Shown here piece by piece: positions 1 to 48,998 of a DNA stretch of 48,998 nucleotides. Positions within the stretch are counted from its first letter, which is position 1. Every line of letters starts with the position of its first letter. This DNA is from Anaerolineaceae bacterium (GTDB lineage: Bacteria; Chloroflexota; Anaerolineae; Anaerolineales; Anaerolineaceae). A program made the position numbers and the translations under genes. The notes beneath the pieces were generated by a model, which made no database searches, was not told the DNA's origin, and was given only the letters and a program-made list of their open reading frames with translations. The DNA lies in assembly GCA_011620555.1 (NCBI GenBank), contig WOYY01000045.1, positions 1 through 48,998 of the forward strand. Direction: 5' to 3'.

Positions 1-26
1 ATCATATTTGTCCACTTATGTGAAGA

Positions 27-52
27 GGCTGTCCCTTACTTTTGGGACAGCC
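27..52 (-). terminator. Probable terminator of the STAND/BTAD regulator gene
   Basis: A perfect 9-bp inverted repeat (GGCTGTCCC / GGGACAGCC) with an 8-nt loop lies 34 bases beyond the stop codon of the minus-strand regulator gene. The run of T after the stem on the minus strand is weak, so this is a hairpin of terminator type rather than a textbook terminator. Confidence 0.5.
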
Positions 53-85
53 CCTGCAATTTAAGTGCCGAAATGTTATTCTTTT

Positions 86-3000
86 TTATTTTTGGATCAG
101 GGTTTCGTAAAGTTCCCGCGTCTGCTGGGAGGGCGGCGCATTGATTTCCTTGACCAGGGCCACCCGGCAGCGTTCATATTGCCGCACAATGGCTGCCCGA
201 TTCCCGGTCGCAGCGTGGATCCGCATCGCCAGCCGGTGCGCATCTTCCAGGCAGGCGTCCTCCGTCAACGCCTGGTAGCAATAGCGCAGCGCCGTCTTAT
301 AAGACTTGCGTTCCATGAACAAATTCGCCAGCCGCATCAGGGCATCCAGATACATTTGGTAATAGCGCTGGCGGTCCGTGATAGCCCAAATCTCTTCGAT
401 TTCGGAAAGATATTCCCCTTTATAACTTTCCACAGCAGCTTTAAGATAATTGATCGTTTCACCCGGGTCTTTAGCCTTTTGACCACGGTCAAACGCTATT
501 GTGAAGGATTCCACATCATATTCGTAATCCAATGACCAGTTGAATTGGTAATAATCGTCCTGCAGCAGGATCGTCTGCCGCCCCACCGCTCGGCGGAGGC
601 GATAGAGCGTGTTCTTGAACCGCAGCTTAAGCTCATCAGGCGTGGCATCCGGCCAGAAATAAAGCCCAACCTGCTCCTTGGTCAGCCCTTCAGGATGGGC
701 CAGGAACAGGAAGAACAGGTCTCGGGAGGTCTGCGTTTGCCAGTCGCTGCTGGAAACCAGTCGATTGCTGATATGCACCTGGGCCTTGCCAAAGGACTGG
801 ATGACCATCTTTGGCGGCGCAAAAGGCATGATTGTTGCCTGGCGGCGAATCTTGCGCCGTATCACAGGCAATTTTTCCTCAAACGCTTCTACTCGCTCCA
901 ATATTCGGGAAAACTGCCGTTTTAACTCATGCTTCCCTTTCACAGAAATTAATAAGGTTTTGAATTCCCGAGCCTGCACGATCAATGGGGTCGCGTAGTT
1001 ATTTTCAAAAATAGTGGGCAATACTTTTTCCAAATAAACCAATGCCTGATCTTTATCCCCCAGCCCTGAGAGCGCCATGGAACAACTAAAAGCTGCCCGT
1101 AAGGCCTCATTCTGGTTCCCTTCGGACACATAATTCTTATAAGCTTTTTCGGCCAAGGAACGTGCTTTATCAAATTGATTTATCCTGATATAAAACATCG
1201 CCAGTTCAGATTCAACAAGGTTGATATTGTAGGCAGATTTGCTTTCCTCTGCCCGTTCCCAGGCATTTTGGAAAATTGCTTCCGCCTTGGATAATTCACC
1301 AGCAATGCGGTTGAGAATACCTTCTGAAAGGGTCAGATAGAAAAGCAGAAAGCCATCGTTGAACTGCTTCGCAATCCCTTCCGCCCGCTGATAGACATCC
1401 AAAGCCTCAGTATAAGCATCCAATTCTTTGTAGAGGTCTCCAAGGCTTGTCAGGATAATACTCTCAGCTTTGGCAGAATTGCTAATCCGGGCATATTCGA
1501 TCCCTTTTTCAAAATTACCAGCGGCTTTTTCATAGTCGCCCCGTAACTGCTGTAAAACACCCAGGTTATTTAATAAATCTGCCGCCCAGGATAGGTTGCC
1601 ACCAGAACTCCAAATATTCAACGCTTCCTGGTACATCATCTCTGCGCGGACATATTCACCCAAAACTTTATGCATTAATCCAATATTGAATAATAGCTTG
1701 GGTATATTCTGCTCGTCGTTATAACTTTCAAATAGCCGTAATGATTGCTTAAGAAAGTTAACAGCTTTTTTTATCTCACCAAGAAGATAATAGGTCACAC
1801 CAATATTTCGCAGAGCTTCAGCTCGGATCAGACCATATTCCGGTAAATCTTCAAGAATTTCAATAGCATTTTGATTATCAACTAAAGCCTTTTGATAATC
1901 GCCCCGCATCCTGCTCGCCACACCCCGCCGCATCAAACTCAGAGCCAAGACTTCAACATTGCTCGGATCGTTATCTTCCAGCAAGCGGTCAATAACTTTT
2001 GTGAAAAGCTGGATCCCCTGCTCCACTTCGCCGTCATTGACCAGAATCGCCGCCTGCAAAGACAGCAGTGAAGGGCGGGAAGTGGCAATTTCCGGCGGCA
2101 GGGCTGCCATCCATTCCTTCAATGTGAGCAGCTTCCCACTGGTCACCATTGTGGGGCCGGCCGTTTCCACCAGGGCCAGCATCTTATCCACCGCCCGGAC
2201 CTGCTTATAAAGCACGAAAGCCTGTTCCCAGTCTTCCTGGTCTACAAAATCATCCGCCAGCGCAATCGTGATCGCCACAGTCTCTTCCGGGCGTTCCTTG
2301 CGCATTCGGGCTTGCAAAAAGTCACGGAACAAGTGGTGATAACGCAGCCAGAGATCATCGTTATCGCCGACCGGCAGGACAAAGAGATTCCGGATCATCA
2401 CCTGGTCGATCAGGCTCTGCCAGGATTCGGTGATCTTGAGCGCTTTGCCGATCACCCGTTTACAGCGCTGGGCATCATACTCTTCCAGAATGGAAGACCG
2501 CAACAGGAAGCTCTGGATCTCCGCCGGCTGCTGTTCAAAGACCTGCTGGGCCATATAGTCATACAAGTTCACGCCCGAAACTCTGGCCGTGCGAATCCGT
2601 TCACCGATTTCGTCATCCAACAGCTGGGTCGAAAGCAACAGCCCGGTGATCCACCCTTCGGTCTGCTGGGTGATTTCCTCGGCCGATTTATCCGAAATCG
2701 TGAGATGATAATTTTTCAGCAATAATTCCTGGATCTCATGGGCAGTGAAAGAGATCTCTTCAAAGGACAAACCGCCAACCTGGTTGCGGGCGACCAACAA
2801 GGGCATATCCGAAAGGGTCAGCAAGCGCCGCGAGGATACGATCAGGTGGACGTTCTCATCGGCCGTCTGCAGGAAGCTGTTGATAAACTGGTTCACCGGT
2901 TCGCCATCTTCAATCAGCTGGTAATCATCCAGTATGAAGATAAAATGCTCAGTGATATGTTCGTAGATATCATTGGTGATGGTCGAAACGATCGCCGAGA

Positions 3001-3337
3001 TATCCAGCTGAGATTGGGGGATGCTGTTGAGCACAGAAAGGGAATTTTGACCAAATTCCGGGAAGCGGGCATTCAAGGCCGCGATAAAATGCGAAATAAA
3101 CCGGAAGGGGTCCTGGTCCAAGGGGTCAAGCGAAAGCCAGCTGATCGGCCATTCGGTGTGGTTAGCAAAGTCAATCAACAGCGATGTCTTCCCATACCCT
3201 GCCGGCGCGGCGACAATGATGAGCTTTAAATCCAGAAGGTCATTTAAATTGGATAATAACCGCTGACGTGTCAAAATTTCATCACGCCGGCGCGGAATAA
3301 TCAGTTTGGTTCGCGTGACTGGGTATTTACCTTCCAC
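86..3337 (-). CDS. STAND-type transcriptional activator: NTPase, TPR array and C-terminal BTAD domain
   Basis: A 1083-residue MalT/SARP-like regulator. The N-terminal NTPase has a Walker A motif (AAPAGYGKTS, residues 43-52) and a Walker B (FIFILDD, about 132-138). A long helical TPR region covers roughly 420-800. The C-terminus (about 838-1083) reads as an OmpR-type winged helix followed by a bacterial transcriptional activator domain (LYRLRRAVG, then a helical repeat block). This order, with the DNA-binding part at the end, is the reverse of Streptomyces SARPs. By family knowledge, such proteins switch on by ligand and ATP binding to the NTPase/TPR part. The inducer and targets cannot be read from the sequence. 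Start is GTG with AGAAGG five bases upstream. The gene stands alone on its strand, divergent from the YjbQ gene. Function class is secure; specific role unknown. Confidence 0.9.
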   Translation of the reverse strand: MEGKYPVTRTKLIIPRRRDEILTRQRLLSNLNDLLDLKLIIVAAPAGYGKTSLLIDFANHTEWPISWLSLDPLDQDPFRFISHFIAALNARFPEFGQNSLSVLNSIPQSQLDISAIVSTITNDIYEHITEHFIFILDDYQLIEDGEPVNQFINSFLQTADENVHLIVSSRRLLTLSDMPLLVARNQVGGLSFEEISFTAHEIQELLLKNYHLTISDKSAEEITQQTEGWITGLLLSTQLLDDEIGERIRTARVSGVNLYDYMAQQVFEQQPAEIQSFLLRSSILEEYDAQRCKRVIGKALKITESWQSLIDQVMIRNLFVLPVGDNDDLWLRYHHLFRDFLQARMRKERPEETVAITIALADDFVDQEDWEQAFVLYKQVRAVDKMLALVETAGPTMVTSGKLLTLKEWMAALPPEIATSRPSLLSLQAAILVNDGEVEQGIQLFTKVIDRLLEDNDPSNVEVLALSLMRRGVASRMRGDYQKALVDNQNAIEILEDLPEYGLIRAEALRNIGVTYYLLGEIKKAVNFLKQSLRLFESYNDEQNIPKLLFNIGLMHKVLGEYVRAEMMYQEALNIWSSGGNLSWAADLLNNLGVLQQLRGDYEKAAGNFEKGIEYARISNSAKAESIILTSLGDLYKELDAYTEALDVYQRAEGIAKQFNDGFLLFYLTLSEGILNRIAGELSKAEAIFQNAWERAEESKSAYNINLVESELAMFYIRINQFDKARSLAEKAYKNYVSEGNQNEALRAAFSCSMALSGLGDKDQALVYLEKVLPTIFENNYATPLIVQAREFKTLLISVKGKHELKRQFSRILERVEAFEEKLPVIRRKIRRQATIMPFAPPKMVIQSFGKAQVHISNRLVSSSDWQTQTSRDLFFLFLAHPEGLTKEQVGLYFWPDATPDELKLRFKNTLYRLRRAVGRQTILLQDDYYQFNWSLDYEYDVESFTIAFDRGQKAKDPGETINYLKAAVESYKGEYLSEIEEIWAITDRQRYYQMYLDALMRLANLFMERKSYKTALRYCYQALTEDACLEDAHRLAMRIHAATGNRAAIVRQYERCRVALVKEINAPPSQQTRELYETLIQK

Positions 3338-3464
3338 AACCGCCTTCTGCTCTTCTTCCCTGATATTTCACCAATAAACAGAAGCCTTCTTCATTCACAG
3401 AGAAATAGAAAATAACGGATACGCCATCTATCGTTCTTAGAATAGATTTTGTTAATCTTATCAG

Positions 3465-3480
3465 ACAAAACTCGTTTTGT
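3465..3480. promoter_or_regulatory. Operator-like palindrome in the divergent intergenic region
   Basis: ACAAAAC-TC-GTTTTGT, a perfect inverted repeat with 7-bp arms, sits in the 272-base gap between the divergent STAND regulator gene and the yjbQ-like gene. Its place suggests a regulator binding site, possibly autoregulatory, but short AT-rich palindromes also arise by chance. I see no gene in the rest of this gap. Confidence 0.3.
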
Positions 3481-3609
3481 GAATAACCCTCCTGGTGATT
3501 GATGGATGAATTGCCTCCAATGGGTATAAAACGCCCCAAAAAGGACAAATAACCCATCGATTTAATCACCTGCTCTGGGTATAATGGAAAAAGGTTTAAA
3601 GGATTGACC

Positions 3610-4038
3610 ATGAAATGGTATAAAACTATTCTTTTAATTTCAACTTCCGGAAAAGGCTTCCACAACTTCACCGCCGCCATCAATGACCAATTGAACCAAT
3701 GGGAAGTCCGGGAAGGAATGGCTTTCCTCTTCATCCAGCACACCAGCGCCTCCCTGGTCGTCAACGAAAATTATGCCCCCTCCGCCCAGCGTGATATGGA
3801 GGCATATCTGGAACAGATCGCGCCCGAGAATCAGGCCTGGTATTCTCACACGCTGGAAGGGGCCGATGATTCCCCCGCGCATCTGCGGGCAATGCTCACC
3901 AGCACCAGCCTGGATATCCCCATTGATAACGGCGCGCTCAGTCTGGGCACCTGGCAAGGCGTCTACCTGGCCGAACATCGCCATTCAAGCCACCAGCGGC
4001 GAGTCCTCCTGAGGGTCCTATCCACGGAAGATGGATGA
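3610..4038 (+). CDS. YjbQ/UPF0047 family protein (secondary thiamine-phosphate synthase-like)
   Basis: A 142-residue protein of the YjbQ (UPF0047) family. Its family signatures are the HTSASLVVNEN block near residue 48 and the LGTWQGVYLAEHR block near the C-terminus, whose conserved His and Glu lie in the putative active site. E. coli YjbQ has weak thiamine phosphate synthase activity; the true role of the family is not settled. The open frame extends to a TTG at 3604, but the ATG at 3610 is better placed behind AAAGGA at 3597-3602 and gives the usual family length. It is followed 77 bases later by the AIM24-family gene on the same strand, so the two may be co-transcribed. Cytoplasmic, no signal peptide. 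Confidence 0.88.
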   Translation: MKWYKTILLISTSGKGFHNFTAAINDQLNQWEVREGMAFLFIQHTSASLVVNENYAPSAQRDMEAYLEQIAPENQAWYSHTLEGADDSPAHLRAMLTSTSLDIPIDNGALSLGTWQGVYLAEHRHSSHQRRVLLRVLSTEDG

Positions 4039-4115
4039 ATGACATCTGAGCAATCAAAACCACACAGATCCCCTTATTTCCCCCAAAGTTTTTATACGTG
4101 ATAAAGGAGCAATAA

Positions 4116-4802
4116 ATGAATATCGACCTGAAATACCGGCCATCCTACACCCTGGGCATCATCACGCTCGACCCTGACGAAGAAATCCAGGTCGAGAGCG
4201 GTTCCATGGTCAGCATGTCATCCGAGGTTGCCATCGAGACCAAAGCGCGCGGCGGATTGCTCAAATCGCTGGGCCGGGCTGTCCTGGGCGGCGAGTCCTT
4301 CTTCCAAAACACCTACCGCGCCGGTTCCAACGGCGGCGAGATCACCGTTGCGCCTGCCCTTCCAGGCGACATGCAGATCCTTGACCTGAATGGCAACAGC
4401 ATGATGGTCCAGTCCGGTTCCTATGTCGCCTCCGAGGATGGGGTGGATGTCGATACCAAATGGGGCGGCGCAAAGACTTTCTTTGCTTCTGAAGGTCTGA
4501 TCATGCTGCGGGTCTTCGGTCAGGGGAAAGCGATCCTTTCCTCTTATGGCGCCATCCACGAGCTGGATTTGGCGGCTGGCGAACGCTACACCGTGGATAC
4601 CGGCCACCTGGTGGCTTTCACCGAAAATATGGGCTTTAAGGTCCGGTCGGTTGGCGGTCTCAAATCCACCCTGTTCAGCGGCGAAGGGCTTGTGGTGGAC
4701 CTGACCGGTCCTGGCAAGGTCCTGCTGCAAACCCGATCCACCGACGCTTTCCTCTCCTGGCTGCTCCCCAAGCTGCCCAAGGAACACAATAGCAGCCACT
4801 AG
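4116..4802 (+). CDS. AIM24 family protein (TIGR00266/DUF124)
   Basis: A 228-residue, beta-rich protein matching the AIM24/TIGR00266 family. Visible hallmarks are an early ESGSMVSMS segment (about 27-35), the GGLLKSLGRAVLGGESFF loop (about 46-63), and repeated glycine-rich strands ending in a G-P-G-K-V-L-L-Q-T-R motif near the C-terminus. Bacterial members have no settled biochemical function. The yeast namesake is a mitochondrial inner-membrane organiser, which does not transfer safely. There is no signal peptide or membrane segment. The start has a strong AAAGGAG six bases upstream of the ATG. It lies directly after the YjbQ-like gene. Confidence 0.9.
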   Translation: MNIDLKYRPSYTLGIITLDPDEEIQVESGSMVSMSSEVAIETKARGGLLKSLGRAVLGGESFFQNTYRAGSNGGEITVAPALPGDMQILDLNGNSMMVQSGSYVASEDGVDVDTKWGGAKTFFASEGLIMLRVFGQGKAILSSYGAIHELDLAAGERYTVDTGHLVAFTENMGFKVRSVGGLKSTLFSGEGLVVDLTGPGKVLLQTRSTDAFLSWLLPKLPKEHNSSH

Positions 4803-4826
4803 CCACTACTAGGCTATTATTTCCAT

Positions 4827-4979
4827 TCATCGCTCTAAAGCCTTCTCCGGCCTCCTGAGGGCCTCCAACACCAAGGACCCGAGGACTCCACCGGCCAGGA
4901 AACCGGAGAGGGCATTGGCGATCGCCGCACCAGCATCCGTAAGCCGCCGTCCAGACCTGAGAGATAGAATTGTAAAACC
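4827..4979 (-). pseudogene. Possible C-terminal remnant of a membrane protein
   Basis: The gap after the AIM24 gene holds a short minus-strand frame of about 50 codons with no start. Its translation looks protein-like: DAGAAIANALSGFLAGG, then a leucine/valine-rich stretch and an Arg/Glu tail before TGA. This resembles the last membrane helix and tail of a lost transporter-like gene. It is too short to assign to a family and could be chance. Confidence 0.25.
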
Positions 4980-4987
4980 CTAAGAGA

Positions 4988-5557
4988 TCAATAAAGGAAG
5001 GGGATCAAAGCCCAGGTGCGTTCTTTATAAGCGGCGTAATCCGGGATGTGCTTCTGCATAAAGGATTCCTCAATCGAAATCCGCAGCAGCACCCCAAGCA
5101 CGCCGATCAAGGCCGGGATCCAGGAAGGACCAGCCGCCAGGAAAATGGGGCAGGCCACCAGGAAGAGAATATTGCCCAAAGAAACCGGATGGCGGATCGT
5201 GTGGTATAAGCCGGTGATCACCAATTGGGTGTCATCCCGTTCAATGGCCTGGGCGAACCCTTGTTCCAGGTTCAGATAGCCTTTGACGGAGAAACCAGCC
5301 GCCCCAACAAATAACGCGCCACCCACAAGCATTTCCCAGGTGCTGGGACGGTTATGCAGAAAGATAAACTCCGCAACCGGGCCGATCAAAACCACCCACA
5401 TCGGCAGGAGAATCAGCCAAACCGTCCAATCCCCCCACCCTTTGCGGATATTATTCCCGGGGCGGGTCAGGACGGCGCGTTCACTGATCTTTAGACCAGT
5501 GAAAAGCAAAGCGTAAATCAATAACGGCAAATAATCTAAAATGTTCTCCATATTCAT
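4988..5557 (-). CDS. Isoprenylcysteine carboxylmethyltransferase-like membrane protein
   Basis: A 189-residue polytopic membrane protein with about five hydrophobic helices. The C-terminal half carries the ICMT/PEMT-family signature: GLYHTIRHPVSLGNILF (about 117-133), where the Arg-His-Pro is part of the SAM site, and a late ESFMQKHIPDYAAYKERT segment. By family knowledge these are SAM-dependent methyltransferases acting on small lipophilic or prenyl substrates in the membrane. Bacterial substrates are mostly unknown and cannot be inferred here. The gene is single, on the minus strand, between the plus-strand AIM24 gene and the Tad terminator. A nearby in-frame ATG at 5551 is an alternative start. 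Confidence 0.82.
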   Translation of the reverse strand: MNMENILDYLPLLIYALLFTGLKISERAVLTRPGNNIRKGWGDWTVWLILLPMWVVLIGPVAEFIFLHNRPSTWEMLVGGALFVGAAGFSVKGYLNLEQGFAQAIERDDTQLVITGLYHTIRHPVSLGNILFLVACPIFLAAGPSWIPALIGVLGVLLRISIEESFMQKHIPDYAAYKERTWALIPFLY

Positions 5558-5725
5558 ATTCCAGGTTCCGGTATTCAGGCACTGGATGCACCTGGTTCGA
5601 ACCTAACCCATCAAATATAACACAAGCTCTCAATTAAGATAACTCAAAATGGCTCATCGCTGGGATTTTCATTCAAGCGCCCGGCAATTTGGCTCTCATA
5701 CTCCATTGATCCTTCCCCAAAGAAA

Positions 5726-5749
5726 AACGTCTCCCGTTTGGGAGACGTT
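5726..5749 (-). terminator. Rho-independent terminator of the tad operon
   Basis: A perfect 10-bp stem (AACGTCTCCC / GGGAGACGTT) with a 4-nt loop, followed on the minus strand by TTTTTCTTT. It lies 22 bases past the tadA stop codon and closes the long minus-strand tad gene run. Confidence 0.8.
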
Positions 5750-5770
5750 GGAGTATCTCGGATTGCACTT

Positions 5771-7099
5771 TTATTTCGCGAACACACTATCCGGCAGGTT
5801 GATCCCCGCGGCGATCAGTTTCGGTGTAAAGCCGGGCCGCAGGCCGTTGGACTTATGAACGCCCTGGATCATATTATTCTTGGTTCCCGTCTGTTCGAAT
5901 GTAAAGAGGTCCTGCATAACAACCGTGTCGCTCTCCATACCCTGAACCTCAGACACTTTAACAACCTTACGGGTGCCATCCCGCATCCTTTCAAGGTGGA
6001 CAATCAGTTCTATGGAAGAAGCCACCTGCTCACGGATCGCCCGCAAGGGCAAATCCATACCGGCCATCATCACCATGGTCTCAATCCTGCGCAGGGCATC
6101 CCGAGGGCTGTTGGAGTGGACGGTGGTCATGGAGCCATCATGGCCGGTGTTCATAGCCTGGAGCATGTCAATGGCCTCACCGCCACGGCACTCGCCGACG
6201 ACGATCCGGTCAGGGCGCATCCGCAAGGCGTTGATCACCAGCTGCCGAATGGCGATCTCGCCTTTACCCTCAATGTTCGGCGGCCGTTTTTCCAGCCGGA
6301 CCACATGGGGCTGATGGAGTTGAAGCTCGGCCGTATCCTCAATCGTGATCACCCGCTCGCCTTCCGGAATGAAGGAGGAAAGCACGTTCAGGAAGGTCGT
6401 CTTACCGGTGCCAGTACCACCCGACACCACCAAGTTGATCCTTGCCTCAACACAAGCCTTCAGAAAATTGGCCAGGCCGATGCTCAGGGTTCCATTCGAG
6501 ATCAGATCCTGAACCTGGTAAGGCCGAGTGGCGAATTTACGGATGGTCAGTGTTGCGCCATCCAGCGAGAGCGGCGGGATCGTCGCATTGACCCGGAAGC
6601 CGTTGGGCAAGCGAGCATCCACCATTGGCGAGGATTCATCCACCCGCCGGCCGATGGGCGAAACGATCCGATCAATCACGCGCATCAAATGGGCTTCATT
6701 TTCAAATTTCACATTTGTCGGTTTGATCAAGCCGAACTTTTCAACATAGACCCTGTTATACCCATTGACCATGATTTCAGTGATATCGGGGTCTTTCAGC
6801 AGGGGTTCGATCGGCCCATAGCCCACAATATCCGCGATCACCAAATCCAGAAGCTGGTTGCGAGTATCGTGGTTATAAAGGAGATGTTCATCTTCCAGCA
6901 CCTTATTGAACACTTCCTCAATTAACTTCTTCAGTTTCTCCGGATTGATGGAAGAGTCGGGTTTGCTGTTCTCCAGAAGATCTCTCTGAACAGCATCTCG
7001 AATCATAACAAAATCATCCTGATGCTCACTGACAATGGTCTGAGTTTTTTGAACAGAGGTAACAACATCCTTGCTCAAAGCGGGTCGGTTGGTGAACAT
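5771..7099 (-). CDS. tadA: Tad pilus assembly ATPase TadA/CpaF
   Basis: A 442-residue secretion ATPase of the TadA/CpaF (VirB11/PilT-like) type that powers Flp pilus assembly from the cytoplasmic face. An N-terminal helical region (1-80) is followed by the N-domain (GYGPIEPLL near 93-101; ITEIMVNG) and the ATPase core. That core has Walker [10 protein letters not shown] (227-235), the Asp box (IEDTAELQ, about 253-260), Walker B ([12 protein letters not shown], 298-309) and the His box ([16 protein letters not shown]). All key residues are present. The ATG is preceded by AGGAGG. It is the last gene of the tad run, 38 bases after the TPR gene and just before a strong terminator. In many Tad loci tadA comes before tadB and tadC; here it follows them. 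Confidence 0.96.
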
Positions 7100-7137
7100 A
7101 AATCCTCCTACTGAAGGCTTACCAAGTGTAAGCCTGA

Positions 7138-8940
7138 CTAGTTTTGAATACTGGGAACAATAAGATCCCGTCCGAAATTAATGACCACATTCAGAGGCAG
7201 ACTGTTTGCGTCCAGAATCGCATCAATCGTGGACTGGTTATCATTGGCAAAGAAAGCCAGACAAACGCCATCGCCAATCTCTACCTCAGAAAGGGTATAC
7301 ACGGCGTCAATGCCCAGCAGCGCCTCTTGGAGGGCAGTGTACGCCGATTCGAAATCACCCACGGCATTCCAGTAATCCGCCTGGACCATCACCTCGTTGA
7401 TAGCCGCCAGGTCGGGGTTATTGGACACCCCAATCGCGTTGAACGCGTAGAGGTAATATGAGACAGCATTCTCATAATCCCTCAGCTTTCCATAAGTATC
7501 TCCAATATAGATTTGAACCTGAAACAGCTTCAGCGGGTTCTCGGTTGCATCCCAGGCAAACAACTCGGCCTGTTCATAGTTGTTCAGTGCATCCTGATAG
7601 AACCCGGCGGAATAATATTGGTTGCCCAGGGCAGAATAAGCCTCATAAAGCAGCGTTGAAGTATTCCCGCCCGCGAAATTCTGATCAGAAGCGATGATTT
7701 TCGTCAGGTTGGTGATCGCCGGCGCCCAGTTCATGTCCAAAAAATCCTGGAAAGCAACCTGATAATATTCCGCGTTGATCAAATCCCTTTGCAGGGCGGA
7801 ATTTTTCGGGTCAATGCTGGCCGCCTTCGTCAGATACGATACCGCTTTCTTGACCGAAGGAATAGACTGGTTGCTGTCCGCCAGCATATCCTTGGCGGTC
7901 TGGACGAACTTGAGCTGCAAAAGATTGCTGCTGACCTCCTGCAGATTTTCGCGTTCATTGGCGTATTCCTTGCTTTGGGGAATCAGAGCCACCGCTTTGC
8001 GATAATATTGTTCCGCCGCTTCAATATCCTCAATGGTGGAGCTGTCGGACTCGAGCATGCTGATGATCTTCTTCAAGTAACCCTGAAGAAGCTGTTCGGT
8101 GATCATCGGGTCCACAAGTTGGGTGTCAATCGCCATAGCGCTTTCGTATGAACTGATCACCAGATCCCAGTCTTCGTTCTGATAGGCCAGATTGCCTTCT
8201 TCCAGATAGATCGCGATCTGATGATCCGTTTCAATGGATTCGATTTGCTGGTTGACATCCCACAAACCCGGCCGTTCTTCCTGAATCTCGTAGAACAGAG
8301 CCAGGGCACCCTCTGAATCGCCTTCCGACAATAGGTTGAGGGCCTCCTGATATTTCGCTTCCATCCGAAGCAGCAAATCCACATCCGCCGACAAAGCCGG
8401 CAGGCGGTCAAAATCCGGGTTCACTTCCCGAATATTTTCAATGATGGAAGAAGCCGGCTGGGGGTTGCCAACCAACAGAAGCTGTTCCGCCTGATTGGCT
8501 AAGGCATTCAATTGGGCGGCCTCTTGAATCGCCTGTCTCTCAGCGGCTTGCTGATCAACATAGCGAAAAGAGAAGAAAAAAACCGCAGCAACGACCAGGA
8601 CAGCAATAACGATAATTAGCCCGAGGTTAATAGTGGCTTTAAAATTATCCCGGTTCTCAACCTTCTTATTCTTGTCCCCCATCGTCCTGAGCAAAAGCTT
8701 TAATTTCAGGTCCTCATCCAATTTCATCAGGACCGGATTGTCGGGGTATTGGTCCATCAGCTTATCCAGGACCTCCCGGCACTTGGGGAAATCACCGTTT
8801 TGATACAGGTTAATCAGGACTTGATAATCGGGATCATTCGACAGTTCAACAGGGATGACAATCCTGGCATTCATCTCTGTTGCATTCGAATCCTCATTTT
8901 TGGGTCGTCCAAAATTTGGTAGTAATGATCCCATCTTCAT
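7138..8940 (-). CDS. TPR-repeat membrane protein of the tad locus
   Basis: A 600-residue protein I cannot assign to a named Tad component. Residues 1-95 are cytoplasmic and include a short TPR-like pair (YQVLINLYQNGDFPKCREVL). A single membrane helix follows at about 106-128 (GLIIVIAVLVVAAVFFFSF). The remaining 470 residues are extracytoplasmic and made of repeated helical hairpins typical of TPRs (for example LAYQNEDWDLVISSYESAM; NQYYSAGFYQDALNNYEQAE; KLRDYENAVSYYLYAF). The last 60 residues look globular. It sits between tadC and tadA in the same operon, so a role as scaffold or pilotin-like partner of the pilus machine is likely. It may replace TadD-type TPR proteins, but unlike secreted TadD lipoproteins it has an internal membrane anchor and no lipobox. 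RBS AAAGAG precedes the ATG. Confidence 0.8.
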   Translation of the reverse strand: MKMGSLLPNFGRPKNEDSNATEMNARIVIPVELSNDPDYQVLINLYQNGDFPKCREVLDKLMDQYPDNPVLMKLDEDLKLKLLLRTMGDKNKKVENRDNFKATINLGLIIVIAVLVVAAVFFFSFRYVDQQAAERQAIQEAAQLNALANQAEQLLLVGNPQPASSIIENIREVNPDFDRLPALSADVDLLLRMEAKYQEALNLLSEGDSEGALALFYEIQEERPGLWDVNQQIESIETDHQIAIYLEEGNLAYQNEDWDLVISSYESAMAIDTQLVDPMITEQLLQGYLKKIISMLESDSSTIEDIEAAEQYYRKAVALIPQSKEYANERENLQEVSSNLLQLKFVQTAKDMLADSNQSIPSVKKAVSYLTKAASIDPKNSALQRDLINAEYYQVAFQDFLDMNWAPAITNLTKIIASDQNFAGGNTSTLLYEAYSALGNQYYSAGFYQDALNNYEQAELFAWDATENPLKLFQVQIYIGDTYGKLRDYENAVSYYLYAFNAIGVSNNPDLAAINEVMVQADYWNAVGDFESAYTALQEALLGIDAVYTLSEVEIGDGVCLAFFANDNQSTIDAILDANSLPLNVVINFGRDLIVPSIQN

Positions 8941-8963
8941 TCGCTCTTTACTATTAATTCAAC

Positions 8964-9941
8964 CTATAAATTCATAAACAAGTCCATGATCGAAGGGATG
9001 GATGGTCCCAGAATCACAGCTAAAAGGGCTGGGAAGATCATAATAACAACCGGGATTAGAATCTTCCCGGGCAATTTATTGGCGATCTCCCGCGCCCTGA
9101 ACTGTCGCTGCACCCGCATCTGTAAAGCCTGACTGTGCAGGACGTCAGCGTAACTCATACCGACTTTTTCCGCCTGAACGATGATGGCAACGAACCGTGT
9201 AAGGTCGTCCACTTCCAGACGGTTACTCAGGTTTCTCAGGGCCGTCGCCCTCGAAATACCCATCTCCATTTCTTTGGTTGCGCGTTTGATCTCATGCCCC
9301 AAGGCTGTATCCCAATAGCCGCTGATTTTCGACAAAGATTGATCAAAAGCCAAACCTGCTGAAGCACAGACGGAAAGCATATCCAAAGCATCGGGTAAGC
9401 CCCGCCTGATCTCATCCTGCCGTGCTTTGACTTTACCATTAAGCCAAACGGTTGGATAGACATAGCTGAGCAGGATGATCATAGCGCCCACACCCAGCAT
9501 CGTCATGTCAAGATTCTTCAGATCCCGATTCAACAGGAAAGCAACGACAATCCCCGCGACGAATGACAGAAAACGGATGGCGTAAAAATCTCCCGCGTGC
9601 ATATTTCTGGGATTCCCGGCGATGGTCAGCTTATGTTCCAAATCGACGACCAACTTTTCAGGTGTAAAGCGGCCCAGGAACTGAAGCATTTTCTTAAACC
9701 AACTGACAATCGTCCGGTCGAAAAGAGAGCCGCTGACTTCCCGGGGGATGATCATCGGGCGCCTATTATCTCCTTCCGAGGAAGTAGGTTCGGCGGTGAC
9801 AAACTGTTCAATCCGATTTGAAACCTTTTTCCCGGAATTCAACCATGTGGTAACGCCATAGATCGCCAATCCCACACCCATCAGCGCGACCAAAACAGCT
9901 GCACTAACGATTAATAAGTCACTATTTAATAATTGTCCCAT
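8964..9941 (-). CDS. tadC: Tad pilus inner-membrane platform protein TadC (T2SS F family)
   Basis: A 325-residue type II secretion F-domain protein, one of the two platform proteins that couple the TadA ATPase to pilus growth. It has an N-terminal membrane helix (about 10-32), paired helices around 110-155, the cytoplasmic F domain with GLPDALDMLSVCASAGLAFD near 185-204, and two C-terminal helices ending in a conserved P-x-I-x-x-I-M segment. The open frame runs further upstream to a TTG inside tadB, but the ATG at 9941, 13 bases after the tadB stop, starts a normal TadC N-terminus and is preferred. Located between tadB and the TPR gene. Confidence 0.93.
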   Translation of the reverse strand: MGQLLNSDLLIVSAAVLVALMGVGLAIYGVTTWLNSGKKVSNRIEQFVTAEPTSSEGDNRRPMIIPREVSGSLFDRTIVSWFKKMLQFLGRFTPEKLVVDLEHKLTIAGNPRNMHAGDFYAIRFLSFVAGIVVAFLLNRDLKNLDMTMLGVGAMIILLSYVYPTVWLNGKVKARQDEIRRGLPDALDMLSVCASAGLAFDQSLSKISGYWDTALGHEIKRATKEMEMGISRATALRNLSNRLEVDDLTRFVAIIVQAEKVGMSYADVLHSQALQMRVQRQFRAREIANKLPGKILIPVVIMIFPALLAVILGPSIPSIMDLFMNL

Positions 9942-9954
9942 AACAATCTCTGCC

Positions 9955-10950
9955 TCAGACTTTGATCTGAATAATTTGTCGGATCCAAATATTACCAATG
10001 ATCACAAGCACCAAGGCTGCCACAAAAATCCCTTGGGTAATGATGGAGGTCCCCAAATTGTCAAAATAACTCGGGGAGATCACAAAGATAATCAGGCCTG
10101 CAATAAAGGGCAATAAGGACAGAAAGTTCCCAACATATCGAGAATAGGAAGTCAGTGACCGAATCTCAGCAAAGAGCTGCAACCGGTCTCGAATCGTATC
10201 AATTGTGGACTCCAGCACCGTTGAAAGGTTACCGCCGACTTGAGTGTTAATGATGACAGCCGTGATAACAATTTGCAGGTCGTCACTTTCCATCCGTTCA
10301 GAAAGATTCAACAGAGCATCCTCCATCGAAATCCCAAGGCGGACCTCATGCAGCAACCGCCCGAATTCCTCTGAGGCTGGGGGGGGCACCTCATTCACCG
10401 CCAAGTCCAAAGCCTGCATCAGGCTGTAACCGGATTGAACGGCGCCTTTGATCAAAACCAGAACGTCCAAAAGTTGGTCCTGGAACTTATTCTGCCTGGC
10501 AATGATCGCCCGATCCAGGAAAATAGGCGGCAGTATGACCGCAATGACACTGATGAACAGACCGGCAAGCACAGAACCGAATATTAACCAGGCAAGTGCA
10601 AAAGTCACGATGGTGACGACGACCCGGATAATGATAAATTCAACATCCGTGATTTGCCAGTAGGCGCTGGAAATTTTGATTTGCAATTTTTCAGAAGACA
10701 GGTTGGCAAATAAGTTATTTAACCAACTTCGGAAGTTGCTGATATCCTCAACGGAAGGCAAAGAAACAGAACTTTGCCGAGACTGTTGGGAGGCTTCCAC
10801 TTCATCGTCCTGGGTGACAAACCTTGATATCCGTCCTTGCTTTCTGACCGATTGCCGGTTTCTCATCAACCAAAGGCCGATCAGGACCAGCCCAATCGCA
10901 CTCACAGCAAAAACCGCTATCAGAATACCGGTGATTAATTCTTGACTCAA
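9955..10950 (-). CDS. tadB: Tad pilus inner-membrane platform protein TadB (T2SS F family)
   Basis: A 331-residue F-domain platform protein paired with TadC. An N-terminal helix lies at residues 8-28, two more at about 105-150, and the F domain has QLLDVLVLIKGAVQSGYSLMQAL (in two halves, about 162-184) and the LERMESDDLQ-like turn (SERMESDDLQIV). The C-terminal helices hold the IGNIWIRQIIQIKV tail. The best start is TTG, with GAGG seven bases upstream, as no ATG fits. It follows tadZ by 52 bases and precedes tadC. Family call is firm by motif and by context. Confidence 0.93.
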   Translation of the reverse strand: MSQELITGILIAVFAVSAIGLVLIGLWLMRNRQSVRKQGRISRFVTQDDEVEASQQSRQSSVSLPSVEDISNFRSWLNNLFANLSSEKLQIKISSAYWQITDVEFIIIRVVVTIVTFALAWLIFGSVLAGLFISVIAVILPPIFLDRAIIARQNKFQDQLLDVLVLIKGAVQSGYSLMQALDLAVNEVPPPASEEFGRLLHEVRLGISMEDALLNLSERMESDDLQIVITAVIINTQVGGNLSTVLESTIDTIRDRLQLFAEIRSLTSYSRYVGNFLSLLPFIAGLIIFVISPSYFDNLGTSIITQGIFVAALVLVIIGNIWIRQIIQIKV

Positions 10951-11002
10951 AGAAATCCTCGCTTAGTCTGCCCTCCAGCTTTTCCGAAGAAAACTGGACG
11001 AA

Positions 11003-12193
11003 CTATGATTCTTGTTCTTCAGGGGCCTGGATGATTTTCAAAAGGTCTTTTGTAATATCTGAATAAGCACGGCTGATGGGATGGCGCGGCTTTTTCATCA
11101 TGATCGGCACGCCCTCATTCAGACAGCTGAGCGCCAGGTTTTCATCAGCCGGAATCTTGCCAAAGATTTTCATCTTCAAGATGCTCTCGATCTCATCGCT
11201 CTTGACATCGGCTTTACGGCCAACCAGATTGAGCAGGAAAAGCACCTTCTCTTTGGGATAGGAAAGGGTTGAAGCAATTTCAAGGAACTGCCTGGCATCG
11301 CGCATAGAAGCCAAATCAGGATTCAATACAAGCAGGATCTTATCCGAAGAGTCCATATAGGTCACTGTGTTCTCATCCAGATAATTCCCACCATCAATAA
11401 TGATGTTCGGGAAAACCTCCTGCAAGCTTTGCACGACCTTGAACAAATTCTCTGGTTTGATCCCCTGCGCCTGAGTGATCGAGTTTGGGCTTGGCAGAAC
11501 ATAGACGCCTGACGCGTGCTGTTCAACAACCTGCTTGATCAGTTGCTGGTCCAATTTTCCCGCATGGGCGATCAGATCAGTAATTGAATTACCCGTAAAT
11601 AAATTGAGGAAAAGGGCAACATGCCCAAAAAGATGCTTTCCGTCAATCAATAAGACATCTTCCTTTAATTCCTTTTGTAAACCTATCGCCAGGTTAATGG
11701 CAACTGTGGTCGTCCCTGCCCCCCCTTTAGGACTGAAAACTGTGTAAGTGTTCTTAGCATTAATTGTATTTTCCATAACATCACTTTCAGTTGGCGAATT
11801 CTGATGACGTTCCAGTAGTTCCAATACACGGTTGATAATAATCACCAACTTCTCAGATTGAAACGGGTATTGCAGGAAAGCTCTGGCGCCGGACAACACA
11901 ACCCGATCCAAATTGACCATTTCCGATTCTGAAAGCAACGCGACAATTGCACTTTTAGGAAAATCAGAGGCAATTTTATCCACCAAATAAAAGGGGTGCT
12001 GTTGAAACCCAAAGTCCAAAAGGATGACATCGGGTTTTGATTGGGAGAGCACAGTGATCAGATTTTCCGCTGTGACTTCCTTCTCAATCAGCTTCAGATC
12101 ATTTTCCTCTGCCAGGGTCGTTCGGGTCGCTTCAATAACTGATGGATTCTTTGAAACCAAGAGTATTGTTGCAGATTCACTCTTCTTAGCCAT
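11003..12193 (-). CDS. tadZ: TadZ/CpaE-like pilus localisation ATPase
   Basis: A 396-residue protein with two parts. Residues 8-125 form a receiver-like domain (ILLVSKNPSVIEATRT; DVILLDFG with the position of the phospho-acceptor Asp; then ARAFLQYPF). Residues 145-390 form a ParA/MinD ATPase with a deviant Walker A (SPKGGAGTTTVAINLA) and a Walker B (NIIIDGGNYLDENT). TadZ/CpaE proteins place the Tad machine at a cell pole or focus. The receiver part is degenerate, as is usual in this family, so control by a histidine kinase is not implied. It lies between cpaB and tadB, 21 bases after the cpaB stop, and is thus co-transcribed. Confidence 0.92.
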   Translation of the reverse strand: MAKKSESATILLVSKNPSVIEATRTTLAEENDLKLIEKEVTAENLITVLSQSKPDVILLDFGFQQHPFYLVDKIASDFPKSAIVALLSESEMVNLDRVVLSGARAFLQYPFQSEKLVIIINRVLELLERHQNSPTESDVMENTINAKNTYTVFSPKGGAGTTTVAINLAIGLQKELKEDVLLIDGKHLFGHVALFLNLFTGNSITDLIAHAGKLDQQLIKQVVEQHASGVYVLPSPNSITQAQGIKPENLFKVVQSLQEVFPNIIIDGGNYLDENTVTYMDSSDKILLVLNPDLASMRDARQFLEIASTLSYPKEKVLFLLNLVGRKADVKSDEIESILKMKIFGKIPADENLALSCLNEGVPIMMKKPRHPISRAYSDITKDLLKIIQAPEEQES

Positions 12194-12214
12194 TATTTAC
12201 AGTTCCTCGTACCA

Positions 12215-13066
12215 TTAGGGTAAGATCTCAAGGCCATAAAGTTCAATAATATATTCTGCCGTAACCGGTGTCAGCTCAAACTGCACTGTTGATGTAGGCG
12301 CCCGAAGTACAATATCAAAGATGGCGTCTGTGTCCTTGAGATGTTTCAAAACCAAAGCATCCTGAGGGGATAGAGCCAGCAGATAGGCTTCAATATTGGC
12401 GTTGATCGAATCCGAATTCTGATTCCCTTCCAACAGGTTGGCATCCGTATTGCTGGCTGTTTCGTCTTGAACCACATCAAGGACCAAAGCCGTGACGCTG
12501 ATCCTTTGCATCGTATCCACCGTGAACACCCGGGTCACCGGCTCATCGTTCTCATCCGTTGCCACAGGCGTATCGCCAACGGCCTGCACTTCCTGAGAAA
12601 ATGTGGCAAAGATGTCCACAATATCGCCGCGCTGAATCATGCTGTTGCGGCTCATCAGGTCCTCCGCCGGGAAGGCCATCAGAATATGATCGTCGCTCAA
12701 AATGAAGCTGAGGTCGCCAATATTGTTGGTTGGGTCAGCCAAATTATGCAGGAGCACCATCTCACCTTGGATCAGGTCGGTCTTGATGAGCTTGCCGACC
12801 GCGTCATCCAGTGTGGTGAGGGCATCCCGAGGTGCAATTTCAACCGGAACACTGGCCAGTTCAACATCACCGGTGGCGATCCTGTCTCCCAGGGACAAAT
12901 CCCGGGTCAGGACCACAACGGTGGTCTTAACGGTCTCTTCCTCAACATTCACCGGGGCCTGGGCCGCCTGAAATCGCTGGACCAGTAAGATGCTGGCAAA
13001 CACACCAATGACCACGAGGACCACACCTACAATCACAATCATGAAAACTTTAACTTTATTCGACAA
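12215..13066 (-). CDS. cpaB: Flp pilus assembly protein CpaB/RcpC
   Basis: A 283-residue protein with a membrane anchor (about 6-30, VFMIVIVGVVLVVIGVFASI) followed by an SAF/CpaB domain (TTVVVLTRDLSLGDRIATGDVE-type start near 48; QGEMVLLHNLAD near 98) and a RcpC-like extension with the MIQRGDIVDIFATF segment. In diderms CpaB acts in the periplasm next to the secretin. No secretin gene is present here, so it probably works in the cell-wall space. The start is TTG with a strong GGAGG six bases upstream. It lies between the TadG-like genes and tadZ. Confidence 0.9.
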   Translation of the reverse strand: MSNKVKVFMIVIVGVVLVVIGVFASILLVQRFQAAQAPVNVEEETVKTTVVVLTRDLSLGDRIATGDVELASVPVEIAPRDALTTLDDAVGKLIKTDLIQGEMVLLHNLADPTNNIGDLSFILSDDHILMAFPAEDLMSRNSMIQRGDIVDIFATFSQEVQAVGDTPVATDENDEPVTRVFTVDTMQRISVTALVLDVVQDETASNTDANLLEGNQNSDSINANIEAYLLALSPQDALVLKHLKDTDAIFDIVLRAPTSTVQFELTPVTAEYIIELYGLEILP

Positions 13067-13100
13067 AGGATACCTCCAATGATCTAAAAAAGATCGATTG

Positions 13101-14375
13101 CTAATTGCCTAAGGAAATTGTGCAGTTGCCAAGATTGAAAGGGCAACCATCCGAAATGTCCGGCACGACGCCAACATCCGAGAGGAAAAAGCCTTCAATC
13201 ACAGGTTCGTTGGCAGAGAGCTCGCTGCCTTTTGGAAGCGACCGGGCATATTCATAGCCTGGACAATTTCCCTGGCTGTCCACGCAGGTGATATAGAAAG
13301 GCTCAAATGTGATGATGTGATAATACGGGCTGGAATTTTTCATTTCCGAAAAATCATCCGTTCCGGAGAATTCCGGCCAGGGTGGAGAATCATGGGCGTC
13401 GTCAACACAAGAGCTGTCCGTCTGGGGATTATTTGAACAAATGACATTGTAGACCGGGATCAGGACCACCTCGCCGGCAAAACCGTGAGATTCCATCTTA
13501 ATAAGGACGCTGGTGACGCCACCACTTTTGCCGGAAAGCCACTGATGCGAATCAATGGTGATATTGGGATGCGGGCCATCATCCACCCAGTCGCCGATAC
13601 TGGTTGTGTCAGCGGTCAGATAGAGCCAGCCTCGATCACCCCCGACCTGCAGGTCCTTTTTCCCATCCCCATCCAGGTCGCACTGCAAAGCGCCGCTCAA
13701 TGGATCGTCTTCAAGGCAAATCTTGGCGGAATCGAAAATGATATAGATCTGCTCGGGCGGTTTAGGCATAGGCGAACTATCAACAACGTTCGTTCCGTCC
13801 ATGTGATAATTGACAATATTGCCGTCATAATCAGCTATCGGCAGGGAAGATACCTCGCTGTTCACAAGCTTTTCGAGTTCAGGCCAGGAAAGGGTCTGCA
13901 TCTGACAGCCATATTCTTCCGGATAGGGGCCTGTTTCGCCCACGGAAGGCGCCCGGCAGTTCCAGGCCAGGGGGATAACAGACTTGCCCATTGGCCCAAA
14001 GCAGCCAGCGGTTGCAGTCGCGTTCGCAGCTAAGGTTTCATACCCAAATACCTTGGCAAAGAAAGATCCGGATTCAACCGTGGCGTCAACCGTCACCGTC
14101 ATATCCACCACAGTCGCCACGGCCGCAGAAGCGCCGTTCTTCTCGATGGCATAAGCCTCAGCAACAGCTTTGCCGTCAGTATAGCCCGCACAAACCCGCT
14201 GCGCGCCAGCCATCGCACCGGCATCCGCAGCAGCCTGAGCCGTGCGCCGGTTGGACATAATCGACCCCCCATCGAGGATCAGAGATACCATGCCGGCGAT
14301 GGCAAATATCATTAGAACGACCAGGATCAACACCTGGCCAGACTCGTATTTTTTTGTTCTTTGCGTCTCGTTCAT
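13101..14375 (-). CDS. TadG-like Flp pilus-assembly protein, copy 2
   Basis: A 424-residue protein with a TadE/TadG-like N-terminus: a basic start, SGQVLILVVLMIFAIAGMVS (about 13-32) as membrane helix, then LDGGSIMSNRRTAQAAADAG and AMAGAQR, the hallmark of this family. The rest is exported and cysteine-containing, with a DLDGDGKKDLQVG segment (about 237-249) that looks like a calcium-binding Asp-rich loop. The GQ before the helix resembles a prepilin peptidase site, but the usual Glu5 is replaced by Leu. It is a diverged tandem paralogue of the gene before it. The two share the N-terminus, the middle (PPEQIYIIFD / PPVQIYIILD) and the NLxNCTISL ending. GGAGG precedes the ATG. Confidence 0.85.
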   Translation of the reverse strand: MNETQRTKKYESGQVLILVVLMIFAIAGMVSLILDGGSIMSNRRTAQAAADAGAMAGAQRVCAGYTDGKAVAEAYAIEKNGASAAVATVVDMTVTVDATVESGSFFAKVFGYETLAANATATAGCFGPMGKSVIPLAWNCRAPSVGETGPYPEEYGCQMQTLSWPELEKLVNSEVSSLPIADYDGNIVNYHMDGTNVVDSSPMPKPPEQIYIIFDSAKICLEDDPLSGALQCDLDGDGKKDLQVGGDRGWLYLTADTTSIGDWVDDGPHPNITIDSHQWLSGKSGGVTSVLIKMESHGFAGEVVLIPVYNVICSNNPQTDSSCVDDAHDSPPWPEFSGTDDFSEMKNSSPYYHIITFEPFYITCVDSQGNCPGYEYARSLPKGSELSANEPVIEGFFLSDVGVVPDISDGCPFNLGNCTISLGN

Positions 14376-14427
14376 CTCCGCCTCCAGAATAATATAAGAG
14401 AAACTTCTGGAAATAATGGCAAACCGC

Positions 14428-15699
14428 TTAATGAATTAATGAAATCGTGCAATTGGCCAGGTTGACATCGCATTCCTCATCCGCATCCAAAGCAAGGGTA
14501 TAGTTTTCGAGGAAATACCCCTCTACAGATAACGTATTTTTATTGAGTTCCAATTGGGAAACAGCCAGCTCAAAGCCAGGACATTCAGGTTCGGCATTTG
14601 GTTTGTCATGGACACACGAGACATAAAAAGGTGCAAATGTCACAACATGGTAGTGCGGCTCGTTCCCACTGACAACAATATCGCCGGAATCAGGTTCCTC
14701 GGGATAGAGCGGCGTATGAACCGATGCCAGACAATCGTCCTTGTCCTTATCGAGATCACAAGGAATGCCATTAAATACTGGGATTAGTACAACGTCACCC
14801 ACTCTTGCCTTCATATGTTGAAAACCCGTGCTCATCTTACCATTTTCAGTTGGCAACCAGGTATGGGGGGAAATTGTCCCATCAAACCCTTTCTCAATCC
14901 AGCCTTTGATATCACTAGCCCCACCCCCTCCGCCATCCAGATCTAGCCAACCGCGCGAACCACCGCTCATAATATCGCTTGTTTTATCCCCATTTAAATC
15001 ACATGTTATGGCATCAGGATTAGCTGGCTCATCTTCTACACAAACAATATCCTCATTACTCTTTAGATCATCGAGAATAATATAAATTTGAACGGGTGGT
15101 TTGTTTGTGCTCGTGTTGACAATATTATCCCCATCCATTTCATAAGAACCCGTGTTCCCTGGGATAGTAATAGTCGAAACCTCTTTTTTAACCAATGGAC
15201 GCAGGAGATTATCCCAGTCAAGGCCTAAAATAACACAATCCTTACCAGGATCGGTTGCGCCCGGATAGCCTACCGGAGACTTACAAGACCATGCGATCGG
15301 CATTAATTCATTTCCAGATGGAGGGTAACAACCTGCCGCGGCATCCGCTGTGGCAGTCAGGGTTTCTTCCCCAAAAACTTTCGCAAAGAAAGATGGATTC
15401 TCAACCATCGCCTCCACAGTCACTGTTGAACCCGCGATGGAAACAACCGCGCTCTGCGCGCCGTTTTTCGTTGCATAAGCTTCTGCAATGGCCACAGCAT
15501 CCGAATTCCCGGAGCAGGCCCTTTGTGCGCCGGCCATCGCGCCGGCATCAGCCGCTGCCTGGGCGGTGCGCCGGTTCGCCATCACCGAGCCGCCATCCAG
15601 AATCAGGGCAACCATAGCCAAGATGGCAACCATCATCAAAACAACCAAAGGCAGCACCTGCCCGATCTCAAATTTTCCGGTGACCCTAAACTTTTTCAT
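14428..15699 (-). CDS. TadG-like Flp pilus-assembly protein, copy 1
   Basis: A 423-residue paralogue of the next gene downstream. A membrane helix lies at about 14-36 (GQVLPLVVLMMVAILAMVAL) followed by LDGGSVMANRRTAQAAADAG. An exported region contains paired cysteines, a DLNGDKTSDIMSGG Asp-rich loop near 230-245 and the NLANCTISLIH ending. TadG-type proteins are minor, anchored components of Flp pilus assembly or pilus-linked surface proteins. The exact role is not settled. It follows the second tadE by nine bases, so the genes are co-transcribed. The GAGGTGGAAG before the ATG is a good ribosome site. Confidence 0.85.
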   Translation of the reverse strand: MKKFRVTGKFEIGQVLPLVVLMMVAILAMVALILDGGSVMANRRTAQAAADAGAMAGAQRACSGNSDAVAIAEAYATKNGAQSAVVSIAGSTVTVEAMVENPSFFAKVFGEETLTATADAAAGCYPPSGNELMPIAWSCKSPVGYPGATDPGKDCVILGLDWDNLLRPLVKKEVSTITIPGNTGSYEMDGDNIVNTSTNKPPVQIYIILDDLKSNEDIVCVEDEPANPDAITCDLNGDKTSDIMSGGSRGWLDLDGGGGGASDIKGWIEKGFDGTISPHTWLPTENGKMSTGFQHMKARVGDVVLIPVFNGIPCDLDKDKDDCLASVHTPLYPEEPDSGDIVVSGNEPHYHVVTFAPFYVSCVHDKPNAEPECPGFELAVSQLELNKNTLSVEGYFLENYTLALDADEECDVNLANCTISLIH

Positions 15700-15708
15700 C
15701 TTCCACCT

Positions 15709-16200
15709 CTATCGCGGTATGGCGATGGCTGTGCGCAGCATCTGTGAATGAACATGGATAGTCAGATCGCCAATCATAGCGACACCTGGCGTGATCGGCT
15801 CAAAAAGAAAGTCGATGTCAATGCTAATGACGGGATCTCCGCCGGCTGTCGTCAAATGATCAATGGTGATCACACTCGACGAGAGTTCATTGATGTCGAA
15901 CAATTTAGCTCTGACTTCATTGCAAATATTCTGATTTCCGATAGATAAAGCGTCATCACAGTTCAAGGGATACGTGGCGTCACGGTAACCGCCATCACAG
16001 GATCCAGGATTTACTCGATAATCGCAATCGGATTGCACGATGGCATACCGGGTTCCCTCCCGCACAGCGGTGTTCAACACCGAATAATAAAAAATAGCGC
16101 GTCCCAAATCGAACAAGCCCATGATCAACAAGATCAATATGGGCAAAAGGAGCGAAAACTCTATCAAAGACTGACCTGCTTTGAAGCGCGGTTTCTTCAT
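15709..16200 (-). CDS. tadE: TadE-like pseudopilin, copy 2
   Basis: A 163-residue TadE-family minor pilin. A short basic leader ends in KAG, then QSLIEFSLLLPILILLIMGL, where G/QSLIE fits the prepilin cleavage rule (Gly at -1, Glu at +5), and a DLGRAIFYYSVLNTAVREGTRYA segment typical of TadE. The remainder is exported, with several Cys (CDYRVNPGSCDGG). Its ATG overlaps the stop of the previous tadE-like gene in ATGA, showing translational coupling. The product is expected to be matured by the prepilin peptidase encoded at 19 kb. Confidence 0.9.
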   Translation of the reverse strand: MKKPRFKAGQSLIEFSLLLPILILLIMGLFDLGRAIFYYSVLNTAVREGTRYAIVQSDCDYRVNPGSCDGGYRDATYPLNCDDALSIGNQNICNEVRAKLFDINELSSSVITIDHLTTAGGDPVISIDIDFLFEPITPGVAMIGDLTIHVHSQMLRTAIAIPR

Positions 16201-16658
16201 TGAACCATCATCTCCACCGTCGCGGCTAAATGAAAACTGCCATCATGCAAAATATCCAGATTAAATAAACCACCGAATAATCCCAAGATCGTCAAATCAT
16301 CCACATCCGTCTCAACGGTCACCTCAACGCTGTAAAGGCCAATGGTGCAGCAGTTAATCGGGGTCACCGAAACCGTGATGTCAGACACCCCGGAATTATT
16401 GGCCTCCATCTCTGCGGCTAGGGTGGTATTAGGTGCATTTCCCGTGCCACTATCGTAATCCGAGGAGTGCGTGGTCAGGTAATAAGCTCCTTCCCTCGCA
16501 GCGTTGGTGATCACAATCTGGGTAAAGAATAACCGCCCAAATTCCAGAGCGCCAACAATCAGAACCAATAAAAAAGGCAAAAGCAGCGCCATTTCGATCA
16601 GCGCTTGGCCTTTGGGGCGGGATGGATTCTTTTTCCTCAATGTCAATAGATTAGACAT
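16197..16658 (-). CDS. tadE: TadE-like pseudopilin, copy 1
   Basis: A 153-residue TadE-family minor pilin. The leader KKNPSRPKG is followed by QALIEMALLLPFLLVLIVGA, a G/xxxxE prepilin-type cleavage site plus membrane helix. LEFGRLFFTQIVITNAAREG then matches the TadE consensus. The C-terminal part is an exported beta-rich domain with a CC pair. The frame is open to 16724, but the ATG at 16658 has AAGGA five bases upstream and gives a standard leader. It is the first gene of the coupled TadE-TadE-TadG-TadG-CpaB block and has a possible own promoter near 16825. Confidence 0.9.
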   Translation of the reverse strand: MSNLLTLRKKNPSRPKGQALIEMALLLPFLLVLIVGALEFGRLFFTQIVITNAAREGAYYLTTHSSDYDSGTGNAPNTTLAAEMEANNSGVSDITVSVTPINCCTIGLYSVEVTVETDVDDLTILGLFGGLFNLDILHDGSFHLAATVEMMVQ

Positions 16659-16824
16659 ATTTTCCTTGCGATTACGTCCAAGTTGATATATTTGCACAAG
16701 TGATCCAGATTGAAGGAATGACATTAACTGTAATACTCAACCCCCGGAAACACCACAGTGCAAATATTTCAATTGGGGAAGCTCTTTTCCTTCATCCCAA
16801 GACCATTTCCGTCATGTGATAAAA

Positions 16825-16830
16825 ATTATA
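16825..16830 (-). promoter_or_regulatory. Possible -10 element for the tadE-tadA block
   Basis: TATAAT on the minus strand, in the 272-base gap between the transglycosylase-like gene and the first tadE. No good -35 is visible at 16-18 bases, so support is only partial. If real, the assembly genes could be made independently of the pilin genes. I see no gene in this gap. Confidence 0.3.
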
Positions 16831-16930
16831 CTCTAGCGCAGTTTAACCTTCGGGTACCCAGAATTGTCAGTCCGCCTCCCGGACCTGCCGGAAATCTGGC
16901 GTTCTTCTAACAGCAATGAGAATCAAGAAA

Positions 16931-17914
16931 TTAATTTTCTGTCGGCGGAAAATCGAAATACTTGGCCGTGATGGTATTGGCATAATTCCAACCGCGAATA
17001 CACAGATCTCCAGATACATGAGCCGAGATATCAGACCATCTCATAGGCCCCCGAGTATAGGCAAAGGTCGCTTTTAGCGTGTTATACACGCACTGCGATC
17101 CCGCATTGTAATCCATCAACGTCAGTTTCCAGATGGTTGCATAGTCAACGGCATATCCGGAATACCAACCTGTTGCGTTATAAACCAATTGCTCGGTCTG
17201 ACTGCAATAGCCCAGCAATGACTCGGCTAAAATGTTCACGCTCCGACTGGCTTTGGCGGTATCAATCCCATACTCGCAGGCCGGGCAGGTATCCACCAGG
17301 GAGGCCAGGATCTGATCCGCAAGGCTGTAACTGGACGCGCAGTCGCTGCCAGATGGGCAGACCTGGCTGTAGAGGTCCGAATTCCACTGGAGCGCATTGC
17401 GAATGCCAATATTGGTCAGATGTCCAAACCCATAATGGGTCGAGCTGACCGCGGACGGCCAAAATTGAGATTCGGTACCAATGAGCAGTTTTAGAATAAC
17501 CGGGGGAACCCCCACATCTTCATAGGCCTGAAGAATGGGGTCATTGAGCAAATTCTGCACAACAATGACTGTCGGCCTGGCAACGGACATGCCACAGGCA
17601 TTGGCGTAGCCTGAGGACATCAAACCACTGGAAGGACAGGTGCCCGCGTCCACAACACCATTGGCGATCAACTGCCCGGCCAGATAGTAATATTCTTCCT
17701 CTGTGTGAAGCTGATCGGCTATTTCCGGCACATAGGCCCAATGCAGGTCCGAGGTCGGGATATTGACCCGGTTCAGACAGGTAGATACCGTCTGCGCTTC
17801 AACCGGGATGGGACGCGCAAGGGGTATTGCGACACCGCCTAAAGAAAACAAAAGGGTTAGCGCAACAAAGAATAAAATAATTAAACGAAAAAACCGACGA
17901 CTTACGATCCGCAT
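16931..17914 (-). CDS. Exported lytic-transglycosylase-like protein of the tad locus
   Basis: A 327-residue secreted protein. It has a signal peptide (basic start, hydrophobic 11-31, cleavage probably near VEA-Q at 40-41). The middle looks like a divergent SLT (soluble lytic transglycosylase) fold: IGTESQFWPSA (145-154) with Glu148 at the place of the catalytic acid, YGFGHLT (161-167) matching the usual G-L-M-Q block, and LMDYNAGS (266-273) matching the A-Y-N-A-G motif. It is cysteine-rich (about a dozen Cys), so disulfides are likely outside the cell. A job in opening peptidoglycan for the pilus fits the position between the pilin and tadE genes. Alternative: a catalytically dead wall-binding protein. 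GGAG precedes the ATG. Confidence 0.75.
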   Translation of the reverse strand: MRIVSRRFFRLIILFFVALTLLFSLGGVAIPLARPIPVEAQTVSTCLNRVNIPTSDLHWAYVPEIADQLHTEEEYYYLAGQLIANGVVDAGTCPSSGLMSSGYANACGMSVARPTVIVVQNLLNDPILQAYEDVGVPPVILKLLIGTESQFWPSAVSSTHYGFGHLTNIGIRNALQWNSDLYSQVCPSGSDCASSYSLADQILASLVDTCPACEYGIDTAKASRSVNILAESLLGYCSQTEQLVYNATGWYSGYAVDYATIWKLTLMDYNAGSQCVYNTLKATFAYTRGPMRWSDISAHVSGDLCIRGWNYANTITAKYFDFPPTEN

Positions 17915-18075
17915 TGACAGTTATCTCCCAAAACTGAGCGGAATAGACAATCAATATTATAGCATAAGCTGTCAGGAAATGTAAAAAATTTTTAGCGGAT
18001 TTTAATCTGCGCAAATGAGTAAATTAATGATTGCCAAAGCCGAATTCAGGCGCAGTTGGGCGAAAAGGCTGAATT

Positions 18076-18114
18076 AAACATACAAAGTCTCTGGTTGAGA
18101 GACTTTGTATGTTT
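18076..18114 (-). terminator. Strong terminator after the second flp pilin gene
   Basis: A perfect 17-bp stem (arms from AAACATACAAAG to CTTTGTATGTTT) with a 5-nt loop, 25 bases past the pilin stop codon. T-rich sequence flanks both sides, and the longer T-run is on the plus strand, so it may work in both directions. It separates the abundant pilin transcript from the transglycosylase-like gene downstream. Confidence 0.8.
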
Positions 18115-18138
18115 TTAAATTGACAATTGCAAAGTTTA

Positions 18139-18327
18139 TTATCCTTCCGGCACTGTGCCGCCAAGCTGCTCCAAAATATTACCAAAAACGGTATTGATTT
18201 GGCCGCCGACCAAGCCCAGGACGACGATCACGACGATGGCGATCAGGAGGACGATCAACGCATATTCGATCAGACCCTGACCTTCTTCATGCTTCTGTAA
18301 TTCATTAACCAACAGTTGTAAAAACAT
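18139..18327 (-). CDS. flp: Flp-family type IVb pilin (probable major pilin)
   Basis: A 62-residue Flp prepilin. The leader of about 16 residues ends in EEG. Processing by the type IVb rule (G / four residues / Glu-Tyr) would give a mature start QGLIEYALIVLLIAIVVIVV, followed by a short tail with NTVFGNILEQLGG. The mature product is a single hydrophobic helix that polymerises into the pilus. The gene has a perfect sigma-70 promoter (TTGACA, 16 bp, TATAAT), the RBS AAAGGGAG, and a strong terminator just after the stop. It is therefore likely transcribed alone and at a high level, as expected for the major subunit. Confidence 0.95.
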   Translation of the reverse strand: MFLQLLVNELQKHEEGQGLIEYALIVLLIAIVVIVVLGLVGGQINTVFGNILEQLGGTVPEG

Positions 18328-18362
18328 CGTTCATCTCCCTTTCACGGATAGTGTGTAAACCT

Positions 18363-18390
18363 ATTATAAACAGAATACACAAGTTGTCAA
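18363..18390 (-). promoter_or_regulatory. Perfect consensus promoter of the major flp pilin gene
   Basis: On the minus strand TTGACA (18385-18390) and TATAAT (18363-18368) are separated by 16 bases. This matches the sigma-70-type consensus at all 12 positions. Transcription would start near 18356, giving a 5' leader of about 29 bases with AAAGGGAG before the flp start. Confidence 0.8.
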
Positions 18391-18490
18391 TTACGATTCG
18401 TATAATAATTGATTTCAGTTTAAGTCCAGTATAATATCGCCCATAGTTCTAAATTCATTAATTTTCTTTCGGTCCATTCGATAGCAAGTG

Positions 18491-18502
18491 TTCCGCGCGG
18501 AA
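18491..18502. promoter_or_regulatory. GC-rich 12-bp palindrome between the two flp genes
   Basis: TTCCGCGCGGAA, a perfect palindrome without loop, lies 27 bases past the stop of the first flp gene and about 100 bases upstream of the second flp promoter. It could be an operator or a weak hairpin. Function is not shown. Confidence 0.25.
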
Positions 18503-18528
18503 ATTCACAACAGCGGGGATAGGACCAA

Positions 18529-18735
18529 CTAGGAACTCGCCGGCGCAAACCCATTCAGAACCTCTTCAAACATCCCATTGACCTCGCCGCCGATCAGGCC
18601 AAGGACCAGAATCACGACGATCGCGACCAGCAGGGCGATCAAGGCATACTCAATCAGCCCCTGAGCTTCTTCTTCCCGGCCAAACCTGAAACGAAAGAGG
18701 AACCCTTTGGTTTGATTAAAAATTTGTTCCATCAT
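18529..18735 (-). CDS. flp: Flp-family type IVb pilin, second paralogue (possible minor pilin)
   Basis: A 68-residue Flp prepilin with a longer, charged leader (FRFRFGREEEA). The mature core QGLIEYALIALLVAIVVILV is nearly the same as in the neighbouring pilin, followed by GLIGGEVNGMFEEVLNGF. The residue before the expected cleavage site is Ala rather than Gly. That is tolerated in some prepilins but may slow processing. Several in-frame starts exist; the ATG at 18735 is best placed, five bases behind GGTGG. The gene has its own promoter and no strong terminator. A minor or alternative pilin is the likeliest reading. Confidence 0.9.
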   Translation of the reverse strand: MMEQIFNQTKGFLFRFRFGREEEAQGLIEYALIALLVAIVVILVLGLIGGEVNGMFEEVLNGFAPASS

Positions 18736-18778
18736 CACATCCACCCCAGTTCTTTGGATTAAAAACTGAATATACTAA

Positions 18779-18807
18779 ATATTACAAGAAAAAGATTTCA
18801 AATTCAA
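18779..18807 (-). promoter_or_regulatory. Promoter of the first flp gene
   Basis: On the minus strand TTGAAT (18802-18807), a 17-base spacer, and TAATAT (18779-18784) lie about 45 bases upstream of the ATG. Each box matches consensus at four of six positions, so it is weaker than the promoter of the neighbouring pilin gene. Confidence 0.45.
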
Positions 18808-18925
18808 CTTTTCAACCTAATCTTTTCGGGCAACAGCGCCCTCATAGCACACCCTCTGCTTCAGCTGAGGTTCAAAAGGGTCTGAACCGTCCCAGATCCC
18901 ATCCTGAATAGATACTCACCGGGTG

Positions 18926-18969
18926 TATACTGTAACCCAGATTGTGAATTAATTTTAAATTAATTCACA
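18926..18969 (+). promoter_or_regulatory. Possible -10 box and large palindromic operator upstream of the prepilin peptidase gene
   Basis: TATACT (18926-18931) resembles a -10 box on the plus strand; its -35 is poor. Just downstream (18943-18969) is a perfect inverted repeat with 12-bp arms (TGTGAATTAATT / AATTAATTCACA) and a 3-nt centre. Placed over the expected transcription start it would suit a repressor site. It could instead fold as an AT-rich hairpin. The rest of the 296-base gap between the first flp gene and the peptidase gene shows no coding signal. Confidence 0.45.
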
Positions 18970-19031
18970 CAGGGTAATCAACGACAAAATAATTTCAGTT
19001 TGATTAACTTTTCAGCTCTGGAGAATGGAAG

Positions 19032-19769
19032 ATGGACTATTTACTCGTTGCAGTCATCGGATTAATTATCGGCGCTATCATCAATTATTTTGCAGATATC
19101 CTCCCGAATTCTCCGGGGCTGACCCACCCCACCTGCCCCGAATGCCAGACGAAATTCACCCTGAAGGATTACCTGCTGCGCTATCAGTGCTCCCAATGCG
19201 GCGCCAGGCTGTCCCTGCGCCATCCTCTTGTGCTCATTTGCTCAGTGGGAATCAGCGTCCTGGTCTTGATCGATCCGCCAGCGCTCCTCAGCTATTGGGC
19301 AACGCTCCCAATCCTCCTCCTCCTGGGCATCATTTTCGTCATCGACCTTGAACACTATGCCATCCTGGTAAAGACTACGGCTGTCGGTTTCGTCCTCTTT
19401 CTGATCTATGGGGTCGTTCTATTGGGATGGAAAAAAGCGCTTTTGGGCGCCCTGGGCGGGCTGGCGATCACCCTGTTTTTTTATTTCCTCGGCATTGCCG
19501 TCTCCAAGGTTGTGGGCCTGATCCGACATAAAAAAATTTCGGAGGTCGCCTTCGGCCTGGGGGATGTCACTGCCGCGACGATCCTGGGCTTTCTGGTTGG
19601 CTGGCCCTCCATCGTTGGGGTGATTGTGATCGCCATCGTTTCGTTTGCCCTTGTCTCTTTTGTCACCCTGATAGTCCTCATCCTGACGAAAAAATATTCC
19701 GCCTTTGCCAATGCCTTGCCTTTCGCCCCATTTCTGATCCTGGGCGTGGTCGTAATCTATTATCTTTAA
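19032..19769 (+). CDS. Type IV prepilin peptidase (A24 family)
   Basis: A 245-residue membrane aspartyl protease that cleaves the leaders of Flp and TadE proteins. It has an N-terminal helix, then a four-cysteine zinc site (C35-x-x-C38 and C53-x-x-C56) as in PilD/GspO. Next comes a hydrophobic core with the two catalytic aspartates, Asp105 in FVIDLEHYAIL and Asp178 in FGLGDVTAATILG, and about seven helices in all. The extended PilD-like form with the zinc module differs from the short TadV often found in Tad loci. It may also methylate the new N-terminus, as PilD does. It is divergent from the pilin genes and convergent with the GT87-like gene. GGAG eight bases upstream supports the ATG. Confidence 0.93.
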   Translation: MDYLLVAVIGLIIGAIINYFADILPNSPGLTHPTCPECQTKFTLKDYLLRYQCSQCGARLSLRHPLVLICSVGISVLVLIDPPALLSYWATLPILLLLGIIFVIDLEHYAILVKTTAVGFVLFLIYGVVLLGWKKALLGALGGLAITLFFYFLGIAVSKVVGLIRHKKISEVAFGLGDVTAATILGFLVGWPSIVGVIVIAIVSFALVSFVTLIVLILTKKYSAFANALPFAPFLILGVVVIYYL

Positions 19770-19799
19770 CCTTTCCAGAACCAACTTGAAATTAAAATT

Positions 19800-21092
19800 C
19801 TAAACAGTGGGTATTTGGTCCATTTCTTGGGCTTGATCCCCTTGATGGTTTTGCGAAACAGCCCAACCCAGGAGCACCAGATTCGCGATCAACATACTTG
19901 GCCCGTAGGAAATCATTACAATTGAGTTAAAGAATTCCGGCAGTATTCCAAAGCTGACAAGGGTAACGATTACAAAAAGGGCTATATTGATCATGCCAGG
20001 AAATAAGATCCAAAACAAGAACCATTTTCTTGGGATTTGCTGAGTTAAATATAAGTACAAGATGAAGGGGATCAATATCATTGCCATATGGATATGAGCA
20101 TGATAAGCCACTGCCGTTGTTGCTGCCATTATGCCCAATAGACCCACAACAAACATAGCAGAATCCGAGTCGCTTTTCTTTCTAAAAACAATTAAGGGCA
20201 CCAGCGATGTCATAGCAGAACCGCCAATAAAAACCGCCTTCCCAATATCAGGGGAAATGAAATCTGATAAAAAGTAACCTAAAGCTCGCCAGTTCATCAT
20301 GAGTACAAAAAAACTTGATACACCTCCTTTTGAAGCTTCTAAGATAACGTCCTTAAGGTTCATTAAGCCCTCCCACCCAACAAGAATAAATGAAACGCCA
20401 AATAATATGATCGAAGTAATTACAAAACCGAGAATAGCCCGATATTTCTTTTGAATGAGGAGGAAGGGCAGGACCAATATTAATAGCTGCGGTTTGAGTA
20501 ATACACCTCCTAGCCATAACCCAGCTTTGATTTCTTTATTAGTAACGATAGCTCGAACAAACTCGCCAAAACAAATCAGCAGCCAAACATTCACCCGACC
20601 ATCCAAAAAGTTCCGAAAAACTGGAAAAGCAATTAAGATCAAAATCAATAATTGTAATTTTAAAGCCTTCCTGGATATACTTTTGGAAAAGAATTCCAGG
20701 TAAAGAATCAATATTACGAAGTTCAAAAAGTCCCAGAGTAATAAACTCACGGGCAGATCCAACCGGGCAAATAACCGGAAAGGCAAAATGAAAACTGGCA
20801 AATACAACATGGCAACGGCTTCTGCCCTTGGTTCGGGTGAATTCGCCAGACGGAAGATATTATCCTGATATTTTTTCAGAATATCAAGATTATAGATATC
20901 GGCAATCTTGCCATCATTCATGACTTGACCAGCGCTGTAATAGCCACAAAAATCTACAGCCTTACACCAATCGTTTTGAATTAAAGGCAATACCAAATTA
21001 ATAAAAAAAGTAGTCACCAAAGGCACCAATAACAGATTGAGCCATGCTTCTGATGACAAACCCTGGAAAGGTAATTTGTGACGTCCTTTCAT
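19800..21092 (-). CDS. GT87-family (DUF2029-like) polytopic membrane glycosyltransferase, copy 1
   Basis: A 430-residue membrane protein with about ten helices. The first extracytoplasmic loop holds the family motif (VDFCGYYSAGQVMNDGKIADIYN, split around residues 46-70). The catalytic-type acidic residue of GT-C enzymes is the Asp near the start of it. Further conserved blocks are KAGLWLGGVLLKPQLLILVLPF (about 190-211), MMNWRALGYFLSD and the AYHAHIHM motif. Members use polyprenyl-phosphate sugars as donors. Substrate unknown. It is a tandem paralogue of the next gene, but AT-richer, which speaks against a recent local duplication. The ATG at 21092 is preferred over an upstream GTG because GGAG is five bases ahead. 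It is convergent with the prepilin peptidase gene. Confidence 0.82.
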   Translation of the reverse strand: MKGRHKLPFQGLSSEAWLNLLLVPLVTTFFINLVLPLIQNDWCKAVDFCGYYSAGQVMNDGKIADIYNLDILKKYQDNIFRLANSPEPRAEAVAMLYLPVFILPFRLFARLDLPVSLLLWDFLNFVILILYLEFFSKSISRKALKLQLLILILIAFPVFRNFLDGRVNVWLLICFGEFVRAIVTNKEIKAGLWLGGVLLKPQLLILVLPFLLIQKKYRAILGFVITSIILFGVSFILVGWEGLMNLKDVILEASKGGVSSFFVLMMNWRALGYFLSDFISPDIGKAVFIGGSAMTSLVPLIVFRKKSDSDSAMFVVGLLGIMAATTAVAYHAHIHMAMILIPFILYLYLTQQIPRKWFLFWILFPGMINIALFVIVTLVSFGILPEFFNSIVMISYGPSMLIANLVLLGWAVSQNHQGDQAQEMDQIPTV

Positions 21093-21180
21093 GCCCACTC
21101 CAATCTACGGGGACCGCTATTCAAATAAATAGCAGTGATCTAATCCTTTTTAACAGATATCAAGCAATTAGATAGAATAA

Positions 21181-22470
21181 TTAACCTTTTTCCGACAATC
21201 CAGGCTTTGACCCTATTTTCTTTATCGCCCAAACCAGCAGATACAAGTTAATCGCCAGGAAAGTGGCGCTGTGAATGATATAGATCAAGCCCAGCACCTC
21301 ACAGGGTGGGAGCGGGGACATCTTTGAAAATATCCCCGACAACGTTTGGCGGATGAGATACATCAGCGCGGGGAACAGCATCAGGAAAGAGAAAGTCGGC
21401 TTGCTGACCTCCTCCTTCAGGAACAGATAGAGCAGGATCGGATAGAGTGCGCTGAACATGTGGATATGGGTGTGCCAGGAGATCACCTCCGAAGCCGCCA
21501 TCGCGCCCAGCAGCGCGATGTAGAAGCGATCGGTTTTTGGGTCCAATTTCTTCCGAAAAGCATAGAGCATGACCGCAAAGGTGATCGCTGAGGCGATCGC
21601 TGCGGCGATGTTGCCGGCCGCATCGGTTGTGAAGAGGGCAAAGTAGGAGCCGAGCATGTGCCAGTTCATCATCAGCAGCGGGTCGCTCGACACGCCTCCC
21701 CCCGCGGCGTCAAAGAGCAAGTCCTTCAAATTCACAAATCCCGGCAGCCGGATCAACAAAAAGGATGCGCCAACCGCCGCCAGCCCGGTGATGGCCATCC
21801 CGGCAATGGCTTTATACAAGCGCTGGAGAAGGATAAAACAGGCGAGCACCACCAATAATTGCGGTTTCAGGATCAGCCCGCCCAGCCACAAACCGGCTTT
21901 GAGGGGTTTACCGTCCCGCATCGCCCGGATGAATTCACCCACAAAAATCACCATCCAAATCGACACCTGCCCATAGTAACTGTTGAGCAGGATCGGGAGC
22001 GAAAAAAAGATCAACAGAAAATACCGGGTCTCCAGGGGATGACCGGTCACTTTTTTCGCGAAGAAGCGCAGATAGAGCGCGAAGGCCGCCAGAGCGATGA
22101 CGTTCCAGACAATGAAGCTCAGCCGCAGGTCCAGCAAAGATAAAAACCGGAAGGGCGCCGCAAAAACCGGCAGGTACATGAACGCCGCGATGTGGAATTG
22201 CCCATCCTGGTCGTAATACTCCGGCAGCATCTCCTTTTCATATTGGGTCAGGGTCTGAACGTCGTAAACCGCCGCATACCCAACCTCATTGATGATCCGC
22301 CCGGCCGCCCAATAGACGCAGTAATCCGCCCCAATCCCATCACACATATCATTGGTCAGCAGGGGAAAAATCAAGTGGATGATGAAAAAAGCACCCATGG
22401 CAACGATCGCGATGTTCTGCCAGGCTGTTTTTGATAACCCTACGAATGGAAGTCGCCTTTTCTTCTCCAT
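21181..22470 (-). CDS. GT87-family (DUF2029-like) polytopic membrane glycosyltransferase, copy 2
   Basis: A 429-residue paralogue of the gene downstream with the same landmarks: ADYCVYWAAGRIINEVGYAA in the first outer loop, KAGLWLGGLILKPQLLVVLA, LLMMNWHMLGSYF and SWHTHIHMFSALYPILLYL. It is predicted to be a GT-C enzyme working at the outer face of the membrane with lipid-linked sugar. The longer frame to 22605 is rejected: the ATG at 22470 has AGGG upstream and starts a matching N-terminus (MEKKRRLPFVGLS against MKGRHKLPFQGLS). It follows the 508-residue membrane protein by 49 bases, so the genes may form one transcription unit. Confidence 0.82.
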   Translation of the reverse strand: MEKKRRLPFVGLSKTAWQNIAIVAMGAFFIIHLIFPLLTNDMCDGIGADYCVYWAAGRIINEVGYAAVYDVQTLTQYEKEMLPEYYDQDGQFHIAAFMYLPVFAAPFRFLSLLDLRLSFIVWNVIALAAFALYLRFFAKKVTGHPLETRYFLLIFFSLPILLNSYYGQVSIWMVIFVGEFIRAMRDGKPLKAGLWLGGLILKPQLLVVLACFILLQRLYKAIAGMAITGLAAVGASFLLIRLPGFVNLKDLLFDAAGGGVSSDPLLMMNWHMLGSYFALFTTDAAGNIAAAIASAITFAVMLYAFRKKLDPKTDRFYIALLGAMAASEVISWHTHIHMFSALYPILLYLFLKEEVSKPTFSFLMLFPALMYLIRQTLSGIFSKMSPLPPCEVLGLIYIIHSATFLAINLYLLVWAIKKIGSKPGLSEKG

Positions 22471-22519
22471 GAATTCAATCCCTGTCCAATGGTCTCCCGA
22501 AGCCCAATCACAAAATCCG

Positions 22520-24046
22520 TCACCGGTGCACGATAACGGCCGTCTCGTCCCGGTAAACTTCCTGCCAGCCCAGGTCCACCTGCAAGAGATAGGGGATGAT
22601 CTCATCTGACGGCAAAATCACCCAGGCCACGTCATATTTAGCCAAAATATCCTCCCAGCCTTCCGCAGCCGACAGCACTTCAAGATATTCACGCGTCAGC
22701 TGCTCGCCATAGAAATCCGTCTGCCCGTCAATGAAGACGACCTGTTCCGGCCATTCCTCATAGAGCAGATAGCCGCCCCAGATGAAAAAATTGAACATAT
22801 GGCCTTCCTGGGGATGGTCTTCCAGCCACGACACAGCGTCCACAGGGAAAACATCCGGGTCATAAGCATAACCCTTTTGCTGGTTGTCGTACTTGAACCC
22901 CAGCGCGAGGCCCAAAGCCGCGAGCACAAGGATCAGCGCCGGCCAGACAAAGCCCTTGAGCTGGGCATCCAGGTCCAGGTAGCGGTGGTCGGCTTTTTTC
23001 AGTGCGCCAATCCACTTGAACTGCGCAGCGAGGTGCAGGAAAACCGGCTCCAGTTCGGTGGAAAGCAGCGGAGCCGCCACAATGGCGAACAAGGGGATGT
23101 TCCTGGCGGAATACAGGCCCATCGCCATCCAGGCCACACTCGGAAGCAATTCTCTGAATTTGAGGGAACGCTTGTTCACGCCCAAGGCCAGCACAAGCAG
23201 GATAATGAAAATCAGGAAGGGCCACATCTGGGGAAGATGGAAATTCGGTGCCCGGTACTCCACGGTCACATCGACCAGAAAGCGCTCGCCCAGATAGCCC
23301 ACGCTGGTTCCCCAGATCCCGGGGCCTGAGGGATTGATGAACGAGGCCAGCAACGACGTGCCGCCGCCCAGCATGAAGGAAAGCCAGAATTTTGGTGGAA
23401 GCTCCGCCCCGAGAGGCCGTTTGTTCCAAAGCTGGTCCAGCAGGATGCCTGCCCCATAGAAGAACCAGGTCATAAAGCCGGCAATGAACGCGCCGTGGAA
23501 GTTTGCCCAAAAGAGCATCAGCAAAGGCATCAGCCACCACTGTTTCACCTTGCCTCTGAGCAGTCCTTCCAGTGCGTCCACCCACAAAGCCAGGAACAGG
23601 AAGGTGAAGAGGTGCGGGCGTGAAAGCCAGTGCAGGGCGGAGGTGATCATCGCCAAAAAGGTGACCAGCACGGCCACCAGCAGGGATTGGGTGCTGCTGC
23701 GTGTCCGCCGGAAGACCAGCCAAAAGGTGGTCGCGACCACCAGCCCGCAAACCAGGATGACCCCATCAAAGCTCGCCACTTTATGCGCCAGGGCGAAGAC
23801 CACCTGCGAAAGCCACTCATGCGGGGTGACCGGGTCGCCCAGCATCGTATGCGAAAAGAGGTCAAAGCGGGGGATCTTCCGACTCTCCAGCATATACCTG
23901 CCCAGGGTCAGGTGGCGGCCAAGATCGCCATCCAGGTTCATCATCTTGCGGCCGCGCACCAGAACGCCGATGAACGCGACGATCCAGATCAGATCGCTGA
24001 AATTGGGAAGGACGAATCCGAGCAGGGGGCGTTTTCGTTCTTGCAT
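22520..24046 (-). CDS. Polytopic membrane protein, GT-C-like, family uncertain
   Basis: A 508-residue protein with about ten hydrophobic helices and a globular C-terminal domain of about 100 residues. Near the N-terminus, after the first helix, is LDGDLGRHLTLGRYMLE and then FSHTMLGDPVTPHEWLSQ, an acidic/His-rich outer loop like the active loop of GT-C transferases. The C-terminal part includes SWLEDHPQEGHMFNFFIWGGYLLYEEWP and FIDGQTDFYG, which is often found in Chloroflexota and related proteins of this type. I do not recognise a named family. A role in cell-envelope glycan building fits the neighbours. The ATG at 24046 is chosen over a TTG at 24076 because GAGGAAAG lies directly upstream. 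Confidence 0.7.
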   Translation of the reverse strand: MQERKRPLLGFVLPNFSDLIWIVAFIGVLVRGRKMMNLDGDLGRHLTLGRYMLESRKIPRFDLFSHTMLGDPVTPHEWLSQVVFALAHKVASFDGVILVCGLVVATTFWLVFRRTRSSTQSLLVAVLVTFLAMITSALHWLSRPHLFTFLFLALWVDALEGLLRGKVKQWWLMPLLMLFWANFHGAFIAGFMTWFFYGAGILLDQLWNKRPLGAELPPKFWLSFMLGGGTSLLASFINPSGPGIWGTSVGYLGERFLVDVTVEYRAPNFHLPQMWPFLIFIILLVLALGVNKRSLKFRELLPSVAWMAMGLYSARNIPLFAIVAAPLLSTELEPVFLHLAAQFKWIGALKKADHRYLDLDAQLKGFVWPALILVLAALGLALGFKYDNQQKGYAYDPDVFPVDAVSWLEDHPQEGHMFNFFIWGGYLLYEEWPEQVVFIDGQTDFYGEQLTREYLEVLSAAEGWEDILAKYDVAWVILPSDEIIPYLLQVDLGWQEVYRDETAVIVHR

Positions 24047-24200
24047 ATCTTTCCTCACTGATGATAGTTGATCCAATTATTGCGTAATTTTCATGGCGAC
24101 AGGCCCATGTCAATCATAGCTTAATCTCAACCTGTTTTGAAAACCCAGCTTCAAGAACTATGCCAAAATCGCGGCAGATCCGACGACTTTCCGCCCTGCC

Positions 24201-24566
24201 CTACTCCGAGACCATTTCCAATTGATCCCCCACAGCAAAATCATCCAGACGGGAGGCGTGCAATTCAACCACATAGCGGGCGGGTTTTTGGGGCAGATAG
24301 GCCAAAGCCCAGGGCTTAGCCAAAACCTTATCCACGACCACCAGGTCTGGGTCCAGCCAGAGGACCGTGATCGGGTAATTCATAAAGAGCATGTGAATGG
24401 CTGAATCCATCCTCGAGGGTTTTTTCTCGTCCATGATGATCCCGCCTTCTGGCGAAATCGCTTGAGTGAACATCAAGCCCCGCAAGCGGCTGAGGAATGA
24501 TTCGCACATCTTTACAACGGTTTGTCCTGCCGGAGATGTGGTATTGACAATCTCTACCCTCTTCAA
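24201..24566 (-). CDS. DUF192 family protein
   Basis: A protein of about 121 residues of the DUF192 (COG1430) family. It has an early ESFLSRLRGLMF block (R-x-R-G-L-M is the signature), then GGIIMDEKK, HMLFMNYPITVLWLDPDLVVVDKV and the ending ARYVVELHASRLDDFAVGDQLEM. Function of the family is unknown; many members are exported, but no signal peptide is visible here. The frame is open to a GTG at 24632, but homologues begin close to KRVEIVNTT, so a TTG at 24566 behind AGGTGCGAT is my choice. The start is uncertain. It stands alone between the pdh terminator and the membrane-protein gene. Confidence 0.8.
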   Translation of the reverse strand: MKRVEIVNTTSPAGQTVVKMCESFLSRLRGLMFTQAISPEGGIIMDEKKPSRMDSAIHMLFMNYPITVLWLDPDLVVVDKVLAKPWALAYLPQKPARYVVELHASRLDDFAVGDQLEMVSE

Positions 24567-24655
24567 ATCGCACCTGACCTTCCCTTCCCAATGAGTTCTC
24601 CCCGAGTGTATCACAGATGCGCTGCATTCCACTATAACCTGTGATCACCAAACAA

Positions 24656-24685
24656 AAACCTGAAAAGCATATACTTTCCAGGTTT
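24656..24685 (-). terminator. Terminator of the 2-oxoacid dehydrogenase operon
   Basis: A 12-bp stem with one mismatch (AAACCTG.AAAG arms) and a 6-nt loop, followed on the minus strand by TTTTTGTTTGG, 55 bases after the E2 stop codon. Confidence 0.7.
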
Positions 24686-24740
24686 AGTTGGTTTTTCCTG
24701 TTTCGGGTGAAATCCACCGAAACGATGAGGCGTTTTGTCC

Positions 24741-26138
24741 TTAGACAAAGATCATGATCGGGTATTCAAGCAGGTTTTTGACGGCTTCCAGAAATCTCGC
24801 GGCCGGGGCGCCATCCACCAGGCGGTGGTCAAAGACCAGGCTCAGGGTCATCATCTTGCGGATCTCGGCCACGCCGTTCACGGGCACAAGCTTGTCCTGA
24901 ATTCGGCCCAGACCAAGGATTGCCAGTTCAGGCAGGTTGATCACCGGGGTGAAGGCATCCACACCGTAGCCGCCCAGGTTGGTGATCGTGAAAGTACCGC
25001 CCACCAGATCATCGGGGGAAATCCGGCCGGATTTCGCGCCCTCCGCCAGCGCATGGAACCGGGAGCCGAGGGCCTGCAGGTCCATCCGGTCAGCCTGCTT
25101 GACCACCGGCACCAGCAGCCCGCGGTCCGTATCCGCCGCAAAGCCGAGATTGACGTCCTCCAGCCATTCGATCTGGGTGCCATCCTGGCTCAGGCGGGCA
25201 TTCATATAGGGGAAGTTCTTGAGCGTTTTGGCCACGATCAGGCCGATCATTTCGTTATAGCCAGGTTTGAAGCCCCAGGCTTCGGCCTTTTCAGCCTTCA
25301 GCTTATCGCGGAAGCGGACCAGTTCGGTCACATCCGCTTCGGTCACCAGTGTGACCCGGGCAGTCAACTGGTCGCTCAGGCCCATCCGGTCAAAGATGAT
25401 CCTGCGGACGCCGGCCAGCGGCTTGCGTTCAAGCACGGCATTCGGCGTATAGGCAATCTCGCCCAGCGCGGGCGTCGCTGGGCCTGCGGCGGGGCCTCCA
25501 GCCATCCGCTGCCGGATCGCTTTTTCCACATCCTCCCGGGTGATTGCGCCTTTCGGGCCGGTGCCTATCACGCCGGAAAGATCCAGGTTCATTTCGCTCG
25601 CCAGCTTGGCCGCGATCGGTGTGGCGGACTTGGCAGTTTTTTCGAGGTAGGCGACCACGTCGCTCTCGACCACCCGCACGCCTTCACCGCCGGTTGGGGG
25701 AACCTTGGAAAGGTCTACACCCTTCGCATCCGCCAGTTTCTTAGCTCGGGGAGAGGCAAAAACCTTGGTGCTCACCGCTTCCACCGGTGCTTCCGCCGGC
25801 TGTGCGGCTTCACCGGGGGCTGCCGCTTGGGGCGCCTTTTTTTCCTCAGCAGGCTCCTCATCCGTGGAGATGACCGAAACACTGGGGGCAAAGGTCTCGT
25901 CCTGCTTGCCAATCGTCCCGACAACCGTCAGGACGGGCACCACCTGACCCTTTTCAAAGGGGCCGAAGTGGACGTAACCCTTGCCGTTCGCTTCCACCGT
26001 GAAGATCGCCTTATCGGTTTCAACTTCCAACACCGGATCGCCGAAGGCTACTTTGTCGCCTTCTTTGATCAGCCAGTTGATCAGGGTCACTTCTTCAACG
26101 GTCTGCCCCATTTTGGGGATGAATAAATCAACAGCCAT
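24741..26138 (-). CDS. 2-oxoacid dehydrogenase E2 (dihydrolipoyl acyltransferase)
   Basis: A 465-residue E2 core enzyme that moves the acyl group from E1 to CoA. The lipoyl domain occupies 1-78, with Lys43 in VETDKA as the lipoylation site. After an Ala/Pro/Glu linker come two successive stretches that both look like peripheral-subunit-binding domains: about 127-165 (SPRAKKLADAKGVDL ... GGEGVRVVESDV) and 173-208 (PIAAKLASEMNLDL ... GPKGAITREDV). The catalytic domain (about 235-465) ends with DHRLVDG (437-443), holding the active-site His438 and Asp442. The ATG overlaps the E1 stop by one base (TGATG), so translation is coupled. Acetyl is the most likely acyl group, but acetoin or branched-chain substrates cannot be excluded from sequence alone. 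Confidence 0.94.
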   Translation of the reverse strand: MAVDLFIPKMGQTVEEVTLINWLIKEGDKVAFGDPVLEVETDKAIFTVEANGKGYVHFGPFEKGQVVPVLTVVGTIGKQDETFAPSVSVISTDEEPAEEKKAPQAAAPGEAAQPAEAPVEAVSTKVFASPRAKKLADAKGVDLSKVPPTGGEGVRVVESDVVAYLEKTAKSATPIAAKLASEMNLDLSGVIGTGPKGAITREDVEKAIRQRMAGGPAAGPATPALGEIAYTPNAVLERKPLAGVRRIIFDRMGLSDQLTARVTLVTEADVTELVRFRDKLKAEKAEAWGFKPGYNEMIGLIVAKTLKNFPYMNARLSQDGTQIEWLEDVNLGFAADTDRGLLVPVVKQADRMDLQALGSRFHALAEGAKSGRISPDDLVGGTFTITNLGGYGVDAFTPVINLPELAILGLGRIQDKLVPVNGVAEIRKMMTLSLVFDHRLVDGAPAARFLEAVKNLLEYPIMIFV

Positions 26139-28228
26139 CAGCTCATCACCTTCCTGCAGGCGTCAATCACGCGCTGCGTATTCGGGATCGTGAGATCTTC
26201 GAGAACCTCAGCCCGCGGGACGGGGATATTCAATGAAGCAACCCGGACCATCGGGGCATCGAGATAATCAAAAGCCTGCTCGTTCACCCGGACCATAACC
26301 TCATTGATAAAGCTGGTATTTTCGTAAGCTTCGGTCACGCCCACCAGGCGGCCGGTCTTCCGGACGGATTCGACAACGGTGTCCATATCCAGGGGCATCA
26401 GGGTCCGCAGGTCTATGACCTCCACATCAATACCTTCCTGGGCCAGCGCTTCGGCGGCTTCGAGCGCTCGCAGCACCATCCGGGAGTAGGTCACAATGGT
26501 CAGGTCCTTGCCTTCGCGTTTGATATCGGCCACACCAAAGGGAATCTTGTATTCGCCTTCGGGGACAGGGCCTTTTTCCTTATAGAGCATTTTGTGCTCA
26601 ATAAACATCACGGGGTTGTCATTTTCAATCGCCGTGGTGAGCAGACCTTTGGCGTCATAGGGCGTGGAGGGCATCACAACATACACGCCGGGGAGATGGG
26701 TCCAAAGGGACTCAAGGCTCTGGGAGTGATGGGCGGCAATCGCCCGGCCGGCGCCGCCTTCGGTCCGCAGGGTGACGGGCACGGAGGTCTTGCCGCCGAA
26801 CATATAGCGGTTCTTGCCGCCGACATTCGCCAGCTGGTCAATGATCAGGGGTGTAAAGTCCACATACATGATCTCAGCCACGGGCCGCATGCCGCACATC
26901 GCCGCGCCCACGGACGCGCCGGCGATCGTGGCCTCGGAGATGGGAGTGTCGCGGACGCGCTCTTCACCAAATTCGTCCACCAGGCCGCGGGTCGCGCCAT
27001 AGGCGCCGCCATAGAGGCCGATATCCTCGCCCATCAGGAACACATTCGGGTCCTTGGTCAATTCCTCCCGCATCGCTTCGTTGAGCGCCTGGGCATAGGT
27101 GATCTGGCGCATATCCTTGTCATTGCGGACCTGTTCGCGCAGTTTTTTCTCAGCCTGGATGTCCGCCGCGGTCCAGTTATCGGGCGCATACAAATCCGTC
27201 ATCAGCAGATCAGCGCTGGGCGGTTCGGAGGCTTTGCTGAATTCCATCGCAACATCGAGCTTCTCATCCACGGCCTCTTCCATAGATTCCACTTCGACTT
27301 CCTTGACCATGCCGATCTCTTCCAACTCACTGGAGAGCTTTTGGATGGGGTCCTTGGCTTTGTATTCCGCTTCTTCCTCACGGGTGCGATATGCCCGGGG
27401 GTCAGAGTGGGAATGGCCGTAATAGCGGTAGGTTTCGCATTCAACGATGGACGGACCTTCGCCCTTGCGAGCGCGGGCCACCGCCTCGGAAACGGCCTTG
27501 CGGACTTTCAGGACGTCCATGCCGTCCACGATCACGCCGGGGATGCCATAGGCACAGGCCCGGTCGGCCACATGGTGCAGCTTGCTGGCCTTGACGAAGG
27601 GGGTGGACATAGCATACTTGTTGTTTTCAACCACGAAAATGACCGGCAAGTCCCATTCGGAAGCCATGTTCAGGGCCTCATGGAAGTTGCCGGTGTTGGA
27701 AGCGCCGTCGCCAAAGAAACAGAGCACCACCGAGTCGGTGCCTTTGAGCTTCTGGGCCAGGCCGGCGCCAACGGCAACCGGGAGGTTCCCGCCGACGATG
27801 CCGGTGGCGCCCAGGTTCCCATGGGCCACATCAGCAATGTGCATCGAGCCGCCCTTGCCTTTGCAGTAGCCGCCGGATTTACCCAAAACCTCGGCCATCA
27901 TCTTGTTGTAATGCTCCTGCTTTTCCTCGGGGGTTTTGGCCGCCATATCACCATGCGCATGGGCGTGGCCGTGGCCGCGATGGGTGCTGGTGATGAAATC
28001 ATGGTCGTCGATCGCGCCGATGGCGCCCACAGCGACAGCCTCTTCACCTGCATAAAGGTGGGAAGCGCCTTTCAATACTGCCGTCCCTAACAGGCCGGCA
28101 ATATTATTCTCCAAGGCTCTGATCTCCATCATTTGCCGCAAATAAGTCATCAATTGCTCTTTGGTGAGCGATTGTTCCTCAATCAGCGCGGTCACTTCTT
28201 CAATCGTATGGATTTTCTTCTGCGTCAT
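26138..28228 (-). CDS. Fused 2-oxoacid dehydrogenase E1 alpha-beta subunit
   Basis: A 696-residue thiamine-diphosphate enzyme that joins the two E1 subunits in one chain. The alpha part (about 1-335) has the HRGHGHA loop (83-89), GGYCKGKGGSMH, and the ThDP motif from GDGASNTG (173-180) to ENN (201-203). A linker of about 35 residues leads to the beta part (from about 373): ITYAQALNEAMREEL, FLMGEDIGLYGGAYGATRGL, RDTPISEATIAGASVGAA and the C-terminal LEDLTIPN block. E1 decarboxylates the 2-oxoacid and loads E2. The architecture resembles the pyruvate/acetoin type. It is the first gene of a two-gene operon with E2; no E3 gene is present in the window. GGAG precedes the ATG by eight bases. Confidence 0.93.
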   Translation of the reverse strand: MTQKKIHTIEEVTALIEEQSLTKEQLMTYLRQMMEIRALENNIAGLLGTAVLKGASHLYAGEEAVAVGAIGAIDDHDFITSTHRGHGHAHAHGDMAAKTPEEKQEHYNKMMAEVLGKSGGYCKGKGGSMHIADVAHGNLGATGIVGGNLPVAVGAGLAQKLKGTDSVVLCFFGDGASNTGNFHEALNMASEWDLPVIFVVENNKYAMSTPFVKASKLHHVADRACAYGIPGVIVDGMDVLKVRKAVSEAVARARKGEGPSIVECETYRYYGHSHSDPRAYRTREEEAEYKAKDPIQKLSSELEEIGMVKEVEVESMEEAVDEKLDVAMEFSKASEPPSADLLMTDLYAPDNWTAADIQAEKKLREQVRNDKDMRQITYAQALNEAMREELTKDPNVFLMGEDIGLYGGAYGATRGLVDEFGEERVRDTPISEATIAGASVGAAMCGMRPVAEIMYVDFTPLIIDQLANVGGKNRYMFGGKTSVPVTLRTEGGAGRAIAAHHSQSLESLWTHLPGVYVVMPSTPYDAKGLLTTAIENDNPVMFIEHKMLYKEKGPVPEGEYKIPFGVADIKREGKDLTIVTYSRMVLRALEAAEALAQEGIDVEVIDLRTLMPLDMDTVVESVRKTGRLVGVTEAYENTSFINEVMVRVNEQAFDYLDAPMVRVASLNIPVPRAEVLEDLTIPNTQRVIDACRKVMS

Positions 28229-28383
28229 TTATTGTCTCCACATCTAAATAGTAAAAACGAACTCATTTTATAGCCGCCATGCCATTGCGGGGCAGGCAGC
28301 CTTATAAGGCCGAGCAAATAGCAATAATCAACAAAACTAAGCAATATTCATTATAGGTACATTCTGACAATTTAGGTACCCCC

Positions 28384-28445
28384 GTCACCTAAATCAGGAG
28401 CTTTGTCCATTGATTCGTGAACAATGTACTGGGGATTCAGGTGAC
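28384..28445. repeat. Imperfect inverted repeat, possible mobile-element end remnant
   Basis: GTCACCTAAAT (28384-28394) and ATTCAGGTGAC (28435-28445) form an 11-bp inverted repeat with one mismatch, 40 bases apart. It lies in the 255-base gap between the E1 gene and the UroD-like gene, near a repeated AGGTAC. This could be the trace of an insertion sequence or a small palindromic element. No transposase is seen. Nothing else is recognisable in this gap. Confidence 0.3.
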
Positions 28446-28483
28446 ATTTTACCCATCCCATTAATCAATCGTCCCAGGCTCAA

Positions 28484-29725
28484 TCACGCAGCTGCCTGAA
28501 AATTGCGGGCAGTATCATACATCGCCAGAATATTCTCCGGGGGAATATTGGCCTGAATGTTATGGATCTGGTTGAAAACAAAGCCGCCGCCGGGGGTAAA
28601 GATTTTCAGCCGCTCCGCCACATGCGCGCGGATCTCCTCCGGGCTGGCGTTGGGGAGCACGGACTGGGTATCACAACCGCCGCCCCAAAAGACCAACTGC
28701 TCGCCATAGGTTGCCTTGAGCATCTCGGGCGCCATATTGGCCGCGCTGGTCTGGACCGGGTTCAGGATATCCACCCCGGCTTCGATCAGATCGGGGATCA
28801 GCGGGGAAATGCTCCCGCAGGAATGCAGGAACACTTTGCACTGCGAGTGCTCGTGCACGAAATGATAGAGCGCGTGGTGGCCGGGTTGGATGTATTGCTG
28901 ATACATCCGCCGGGACATCTGCGGCCGGTCCTGCGTCCCCAGGTCGTCGCCGAACTGGATGATCTGGACGGCATCGCCCACAGCTTCCAAGTAAAGCGCC
29001 AGGTTTTGCAGGTGACGCTCCACCATCCCGGCGATCAGGTCTTCGGTGAAAGCGCCGCCTTCGGCGAGGTCTTCCATGAAAAGCTCCCAGCCCCGCAATT
29101 TCTGACCCATCTCCAATACGTTGCCGCCAAAACCCGCCATGATGGCGTAATCGGTGGTCTCAGAGAGCAGCTTGGCGCGCACCGCCAGATGTTTCAATTG
29201 TTCATCAGTGAACAGCGGGATCGGGATCTCCTTCAGGTCCGCGGGCGTCTTGGCCTCCCGCAGCGGCGGGTTGATCCGGGTGAAATAAAGCGCATCGGGG
29301 GACATCCGCCGGACGGGCACGCCCTGCTCCCAAACCAGCCAGCCGCCATCTTCCCCGTTCGGGCGCAGATCCAACCCCGTCGACACCCAGCAGCCCACGC
29401 CATTCGGCAGCGTCCAGGGTTTCCATTTGCCCGGCTGCGCTTCTCCCAAAGAATGGCTTAAGGGGATCACATCCCCGCCGAAGCGCTCCAACACTTCGAG
29501 CTCCACCTCAGCCAGCTGCTGGCCGATGTCGATGATCCGCAGCTGGCCGCTCTCAATCCCCAGATATTTCTTGAGCTTGTCGTAGGCAATCGCCATGATG
29601 CCAGTTGAGGCCATCCCGCCCAGGTCGATCGGCACCCGGTCGGTGGCTTCATGGCGCAATGCTTTCAAAATTCGCTCGCGCGGCGTATCCAAGGATTGTT
29701 TTGCGGTTCGCTGGTCGCTGGTCAT
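28484..29725 (-). CDS. Uroporphyrinogen decarboxylase-family protein (corrinoid methyltransferase-like)
   Basis: A 413-residue protein of the UroD/MtaA superfamily. The start RERILKALRHEATDRVPIDLGG (two halves, about residues 15-36) is the family's opening signature. Later come IIQFGDDLGTQDRPQMSRRMY (about 256-276) and KVFLHSCGSISPLIPDLIEAGVDILNPVQ, with the His and Cys that bind zinc in methylcobamide methyltransferases. The length, beyond a typical HemE, and these motifs favour a methyltransferase-type member over haem synthesis. There is no corrinoid protein next to it, so substrate is unknown. The frame runs to 29839, but the ATG at 29725 with AGAGGAAA upstream is preferred. Single gene on the minus strand. 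Confidence 0.82.
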   Translation of the reverse strand: MTSDQRTAKQSLDTPRERILKALRHEATDRVPIDLGGMASTGIMAIAYDKLKKYLGIESGQLRIIDIGQQLAEVELEVLERFGGDVIPLSHSLGEAQPGKWKPWTLPNGVGCWVSTGLDLRPNGEDGGWLVWEQGVPVRRMSPDALYFTRINPPLREAKTPADLKEIPIPLFTDEQLKHLAVRAKLLSETTDYAIMAGFGGNVLEMGQKLRGWELFMEDLAEGGAFTEDLIAGMVERHLQNLALYLEAVGDAVQIIQFGDDLGTQDRPQMSRRMYQQYIQPGHHALYHFVHEHSQCKVFLHSCGSISPLIPDLIEAGVDILNPVQTSAANMAPEMLKATYGEQLVFWGGGCDTQSVLPNASPEEIRAHVAERLKIFTPGGGFVFNQIHNIQANIPPENILAMYDTARNFQAAA

Positions 29726-30089
29726 GGAAGTTTCCTCTGAAATGTGGTTTTGGATGGCATTACGGATTCGGTGTGATTGGCCTGCCGGTCGAGCCTGAAC
29801 AGGTTTTCCAGTCCGGAGGGGATGATAGGCCAATCCCACCGTGATTATAGTACAAATGATTAAGATCTATACAACTCCCCAGGATTCAGGACAAAAATCC
29901 CTGAACCGCCCCAATTACAGGCGCATCAAAGGCGCTTGGCTTAACCACAAAGGCGCCTCTCTCACTTAGAAGCGCTCTTGGGTTCTGAAAACTGTGAGCA
30001 GGGGCTGGGAGCGAGCCGCTGCGCACCCAATAATTCTTATCCGACGTCCCCTGAGGGCAGACCGGGAACCTTCCCACCCGGCCGCGCCG
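29726..30089. other. Non-coding stretch upstream of the UroD-like gene
   Basis: I see no intact gene here. The first 115 bases hold the presumed promoter region of the UroD-like gene. A weak hairpin (TTCAGG / CCTGAA) lies near 29885. The rest leads into the gene remnants that follow and may itself be decayed sequence. Confidence 0.4.
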
Positions 30090-30179
30090 CTAGGCTTTCG
30101 CAGCGTTGACGGCGGCCACAAAATCGCGGGCCACTTCGGTGATCTGGTCATACTGCTCGCTGAGCAGCAGGTCCTTGCA
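30090..30179 (-). pseudogene. C-terminal remnant of an unidentified gene
   Basis: About 29 codons in protein-like helical style (KDLLLSEQYDQITEVARDF, then Val-Ala-Ala-Val-Asn) end in a stop at 30090 on the minus strand. The frame continues upstream only as the shadow of the plus-strand dehydrogenase remnant. I cannot name the parent family. It meets the other remnant tail to tail. Confidence 0.3.
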
Positions 30180-30455
30180 GGCCGTCCGCAAGGCGGGTTG
30201 GCCATCCTGATCGGCATCTTTGAGGACCCCTTCCCCAAAGTACCTGTTAATCTCTTCATCCAAAAGGAGATCACCCTCGCCGGTTCCCAGGGCTACAATT
30301 GGGACTTTCAGGACGCGCTCACGATCCTCGAACAAAACGACCTCTCCCTGGGGCCGCTCATCACCCACCGTTTACCCCTGGAAAAAGTGCAGGATGCCTT
30401 CAGTGTGCTCACCCAGCGCGGCAACCAGGCGATCAAGATCTTGATCGAAATGTAG
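30171..30455 (+). pseudogene. C-terminal fragment of a zinc-type alcohol dehydrogenase
   Basis: About 94 codons without a start match the end of medium-chain (threonine/sorbitol-dehydrogenase-like) dehydrogenases: PQGGLAILIGIFEDP, where the Rossmann fold ends, then LFIQKEITLAGSQGYNWDF, PLITHRLPLEKVQDAFSVL and a final AIKILIEM. The N-terminal catalytic zinc domain and most of the nucleotide-binding fold are gone, so this is a truncated, inactive copy. A possible terminator follows at 30479. It lies in the same direction as the GntR regulator downstream. Confidence 0.65.
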
Positions 30456-30478
30456 GAAAACGGTTTAGGATTAAGCGA

Positions 30479-30506
30479 AAAGAACCCGTCCTAGGATGGG
30501 TTCTTT
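30479..30506 (+). terminator. Possible terminator after the dehydrogenase remnant
   Basis: AAGAACCC and GGGTTCTT arms with a short centre, followed by TCTTATATT, 24 bases after the stop of the remnant. It is probably a leftover of the original gene's terminator. Confidence 0.5.
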
Positions 30507-30570
30507 CTTATATTGCGGAAAGTTTCCGCAAATGGGAGGAGGGTTTCGTAAAAATGCAAAAATTCCGCTT

Positions 30571-30599
30571 TTGACGAAGTATTCATTTGCGTATAGAAT
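30571..30599 (+). promoter_or_regulatory. Promoter of the GntR-family regulator gene
   Basis: TTGACG (30571-30576), 17 bases, then TAGAAT (30594-30599). Each box matches the sigma-70-type consensus at five of six positions. Transcription would begin near 30606, leaving a leader of about 107 bases before the regulator's ATG. Confidence 0.6.
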
Positions 30600-30712
30600 T
30601 ACTAACAGACACGGTCAATGAGGTGGAAATACCCAGAACAAGGTGTTTGCCAAATCCATCAAATCGTATTATTTTAGGTCGGAGCCTGCACCATTTTTAC
30701 CTTGGAGAAAAG

Positions 30713-31468
30713 ATGAATGCCGTTATTAAAAAAATTGATTTTTCGAGTTCAGTGCCCTATTATGCTCAATTAAAAGAATTGATCAAGCAGGAAATCACGG
30801 AGGGCGTCTGGCGCAGCGAGGAGCAGCTGCCCAGCCACTCTGAGCTATGTGAAATGTACGACGTGAGCAAATCCGTCGTCCGCCAGGCCCTGAAAGAACT
30901 CGAACTGGAAGGTTACATCGTCCAGCGGCGGGGAAAGCTGACCGAAATCGTTGATAAGAAGATCACTGGCGACATCCTGCAAAAACTTTCCGGCACCTAT
31001 CAAAACATGGCCCGCCTGGGCATTCACCCGGTGACAAAAATCCTGCTCAACGAAGTGGTCAAAGCGCCCACGTCAATCAGTGACCGGCTGGGCCTGGCTC
31101 CCGGCAGCAAAGTGGTCAAACTGCATCGACTGCGCTTCATCGAGAACGAGCCGTTCGCCTTCATGCGCTCCTATGTCCCTTATGACCTCTGCCCAAAAAT
31201 CGCCGAGGTTGACCTGACGGGCAAATCACTTCTGGAAGAGATCAAAAGGGAATATGGCTACGAGATCGATTCCAGCCGGCGATCCATTGAAGCCGTGCTG
31301 GCAAATGAGGATGAGGCCAAGCTCTTGGAAATTCCGGTGGGGTCCGCCCTGCTGCTCTATAAGTCCGTCTCCTATATCAGCTCCGGCCGCGCCATCGGGA
31401 CGACCAAGGTCCTCTTCCGCGGCGACCGGACCAAATTTGAAGTTGAAATCGGCAACTTTAAGGAATAA
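30713..31468 (+). CDS. GntR-family transcriptional regulator with UTRA domain
   Basis: A 251-residue HutC-type regulator. The winged helix at about 14-75 shows VPYYAQLKELIKQEI, LPSHSELCEMYDVSKSVVRQ and ALKELELEGYIVQRRGK. The UTRA effector domain follows (about 95-245), with LGLAPGSKVVKLHRLRFIENEPFAF, a mid-domain LLEEIKREYGYEI and the ending FRGDRTKFEVEIGN. Such proteins are usually repressors released by a sugar phosphate or similar ligand. Nothing next to it tells which. The ATG at 30713 has GGAG five bases upstream; the longer frame to 30587 overlaps the promoter and is rejected. The tRNA-Gly gene follows on the other strand. Confidence 0.9.
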   Translation: MNAVIKKIDFSSSVPYYAQLKELIKQEITEGVWRSEEQLPSHSELCEMYDVSKSVVRQALKELELEGYIVQRRGKLTEIVDKKITGDILQKLSGTYQNMARLGIHPVTKILLNEVVKAPTSISDRLGLAPGSKVVKLHRLRFIENEPFAFMRSYVPYDLCPKIAEVDLTGKSLLEEIKREYGYEIDSSRRSIEAVLANEDEAKLLEIPVGSALLLYKSVSYISSGRAIGTTKVLFRGDRTKFEVEIGNFKE

Positions 31469-31494
31469 GCCTTTTCCCCAACTTAAATAAATAA

Positions 31495-31566
31495 AGCGGG
31501 CGACCGGATTCGAACCGGCGAATGTCAGCTTGGAAGGCTGATGCCTTACCACTTGGCGACGCCCGC
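31495..31566 (-). tRNA. tRNA-Gly (anticodon UCC)
   Basis: The minus strand folds into a full cloverleaf. The acceptor stem is GCGGGCG / CGCCCGC, the D arm GCC-AAGTGGTAA-GGC, the anticodon loop CTTCCAA (anticodon UCC, reading GGA/GGG) and the T loop TTCGAAT. The discriminator base is U, as normal for glycine. CCA is not encoded. A 28-bp direct repeat begins 20 bases before its 5' end. Confidence 0.95.
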
Positions 31567-31585
31567 ATCAAATGCCACTCTATTT

Positions 31586-31613
31586 TACGCGACTCGCTTT
31601 ATTCGGTCAACCT
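31586..31613 (+). repeat. 28-bp direct repeat, tRNA-side copy
   Basis: A 28-base sequence beginning TACGCGACTCGCTTTATT recurs at 33451-33478 in the same orientation with one difference (T to C at position 14). The two copies bracket an AT-rich 1.84-kb segment carrying one membrane-protein gene. Confidence 0.85.
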
Positions 31614-31687
31614 GGAGATGATCCTTCAAGAATTTTAACACCCTCACCCGGGTTTAATCCTACAGCCAGGGTTTATCGTCATTCCTA

Positions 31688-33337
31688 TCATTCAACTAGC
31701 CAGCGGTAGTCTCCCATAGATGAATCAAATTGGATTATTCTTTCCTCAGGGTCGTAATTTGTGACATCACATTGAAAATCAAAGAAAGTGAAGGGGTCTT
31801 TAATAATCCGAGTTTCAGATCTGTCCACATCATAATAGACAAAAATATACTTTCCCAGATCACAAGTCACGGAACTCCAATTATCAGCGTGATCCGGAAT
31901 ATCCAAATAATAGTATTCAGCAAAAAGATTTTCTGTATTGTAGAGAACTCTTAGCGCCGATTCGGCTTCCCAGTCGCCTCGCAAGGGTAACATTTCAAAA
32001 GGTGACAAGACTTCATAGCCTGGAACAATAATCACAACTTTCGTGCCAGGCTCAATTCCTGGCGCTTGAACGAACAGATTCTTCCACAAAGATTCCTGCT
32101 GCTGCCAAATTTCACTGCGGATATTCTGATTGTGAATTTGGTAAGCCATGCCTAGGATTACCAAGGGGATAACAATAATATTCACACGCGACGCAACCTT
32201 CTCTCTTTCTTGACTGACTAAAATCAGCAAGGCTGAAAACAAGGCGACAAGGGCAATGGAAGCTCCTGGAATAGCCGCAAAATTCACCCTTGAACCATCC
32301 CCATAAAAAATGGGTTGCCATAGAAAAATAACAGGAATATATCCGGCCGCCCAGATCAAAACGCCAACCCCTGCTATCTTAAAAAGATCGCTGCTCATAT
32401 TTTTCTGTTCAACACGATCATGTGGTTCGATGGTTTTTCTATTCTTAAATTTAGGCCAAGCAACAATTAAATAGAGTAGGGCGAGAACAAAGCAAATAAC
32501 AATAAAGACCCAATATTTATTTTCGCCAAAACCCAATAAAAACGGCCCCACCCAATTAAAGAGAAAGATAAAAGCCCCTTGAACGAACCGCTCCAAGAGC
32601 GTAGGAACAGAAAATATCACATTTTCCAGGTAATTATCAGAAACATTCATTGCCAAAGGCTGAATGACAGATCTCCAGAGAATAAATAAGAAAACTGTCA
32701 AGCCAGTCGTTTGGACCCATAATCTTCTCTTTAAGGGCAACGAACGGTAGAAAAACAAAGCTAAAATATCCACCGTCAATACAATACCTAAACCAATTTC
32801 GTAGGTGCCGAGGCTCACGATAATTAATAAATTTGATAATAGTAATTTCCAGGCTCTGCCAGCTTTTAAATAGTCAATCATTAACAACACTGCCAGCAGG
32901 ACAAGCAGCAGAGCCAGTGTATTGATCTGAGTGACCAGCCAAGTCCTCGCATAGTTAACGGGATAAATCAAAAAAATCAAAGCCGCCGGCAATGCCAGCC
33001 ATGGGTAACGATCAAATGCCGAGCGAATAATTAAGTAAAAAACCACGGCTGACAAGAAAATTAAAAACCAATTCAAAAAATAATATAACGTGATATTCAA
33101 TTTGAATATTGGAGCAACGATGGCGTATAAAGCCATCATAAAGGGACGCCTGTCCGCAAGATCAACGATGGAAAATGAACCAAAAATATAGGGCTCAATC
33201 AACATATTCCAATCATCGCTTCGCAGGGGAGGATTATTAAAAAGCCGCGGGTCAAGGATATAAACCAGGGAAACACAAAACAAGATAATGAGCCAAGAGT
33301 ATGGTTCTGTTCTTTTTATTAAGCTTTTTATTCTCAT
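31688..33337 (-). CDS. Polytopic membrane protein, GT-C-like, in a repeat-flanked islet
   Basis: A 549-residue protein with about eleven hydrophobic helices and a C-terminal soluble domain of about 130 residues. The first outer loop has LRSDDWNMLIEPY (about 38-50), a di-acidic motif like that of GT-C glycosyltransferases, followed by DLADRRPFMMALY. I do not recognise a precise family. It resembles uncharacterised large membrane proteins often found among glycan genes, and the partial gene at the right edge has a related loop (LMDDARTLS). The gene is much AT-richer than gatB next to it, and the whole segment is bracketed by 28-bp direct repeats beside tRNA-Gly, so horizontal gain is likely. 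Confidence 0.75.
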   Translation of the reverse strand: MRIKSLIKRTEPYSWLIILFCVSLVYILDPRLFNNPPLRSDDWNMLIEPYIFGSFSIVDLADRRPFMMALYAIVAPIFKLNITLYYFLNWFLIFLSAVVFYLIIRSAFDRYPWLALPAALIFLIYPVNYARTWLVTQINTLALLLVLLAVLLMIDYLKAGRAWKLLLSNLLIIVSLGTYEIGLGIVLTVDILALFFYRSLPLKRRLWVQTTGLTVFLFILWRSVIQPLAMNVSDNYLENVIFSVPTLLERFVQGAFIFLFNWVGPFLLGFGENKYWVFIVICFVLALLYLIVAWPKFKNRKTIEPHDRVEQKNMSSDLFKIAGVGVLIWAAGYIPVIFLWQPIFYGDGSRVNFAAIPGASIALVALFSALLILVSQEREKVASRVNIIVIPLVILGMAYQIHNQNIRSEIWQQQESLWKNLFVQAPGIEPGTKVVIIVPGYEVLSPFEMLPLRGDWEAESALRVLYNTENLFAEYYYLDIPDHADNWSSVTCDLGKYIFVYYDVDRSETRIIKDPFTFFDFQCDVTNYDPEERIIQFDSSMGDYRWLVE

Positions 33338-33450
33338 GCCACCCTCAATGAGTAACCCCTTTGTTTAATGCCATTCAAAGAAAACCAAGGAAATCAAGGA
33401 AATCAAGCCGACTTTTCATTGGGCTGCCAGTAATATTTGCGACTAAATTC

Positions 33451-33478
33451 TACGCGACTCGCTCTATTCGGTCAACCT
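33451..33478 (+). repeat. 28-bp direct repeat, gatB-side copy
   Basis: The second copy of the repeat seen at 31586-31613. It covers the gatB stop codon (33472-33474) and the bases just past it, so the duplicated sequence contains the very end of gatB. This implies that gatB once lay directly beside tRNA-Gly. Confidence 0.85.
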
Positions 33479-34914
33479 TCGCCCCTGAGAGCTTTTTGCA
33501 GCAGCTCCCGGCTGGCCTTCGGGTCAGCCTTGCCGCGGGTTTCCCGCATCACCTGCCCCATGAACCAGCCAAACAGCCCTTCCTTGCCGCCGCGGTAGCT
33601 GGCGACCTCATCCGGGTTTGCCGCGAGGATCTTGTCAATCGCGGCCTGCAAGGCGGAATCGTCACTGACCTGGGCCAGCCCCTCTTCCTCCACAATCCTG
33701 ACCGGGGATTTGCCGCTCTCCTGCACCTTGACCAGCAGGGACTTGGCGGTGGCGTTGTTGATCATCCCGGCCTCCACCAGTCGGATCGCCTCGGCCAGGT
33801 CCTGCGGTTTGAGCACCAGCTCATCCGCGCTCACCCCGAGGTCATTTTGCATCCGCAGCACTTCGTTCATGATCCAGTTGGACACCACCTTGGGATCGCC
33901 GCCGTAGGCGCTCACGGCCGCTTCGTAATAATCCGAGATCGGCCGGTCAGACGTCAGGATATCCGCGTCATATTCGGGCAGGTCAAATTCGCGCCTGAAG
34001 CGCGCCCGCCGGGCCAAGGGCAGTTCCGGCAGCGAGGCGATCACGCCTTCGCGCCAGGCCTCGGTCAGCTCCAGCGGAAGCAGGTCCGGCTCCCGGAAAT
34101 AGCGATAATCCGCCTCGGTTTCCTTGGAGCGCATCTTGGTCAGCTTGCCTTTGGCGTCATCCCAATCCAGAGTCCAGGCTTCCACCCGCCCGCCCGATTC
34201 GACGACTTCGATCTGGCGTTCAACCTCTTTGAGGATCGCCGCCCGCACGGCCTCAATTGAGTTCACATTCTTGATCTCGGTCTTGGTGTTCAACACCGTG
34301 CTGCCCACCGTCCGAATCGAGACATTGGCATCGCAGCGCAGATGCCCCTTTTCCATATTGGCTTCGGAAATCCCGATCCAGCGCAGCAGCTGACGCAGCC
34401 GGATCAGGTATTGGGCGGCCTCATCCGCCGAACGCAAATCCGGCCCGGTGACCATTTCCACCAGCGGCACGCCGCAACGGTTGAAATCCACATAGCGCAC
34501 ACCGTGCTCATACTTGGTCTTGCCGGCGTCCTCTTCCAAATGCATCTTCTCAATGTTCACCCGCCGCACGCTGCCATCCGGCATCGGCAGGTCCAGATAG
34601 CCGCCCTTGCCCAGCGCCAGGTCAAACTGCGAGATCTGATAGCCCTTGGGCAGATCCGGGTAGAAGTAATTTTTGCGGTCGAAGAAGGAGGTCAGCCGGA
34701 TCTCGGAGTGCATCGCCGCGGCCAGCAGCGCGCCCTTCTCAACCGCGGCCTCATTCAACACCGGCAGCACGCCAGGCAGCCCCGTGCAGACCGGACAGAT
34801 GTTGGTATTGGGTTCATCTTCCCAGGAATCCGCCTTGCAGGCGCAGAAGATCTTGGTGGTGGTGTTCAGTTGGATGTGGGTCTCAAGCCCAATAATCACT
34901 TCATATTCGGTCAT
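33472..34914 (-). CDS. gatB: Asp-tRNA(Asn)/Glu-tRNA(Gln) amidotransferase subunit B
   Basis: A 480-residue GatB, the tRNA-binding and kinase subunit of the transamidase that makes Gln-tRNA(Gln) and/or Asn-tRNA(Asn). The N-terminal cradle shows YEVIIGLETHIQL (4-16), the metal-site cysteines in CACKADS and CPVCTGLPGVLP, then YFYPDLPKGYQISQFD and ANVSIR. The C-terminal helical and YqeY-like tail domain includes the GWFMGQVMRETRGKADP block that contacts tRNA. It follows gatA by 38 bases in the order gatC-gatA-gatB. The 28-bp repeat overlaps its stop codon but the reading frame is intact. Confidence 0.97.
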   Translation of the reverse strand: MTEYEVIIGLETHIQLNTTTKIFCACKADSWEDEPNTNICPVCTGLPGVLPVLNEAAVEKGALLAAAMHSEIRLTSFFDRKNYFYPDLPKGYQISQFDLALGKGGYLDLPMPDGSVRRVNIEKMHLEEDAGKTKYEHGVRYVDFNRCGVPLVEMVTGPDLRSADEAAQYLIRLRQLLRWIGISEANMEKGHLRCDANVSIRTVGSTVLNTKTEIKNVNSIEAVRAAILKEVERQIEVVESGGRVEAWTLDWDDAKGKLTKMRSKETEADYRYFREPDLLPLELTEAWREGVIASLPELPLARRARFRREFDLPEYDADILTSDRPISDYYEAAVSAYGGDPKVVSNWIMNEVLRMQNDLGVSADELVLKPQDLAEAIRLVEAGMINNATAKSLLVKVQESGKSPVRIVEEEGLAQVSDDSALQAAIDKILAANPDEVASYRGGKEGLFGWFMGQVMRETRGKADPKASRELLQKALRGEG

Positions 34915-34952
34915 CGTTTGGTCCTCAGAGACTCTGGTCCATAACCAGAGAC

Positions 34953-36539
34953 CTATCGCAACACTTCAGGTTTGATCTTCCGCCAGGCTTCAGCCGCGGT
35001 GGCCGTTTCAAAGGCCTGTCCGGCCCGGAAAAGCGTTTCCTCGGCAAAATCCGGCGCCAGGAACTGCACGCCAATCGGCAGCCCGTCCGAGGCAATCCCG
35101 CCGGGCAGCGAGAGGCCGGGAATGCCGGCGTGGTTGGCAGGCACAGTCAGCTGGTCCGCATACTGCATCAGCACCGAGTCGCCATAGACATCCGCCATCT
35201 TGAAGGCCGTGGTCGGCGTGGTGGGGGTCAGCAGAGCATCCAGCTTATAGGCCCCCGCGGGGTCAAAGGCCGCATCAAAATCCGAGCGGAGCAGGCTGCG
35301 CACCCGCAGGGCGCGCGCATAGTACTGCTCGGCATACTGCGCCGCGCTGACATACATGCCCATCAGGATCCGCAGTTTGGGCTGTAAACCAAAGCCCTCC
35401 GCGCGGGTCTTGCGGTACATTTCGTTCAAATCGTGGTAGTCGCTCTGCGTCCGGTAGCCATATTTCACGCCGTCATAGCGGTGCAAGTTGGAGGCGGCCT
35501 CCACCCGGCTGATCACGAAATAGGCCGGGATGCCATAAGCCGTATGGGGCATCGGGACATCTTCGACGATCTCCGCGCCCAGCCTGGCCAGCACCTCGGC
35601 CGCATGGAGCGTGGCCGCTTTGATTTCTTCGGGCAAATCCTGTTCCACCAGTTCGCCTGTTTCGGCGTCCGGGAAAGTGATCTTCATATAATCCGGCGAA
35701 AGGCCGATCCGCATCCCTTGCACGCCCTGCTCCAGGCTCGCCAGGTAATCCGGCACAGGCACTTTGGCCGCCGTGCTGTCATGCGGGTCTGCGCCGGCCA
35801 TTGCGCCCAGCATCAGGGCTGCATCGCGCACGTTCGCGGCCACCGGTCCGGGACAGTCCAGCGAGGAGCCAAAGGCAATCAATCCGTAACGGGAGACACG
35901 GCCATAGGTCGGCTTGACGCCGACCACGCCGCAGAAAGCGGCCGGCTGCCGGATGGACCCGGCCGTATCGGTTCCGAGGGAGAGCAGCGCCTCCCCCGCG
36001 GCCACCGAAGCCGTGGAGCCGCCGGAAGAGCCGCCCGGCACCCGGCTGGTGTCCCAGGGGTTGCGGGGGGAGGGCTGGAAGGCGGAAGATTCGCTTGAGG
36101 AGCCATAGGTGAATTCATCCAGATTCACTTTGCCCAGATTGATCGCGCCCGCGGCTTCCAGCCGCTGCACAGCGGTCGCCGTGTAGGGCGCGGTGAAGGT
36201 GGCCAGGATTCGAGAGGCCGCGGTCGAGGGCATCCCTTTAACAGTGAAAATGTCCTTGACACTCAGCGGAACGCCGGCCAGCGGGCCGACTGCCTCACCC
36301 GCCCGCACCTTGGCGTCCACCGCTTCGGCCTGTTGACGGGCGCGGTCAGCGGTCAGGGTGATGAAGGCGTGGACTTTGGCCTTGTCCTCGTCAGTCAGTT
36401 CGCCGTAATCCAGCGACCCCGGCCGGCCATCCACCACCGCGATCCGTTCCAGGGCAGACTCCAGAACCTCAACCGCCGAGCGTTCACCGGCCTTGACCTT
36501 TTGAGCCGTTATAAAGGCAGATTGATCCATCAATGTCAT
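34953..36539 (-). CDS. gatA: Asp-tRNA(Asn)/Glu-tRNA(Gln) amidotransferase subunit A
   Basis: A 528-residue GatA, the amidase subunit that frees ammonia from glutamine. The amidase-signature triad is visible: Lys95 (PLSVKDIF), the cis-Ser in GGSSGGS (169-175), and the nucleophile Ser195 in DTAGSIR. It is somewhat longer than usual, with a short insert near residue 36-52 (DGRPGSLDYGELTDEDKA). It starts four bases after the gatC stop, so the genes are coupled. A second in-frame ATG three codons in is an alternative start. Confidence 0.96.
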   Translation of the reverse strand: MTLMDQSAFITAQKVKAGERSAVEVLESALERIAVVDGRPGSLDYGELTDEDKAKVHAFITLTADRARQQAEAVDAKVRAGEAVGPLAGVPLSVKDIFTVKGMPSTAASRILATFTAPYTATAVQRLEAAGAINLGKVNLDEFTYGSSSESSAFQPSPRNPWDTSRVPGGSSGGSTASVAAGEALLSLGTDTAGSIRQPAAFCGVVGVKPTYGRVSRYGLIAFGSSLDCPGPVAANVRDAALMLGAMAGADPHDSTAAKVPVPDYLASLEQGVQGMRIGLSPDYMKITFPDAETGELVEQDLPEEIKAATLHAAEVLARLGAEIVEDVPMPHTAYGIPAYFVISRVEAASNLHRYDGVKYGYRTQSDYHDLNEMYRKTRAEGFGLQPKLRILMGMYVSAAQYAEQYYARALRVRSLLRSDFDAAFDPAGAYKLDALLTPTTPTTAFKMADVYGDSVLMQYADQLTVPANHAGIPGLSLPGGIASDGLPIGVQFLAPDFAEETLFRAGQAFETATAAEAWRKIKPEVLR

Positions 36540-36543
36540 CGCA

Positions 36544-36864
36544 TCAGTCCAATTTCGTATGGGGGATATCCGGCACGATAATATAGCGGTTCTCGACCTG
36601 GGGCGCCTGCGCCAGAATCTCGTCCGGGTTCTCGCAGGGCGCCCAGTTATCCGGCCGCAGCCCGGCGCGGGTCTCGGCGGTGTAAGTCACGCCGTGGGAG
36701 GCCAGCGGCACATCGTCCGCCAGCGGGACGTTCTCCAGCTGGTGAATCGCCTTCAATTGGTTATTGAGTTCCCGGCGCAGATATTCCGCCTCTTCCGGGT
36801 CGAAGGCAAAGGCGGCCAGGTCCACCAGGTGTTCAAAAAGATCAGGGCTAATTTCATCAGTCAT
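36544..36864 (-). CDS. gatC: Asp-tRNA(Asn)/Glu-tRNA(Gln) amidotransferase subunit C
   Basis: A 106-residue GatC, the small subunit that wraps round GatA and joins it to GatB. It shows the family pattern: FEHLVDLAAFAFDPEEAEYL at the start, LNNQLKAIHQLENV in the middle and a Pro-rich belt with LRPDNWAPC and a final IIVPDIPH. The open frame extends to 36903, but the ATG at 36864 with AGGA eight bases upstream is the natural start. First gene of the gatCAB operon; the 252-base gap upstream, shared with a divergent membrane-protein gene, holds the promoters. Confidence 0.92.
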   Translation of the reverse strand: MTDEISPDLFEHLVDLAAFAFDPEEAEYLRRELNNQLKAIHQLENVPLADDVPLASHGVTYTAETRAGLRPDNWAPCENPDEILAQAPQVENRYIIVPDIPHTKLD

Positions 36865-37116
36865 CGAATTTTCCTGTTTAATATTTTTTCTCTGTCCATC
36901 CAAGGGTCCTCAAAGTGAATTCCATCCAAGAATCAACCGGGAAGATCCCGTCTACCATGATGTTATATGATACCTTAAAGTCGTGCCTTGGGCGCCCATT
37001 TCCGGCGTTGCTATCCCGCCGCCAGCCGGGGCGACCGGCAGGCATCTCCCTGGCCAGATTAGGCCAGCCGCCCCCGCATGCTATAATCGGGACACAGCTA
37101 ACGCTGGAAGGGTCCC

Positions 37117-39237
37117 ATGTCCAAACCTGAACCCCGCCAAAACCAACCGGAAACACAGACTGCCGCTCGGACTGACCGCCTGGCCGCCTGGCTTTTCCTG
37201 CTCGCCCTGGCCATCTACCTGCTCACCCGGCTGATCGGTCTGGCGGAGTTCCCAATCTACTTCTTCACCGATGAAGCCATCCAGTCCCAACAGGCGGTGG
37301 ATCTGGTGGCGCGCGGCTTTTTTGATAGTTCGGGCACTTTCCTGCCGACCTATTTTGAGAACGGCGGGCAGTTCAACCTGAGCGTCTCCGTCTATGCCCA
37401 GGTGATCCCGATGCTAATCTTCGGCAAACAGGTTTTCGTCACCCGCGCCACCGCCGTGCTCATCACGCTGACCGCGGCGGTCAGCCTCGGTCTGGTGCTC
37501 AAAGAGGCCTTTCAGAGCCGGTTCTGGTGGCTGGGCCCGCTGCTGTTGGCCGCCATGCCCGCCTGGTTCCTCCATTCCCGCACAGCTTTCGAGACCACCC
37601 TGATGGCCTCCTTCTATGCCGGTTTCCTGTATTTTTACCTCCGCTACCGCAACGGCTGCCCCAAAGCGCTCTACCCCGCGCTCATTTTGGGCGCGCTGGC
37701 CTTCTATAGCTACAGCCCCGGCCAGGTGATTATGGTGGTCACCGGCCTGATGCTGCTGGCCGCCGATGCCCGCTACCACTGGCAGCACCGCCAAACCGCG
37801 CTGCGAGGCCTGGGCCTCCTGCTGGTACTCGCCCTGCCCTACCTGCGCTTCTCTCTCACCCAGGGCGGCGCCCAGTTCCAGCATCTCGCCCTGCTCAACT
37901 CCTACTGGGTTCAGCCGCTGCCCCTCGTCCAAAAGGTCGGGATCTACCTCGTCCGTTACCTCAAAGGGCTGAACCCTTTTTACTGGTTCTGGCCCAACCC
38001 CTCGCTGATCGAAAGCCTTTGGCCCCAGCTGACCCTACCCGCGTGGCTTTTTTCTGCCCAGGGGGACCTGGCCCGCCACACCATGCCCGGCTACGGGCAT
38101 CTCTTCTGGGCCAGCTTCCCCTTCTGGCTGGCCGGCCTGGTCCGCTGCATCCGCCGCTTTCGTGACCCGGCCCATCGCACCCTGCTGCTGGCGAGCCTGG
38201 CCGCCCCCTCCGGTGCGGCCCTCGTGGACTGGGGGATCACCCGCGGGCTGGTCTTCGTCATTCCCGCCACGCTGATCACCGCTCTCGGGGTGGAGCTGGC
38301 TGCGGCCTGGGCGCAAACCCAATGGCCCAAACTGCGCAATTCCCTGGCTGCCTGGGTCCTGTTCCTGTCCCTTGCGGGTTTCAGCTTCGGGATGCTGGCC
38401 GACGCCCTGCAAAACGGCCCCACCTGGACCACCGATTACGGCCTGGGCGGGATGCAATCCGGCGCGCGCCAGGTCTTTCCCCGGGCAGCGGAGATCGCCC
38501 GCGCCGACCCAGAGACGAGCGTCTTCGTCAGCTCCACCTGGGCTAATGGGTCGGACGTGCTCCTGCGCTATTTCGCCGACGACCTCCCCAACCTGCAGAT
38601 GGGCAATATCAACGCCTGGGGGCAGGATTACCGCCCGCTCGACCGTCGGATGCTGTTCGTGATGACCGGGGACGATCTGGACTACATCCGGCATTCCGGC
38701 AAGTTCATAGACGTCACAATCGAAGAAACCATTCCCTACCCAGACGGCACGGACGGTTTCTATTTCGTCCGGCTGGACTACGTCCCGGAGATCCGCGCGA
38801 TCCTGGCGGCGGAAAGCACCGCACGCCAGGCCCTGGTACCCGATGAAGTCCTCATTGAGGGTCAAACCGTGCAGGTCGAGCATTCTGTGTTGGATATGAA
38901 CGAGATTGACCAGGCTTTTGATGGCGACCTCACCACCCTGATCCGCACGCTGGAAGCCAATCCGCTCAAAATCCTCCTGCATTTCACCGAGCCGATCCAG
39001 CTCCAGGGTGCGGCGCTGACCATCGGCGGACCGCCCACCCGCGTCACCCTCACGGCCTATCGCGCCGGTGAAAAACTGGAGTCAGTTTTCGCCGAGGTCG
39101 GTCCAGCCACCGTCACCCGTGAGATCGAACTCCGCTTTGACGAAGCCCTGACAGCGGACGAAATCCGCATGGAAGTGTTGAGCGTGAACGACGGCGAGAT
39201 TTCACACGTTCATCTCTGGGAGGTCGTCCTCGAATAG
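37117..39237 (+). CDS. GT39/ArnT-like membrane glycosyltransferase with C-terminal discoidin-like domain
   Basis: A 706-residue membrane protein. After a first helix (about 23-42) the outer loop has FFTDEAIQSQQAVDLV (about 49-64), whose Asp-Glu is the usual GT39/PMT catalytic motif, and then ENGGQFNLSVSVYAQ. About eleven helices run to residue 440. A soluble outer part follows, and the last 115 residues (about 590-706) look like an F5/8-type C (discoidin) jelly roll: EIDQAFDGDLTTLIRT, LKILLHFTEPIQLQGAALTIG, and a terminal HVHLWEVVLE. Such domains bind sugars. A polyprenyl-sugar-dependent enzyme with its own glycan-binding end is a reasonable reading. GGAAGGG precedes the ATG. Confidence 0.8.
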   Translation: MSKPEPRQNQPETQTAARTDRLAAWLFLLALAIYLLTRLIGLAEFPIYFFTDEAIQSQQAVDLVARGFFDSSGTFLPTYFENGGQFNLSVSVYAQVIPMLIFGKQVFVTRATAVLITLTAAVSLGLVLKEAFQSRFWWLGPLLLAAMPAWFLHSRTAFETTLMASFYAGFLYFYLRYRNGCPKALYPALILGALAFYSYSPGQVIMVVTGLMLLAADARYHWQHRQTALRGLGLLLVLALPYLRFSLTQGGAQFQHLALLNSYWVQPLPLVQKVGIYLVRYLKGLNPFYWFWPNPSLIESLWPQLTLPAWLFSAQGDLARHTMPGYGHLFWASFPFWLAGLVRCIRRFRDPAHRTLLLASLAAPSGAALVDWGITRGLVFVIPATLITALGVELAAAWAQTQWPKLRNSLAAWVLFLSLAGFSFGMLADALQNGPTWTTDYGLGGMQSGARQVFPRAAEIARADPETSVFVSSTWANGSDVLLRYFADDLPNLQMGNINAWGQDYRPLDRRMLFVMTGDDLDYIRHSGKFIDVTIEETIPYPDGTDGFYFVRLDYVPEIRAILAAESTARQALVPDEVLIEGQTVQVEHSVLDMNEIDQAFDGDLTTLIRTLEANPLKILLHFTEPIQLQGAALTIGGPPTRVTLTAYRAGEKLESVFAEVGPATVTREIELRFDEALTADEIRMEVLSVNDGEISHVHLWEVVLE

Positions 39238-39331
39238 GGGATTTACCGCGGGTCAAGCCTATTCCGCCCGGCAAGCAAAGGTATAATATCAGCAGATTTT
39301 AGCAACCCACTCACCACACTCAGAGGGAGCC

Positions 39332-40516
39332 ATGTCAACCAAACTTAACTGGATTGATGAGGAACTTGAAGGCCTGAAGGACTCAGGCCTGTATAACCGG
39401 ATTCGCACCCTAAGCTCACCGCAGGGCGCCTGGCTGGTCGTTGATGGCAAGCGAGTCCTCAACTTTTGTTCAAACAACTATCTGGGGCTGGCCAACCACC
39501 CGAAACTGGTGCAGGCCGCCAAGGACGCCATGGACCAATTCGGCGTGGGGCCGGGCGCGGTCCGCACCATCGCGGGAACCATGAACCTGCACCTCGAACT
39601 CGAGAAGCGGATCGCAGCATTCAAAGGGGTGGAATCGACAATCACCTTCCAATCTGGTTTCACCGCCAACCTCGGCACGATCCCCGCGCTGGTCGGCAAG
39701 GAAGACTTGATCTTCTCCGATGAACTCAACCACGCCTCGATCATTGACGGCTGCCGGCTTTCGGGCGCGAAGGTCGTGCGGTATGCCCATGCGGACCCCG
39801 CCTCGCTGGAGGCCATGATCCGCGAGAACGAAGGCCAATACCGCCGCGGCCTGATCGTGACAGACGGCGTCTTCTCGATGGACGGAGATTACCCGCCGCT
39901 GGACAAGATCGCTGAGATCGCCGAGGCCTATGACCTGATGCTGATGGTTGATGACGCCCACGGCGAAGGCGTTTTGGGTAAGGGTGGGAGGGGGATCGTG
40001 GACCACTTCGACCTGCATGGCCGGGTGGATGTGGAAGTCGGCACTTTCTCCAAGGCCTTCGGCGTGATGGGCGGCGTCGTGGCTGGCGATGCCAGGATCA
40101 TCGAATGGCTGCACCAGCGCGGCCGGCCCTTCCTGTTCTCCTCCGCCGTGACCGTGCCCGACGTGGCCGCCACCATCGCCGCGATTGACCTGCTGGAAGA
40201 ATCCACCGAACTGGTGGACCGACTTTGGTCCAATGCGGAAATGTTCAAGAATGGGATGAAGCAGCTCGGTTTCGACACCGGCAAGAGCATGACGCCGATC
40301 ACCCCGGTGATGCTGGGCGAGGCCAAGCTGGCCCGCGAGTTCAGCCGCCGCCTCTATGAAGAAGGCGTGTTTGCGATGGCGCTGGGCTTCCCCACCGTGC
40401 CGCGGGGCCTGGCCCGGATCCGGGTGATGATTTCCGCCGCCCAAACGCCGGAAGACCTGGAGGAATCCCTGGCGGCCTTTGCCAAGGTCGGCCAGGAGCT
40501 TGGCGTGATCGCCTGA
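39332..40516 (+). CDS. kbl: Glycine C-acetyltransferase / 2-amino-3-ketobutyrate CoA ligase
   Basis: A 394-residue PLP enzyme of the alpha-oxoamine synthase family, closest in look to Kbl. Landmarks are [13 protein letters not shown] (45-57), [19 protein letters not shown], the cofactor stack [11 protein letters not shown] (130-140), Asp207/Asp208 and His210 in MVDDAHGEG, and the Schiff-base Lys241 in GTFSKAFG. Kbl cleaves 2-amino-3-ketobutyrate with CoA to glycine and acetyl-CoA. BioF (biotin) and SPT-type enzymes share the fold, so the exact substrate is open. No threonine dehydrogenase or biotin genes are adjacent. GAGGGAG before the ATG; a clear terminator follows. Confidence 0.88.
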
Positions 40517-40536
40517 GGAAAACCTTTGCACCTACC

Positions 40537-40562
40537 AAAAGCTGCCCTTGCAGGCAGCTTTT
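40537..40562 (+). terminator. Rho-independent terminator of the kbl gene
   Basis: A 10-bp stem (AAAAGCTGCC / GGCAGCTTTT) with a 6-nt loop, running into a T tract to 40564, 20 bases past the kbl stop. Confidence 0.85.
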
Positions 40563-40621
40563 TTGGTTGGTTAGATTTTCCGCGCCGGCGCGCAAATTGA
40601 GGTTACGCCATTTTGCGGATC

Positions 40622-40867
40622 TTACGCAGTTTTCTCAGTCGCGGTCTCTTTGAAGGGATCATAACCCGGGTTGGTCCCCGCCCAACAGCAGCTCGGTTGA
40701 TTGAAACTGTTGCAGGCCAAACCCCGGGAGCAGCGGTGGGCGATGATCCTGGGGGCTTGCTCCGGCAGATAACTGGCCGGATAGACGATCTCAGCTTCCA
40801 GGGCAACTTCCTCACCGGCATGTTCACAGTAAGAGACTTTGATCACTTCCCAATTTTTGTAAGCCAC
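40622..40867 (-). CDS. Small cysteine-rich conserved-looking protein
   Basis: An 81-residue protein that I do not recognise. It carries five cysteines: Cys14 in SYCEHAGEE, Cys46 in HRCSRG, Cys52 in GLACN, and the pair Cys60-Cys61 in PSCCWAGTNP. With His16 and His44 this could form a metal site, for example zinc or an Fe-S centre. The strong GGAGG six bases before the GTG start, the compact motif HRCSRGLACNSFNQPSCCW and the lack of alternative genes argue that it is real. There is no signal peptide or membrane helix. It stands between the kbl terminator and the GT2 gene; its function is unknown. Confidence 0.72.
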   Translation of the reverse strand: MAYKNWEVIKVSYCEHAGEEVALEAEIVYPASYLPEQAPRIIAHRCSRGLACNSFNQPSCCWAGTNPGYDPFKETATEKTA

Positions 40868-40987
40868 GGTCTACCTCCAATTTTCGAAAACGTACCTCTA
40901 AGGAACATTTGGATTATAGCACATTCCCAAAACAGGGCCAACGCGAACCCAATCGCTGCTGGCAAATTGCGTCAAACCTTAAGACGG

Positions 40988-41776
40988 TCACTCCTGGTCG
41001 GCGTCCACCATCTTCTTCCTGCGCCGGTTGATCAGCGGGGCGGCCAGCCTGCGGACATAGTATTTCAGCTGGATCGCGGAGAGCCAATGCCCGCCCTCGC
41101 GATAATGCACTTTGAGCATCTCCGGCCAGCAGCGGTCATCGGCGGCGATGGTCTTAGCCTCACCATGCAGCCGGAAGCCCGCCCAGGTGCGCCCCGGCAG
41201 GTAGACCAGCGGCGCTTCGGCGGCCAAGCGCACCCAGAGATCATAATCCATTGCAAAGAAGAAATCCGGATCCAGCGGACCAACCTTTTCCCAGAGGTCC
41301 CGGCGGAAAAAAGCGGCCGCCTGGGGAATGTGCACGTAACCCCGGCGCAGCCGGGCATAATCCGTCTGGGCGGCGGGGAAACGGCCGATCACCCGATCAT
41401 GGGCGTCAATGAAATTGCAATCGCCATAGACCATTCCAGCCTCGGGATGCGCCTCCAAATAATCCACAGCCTCCCGGATAGCGCCGGGATAATAGATGTC
41501 GTCTGAATTGAGCCAGGCGAGATATTTGCCCTGCGCCCGGGCAAAGCCTTGATTGATCGCGTCAGTCTGCCCCTTATCCGGGATCGACTCCCAATCCGCC
41601 AAGCGGTCTGCATACTCCCGGATGATCTCCGGGCTGCCATCCGTTGAGGCGCCGTCCCTGATGATGTATTCCAGATTGGGATAATCCTGTTCAAGCACCG
41701 ATTCGATCGTCCGGCGCAGGAATGGCGCCTGATTGAAGGAGGGGGTAATGATGGAAACGAGAGGTGTTTGGGTCAT
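40988..41776 (-). CDS. GT2-family glycosyltransferase
   Basis: A 262-residue GT-A fold enzyme. It shows the GT2 opening [20 protein letters not shown] (5-24), YIIRDGASTDGSPEII (about 54-69), the DxD-type metal motif in AWLNSDDIYYPGA (about 109-121) and a late FFFAMDYDLWVRLA acceptor block. It transfers a sugar from a nucleotide donor to a glycan at the cytoplasmic membrane face; donor and acceptor are unknown. It has no membrane segment. It is similar in sequence to the second GT2 gene at 43869 (GQ.DAINQGF.RA.G / [15 protein letters not shown]). The start codon is six bases after the AGGA site left by the decayed gene upstream. Confidence 0.9.
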   Translation of the reverse strand: MTQTPLVSIITPSFNQAPFLRRTIESVLEQDYPNLEYIIRDGASTDGSPEIIREYADRLADWESIPDKGQTDAINQGFARAQGKYLAWLNSDDIYYPGAIREAVDYLEAHPEAGMVYGDCNFIDAHDRVIGRFPAAQTDYARLRRGYVHIPQAAAFFRRDLWEKVGPLDPDFFFAMDYDLWVRLAAEAPLVYLPGRTWAGFRLHGEAKTIAADDRCWPEMLKVHYREGGHWLSAIQLKYYVRRLAAPLINRRRKKMVDADQE

Positions 41777-41899
41777 ATCCTAAGGTCGTATCTTGATCAG
41801 AATTGGAAATTTGCTCAGTTTGAAATCAGCCCTTTGATTATACCGGGATTGGGAAAAGACAGGTTTTTTTCGTCTGTTAAGCCTGAAAACGCCATTCCC

Positions 41900-42247
41900 T
41901 AGAATCTGTTTTCTCAGATGGTATGCCAGTGTCACCAGCCTAGACCAGAGAAGGGCAATTAAGATCAGGCTGCCCCCCCCAGACCTCCAGGAGGAACCCG
42001 GTTAGCGATGACCCGACGATCAGGCCCAAGGGCGCGTAGATGAGCGCGGCCAATGACCCCCTGGAGAGATCCCGCGCCCTCCAGGTGAGCAGTTGTTGCC
42101 CTGACTCAATATATTTGGCACCGTCATCCGCGTTGACAGGATAGATATCCGGCGTCAGCCATGAGAGGGCCAAAAAGGCGTCAGCAGGGAGAGGGCAACG
42201 AGCAGGAGGATGCTCAAGCGCCTGTTTTTGTTCATCGTTTTATCCAT
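41900..42247 (-). pseudogene. Decayed N-terminal part of a membrane protein
   Basis: A start (MDKTMNKNRRLSILLLVALS) at 42247 leads into a stop after about 30 codons. In the next frame the same protein seems to go on: LFLALSWLTPDIYPVNADDG, then AKYIESGQQLLTWRARDLSR and GSLAALIYAPLGLIVG. A run of eight G on the coding strand (41973-41980) then shifts the frame again; with one G fewer it would read on as GSLILIALLWSRLVTLAYHL. This is the first outer loop and first helices of a GT-C-like membrane protein, with at least two frameshifts and no C-terminal part. Its 3' limit is approximate. The remaining gap to the GT2 gene shows no convincing coding. Confidence 0.55.
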
Positions 42248-42277
42248 CTCACTCCGAATCTCAAAAGCGCTTCAAAT

Positions 42278-43801
42278 CTATTCCGAATCCCTCAGCGCAC
42301 TCAAATCATACAGAATATAGCCATCACCCTCAGCATAAACGGAATATTCCGATAACTTCGCCATCAACTGCGGTTGGGCGTTCAACTCGCCAAAATGCGT
42401 GACGAGGAACAGATCATACGGCCCAGTCAGCTTATCAAAATAGGCGTCGAAGTCATCAAAGGCGCTGCCAGAACGAATCTGCTCCAGGTTCAGGTCGCCC
42501 ACATAGGGCCATAACGGCACCATCCGATAGCCATAGTAGGCCAGATTTGTGCCGTAGTTATGGGTCAGCGCAATGACTTTCTGATCTGCAGGAATCGCGT
42601 CGCCCACCAGTTTCCAGCCGGCCGGTTCACCGCGATAATTGCGCTCTTTAAGGTCTTTGTAAACATTCCAGCTGGCATAGGCGATGGCGATGATCCCAAC
42701 CGCTACCAAACCGACCTTGAGGAGAGCCTTTTTATCCGCAGCGCTGCAGGCCACAATCTCTGCAACCTGGCCCAGAGCAATGGCGGTGATTGGCACTAAA
42801 ACGATGGAATAATAATTATGAGTATAGATATGATGCGGGACAAAGATGCCCAAGATCAGATACCCCACCCATAAGCCAATTGTCAGCAAACGGCCGGTCT
42901 TTGGGTAGAGCAAAGTACTGACAAAAGCCGCTATGAGAACGGCAAATGGAATAACATCCGTGATAATGCCGCCCCAGCCCAGGGCATAGCGAGAGGTTGG
43001 GATGATGGTTCGGATATCCAGCCAGAAATTAGCCAGGAACTCGCTCGCGCCAGGACTGATGAACTTATAAAAGACTAGAGGAAAGACGGCGGATAACCCC
43101 GCGATCAGCCACACCTTCCCGCTCTTAACCACCTTCCCGATCCCATCCGAAAAGAGCAAAATCAGGGCATAGGCGGGCAGCAGCATGAAAACCGGGTTCG
43201 GCTTCACGAGGATCGTTAGCCCCGTGACCACGCCGGCGATGATCGCATCCCGCCAGGAGCGGTTGTCAAACCAGTTCATAAAGCACACCAGTGACCAGAC
43301 CATCCCGGCCACCATCAGGGCTTCAGGCTGGAAAGAGCGGCTGGCGATCACGCCAAAAGGAACAAAGAGATAAAAAGCCAGGCTGACCAGCCCCGCACCC
43401 CGGGAGGCCAGCCTTTTGACCAGCAGGTAGATGCCCACGCCACCGCCGCACCAGAACAGCGCGGTGACGATCCGGGAGACCCATAATACTTCCTTCCCGA
43501 TCAGCAGGTAGATCAAGGCAACCAGACCCTCGGTGATCGGCGGCTCACGGCGCGTGACATAATCGTATAAGGCCGGATCAGTGGCGTAGGCCGCGTGCTC
43601 CGGATCAGCGGAGGGATCCATCTGCAGATAAATCCGGCGGGCAACCACGGCAGAGCGCAGCTGACGGGTGGCATGGAAATCCAAAGGCGGATCGGTCAGG
43701 TCAATCATGCGCACAAAAAAGCCCCCTACCAATAGAATAATGACAGCCAGCGTGTAAAATAATTGATTTGCTGAGAAGGATTTCTCTCCATTATTGTCCA
43801 T
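42278..43801 (-). CDS. GT39/ArnT-like membrane glycosyltransferase
   Basis: A 507-residue membrane protein with about eleven helices. The first helix is at about 12-33. The outer loop has IDLTDPPLDFHATRQLRSAV, matching the GT39/PMT catalytic loop, with Asp at LDFH. It then has RREPPITEGLVALIYLLIGK, also typical. The C-terminal soluble part is short and ends in VYAEGDGYILYDLS. By family knowledge it uses lipid-linked sugar at the outer membrane face; target unknown. The start at 43801 behind AGAAGG is preferred to the longer frame reaching into the preceding GT2 gene. It forms a same-strand run with the GT2 genes. Confidence 0.85.
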   Translation of the reverse strand: MDNNGEKSFSANQLFYTLAVIILLVGGFFVRMIDLTDPPLDFHATRQLRSAVVARRIYLQMDPSADPEHAAYATDPALYDYVTRREPPITEGLVALIYLLIGKEVLWVSRIVTALFWCGGGVGIYLLVKRLASRGAGLVSLAFYLFVPFGVIASRSFQPEALMVAGMVWSLVCFMNWFDNRSWRDAIIAGVVTGLTILVKPNPVFMLLPAYALILLFSDGIGKVVKSGKVWLIAGLSAVFPLVFYKFISPGASEFLANFWLDIRTIIPTSRYALGWGGIITDVIPFAVLIAAFVSTLLYPKTGRLLTIGLWVGYLILGIFVPHHIYTHNYYSIVLVPITAIALGQVAEIVACSAADKKALLKVGLVAVGIIAIAYASWNVYKDLKERNYRGEPAGWKLVGDAIPADQKVIALTHNYGTNLAYYGYRMVPLWPYVGDLNLEQIRSGSAFDDFDAYFDKLTGPYDLFLVTHFGELNAQPQLMAKLSEYSVYAEGDGYILYDLSALRDSE

Positions 43802-43868
43802 GATTCCAGCCTTCTGATAATGGGTTCGTCTACCCTGATTGAACAAGCAACAAATGGTGATCCTGGTG

Positions 43869-44861
43869 CTATTCCTCGCCGGCATCCCACCGGATCCCGT
43901 TTAAGTCAACAACCAAGCGCTGTGTGCGATGGCTCAGCCGCCTTCTGGCCTTGCGATACCCCAGGAACAATCCGGATAAACCTAAAACACCGCCCAAAGC
44001 CTGAACCCACTTATACCAGACTTTCAACACCGCGCGGGGCTGAATCGACCAGGCCTGGCGGAAATGCCTGAGCGCTTCCCTTGGCTCTCCTGAGTCAATT
44101 AGTCTTCGGGCGGAAAAGACATGCAGGCCCGCCCGAATCTTCCGGTCATGCTGGGTCAAAACAGCTTCAAACTGGGGTTCCGACCGCAGGCCATTGATGA
44201 AGTTAAACGCCTCATCCACAAATTTCGCCGAGAGGGCGATCGTCTTGGCGTCCTCATGCGTCCGCTCCACAGCCCAAAATTCATCCACATGCTGAATCGG
44301 GTAGGCGGCCGCAATCCGCACCCAGAGTTCGTGATCCAGGATCAAATGGCTCTCCTGCCGAAGATACTTGGCCTGTTTCAGGGCCTCATTCCGCATGAAA
44401 ACAGCCGGCTGCAGGAGGACATTGAACGCCAAGAGATCTTCGAGGCTGTACTGGCGGTAAGGGTGCCAGTCCAAAAGCCGCCCCTCGCCATCCACCATCA
44501 CCCCGTTGCCATAGACCATTCCCAGGCCGGGGTTGGCGGTCATCACTTTCACCGCCTGGCTGACCACGTCACAGGTGTAATAAAGGTCGTCCGAATTGAT
44601 CCAGGCCACGATTTCACCCTTGGCCCGCTGAAAGCCTTTATTGATCGCCTCAGCCTGCCCATGGTCTTTCTCAGAAACCCAATAGGCCAGCTTATCCTCA
44701 TATTTGCGGATGATATCCTGACTGCCGTCACTCGATCCCCCATCAATGACAAGATACTCCAGCGGCGTATAGTCCTGGCAAAAGACAGACAGCATCGTTT
44801 GTTCCAAATACTGCGCCTGGTTATAGGAGGGTGTAATGATGGAAACGAGTGGTCGGTCCAT
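43869..44861 (-). CDS. GT2-family glycosyltransferase with C-terminal membrane-associated tail
   Basis: A 330-residue GT2 enzyme: [20 protein letters not shown] (4-23), [20 protein letters not shown], the DxD-type [11 protein letters not shown] and the late [12 protein letters not shown] block. Beyond the transferase core (about 1-230) is a helical tail of 100 residues with [20 protein letters not shown] (a TPR-like hairpin) and a short hydrophobic stretch ([17 protein letters not shown]) followed by many Arg, which suggests membrane contact. It is related to the GT2 gene at 40988 but not a recent copy. Donor and acceptor are unknown. Neighbours point to surface glycan assembly. Confidence 0.9.
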
Positions 44862-44915
44862 TGGAGTTATCGCTTTTCCTAACCTATCCCGCCTGACCAG
44901 CAGAAAGGCCTTTGA

Positions 44916-45731
44916 TCAGAAAAGGCTCTCATAATCAACCTTTTCAAAGACCGTCAATTTGCCGTCAACCGTTGCATCCAGCACTTTGCGGCCATCGGCC
45001 TCATACGCCGCGCGGGCCATCTGGTAAGCCCTTTCAGAGCCTTCCAGGTCCGGCAGCTGCCAGCGGAAGCCCTTCCCAAAATATTGGCCTGAGAAGTGGT
45101 TGGGGTCATCGCCTTCGGATGTAACCGTGGCGTTCGCCGGGCCTTGGGTGACAAAGCTATGGTCCACGCCGATCAGGATCGCTTCCGAGAAGCCCATAAA
45201 ATAGGCCAGCTGGAGGCAGACATAGGTCACGGTGAAGCCCTCAAACATCCGATCTGTCGCATCGCCGGTGAAGCTCTCAGGCAAGGTGTAATCCGTATCA
45301 AGGAACAGCATCTCCGGCCCGGCCTCAAAATACCTGCGTGCCCGCCAGGTGACAAACTTGGGGATATCCAGGGCAGAAATGTCGGCATGGCACTGTTCCA
45401 GAACGAGATCATTCACCGCAACCAGGCAGGAGGTTTTGAAATCATACTCCTCGAAAGCCAGGTAGATCCGGTTCATCCCGAAGGTGAACTCCCCGGCCAG
45501 TTGGCTCAAGTCGGTATTGCGCAGGCTGGGGCCATTGCCCACAATGAAACAGCGCTGACCGGCATATTTATTCCGGTAGGTTTCCAGGCGCGCCTTGTTA
45601 TTCATCCAAACCGGGGAAAAGATCCTGGCCAGCAGATGCCGGTCCCGATTGTGCCAGGTCCAATAGCGGTCCGACCCAAACCGCCAGAGGGGTTCGGGCA
45701 GGATTTTCTTTAAGGTCGATTTCGCAGTCAC
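44916..45731 (-). CDS. DUF115 / MptE-like protein, possible sugar-acid transferase
   Basis: A 271-residue protein with the DUF115-type core. GQRCFIVGNGPSLRNTDLSQ (58-77) is its nucleotide-binding signature, followed by FTFGMNRIYLAF and later AYFMGFSEAILIGVDHSF. DUF115 is shared by archaeal MptE pterin kinases and by bacterial Maf flagellin glycosyltransferases that use CMP-nonulosonic acids. Next to a NeuA-like CMP-sugar gene, a glycosyltransferase-like role is more attractive than pterin chemistry. This is inference from context. The start is GTG, five bases after the SDR stop, so the two are coupled. No clear ribosome site is seen. Confidence 0.78.
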   Translation of the reverse strand: MTAKSTLKKILPEPLWRFGSDRYWTWHNRDRHLLARIFSPVWMNNKARLETYRNKYAGQRCFIVGNGPSLRNTDLSQLAGEFTFGMNRIYLAFEEYDFKTSCLVAVNDLVLEQCHADISALDIPKFVTWRARRYFEAGPEMLFLDTDYTLPESFTGDATDRMFEGFTVTYVCLQLAYFMGFSEAILIGVDHSFVTQGPANATVTSEGDDPNHFSGQYFGKGFRWQLPDLEGSERAYQMARAAYEADGRKVLDATVDGKLTVFEKVDYESLF

Positions 45732-45735
45732 CGGG

Positions 45736-46503
45736 CTACTCTGTGCTCAAGCGGGCGGTCGCCCCGCCATCTACGATCAGAGCCTGACCGGTGATGAAGG
45801 AGGATTGGGTATTATCCGCCAGGAAGTAGATCGAACGGCCAATCTCTTCCGGCTGGCCGATCCGGCCGTTCACGGTCCGGCGGGCGAGGTTGTCCAGACG
45901 CTCCTGCATATCACCGCTGCCGGCATGGCCGCGGTTCATGCCGGCACGCAGCATGGGCGTATCCACCGCGCCGGGGAGGATGGCATTCACCCGGATGTTA
46001 TCCGGCGCAAATTCAATTGCCATCGCCCGGGTCAGCGCCAGCAGGCCGCCCTTGCTCGCCGCATAGGCCGCAATGTTGGCGGAGGTGGCCACAGCATGGA
46101 CGGAGGAGGTATTCACAATCGCGCCGCCGCCCCTGGCCTTCAGCAAGGGATAGGCCAATTTTGCACCCAGAAAAACGGAGCGCAGGTTCGAGGCAAGCAC
46201 CAGATCCCATTCTTCCGCGCTGGTCTCGACCAAAGGCTTGGTGATCTGCACAGCCGCGTTGTTCACCACGGCGTCCAGGGAATCTGTTTCAGCCTTGACC
46301 TGGTCATAGATCCCTTCAATCTGCTCAGGCAGGGAGATATCCGCCTGGATATAAACGCCATTCTCGGGGAATTCAGCGTATTTGGGCTGCCGGTCCACAC
46401 CAAACACCCGCCAGCCATGGTCCGCAAACACTTTCACAGTCGCCTGGCCGATTCCGCCCGCCGCGCCGGTGATCAACATCATCCTGGTCTCTTTTTCAGT
46501 CAT
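45736..46503 (-). CDS. Short-chain dehydrogenase/reductase
   Basis: A 255-residue classical SDR. The NAD(P) motif is TGAAGGIGQA (12-21), followed by NNAAVQI (87-93), the catalytic Ser in NTSSVHA and YAASK with the catalytic Tyr and Lys (about 151-155). The PGAVDTPML block follows, and GQALIVDGGA closes the fold. An Asp after the second strand (GVDRQPK) points to NAD preference. Likely oxidises or reduces a hydroxyl of a sugar or acid intermediate. It lies in a tight run with the D-2-hydroxyacid dehydrogenase, the cytidylyltransferase and the DUF115 gene, so a joint pathway is probable. Substrate unknown. Confidence 0.9.
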   Translation of the reverse strand: MTEKETRMMLITGAAGGIGQATVKVFADHGWRVFGVDRQPKYAEFPENGVYIQADISLPEQIEGIYDQVKAETDSLDAVVNNAAVQITKPLVETSAEEWDLVLASNLRSVFLGAKLAYPLLKARGGGAIVNTSSVHAVATSANIAAYAASKGGLLALTRAMAIEFAPDNIRVNAILPGAVDTPMLRAGMNRGHAGSGDMQERLDNLARRTVNGRIGQPEEIGRSIYFLADNTQSSFITGQALIVDGGATARLSTE

Positions 46504-46564
46504 AGGTGCTGTCCTTCCATTTCTTCTAGAGTGGATATTCTATCATCACTGAAGGTTCCGGGGA

Positions 46565-47542
46565 TCAGGCGCCATACTCTTTTTGCAATGCGCCCAACCG
46601 ATCCGTCGGGATCTCCAGACCAATCAACAAATTCTTGACCGTGTTCCAGTGCACCCGCTCCCAAAATCTGGGGCTGGAATTCGTATTGTGGGGCGAAAGG
46701 AGCACATTTTCCATGCTCAAAAGCGGGCTGTCGCTCGGCAGCGGTTCATCCTCAAAAACATCCAACGCTCCGCCGCCCAGGCGGCCCTGCGCCAGCGCCT
46801 CCACCAATGCAGGCTGATCGATGATCGGCCCGCGGGCCGTGTTGATCAGGACCGCGCCGGGCTTGACCCAGCTCAGGGTCTCAGCATTGATCAGATGCTG
46901 GCTGGTGGGGTTCAGGGAGCAGTTGATGCTGATGAAATCCGAGCGGGAAAGCAGGTCCTGCAGGCCGGTCATTTCCACGCCGTTTTCCAGCAGGAAATCC
47001 GGCGCGATATCCACGATGTCATTCCCCAGGAGTTTCATCCCAAAGCCGCGCGCCCGCCGCAGGACCGCCTGGCCGACGTTCCCCACCCCAACCACGCCTA
47101 AGGTGGACTCGCTCAGGGTTTTGCCGCTGATCTTCTTCCATTCGCCCGACTTCATCGCGTCATCCAGCCAAGGGATCTGCCGGGCAAAGGACAGTAAATA
47201 CCCCAGCACGCTTTCCGAAACGGGGACGGTGAAAGCGTTGGGCGTATTCCCAACCCGCACGCCAAAATCCGCCGCGGCGGCCTGATCAATCGAGTCAATC
47301 CCCGTCCCCCACTTGGAGATCACCCGCAGCCGGGGCTGGCAGGCTGCGATCACCCGCCGGGTGTAGCGGTCATCACCGCAGATCGTGCCATCGAACTGGC
47401 CCGCAAAAGCCAGAATTTCTTCTTCCGAAAGCCGCTCATGCACTTCCGGCACGATCAGGTTCAGGTCAAAAGCTTTCAAAACTGGTCGGAATCGGTCCAA
47501 TTCCGGCAAAAGATAGGGGGCAGATACTAAAACGTCTTTCAT
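46565..47542 (-). CDS. D-2-hydroxyacid dehydrogenase (SerA-like)
   Basis: A 325-residue NAD-dependent D-2-hydroxyacid dehydrogenase. The Rossmann motif is GVVGVGNVGQAVLRRA (about 148-163), with the substrate Arg in NTARGPIIDQ (about 234-243), the Glu in DVFEDEPLP and the catalytic His in LLSPHNTNSS, where the usual final Gly/Ala is replaced. The N-terminus (FDGTICGDDRYTRRVI) is of the phosphoglycerate-dehydrogenase group, but the serine-regulation domain is absent. Given its place beside a CMP-sugar synthetase gene, a role in making a sugar acid rather than serine is suggested. It starts 40 bases after the cytidylyltransferase stop on the same strand. Confidence 0.9.
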   Translation of the reverse strand: MKDVLVSAPYLLPELDRFRPVLKAFDLNLIVPEVHERLSEEEILAFAGQFDGTICGDDRYTRRVIAACQPRLRVISKWGTGIDSIDQAAAADFGVRVGNTPNAFTVPVSESVLGYLLSFARQIPWLDDAMKSGEWKKISGKTLSESTLGVVGVGNVGQAVLRRARGFGMKLLGNDIVDIAPDFLLENGVEMTGLQDLLSRSDFISINCSLNPTSQHLINAETLSWVKPGAVLINTARGPIIDQPALVEALAQGRLGGGALDVFEDEPLPSDSPLLSMENVLLSPHNTNSSPRFWERVHWNTVKNLLIGLEIPTDRLGALQKEYGA

Positions 47543-47582
47543 CCAGGAACTCCAGGTTCAATCCAACTTTTTAGGGTTTGGG

Positions 47583-48260
47583 TCAGGCTCCACCATGAAG
47601 CTGTTTATACAGCGTTTCGGCCACGGTGAAATCCAGTTCTTCGTCAATGTCCCAAGCTTCGTTCGCCGGGATCTCAAACATCAAAGGCCGTTCGCCCAGC
47701 CGGTTCCGCCGGGAGGTCAGAGATTCCCTTGAAAAAATATAGATACAGGAATTCTCTTCATAGATCGGGGGCAGGTCCTGGGTCCGCAGCAGGACATTCG
47801 GATCGTGGTTCACAGGCTGGCCGGCGTGGTCCCAAAGGCGGGTTTGCAAGCGGGTCACGCCAAAGAGTGAATCGTATGCCGGAAGGTTCTCAAAAAAGGT
47901 CCGGATCGCTCGGGATACCGTCTCAGGGGTCAGCAGGGGATTCGTGGTGTGGGTCTGCAGATAAAAATCCGCGGGAAATTCGGCCGTGTCGTGAAGCAGG
48001 ATGGCATTCATCGGAACCGTGTCCGCCCGCAGAACTTCCGGACGGCGCAGTCTTTTCACCGTTGGGAAGTCTTTCTGCAAGCCCTCGAGGATCAGATCGC
48101 TGTCCGTATCCACAACAATCTCATCCACGGCCTCCACCGCCAGGAGGGTATTCAGGATATGGTGGTAGAGCGGTTTTCCGGCCAAGGGACGGTAATTCTT
48201 CCCTGGCACCCGGACAGAGTGATGCCGCATGGGCACTAATGCGATCAGTTTAGGTTCCAT
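47583..48260 (-). CDS. NeuA-like CMP-sugar synthetase (acylneuraminate cytidylyltransferase family)
   Basis: A 225-residue nucleotidyltransferase of the NeuA/KdsB type. It shows ALVPMRHHSVRVPGKNYRPL (8-27; the R-x-x-S-x-R-x-P-G-K-N loop binds CTP), GKPLYHHIL, EIVVDTDSD and YLQTHTTNPLL with the acidic and Gln residues of the active site, and a C-terminal ANEAWDIDEELDFTVAE where the two Asp bind magnesium. It activates an acidic sugar (neuraminate-like, Kdo-like or another 2-oxo or carboxylated sugar) as CMP derivative. No NeuB, NeuC or KdsA is found in the window. It heads the minus-strand run ending in the DUF115 gene. Confidence 0.88.
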   Translation of the reverse strand: MEPKLIALVPMRHHSVRVPGKNYRPLAGKPLYHHILNTLLAVEAVDEIVVDTDSDLILEGLQKDFPTVKRLRRPEVLRADTVPMNAILLHDTAEFPADFYLQTHTTNPLLTPETVSRAIRTFFENLPAYDSLFGVTRLQTRLWDHAGQPVNHDPNVLLRTQDLPPIYEENSCIYIFSRESLTSRRNRLGERPLMFEIPANEAWDIDEELDFTVAETLYKQLHGGA

Positions 48261-48300
48261 ACCCTACTTTCAGCCAGGTTCAAACTCTCACAAGGGGATT

Positions 48301-48348
48301 ATTATAATCCTCAATGAAAGAAGGCATATTCAACAAATGAATTATAAT
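48301..48348. promoter_or_regulatory. Divergent -10 elements between the cytidylyltransferase and membrane-protein genes
   Basis: TATAAT occurs on the minus strand at 48301-48306, about 40 bases before the cytidylyltransferase start, and on the plus strand at 48343-48348, about 25 bases before the membrane-protein start. Neither has a good -35 match, so both are tentative. Confidence 0.35.
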
Positions 48349-48373
48349 GGAGAATGGCAAAGGGAGAGGTACG

Positions 48374-48998
48374 ATGACCAAAACAATAAAAACGAAAAAT
48401 ACCCTGATCAGATTAATCCCATTTTTGATCGCGATATTAATTCTGCTGCCTCGCCTAATTTCGCCCCAGTTTGGGCTGATGGACGACGCCAGAACCCTAT
48501 CCCAATCGCAGCAATTCCTGAATGGCGATTTCAGTATGAGCAAGGACTTACAGGCGGGTCGGTTCAGACCCATCTACTGGCTCTACTATACGATCATTTA
48601 TATATTCGCTGGCTATCACCCCTTTTGGTATTTTGTGGGCAATCTTATCCTCCTATTCATCCTGTTGATTGAAATTCGGCTGCTCATCAAGCGCTCAGGC
48701 GGCACCGAATGGCAGAGTCTGTTGACCAGTTGTCTTTTCCTCTTTTCGATGCCAATCATTGAAAATTTCTACACTTTGTCCAAGGGTGAACCCTTGCTGC
48801 TGGTCCTGATGCTGGGCGCTGTGCTGCTTCTAGACTCCAAGCCTTCCGACCAGCCCAAATTCCCCTGGGTCAAAGGCCTCTTAGCAGCCTTATTCATCCT
48901 GCTGGCCATCTTGGTCAAAGAAACCACTATTGTGATGTTGCCCGTCACTTTGCTATGGGCACTATACGTGACACTTACAAAGGACAAAAGCCTTAAGC
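48374..48998 (+). CDS. GT-C-like polytopic membrane protein, cut by the right edge
   Basis: An open frame of 208 codons with no stop before the window ends. The start ATG has GAGAGGT upstream. The product opens with MTKTIKTKNTLIRLIPFLIA (first membrane helix), then a loop FGLMDDARTLSQSQQFLNGD with the di-acidic motif of GT-C-like enzymes, and SKDLQAGRFRPIYWLYYTI. Four or more helices follow. The loop pattern resembles the repeat-flanked gene at 31688. Family and substrate are unknown. It is divergent from the NeuA-like gene and probably belongs to the same envelope-glycan region. The 3' end lies outside. Confidence 0.75.
   Translation, partial: MTKTIKTKNTLIRLIPFLIAILILLPRLISPQFGLMDDARTLSQSQQFLNGDFSMSKDLQAGRFRPIYWLYYTIIYIFAGYHPFWYFVGNLILLFILLIEIRLLIKRSGGTEWQSLLTSCLFLFSMPIIENFYTLSKGEPLLLVLMLGAVLLLDSKPSDQPKFPWVKGLLAALFILLAILVKETTIVMLPVTLLWALYVTLTKDKSLK

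Follow-up and report, generated by a model that had tools for sequence, protein, structure and literature searches.

The window analysed, a stretch of 48,998 nt of DNA from an Anaerolineaceae bacterium, contains the gene gatB and, downstream of it on the same strand, the gene for tRNA-Gly. Between the two lies a short islet with a single inserted gene, bounded on each side by one copy of a direct repeat, and a GntR/UTRA regulator follows beyond the tRNA (Table 1). The repeat copies were identical at 27 of 28 positions and, when extended to 41 nt, at 36 of 41 (88%). The core sequence, read on the minus strand, is AGGTTGACCGAATARAGCGAGTCGCGTA. This 28-bp pair had been reported at both places in the original prediction, and a repeat search of the window gave the same result. 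Since none of 100 dinucleotide-shuffled versions of the window gave two such matches, a pair formed by chance was excluded.

Table 1. Features of the gatB/tRNA-Gly junction (positions in the window).
Feature	Position	Strand	Remarks
GntR/UTRA regulator, beyond tRNA-Gly	30713..31468	+	
tRNA-Gly (anticodon TCC)	31495..31566	-	sole tRNA with that anticodon among 32 identified in the assembly
tRNA-side repeat copy, predicted native tRNA-Gly promoter	31573..31613	-	-35 TTGACC 31605-31610, spacer 17, -10 TAAAAT 31582-31587; core 31586-31613
Inserted segment between the 28-nt cores, inner flanks included	31614..33450		1837 nt
Inserted gene, 549-aa multi-pass membrane protein, predicted GT-C glycosyltransferase fold	31688..33337	-	
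gatB-side repeat copy, promoter-like, faces the inserted gene	33438..33478	-	-35 TTGACC 33470-33475, spacer 17, -10 TAGAAT 33447-33452; core 33451-33478
gatB	33472..34914	-	stop TGA overlaps -35 of the gatB-side copy

A search for further copies, proposed with the original prediction, found exactly two in the 2.32-Mb assembly of the organism at up to three mismatches. At the same threshold, 147 family genomes contained the repeat in three places, namely these two and one at the gatB/tRNA-Gly junction of a relative, G012. A widespread intergenic element, which would have spoken against an insertion, was therefore ruled out. No exact match to the repeat was found in viral contigs, and partial matches were present in 3 plasmid and 12 phage records, respectively, with E values of 6-8 among the matches listed and none covering 80%.

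The stop codon of gatB (TGA, 33472-33474) lies inside the repeat and overlaps its TTGACC. A shift of this stop was observed (33472-33480): in G012, gatB ends with a TAA just before TTGACC, and the window has GAA at that place and stops at the TGA inside the -35 hexamer. The GntR/UTRA gene stands on the same side of tRNA-Gly in G012 too, about 2.1 kb off, which indicates that the islet has native sequence on both sides. At about 30200-30455, a reading frame was seen that by eye resembles the C-terminal portion of a zinc-type alcohol dehydrogenase and lacks the front portion, possibly a gene remnant.

The assembly, in 99 contigs, is fragmented, with 33 tRNA matches versus 46-48 in four relatives; hence, a second tRNA-Gly(UCC) could be absent from it. 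As a side observation, 13 of these 33 matches are no more than 300 bp from the end of a contig (C2, C4, C14, C26, C41, C61, C67, C74, C75, C82, and C90), as if repeats adjoining tRNAs had broken the assembly.

The repeat as a predicted tRNA-Gly promoter

On sequence grounds, the repeat corresponds to the tRNA-Gly(UCC) promoter, of the sigma-70 type (TTGACC-N17-TARAAT), and not essentially the end of gatB. The motif TTGACC-N17-TAAAAT was found 9-15 nt 5' of tRNA-Gly in all 12 genus members with a readable leader, the window included. The hexamers, their spacing and their position were conserved in this leader in these 12 genomes and most of the spacer was variable, which is what points to a promoter of this type. 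The motif also precedes tRNA-Gly when gatB stops at a different place or is separated from the tRNA by another gene. Thus, the original description of the repeat as the gatB end did not hold, since in relatives the promoter stays with tRNA-Gly even when no gatB end adjoins it; the description arose because gatB now stops at the TGA inside TTGACC.

Within 31400-33600 the two repeat copies were the top two promoter-like sites. In the whole genome, 32 tRNAs were found, three of them without a readable leader, and 24 of the 29 scored had a site with at least 9 of 12 matches within 70 nt 5' of the tRNA, against a mean of 2.1 and a maximum of 6 of 29 when the leaders were shuffled (200 rounds). The remaining five scored below 9 of 12, which counts against the promoter reading. 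The pattern TTGACN17-19TAAAAT occurred at 25 sites in the genome versus 2 for the reversed control pattern; five of the 25 stand directly before a tRNA, but 20 lie elsewhere, and these also count against it. The form of the gatB-side copy, TTGACC-17-TAGAAT, was also present just 5' of tRNA-Glu(TTC) and tRNA-Arg(GCG) of the same genome, although at the junction it precedes the new gene and not a tRNA.

The length of the duplicated sequence is uncertain (28 to ~41 bp) because the gatB-side copy agrees poorly with the tRNA-side copy beyond the core, with 4 mismatches in 13. From the core end to position 41 the tRNA-side copy is exactly that of G012, and the four changes in 13 are in the gatB-side copy. 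Nevertheless, chance would seldom give nine matches in 13 (at an identity of 28%, P 0.002), and so the duplication probably extended beyond the -10 box, the gatB-side copy having since drifted.

The junction in the genus

Sixteen genus genomes were searched, that of the window included, and the gatB/tRNA-Gly junction was readable in 12. In the other four, no tRNA was present in the 6.5 kb fetched past gatB (G003), only a gatB paralogue was found (G006 and G007), or the sequence ended inside gatB (G013). tRNA-Gly(TCC) mostly comes next after gatB in the genus. An empty site, consisting of gatB, one promoter and tRNA-Gly, was found in seven of the 12 (G012, G005, G001, G015, G002, G004, and G008; in G005 the contig stops within the tRNA), with 46-57 bp from the gatB stop codon to the tRNA. 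This is in agreement with the earlier proposal that gatB once abutted tRNA-Gly, the two nearest relatives being among the seven, and the comparison of relatives suggested at the time gave a single repeat copy at the empty sites, as predicted.

Four further junctions (G009, G010, G011, and G014) carried a CAAX-protease-type gene of 269-277 aa on the opposite strand, between gatB and the single promoter (PF02517 in the one gene tested). This gene is unrelated to the one inserted in the window and has no second promoter copy beside it. Given the well supported branches of the gatB tree, the CAAX-protease-type gene must have been gained or lost at the junction at least twice.

Two promoter copies at the junction were found in the window only (1 of 12). 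The inserted gene was absent from the gatB 3' flank in all 12 other genus members with a readable flank, and thus it is not the case that all relatives carry the gene with both repeats, an outcome that would have argued against an insertion. Ten other genus members gave no second copy of the tRNA-Gly leader, the best matches reaching 16-19 of 26 (offsets of at least 57 bp tested). Among the readable junctions, no intermediate was seen, whether a doubled promoter lacking the gene or the gene beside a single promoter.

Regarding the time of the event, the window genome groups with G012 in the gatB tree (97/95) and next with G005 (96/97), both of which have empty sites. One of 28 positions separates the two copies, whereas 3 and 4 separate them from the promoter of G012; being closer to each other than to G012, the copies would have been duplicated in their own lineage after the split, or evened out later. 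By these comparisons, the insertion appears to be younger than the split from G012, the nearest relative.

The inserted gene and its product

The inserted gene has a G+C content of 40% and a GC3 of 0.42, compared with 61% and 0.79 for gatB and 53% and 0.67 for the GntR gene (gatA/gatB GC3, 0.76-0.79). The whole window has 53% G+C, and the contrast of the gene with its wider surroundings is therefore smaller than with gatA/gatB. Apart from the gene, the islet contains two reading frames of at least 60 aa, of 69 and 74 aa, and both overlap it. Reading frames and families hence bore out the previous statement that a single AT-rich membrane-protein gene, without a recombinase, lies between the copies.

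No Pfam or NCBIfam family was assigned to the protein at E 0.1, no family was obtained from PHROGs, and a sequence-profile search of solved structures returned no matches. Its predicted structure (pLDDT 79.9, pTM 0.84) showed the GT-C membrane fold: Foldseek ranks 1-15 were all GT-C enzymes, among them STT3/PglB, PMT and ArnT (four at E ≤0.001, TM about 0.4). The fold resembled yeast oligosaccharyltransferase (Z 17.8, the highest; rmsd 5.3, 396 aligned), PglB (Z 17.3) and ArnT (Z 15.2), with sequence identities of only 9-13% to these structures. The residues D41-D42-W43 and R64 were invariant in the seven aligned homologues; by analogy with the acidic catalytic residues of the first outer loop in the GT-C superfamily, they may have a catalytic role.

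The best homologues in 201 genomes were found in G008 (45%) and G092 (35%), both in polysaccharide loci: the former stands amid NeuB and glycosyltransferase genes, and the latter adjoins an ABC-2 permease and a Wzt-type ATPase. The inserted protein is most likely a surface-polysaccharide glycosyltransferase dependent on polyprenyl-phosphate sugars. The homologous genes are likewise AT-rich (39% and 36% G+C), so AT-richness is in part a trait of the gene family and, taken alone, no proof of a distant donor. For a gain of the gene, its absence from the site in relatives is stronger evidence than its composition. The gene was probably acquired horizontally.

A phage origin of the gene was considered and rejected, as PHROGs gave no family and none of five pattern matches in viral contigs was confirmed. 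The non-coding inner flanks of the islet gave only short matches (17-27 bases) elsewhere in the genus. In the leader of the gene, at about 33380-33410, three near-repeats of a TTGATTTCC-like unit were seen by eye.

Origin of the islet

The explanation that we consider likely is that an acquired GT-C gene entered the gatB/tRNA-Gly junction, either by an illegitimate insertion that duplicated part of it or by insertion into a tandem-duplicated promoter, and that both neighbouring genes were left intact. The ancestral order, which the relatives show, was gatB, a single sigma-70-type promoter and tRNA-Gly, the stop codon standing about 46-57 bp from the tRNA. The GT-C gene entered this junction in the lineage of the window genome, leaving 28 to ~41 bp of promoter on either side. 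The tRNA-side copy would still serve as the promoter of tRNA-Gly(UCC), and the gatB-side copy, which points in the right direction ~110 nt before the new ATG, probably transcribes the inserted gene. Since gatB runs directly into the promoter, an insertion without duplication would break gatB or sever the apparently sole tRNA-Gly(UCC) from its promoter; an insertion into the gatB end or between promoter and tRNA would harm one of them, and an insertion that duplicates the junction, harming neither, would be the one to survive. The CAAX-protease-type insertions fit this scheme, because they are placed before the promoter, where no duplication is needed.

The molecular step would most likely have been illegitimate, through the repair of a staggered break or through insertion between promoter copies already duplicated in tandem. 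No integrase, transposase or recombinase was found in the islet by reading frames and family searches, and a dedicated integrase does not seem to be indicated. The original prediction had offered two routes. An insertion duplicating the junction agrees with the two copies found here versus one at each of the seven empty sites. Recombination at the repeat, the other route, found no positive evidence of a dedicated enzyme in an islet without a recombinase.

That the promoter was duplicated in tandem first, and the gene inserted later between the redundant copies, is a sub-case of the explanation above, which leaves the choice open; taken by itself, it is rather unlikely. Segmental tandem duplication does occur at tRNA loci of the genus (the tRNA-Val and tRNA-Gly arrays described below), and this makes it a reasonable alternative to insertion in one step. 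However, the arrays found duplicate parts of tRNAs and not promoters, side-by-side promoters were not seen in any tRNA-Gly leader, and the empty sites, with their 46-57 bp, fit only one. Under site-specific integration, the repeats would be the attL and attR ends of a small cassette that is itself non-autonomous and depends on an integrase acting in trans, with the tRNA promoter as target instead of the tRNA 3' end. Direct repeats of 28-41 bp around a single foreign gene next to a tRNA do resemble att repeats, and the junction took up a different gene in four relatives too. This is nevertheless improbable, given an islet without a recombinase, a repeat that occurs nowhere else in its own genome and has neither an exact viral-contig match nor an 80% phage or plasmid match, four CAAX-protease insertions without a second promoter copy, a gene for which viral contigs yielded no confirmed homologue, and inner flanks that do not recur in the genus beyond short matches. 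Quite improbable as well would be a bacterial mode of integration that uses the tRNA promoter as its attachment site and duplicates it at each insertion, the cargo obtaining a strong housekeeping promoter and the tRNA keeping its own.

The fragmented assembly, a contamination estimate of 3.57% and the AT-rich insert could suggest an artefact in which a foreign contig was joined through a short shared sequence. Two independent misjoins would then be needed, one per side and each restoring the native sequence; moreover, the two repeat copies are not identical and the insert has its best homologue among the 201 genomes within the genus itself (G008, 45%), which renders an artefact highly improbable. 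The repeats are laid out like a target-site duplication, with native gatB on one side and the native tRNA leader on the other, but insertion of a transposon is to be regarded as extremely improbable. No transposase is encoded in the islet, although one might act in trans, and of the five inverted pairs of at least 12 nt in 31000-34000 none is at the islet ends (shorter pairs would be missed at this threshold). Furthermore, the target-site duplications of common insertion sequences are shorter than 28 bp.

Genomic islands and prophages associated with tRNAs use a tyrosine integrase and an att core within the 3' part of the tRNA. The islet is similar to them in having foreign DNA next to a tRNA, direct repeats at the ends and an intact tRNA gene. 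It differs in that the repeat is the putative tRNA promoter, 5' of and outside the tRNA, and in having one gene, no integrase and a repeat unique to one place. Retrotransposons such as yeast Ty3 also insert just 5' of tRNA genes, although they are eukaryotic, driven by an integrase and targeted to Pol III genes, and nothing such was found here. In the tRNA-dependent lysogeny of mycobacteriophages, an integrase acts and the phage carries its own tRNA (PMC10865867). There, as here, an insertion at an essential tRNA locus survives since the lost function is made good; at the present junction, by contrast, this would be done by a second promoter copy and the tRNA is untouched. No report of promoter duplication at bacterial tRNA genes was found in a search of open-licence literature, in which the papers obtained dealt mostly with phage/ICE attachment sites and retrotransposons.

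The event is real, local and unusual. It illustrates the way in which a foreign gene can become established where a translation gene and a tRNA gene leave nearly no bases to spare, and may acquire a housekeeping promoter in the same step; should the gatB-side copy be active, a duplicated tRNA promoter would drive transcription of an enzyme for surface sugars. It also advises caution, as direct repeats near a tRNA gene are not necessarily att sites and here would be a promoter. Its interest is modest unless a second case shows a promoter used as a target.

The recurrence of the pattern was analysed at the other tRNA loci. A copy of the leader within 6 kb upstream reached 25 of 26 positions for tRNA-Gly and at most 18 of 26 for the other 28 readable tRNAs of the genome, in a test that detects offsets of at least 57 bp only and in which some tRNAs had less than 6 kb of upstream DNA. 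In G012, 38 tRNA leaders were examined of 46 Rfam matches, and two gave exceptions: tRNA-Val(CAC), with 26 of 26, which was a tandem array of tRNA parts without a promoter copy, and tRNA-Pro(GGG), with a weak 19 of 26. A recurrent duplication of promoters at tRNAs was hence rejected, being absent, at offsets of at least 57 bp, from the 28 other tRNAs of the genome and from 36 of the 38 G012 leaders, and the promoter duplication looks like a single event and not a system.

The tRNA-Val array of G012 (C1, 1671200-1677400) consists of 5.1 tandem copies of a 65-bp unit between the promoter and an intact tRNA-Val(CAC), the unit resembling the 5' half of tRNA-Val with an extra CCC..GGG stretch. One degenerate copy of this unit was seen by eye at the same place in the genome of the window (C61, ~223-400). 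Additionally, tandem units of 89 and 103 bp were observed 3' of tRNA-Gly in G002 (L032, 24-207) and G009 (L030, 9179-9440), respectively, each made up of the 3' end of tRNA-Gly and a terminator-like stretch.
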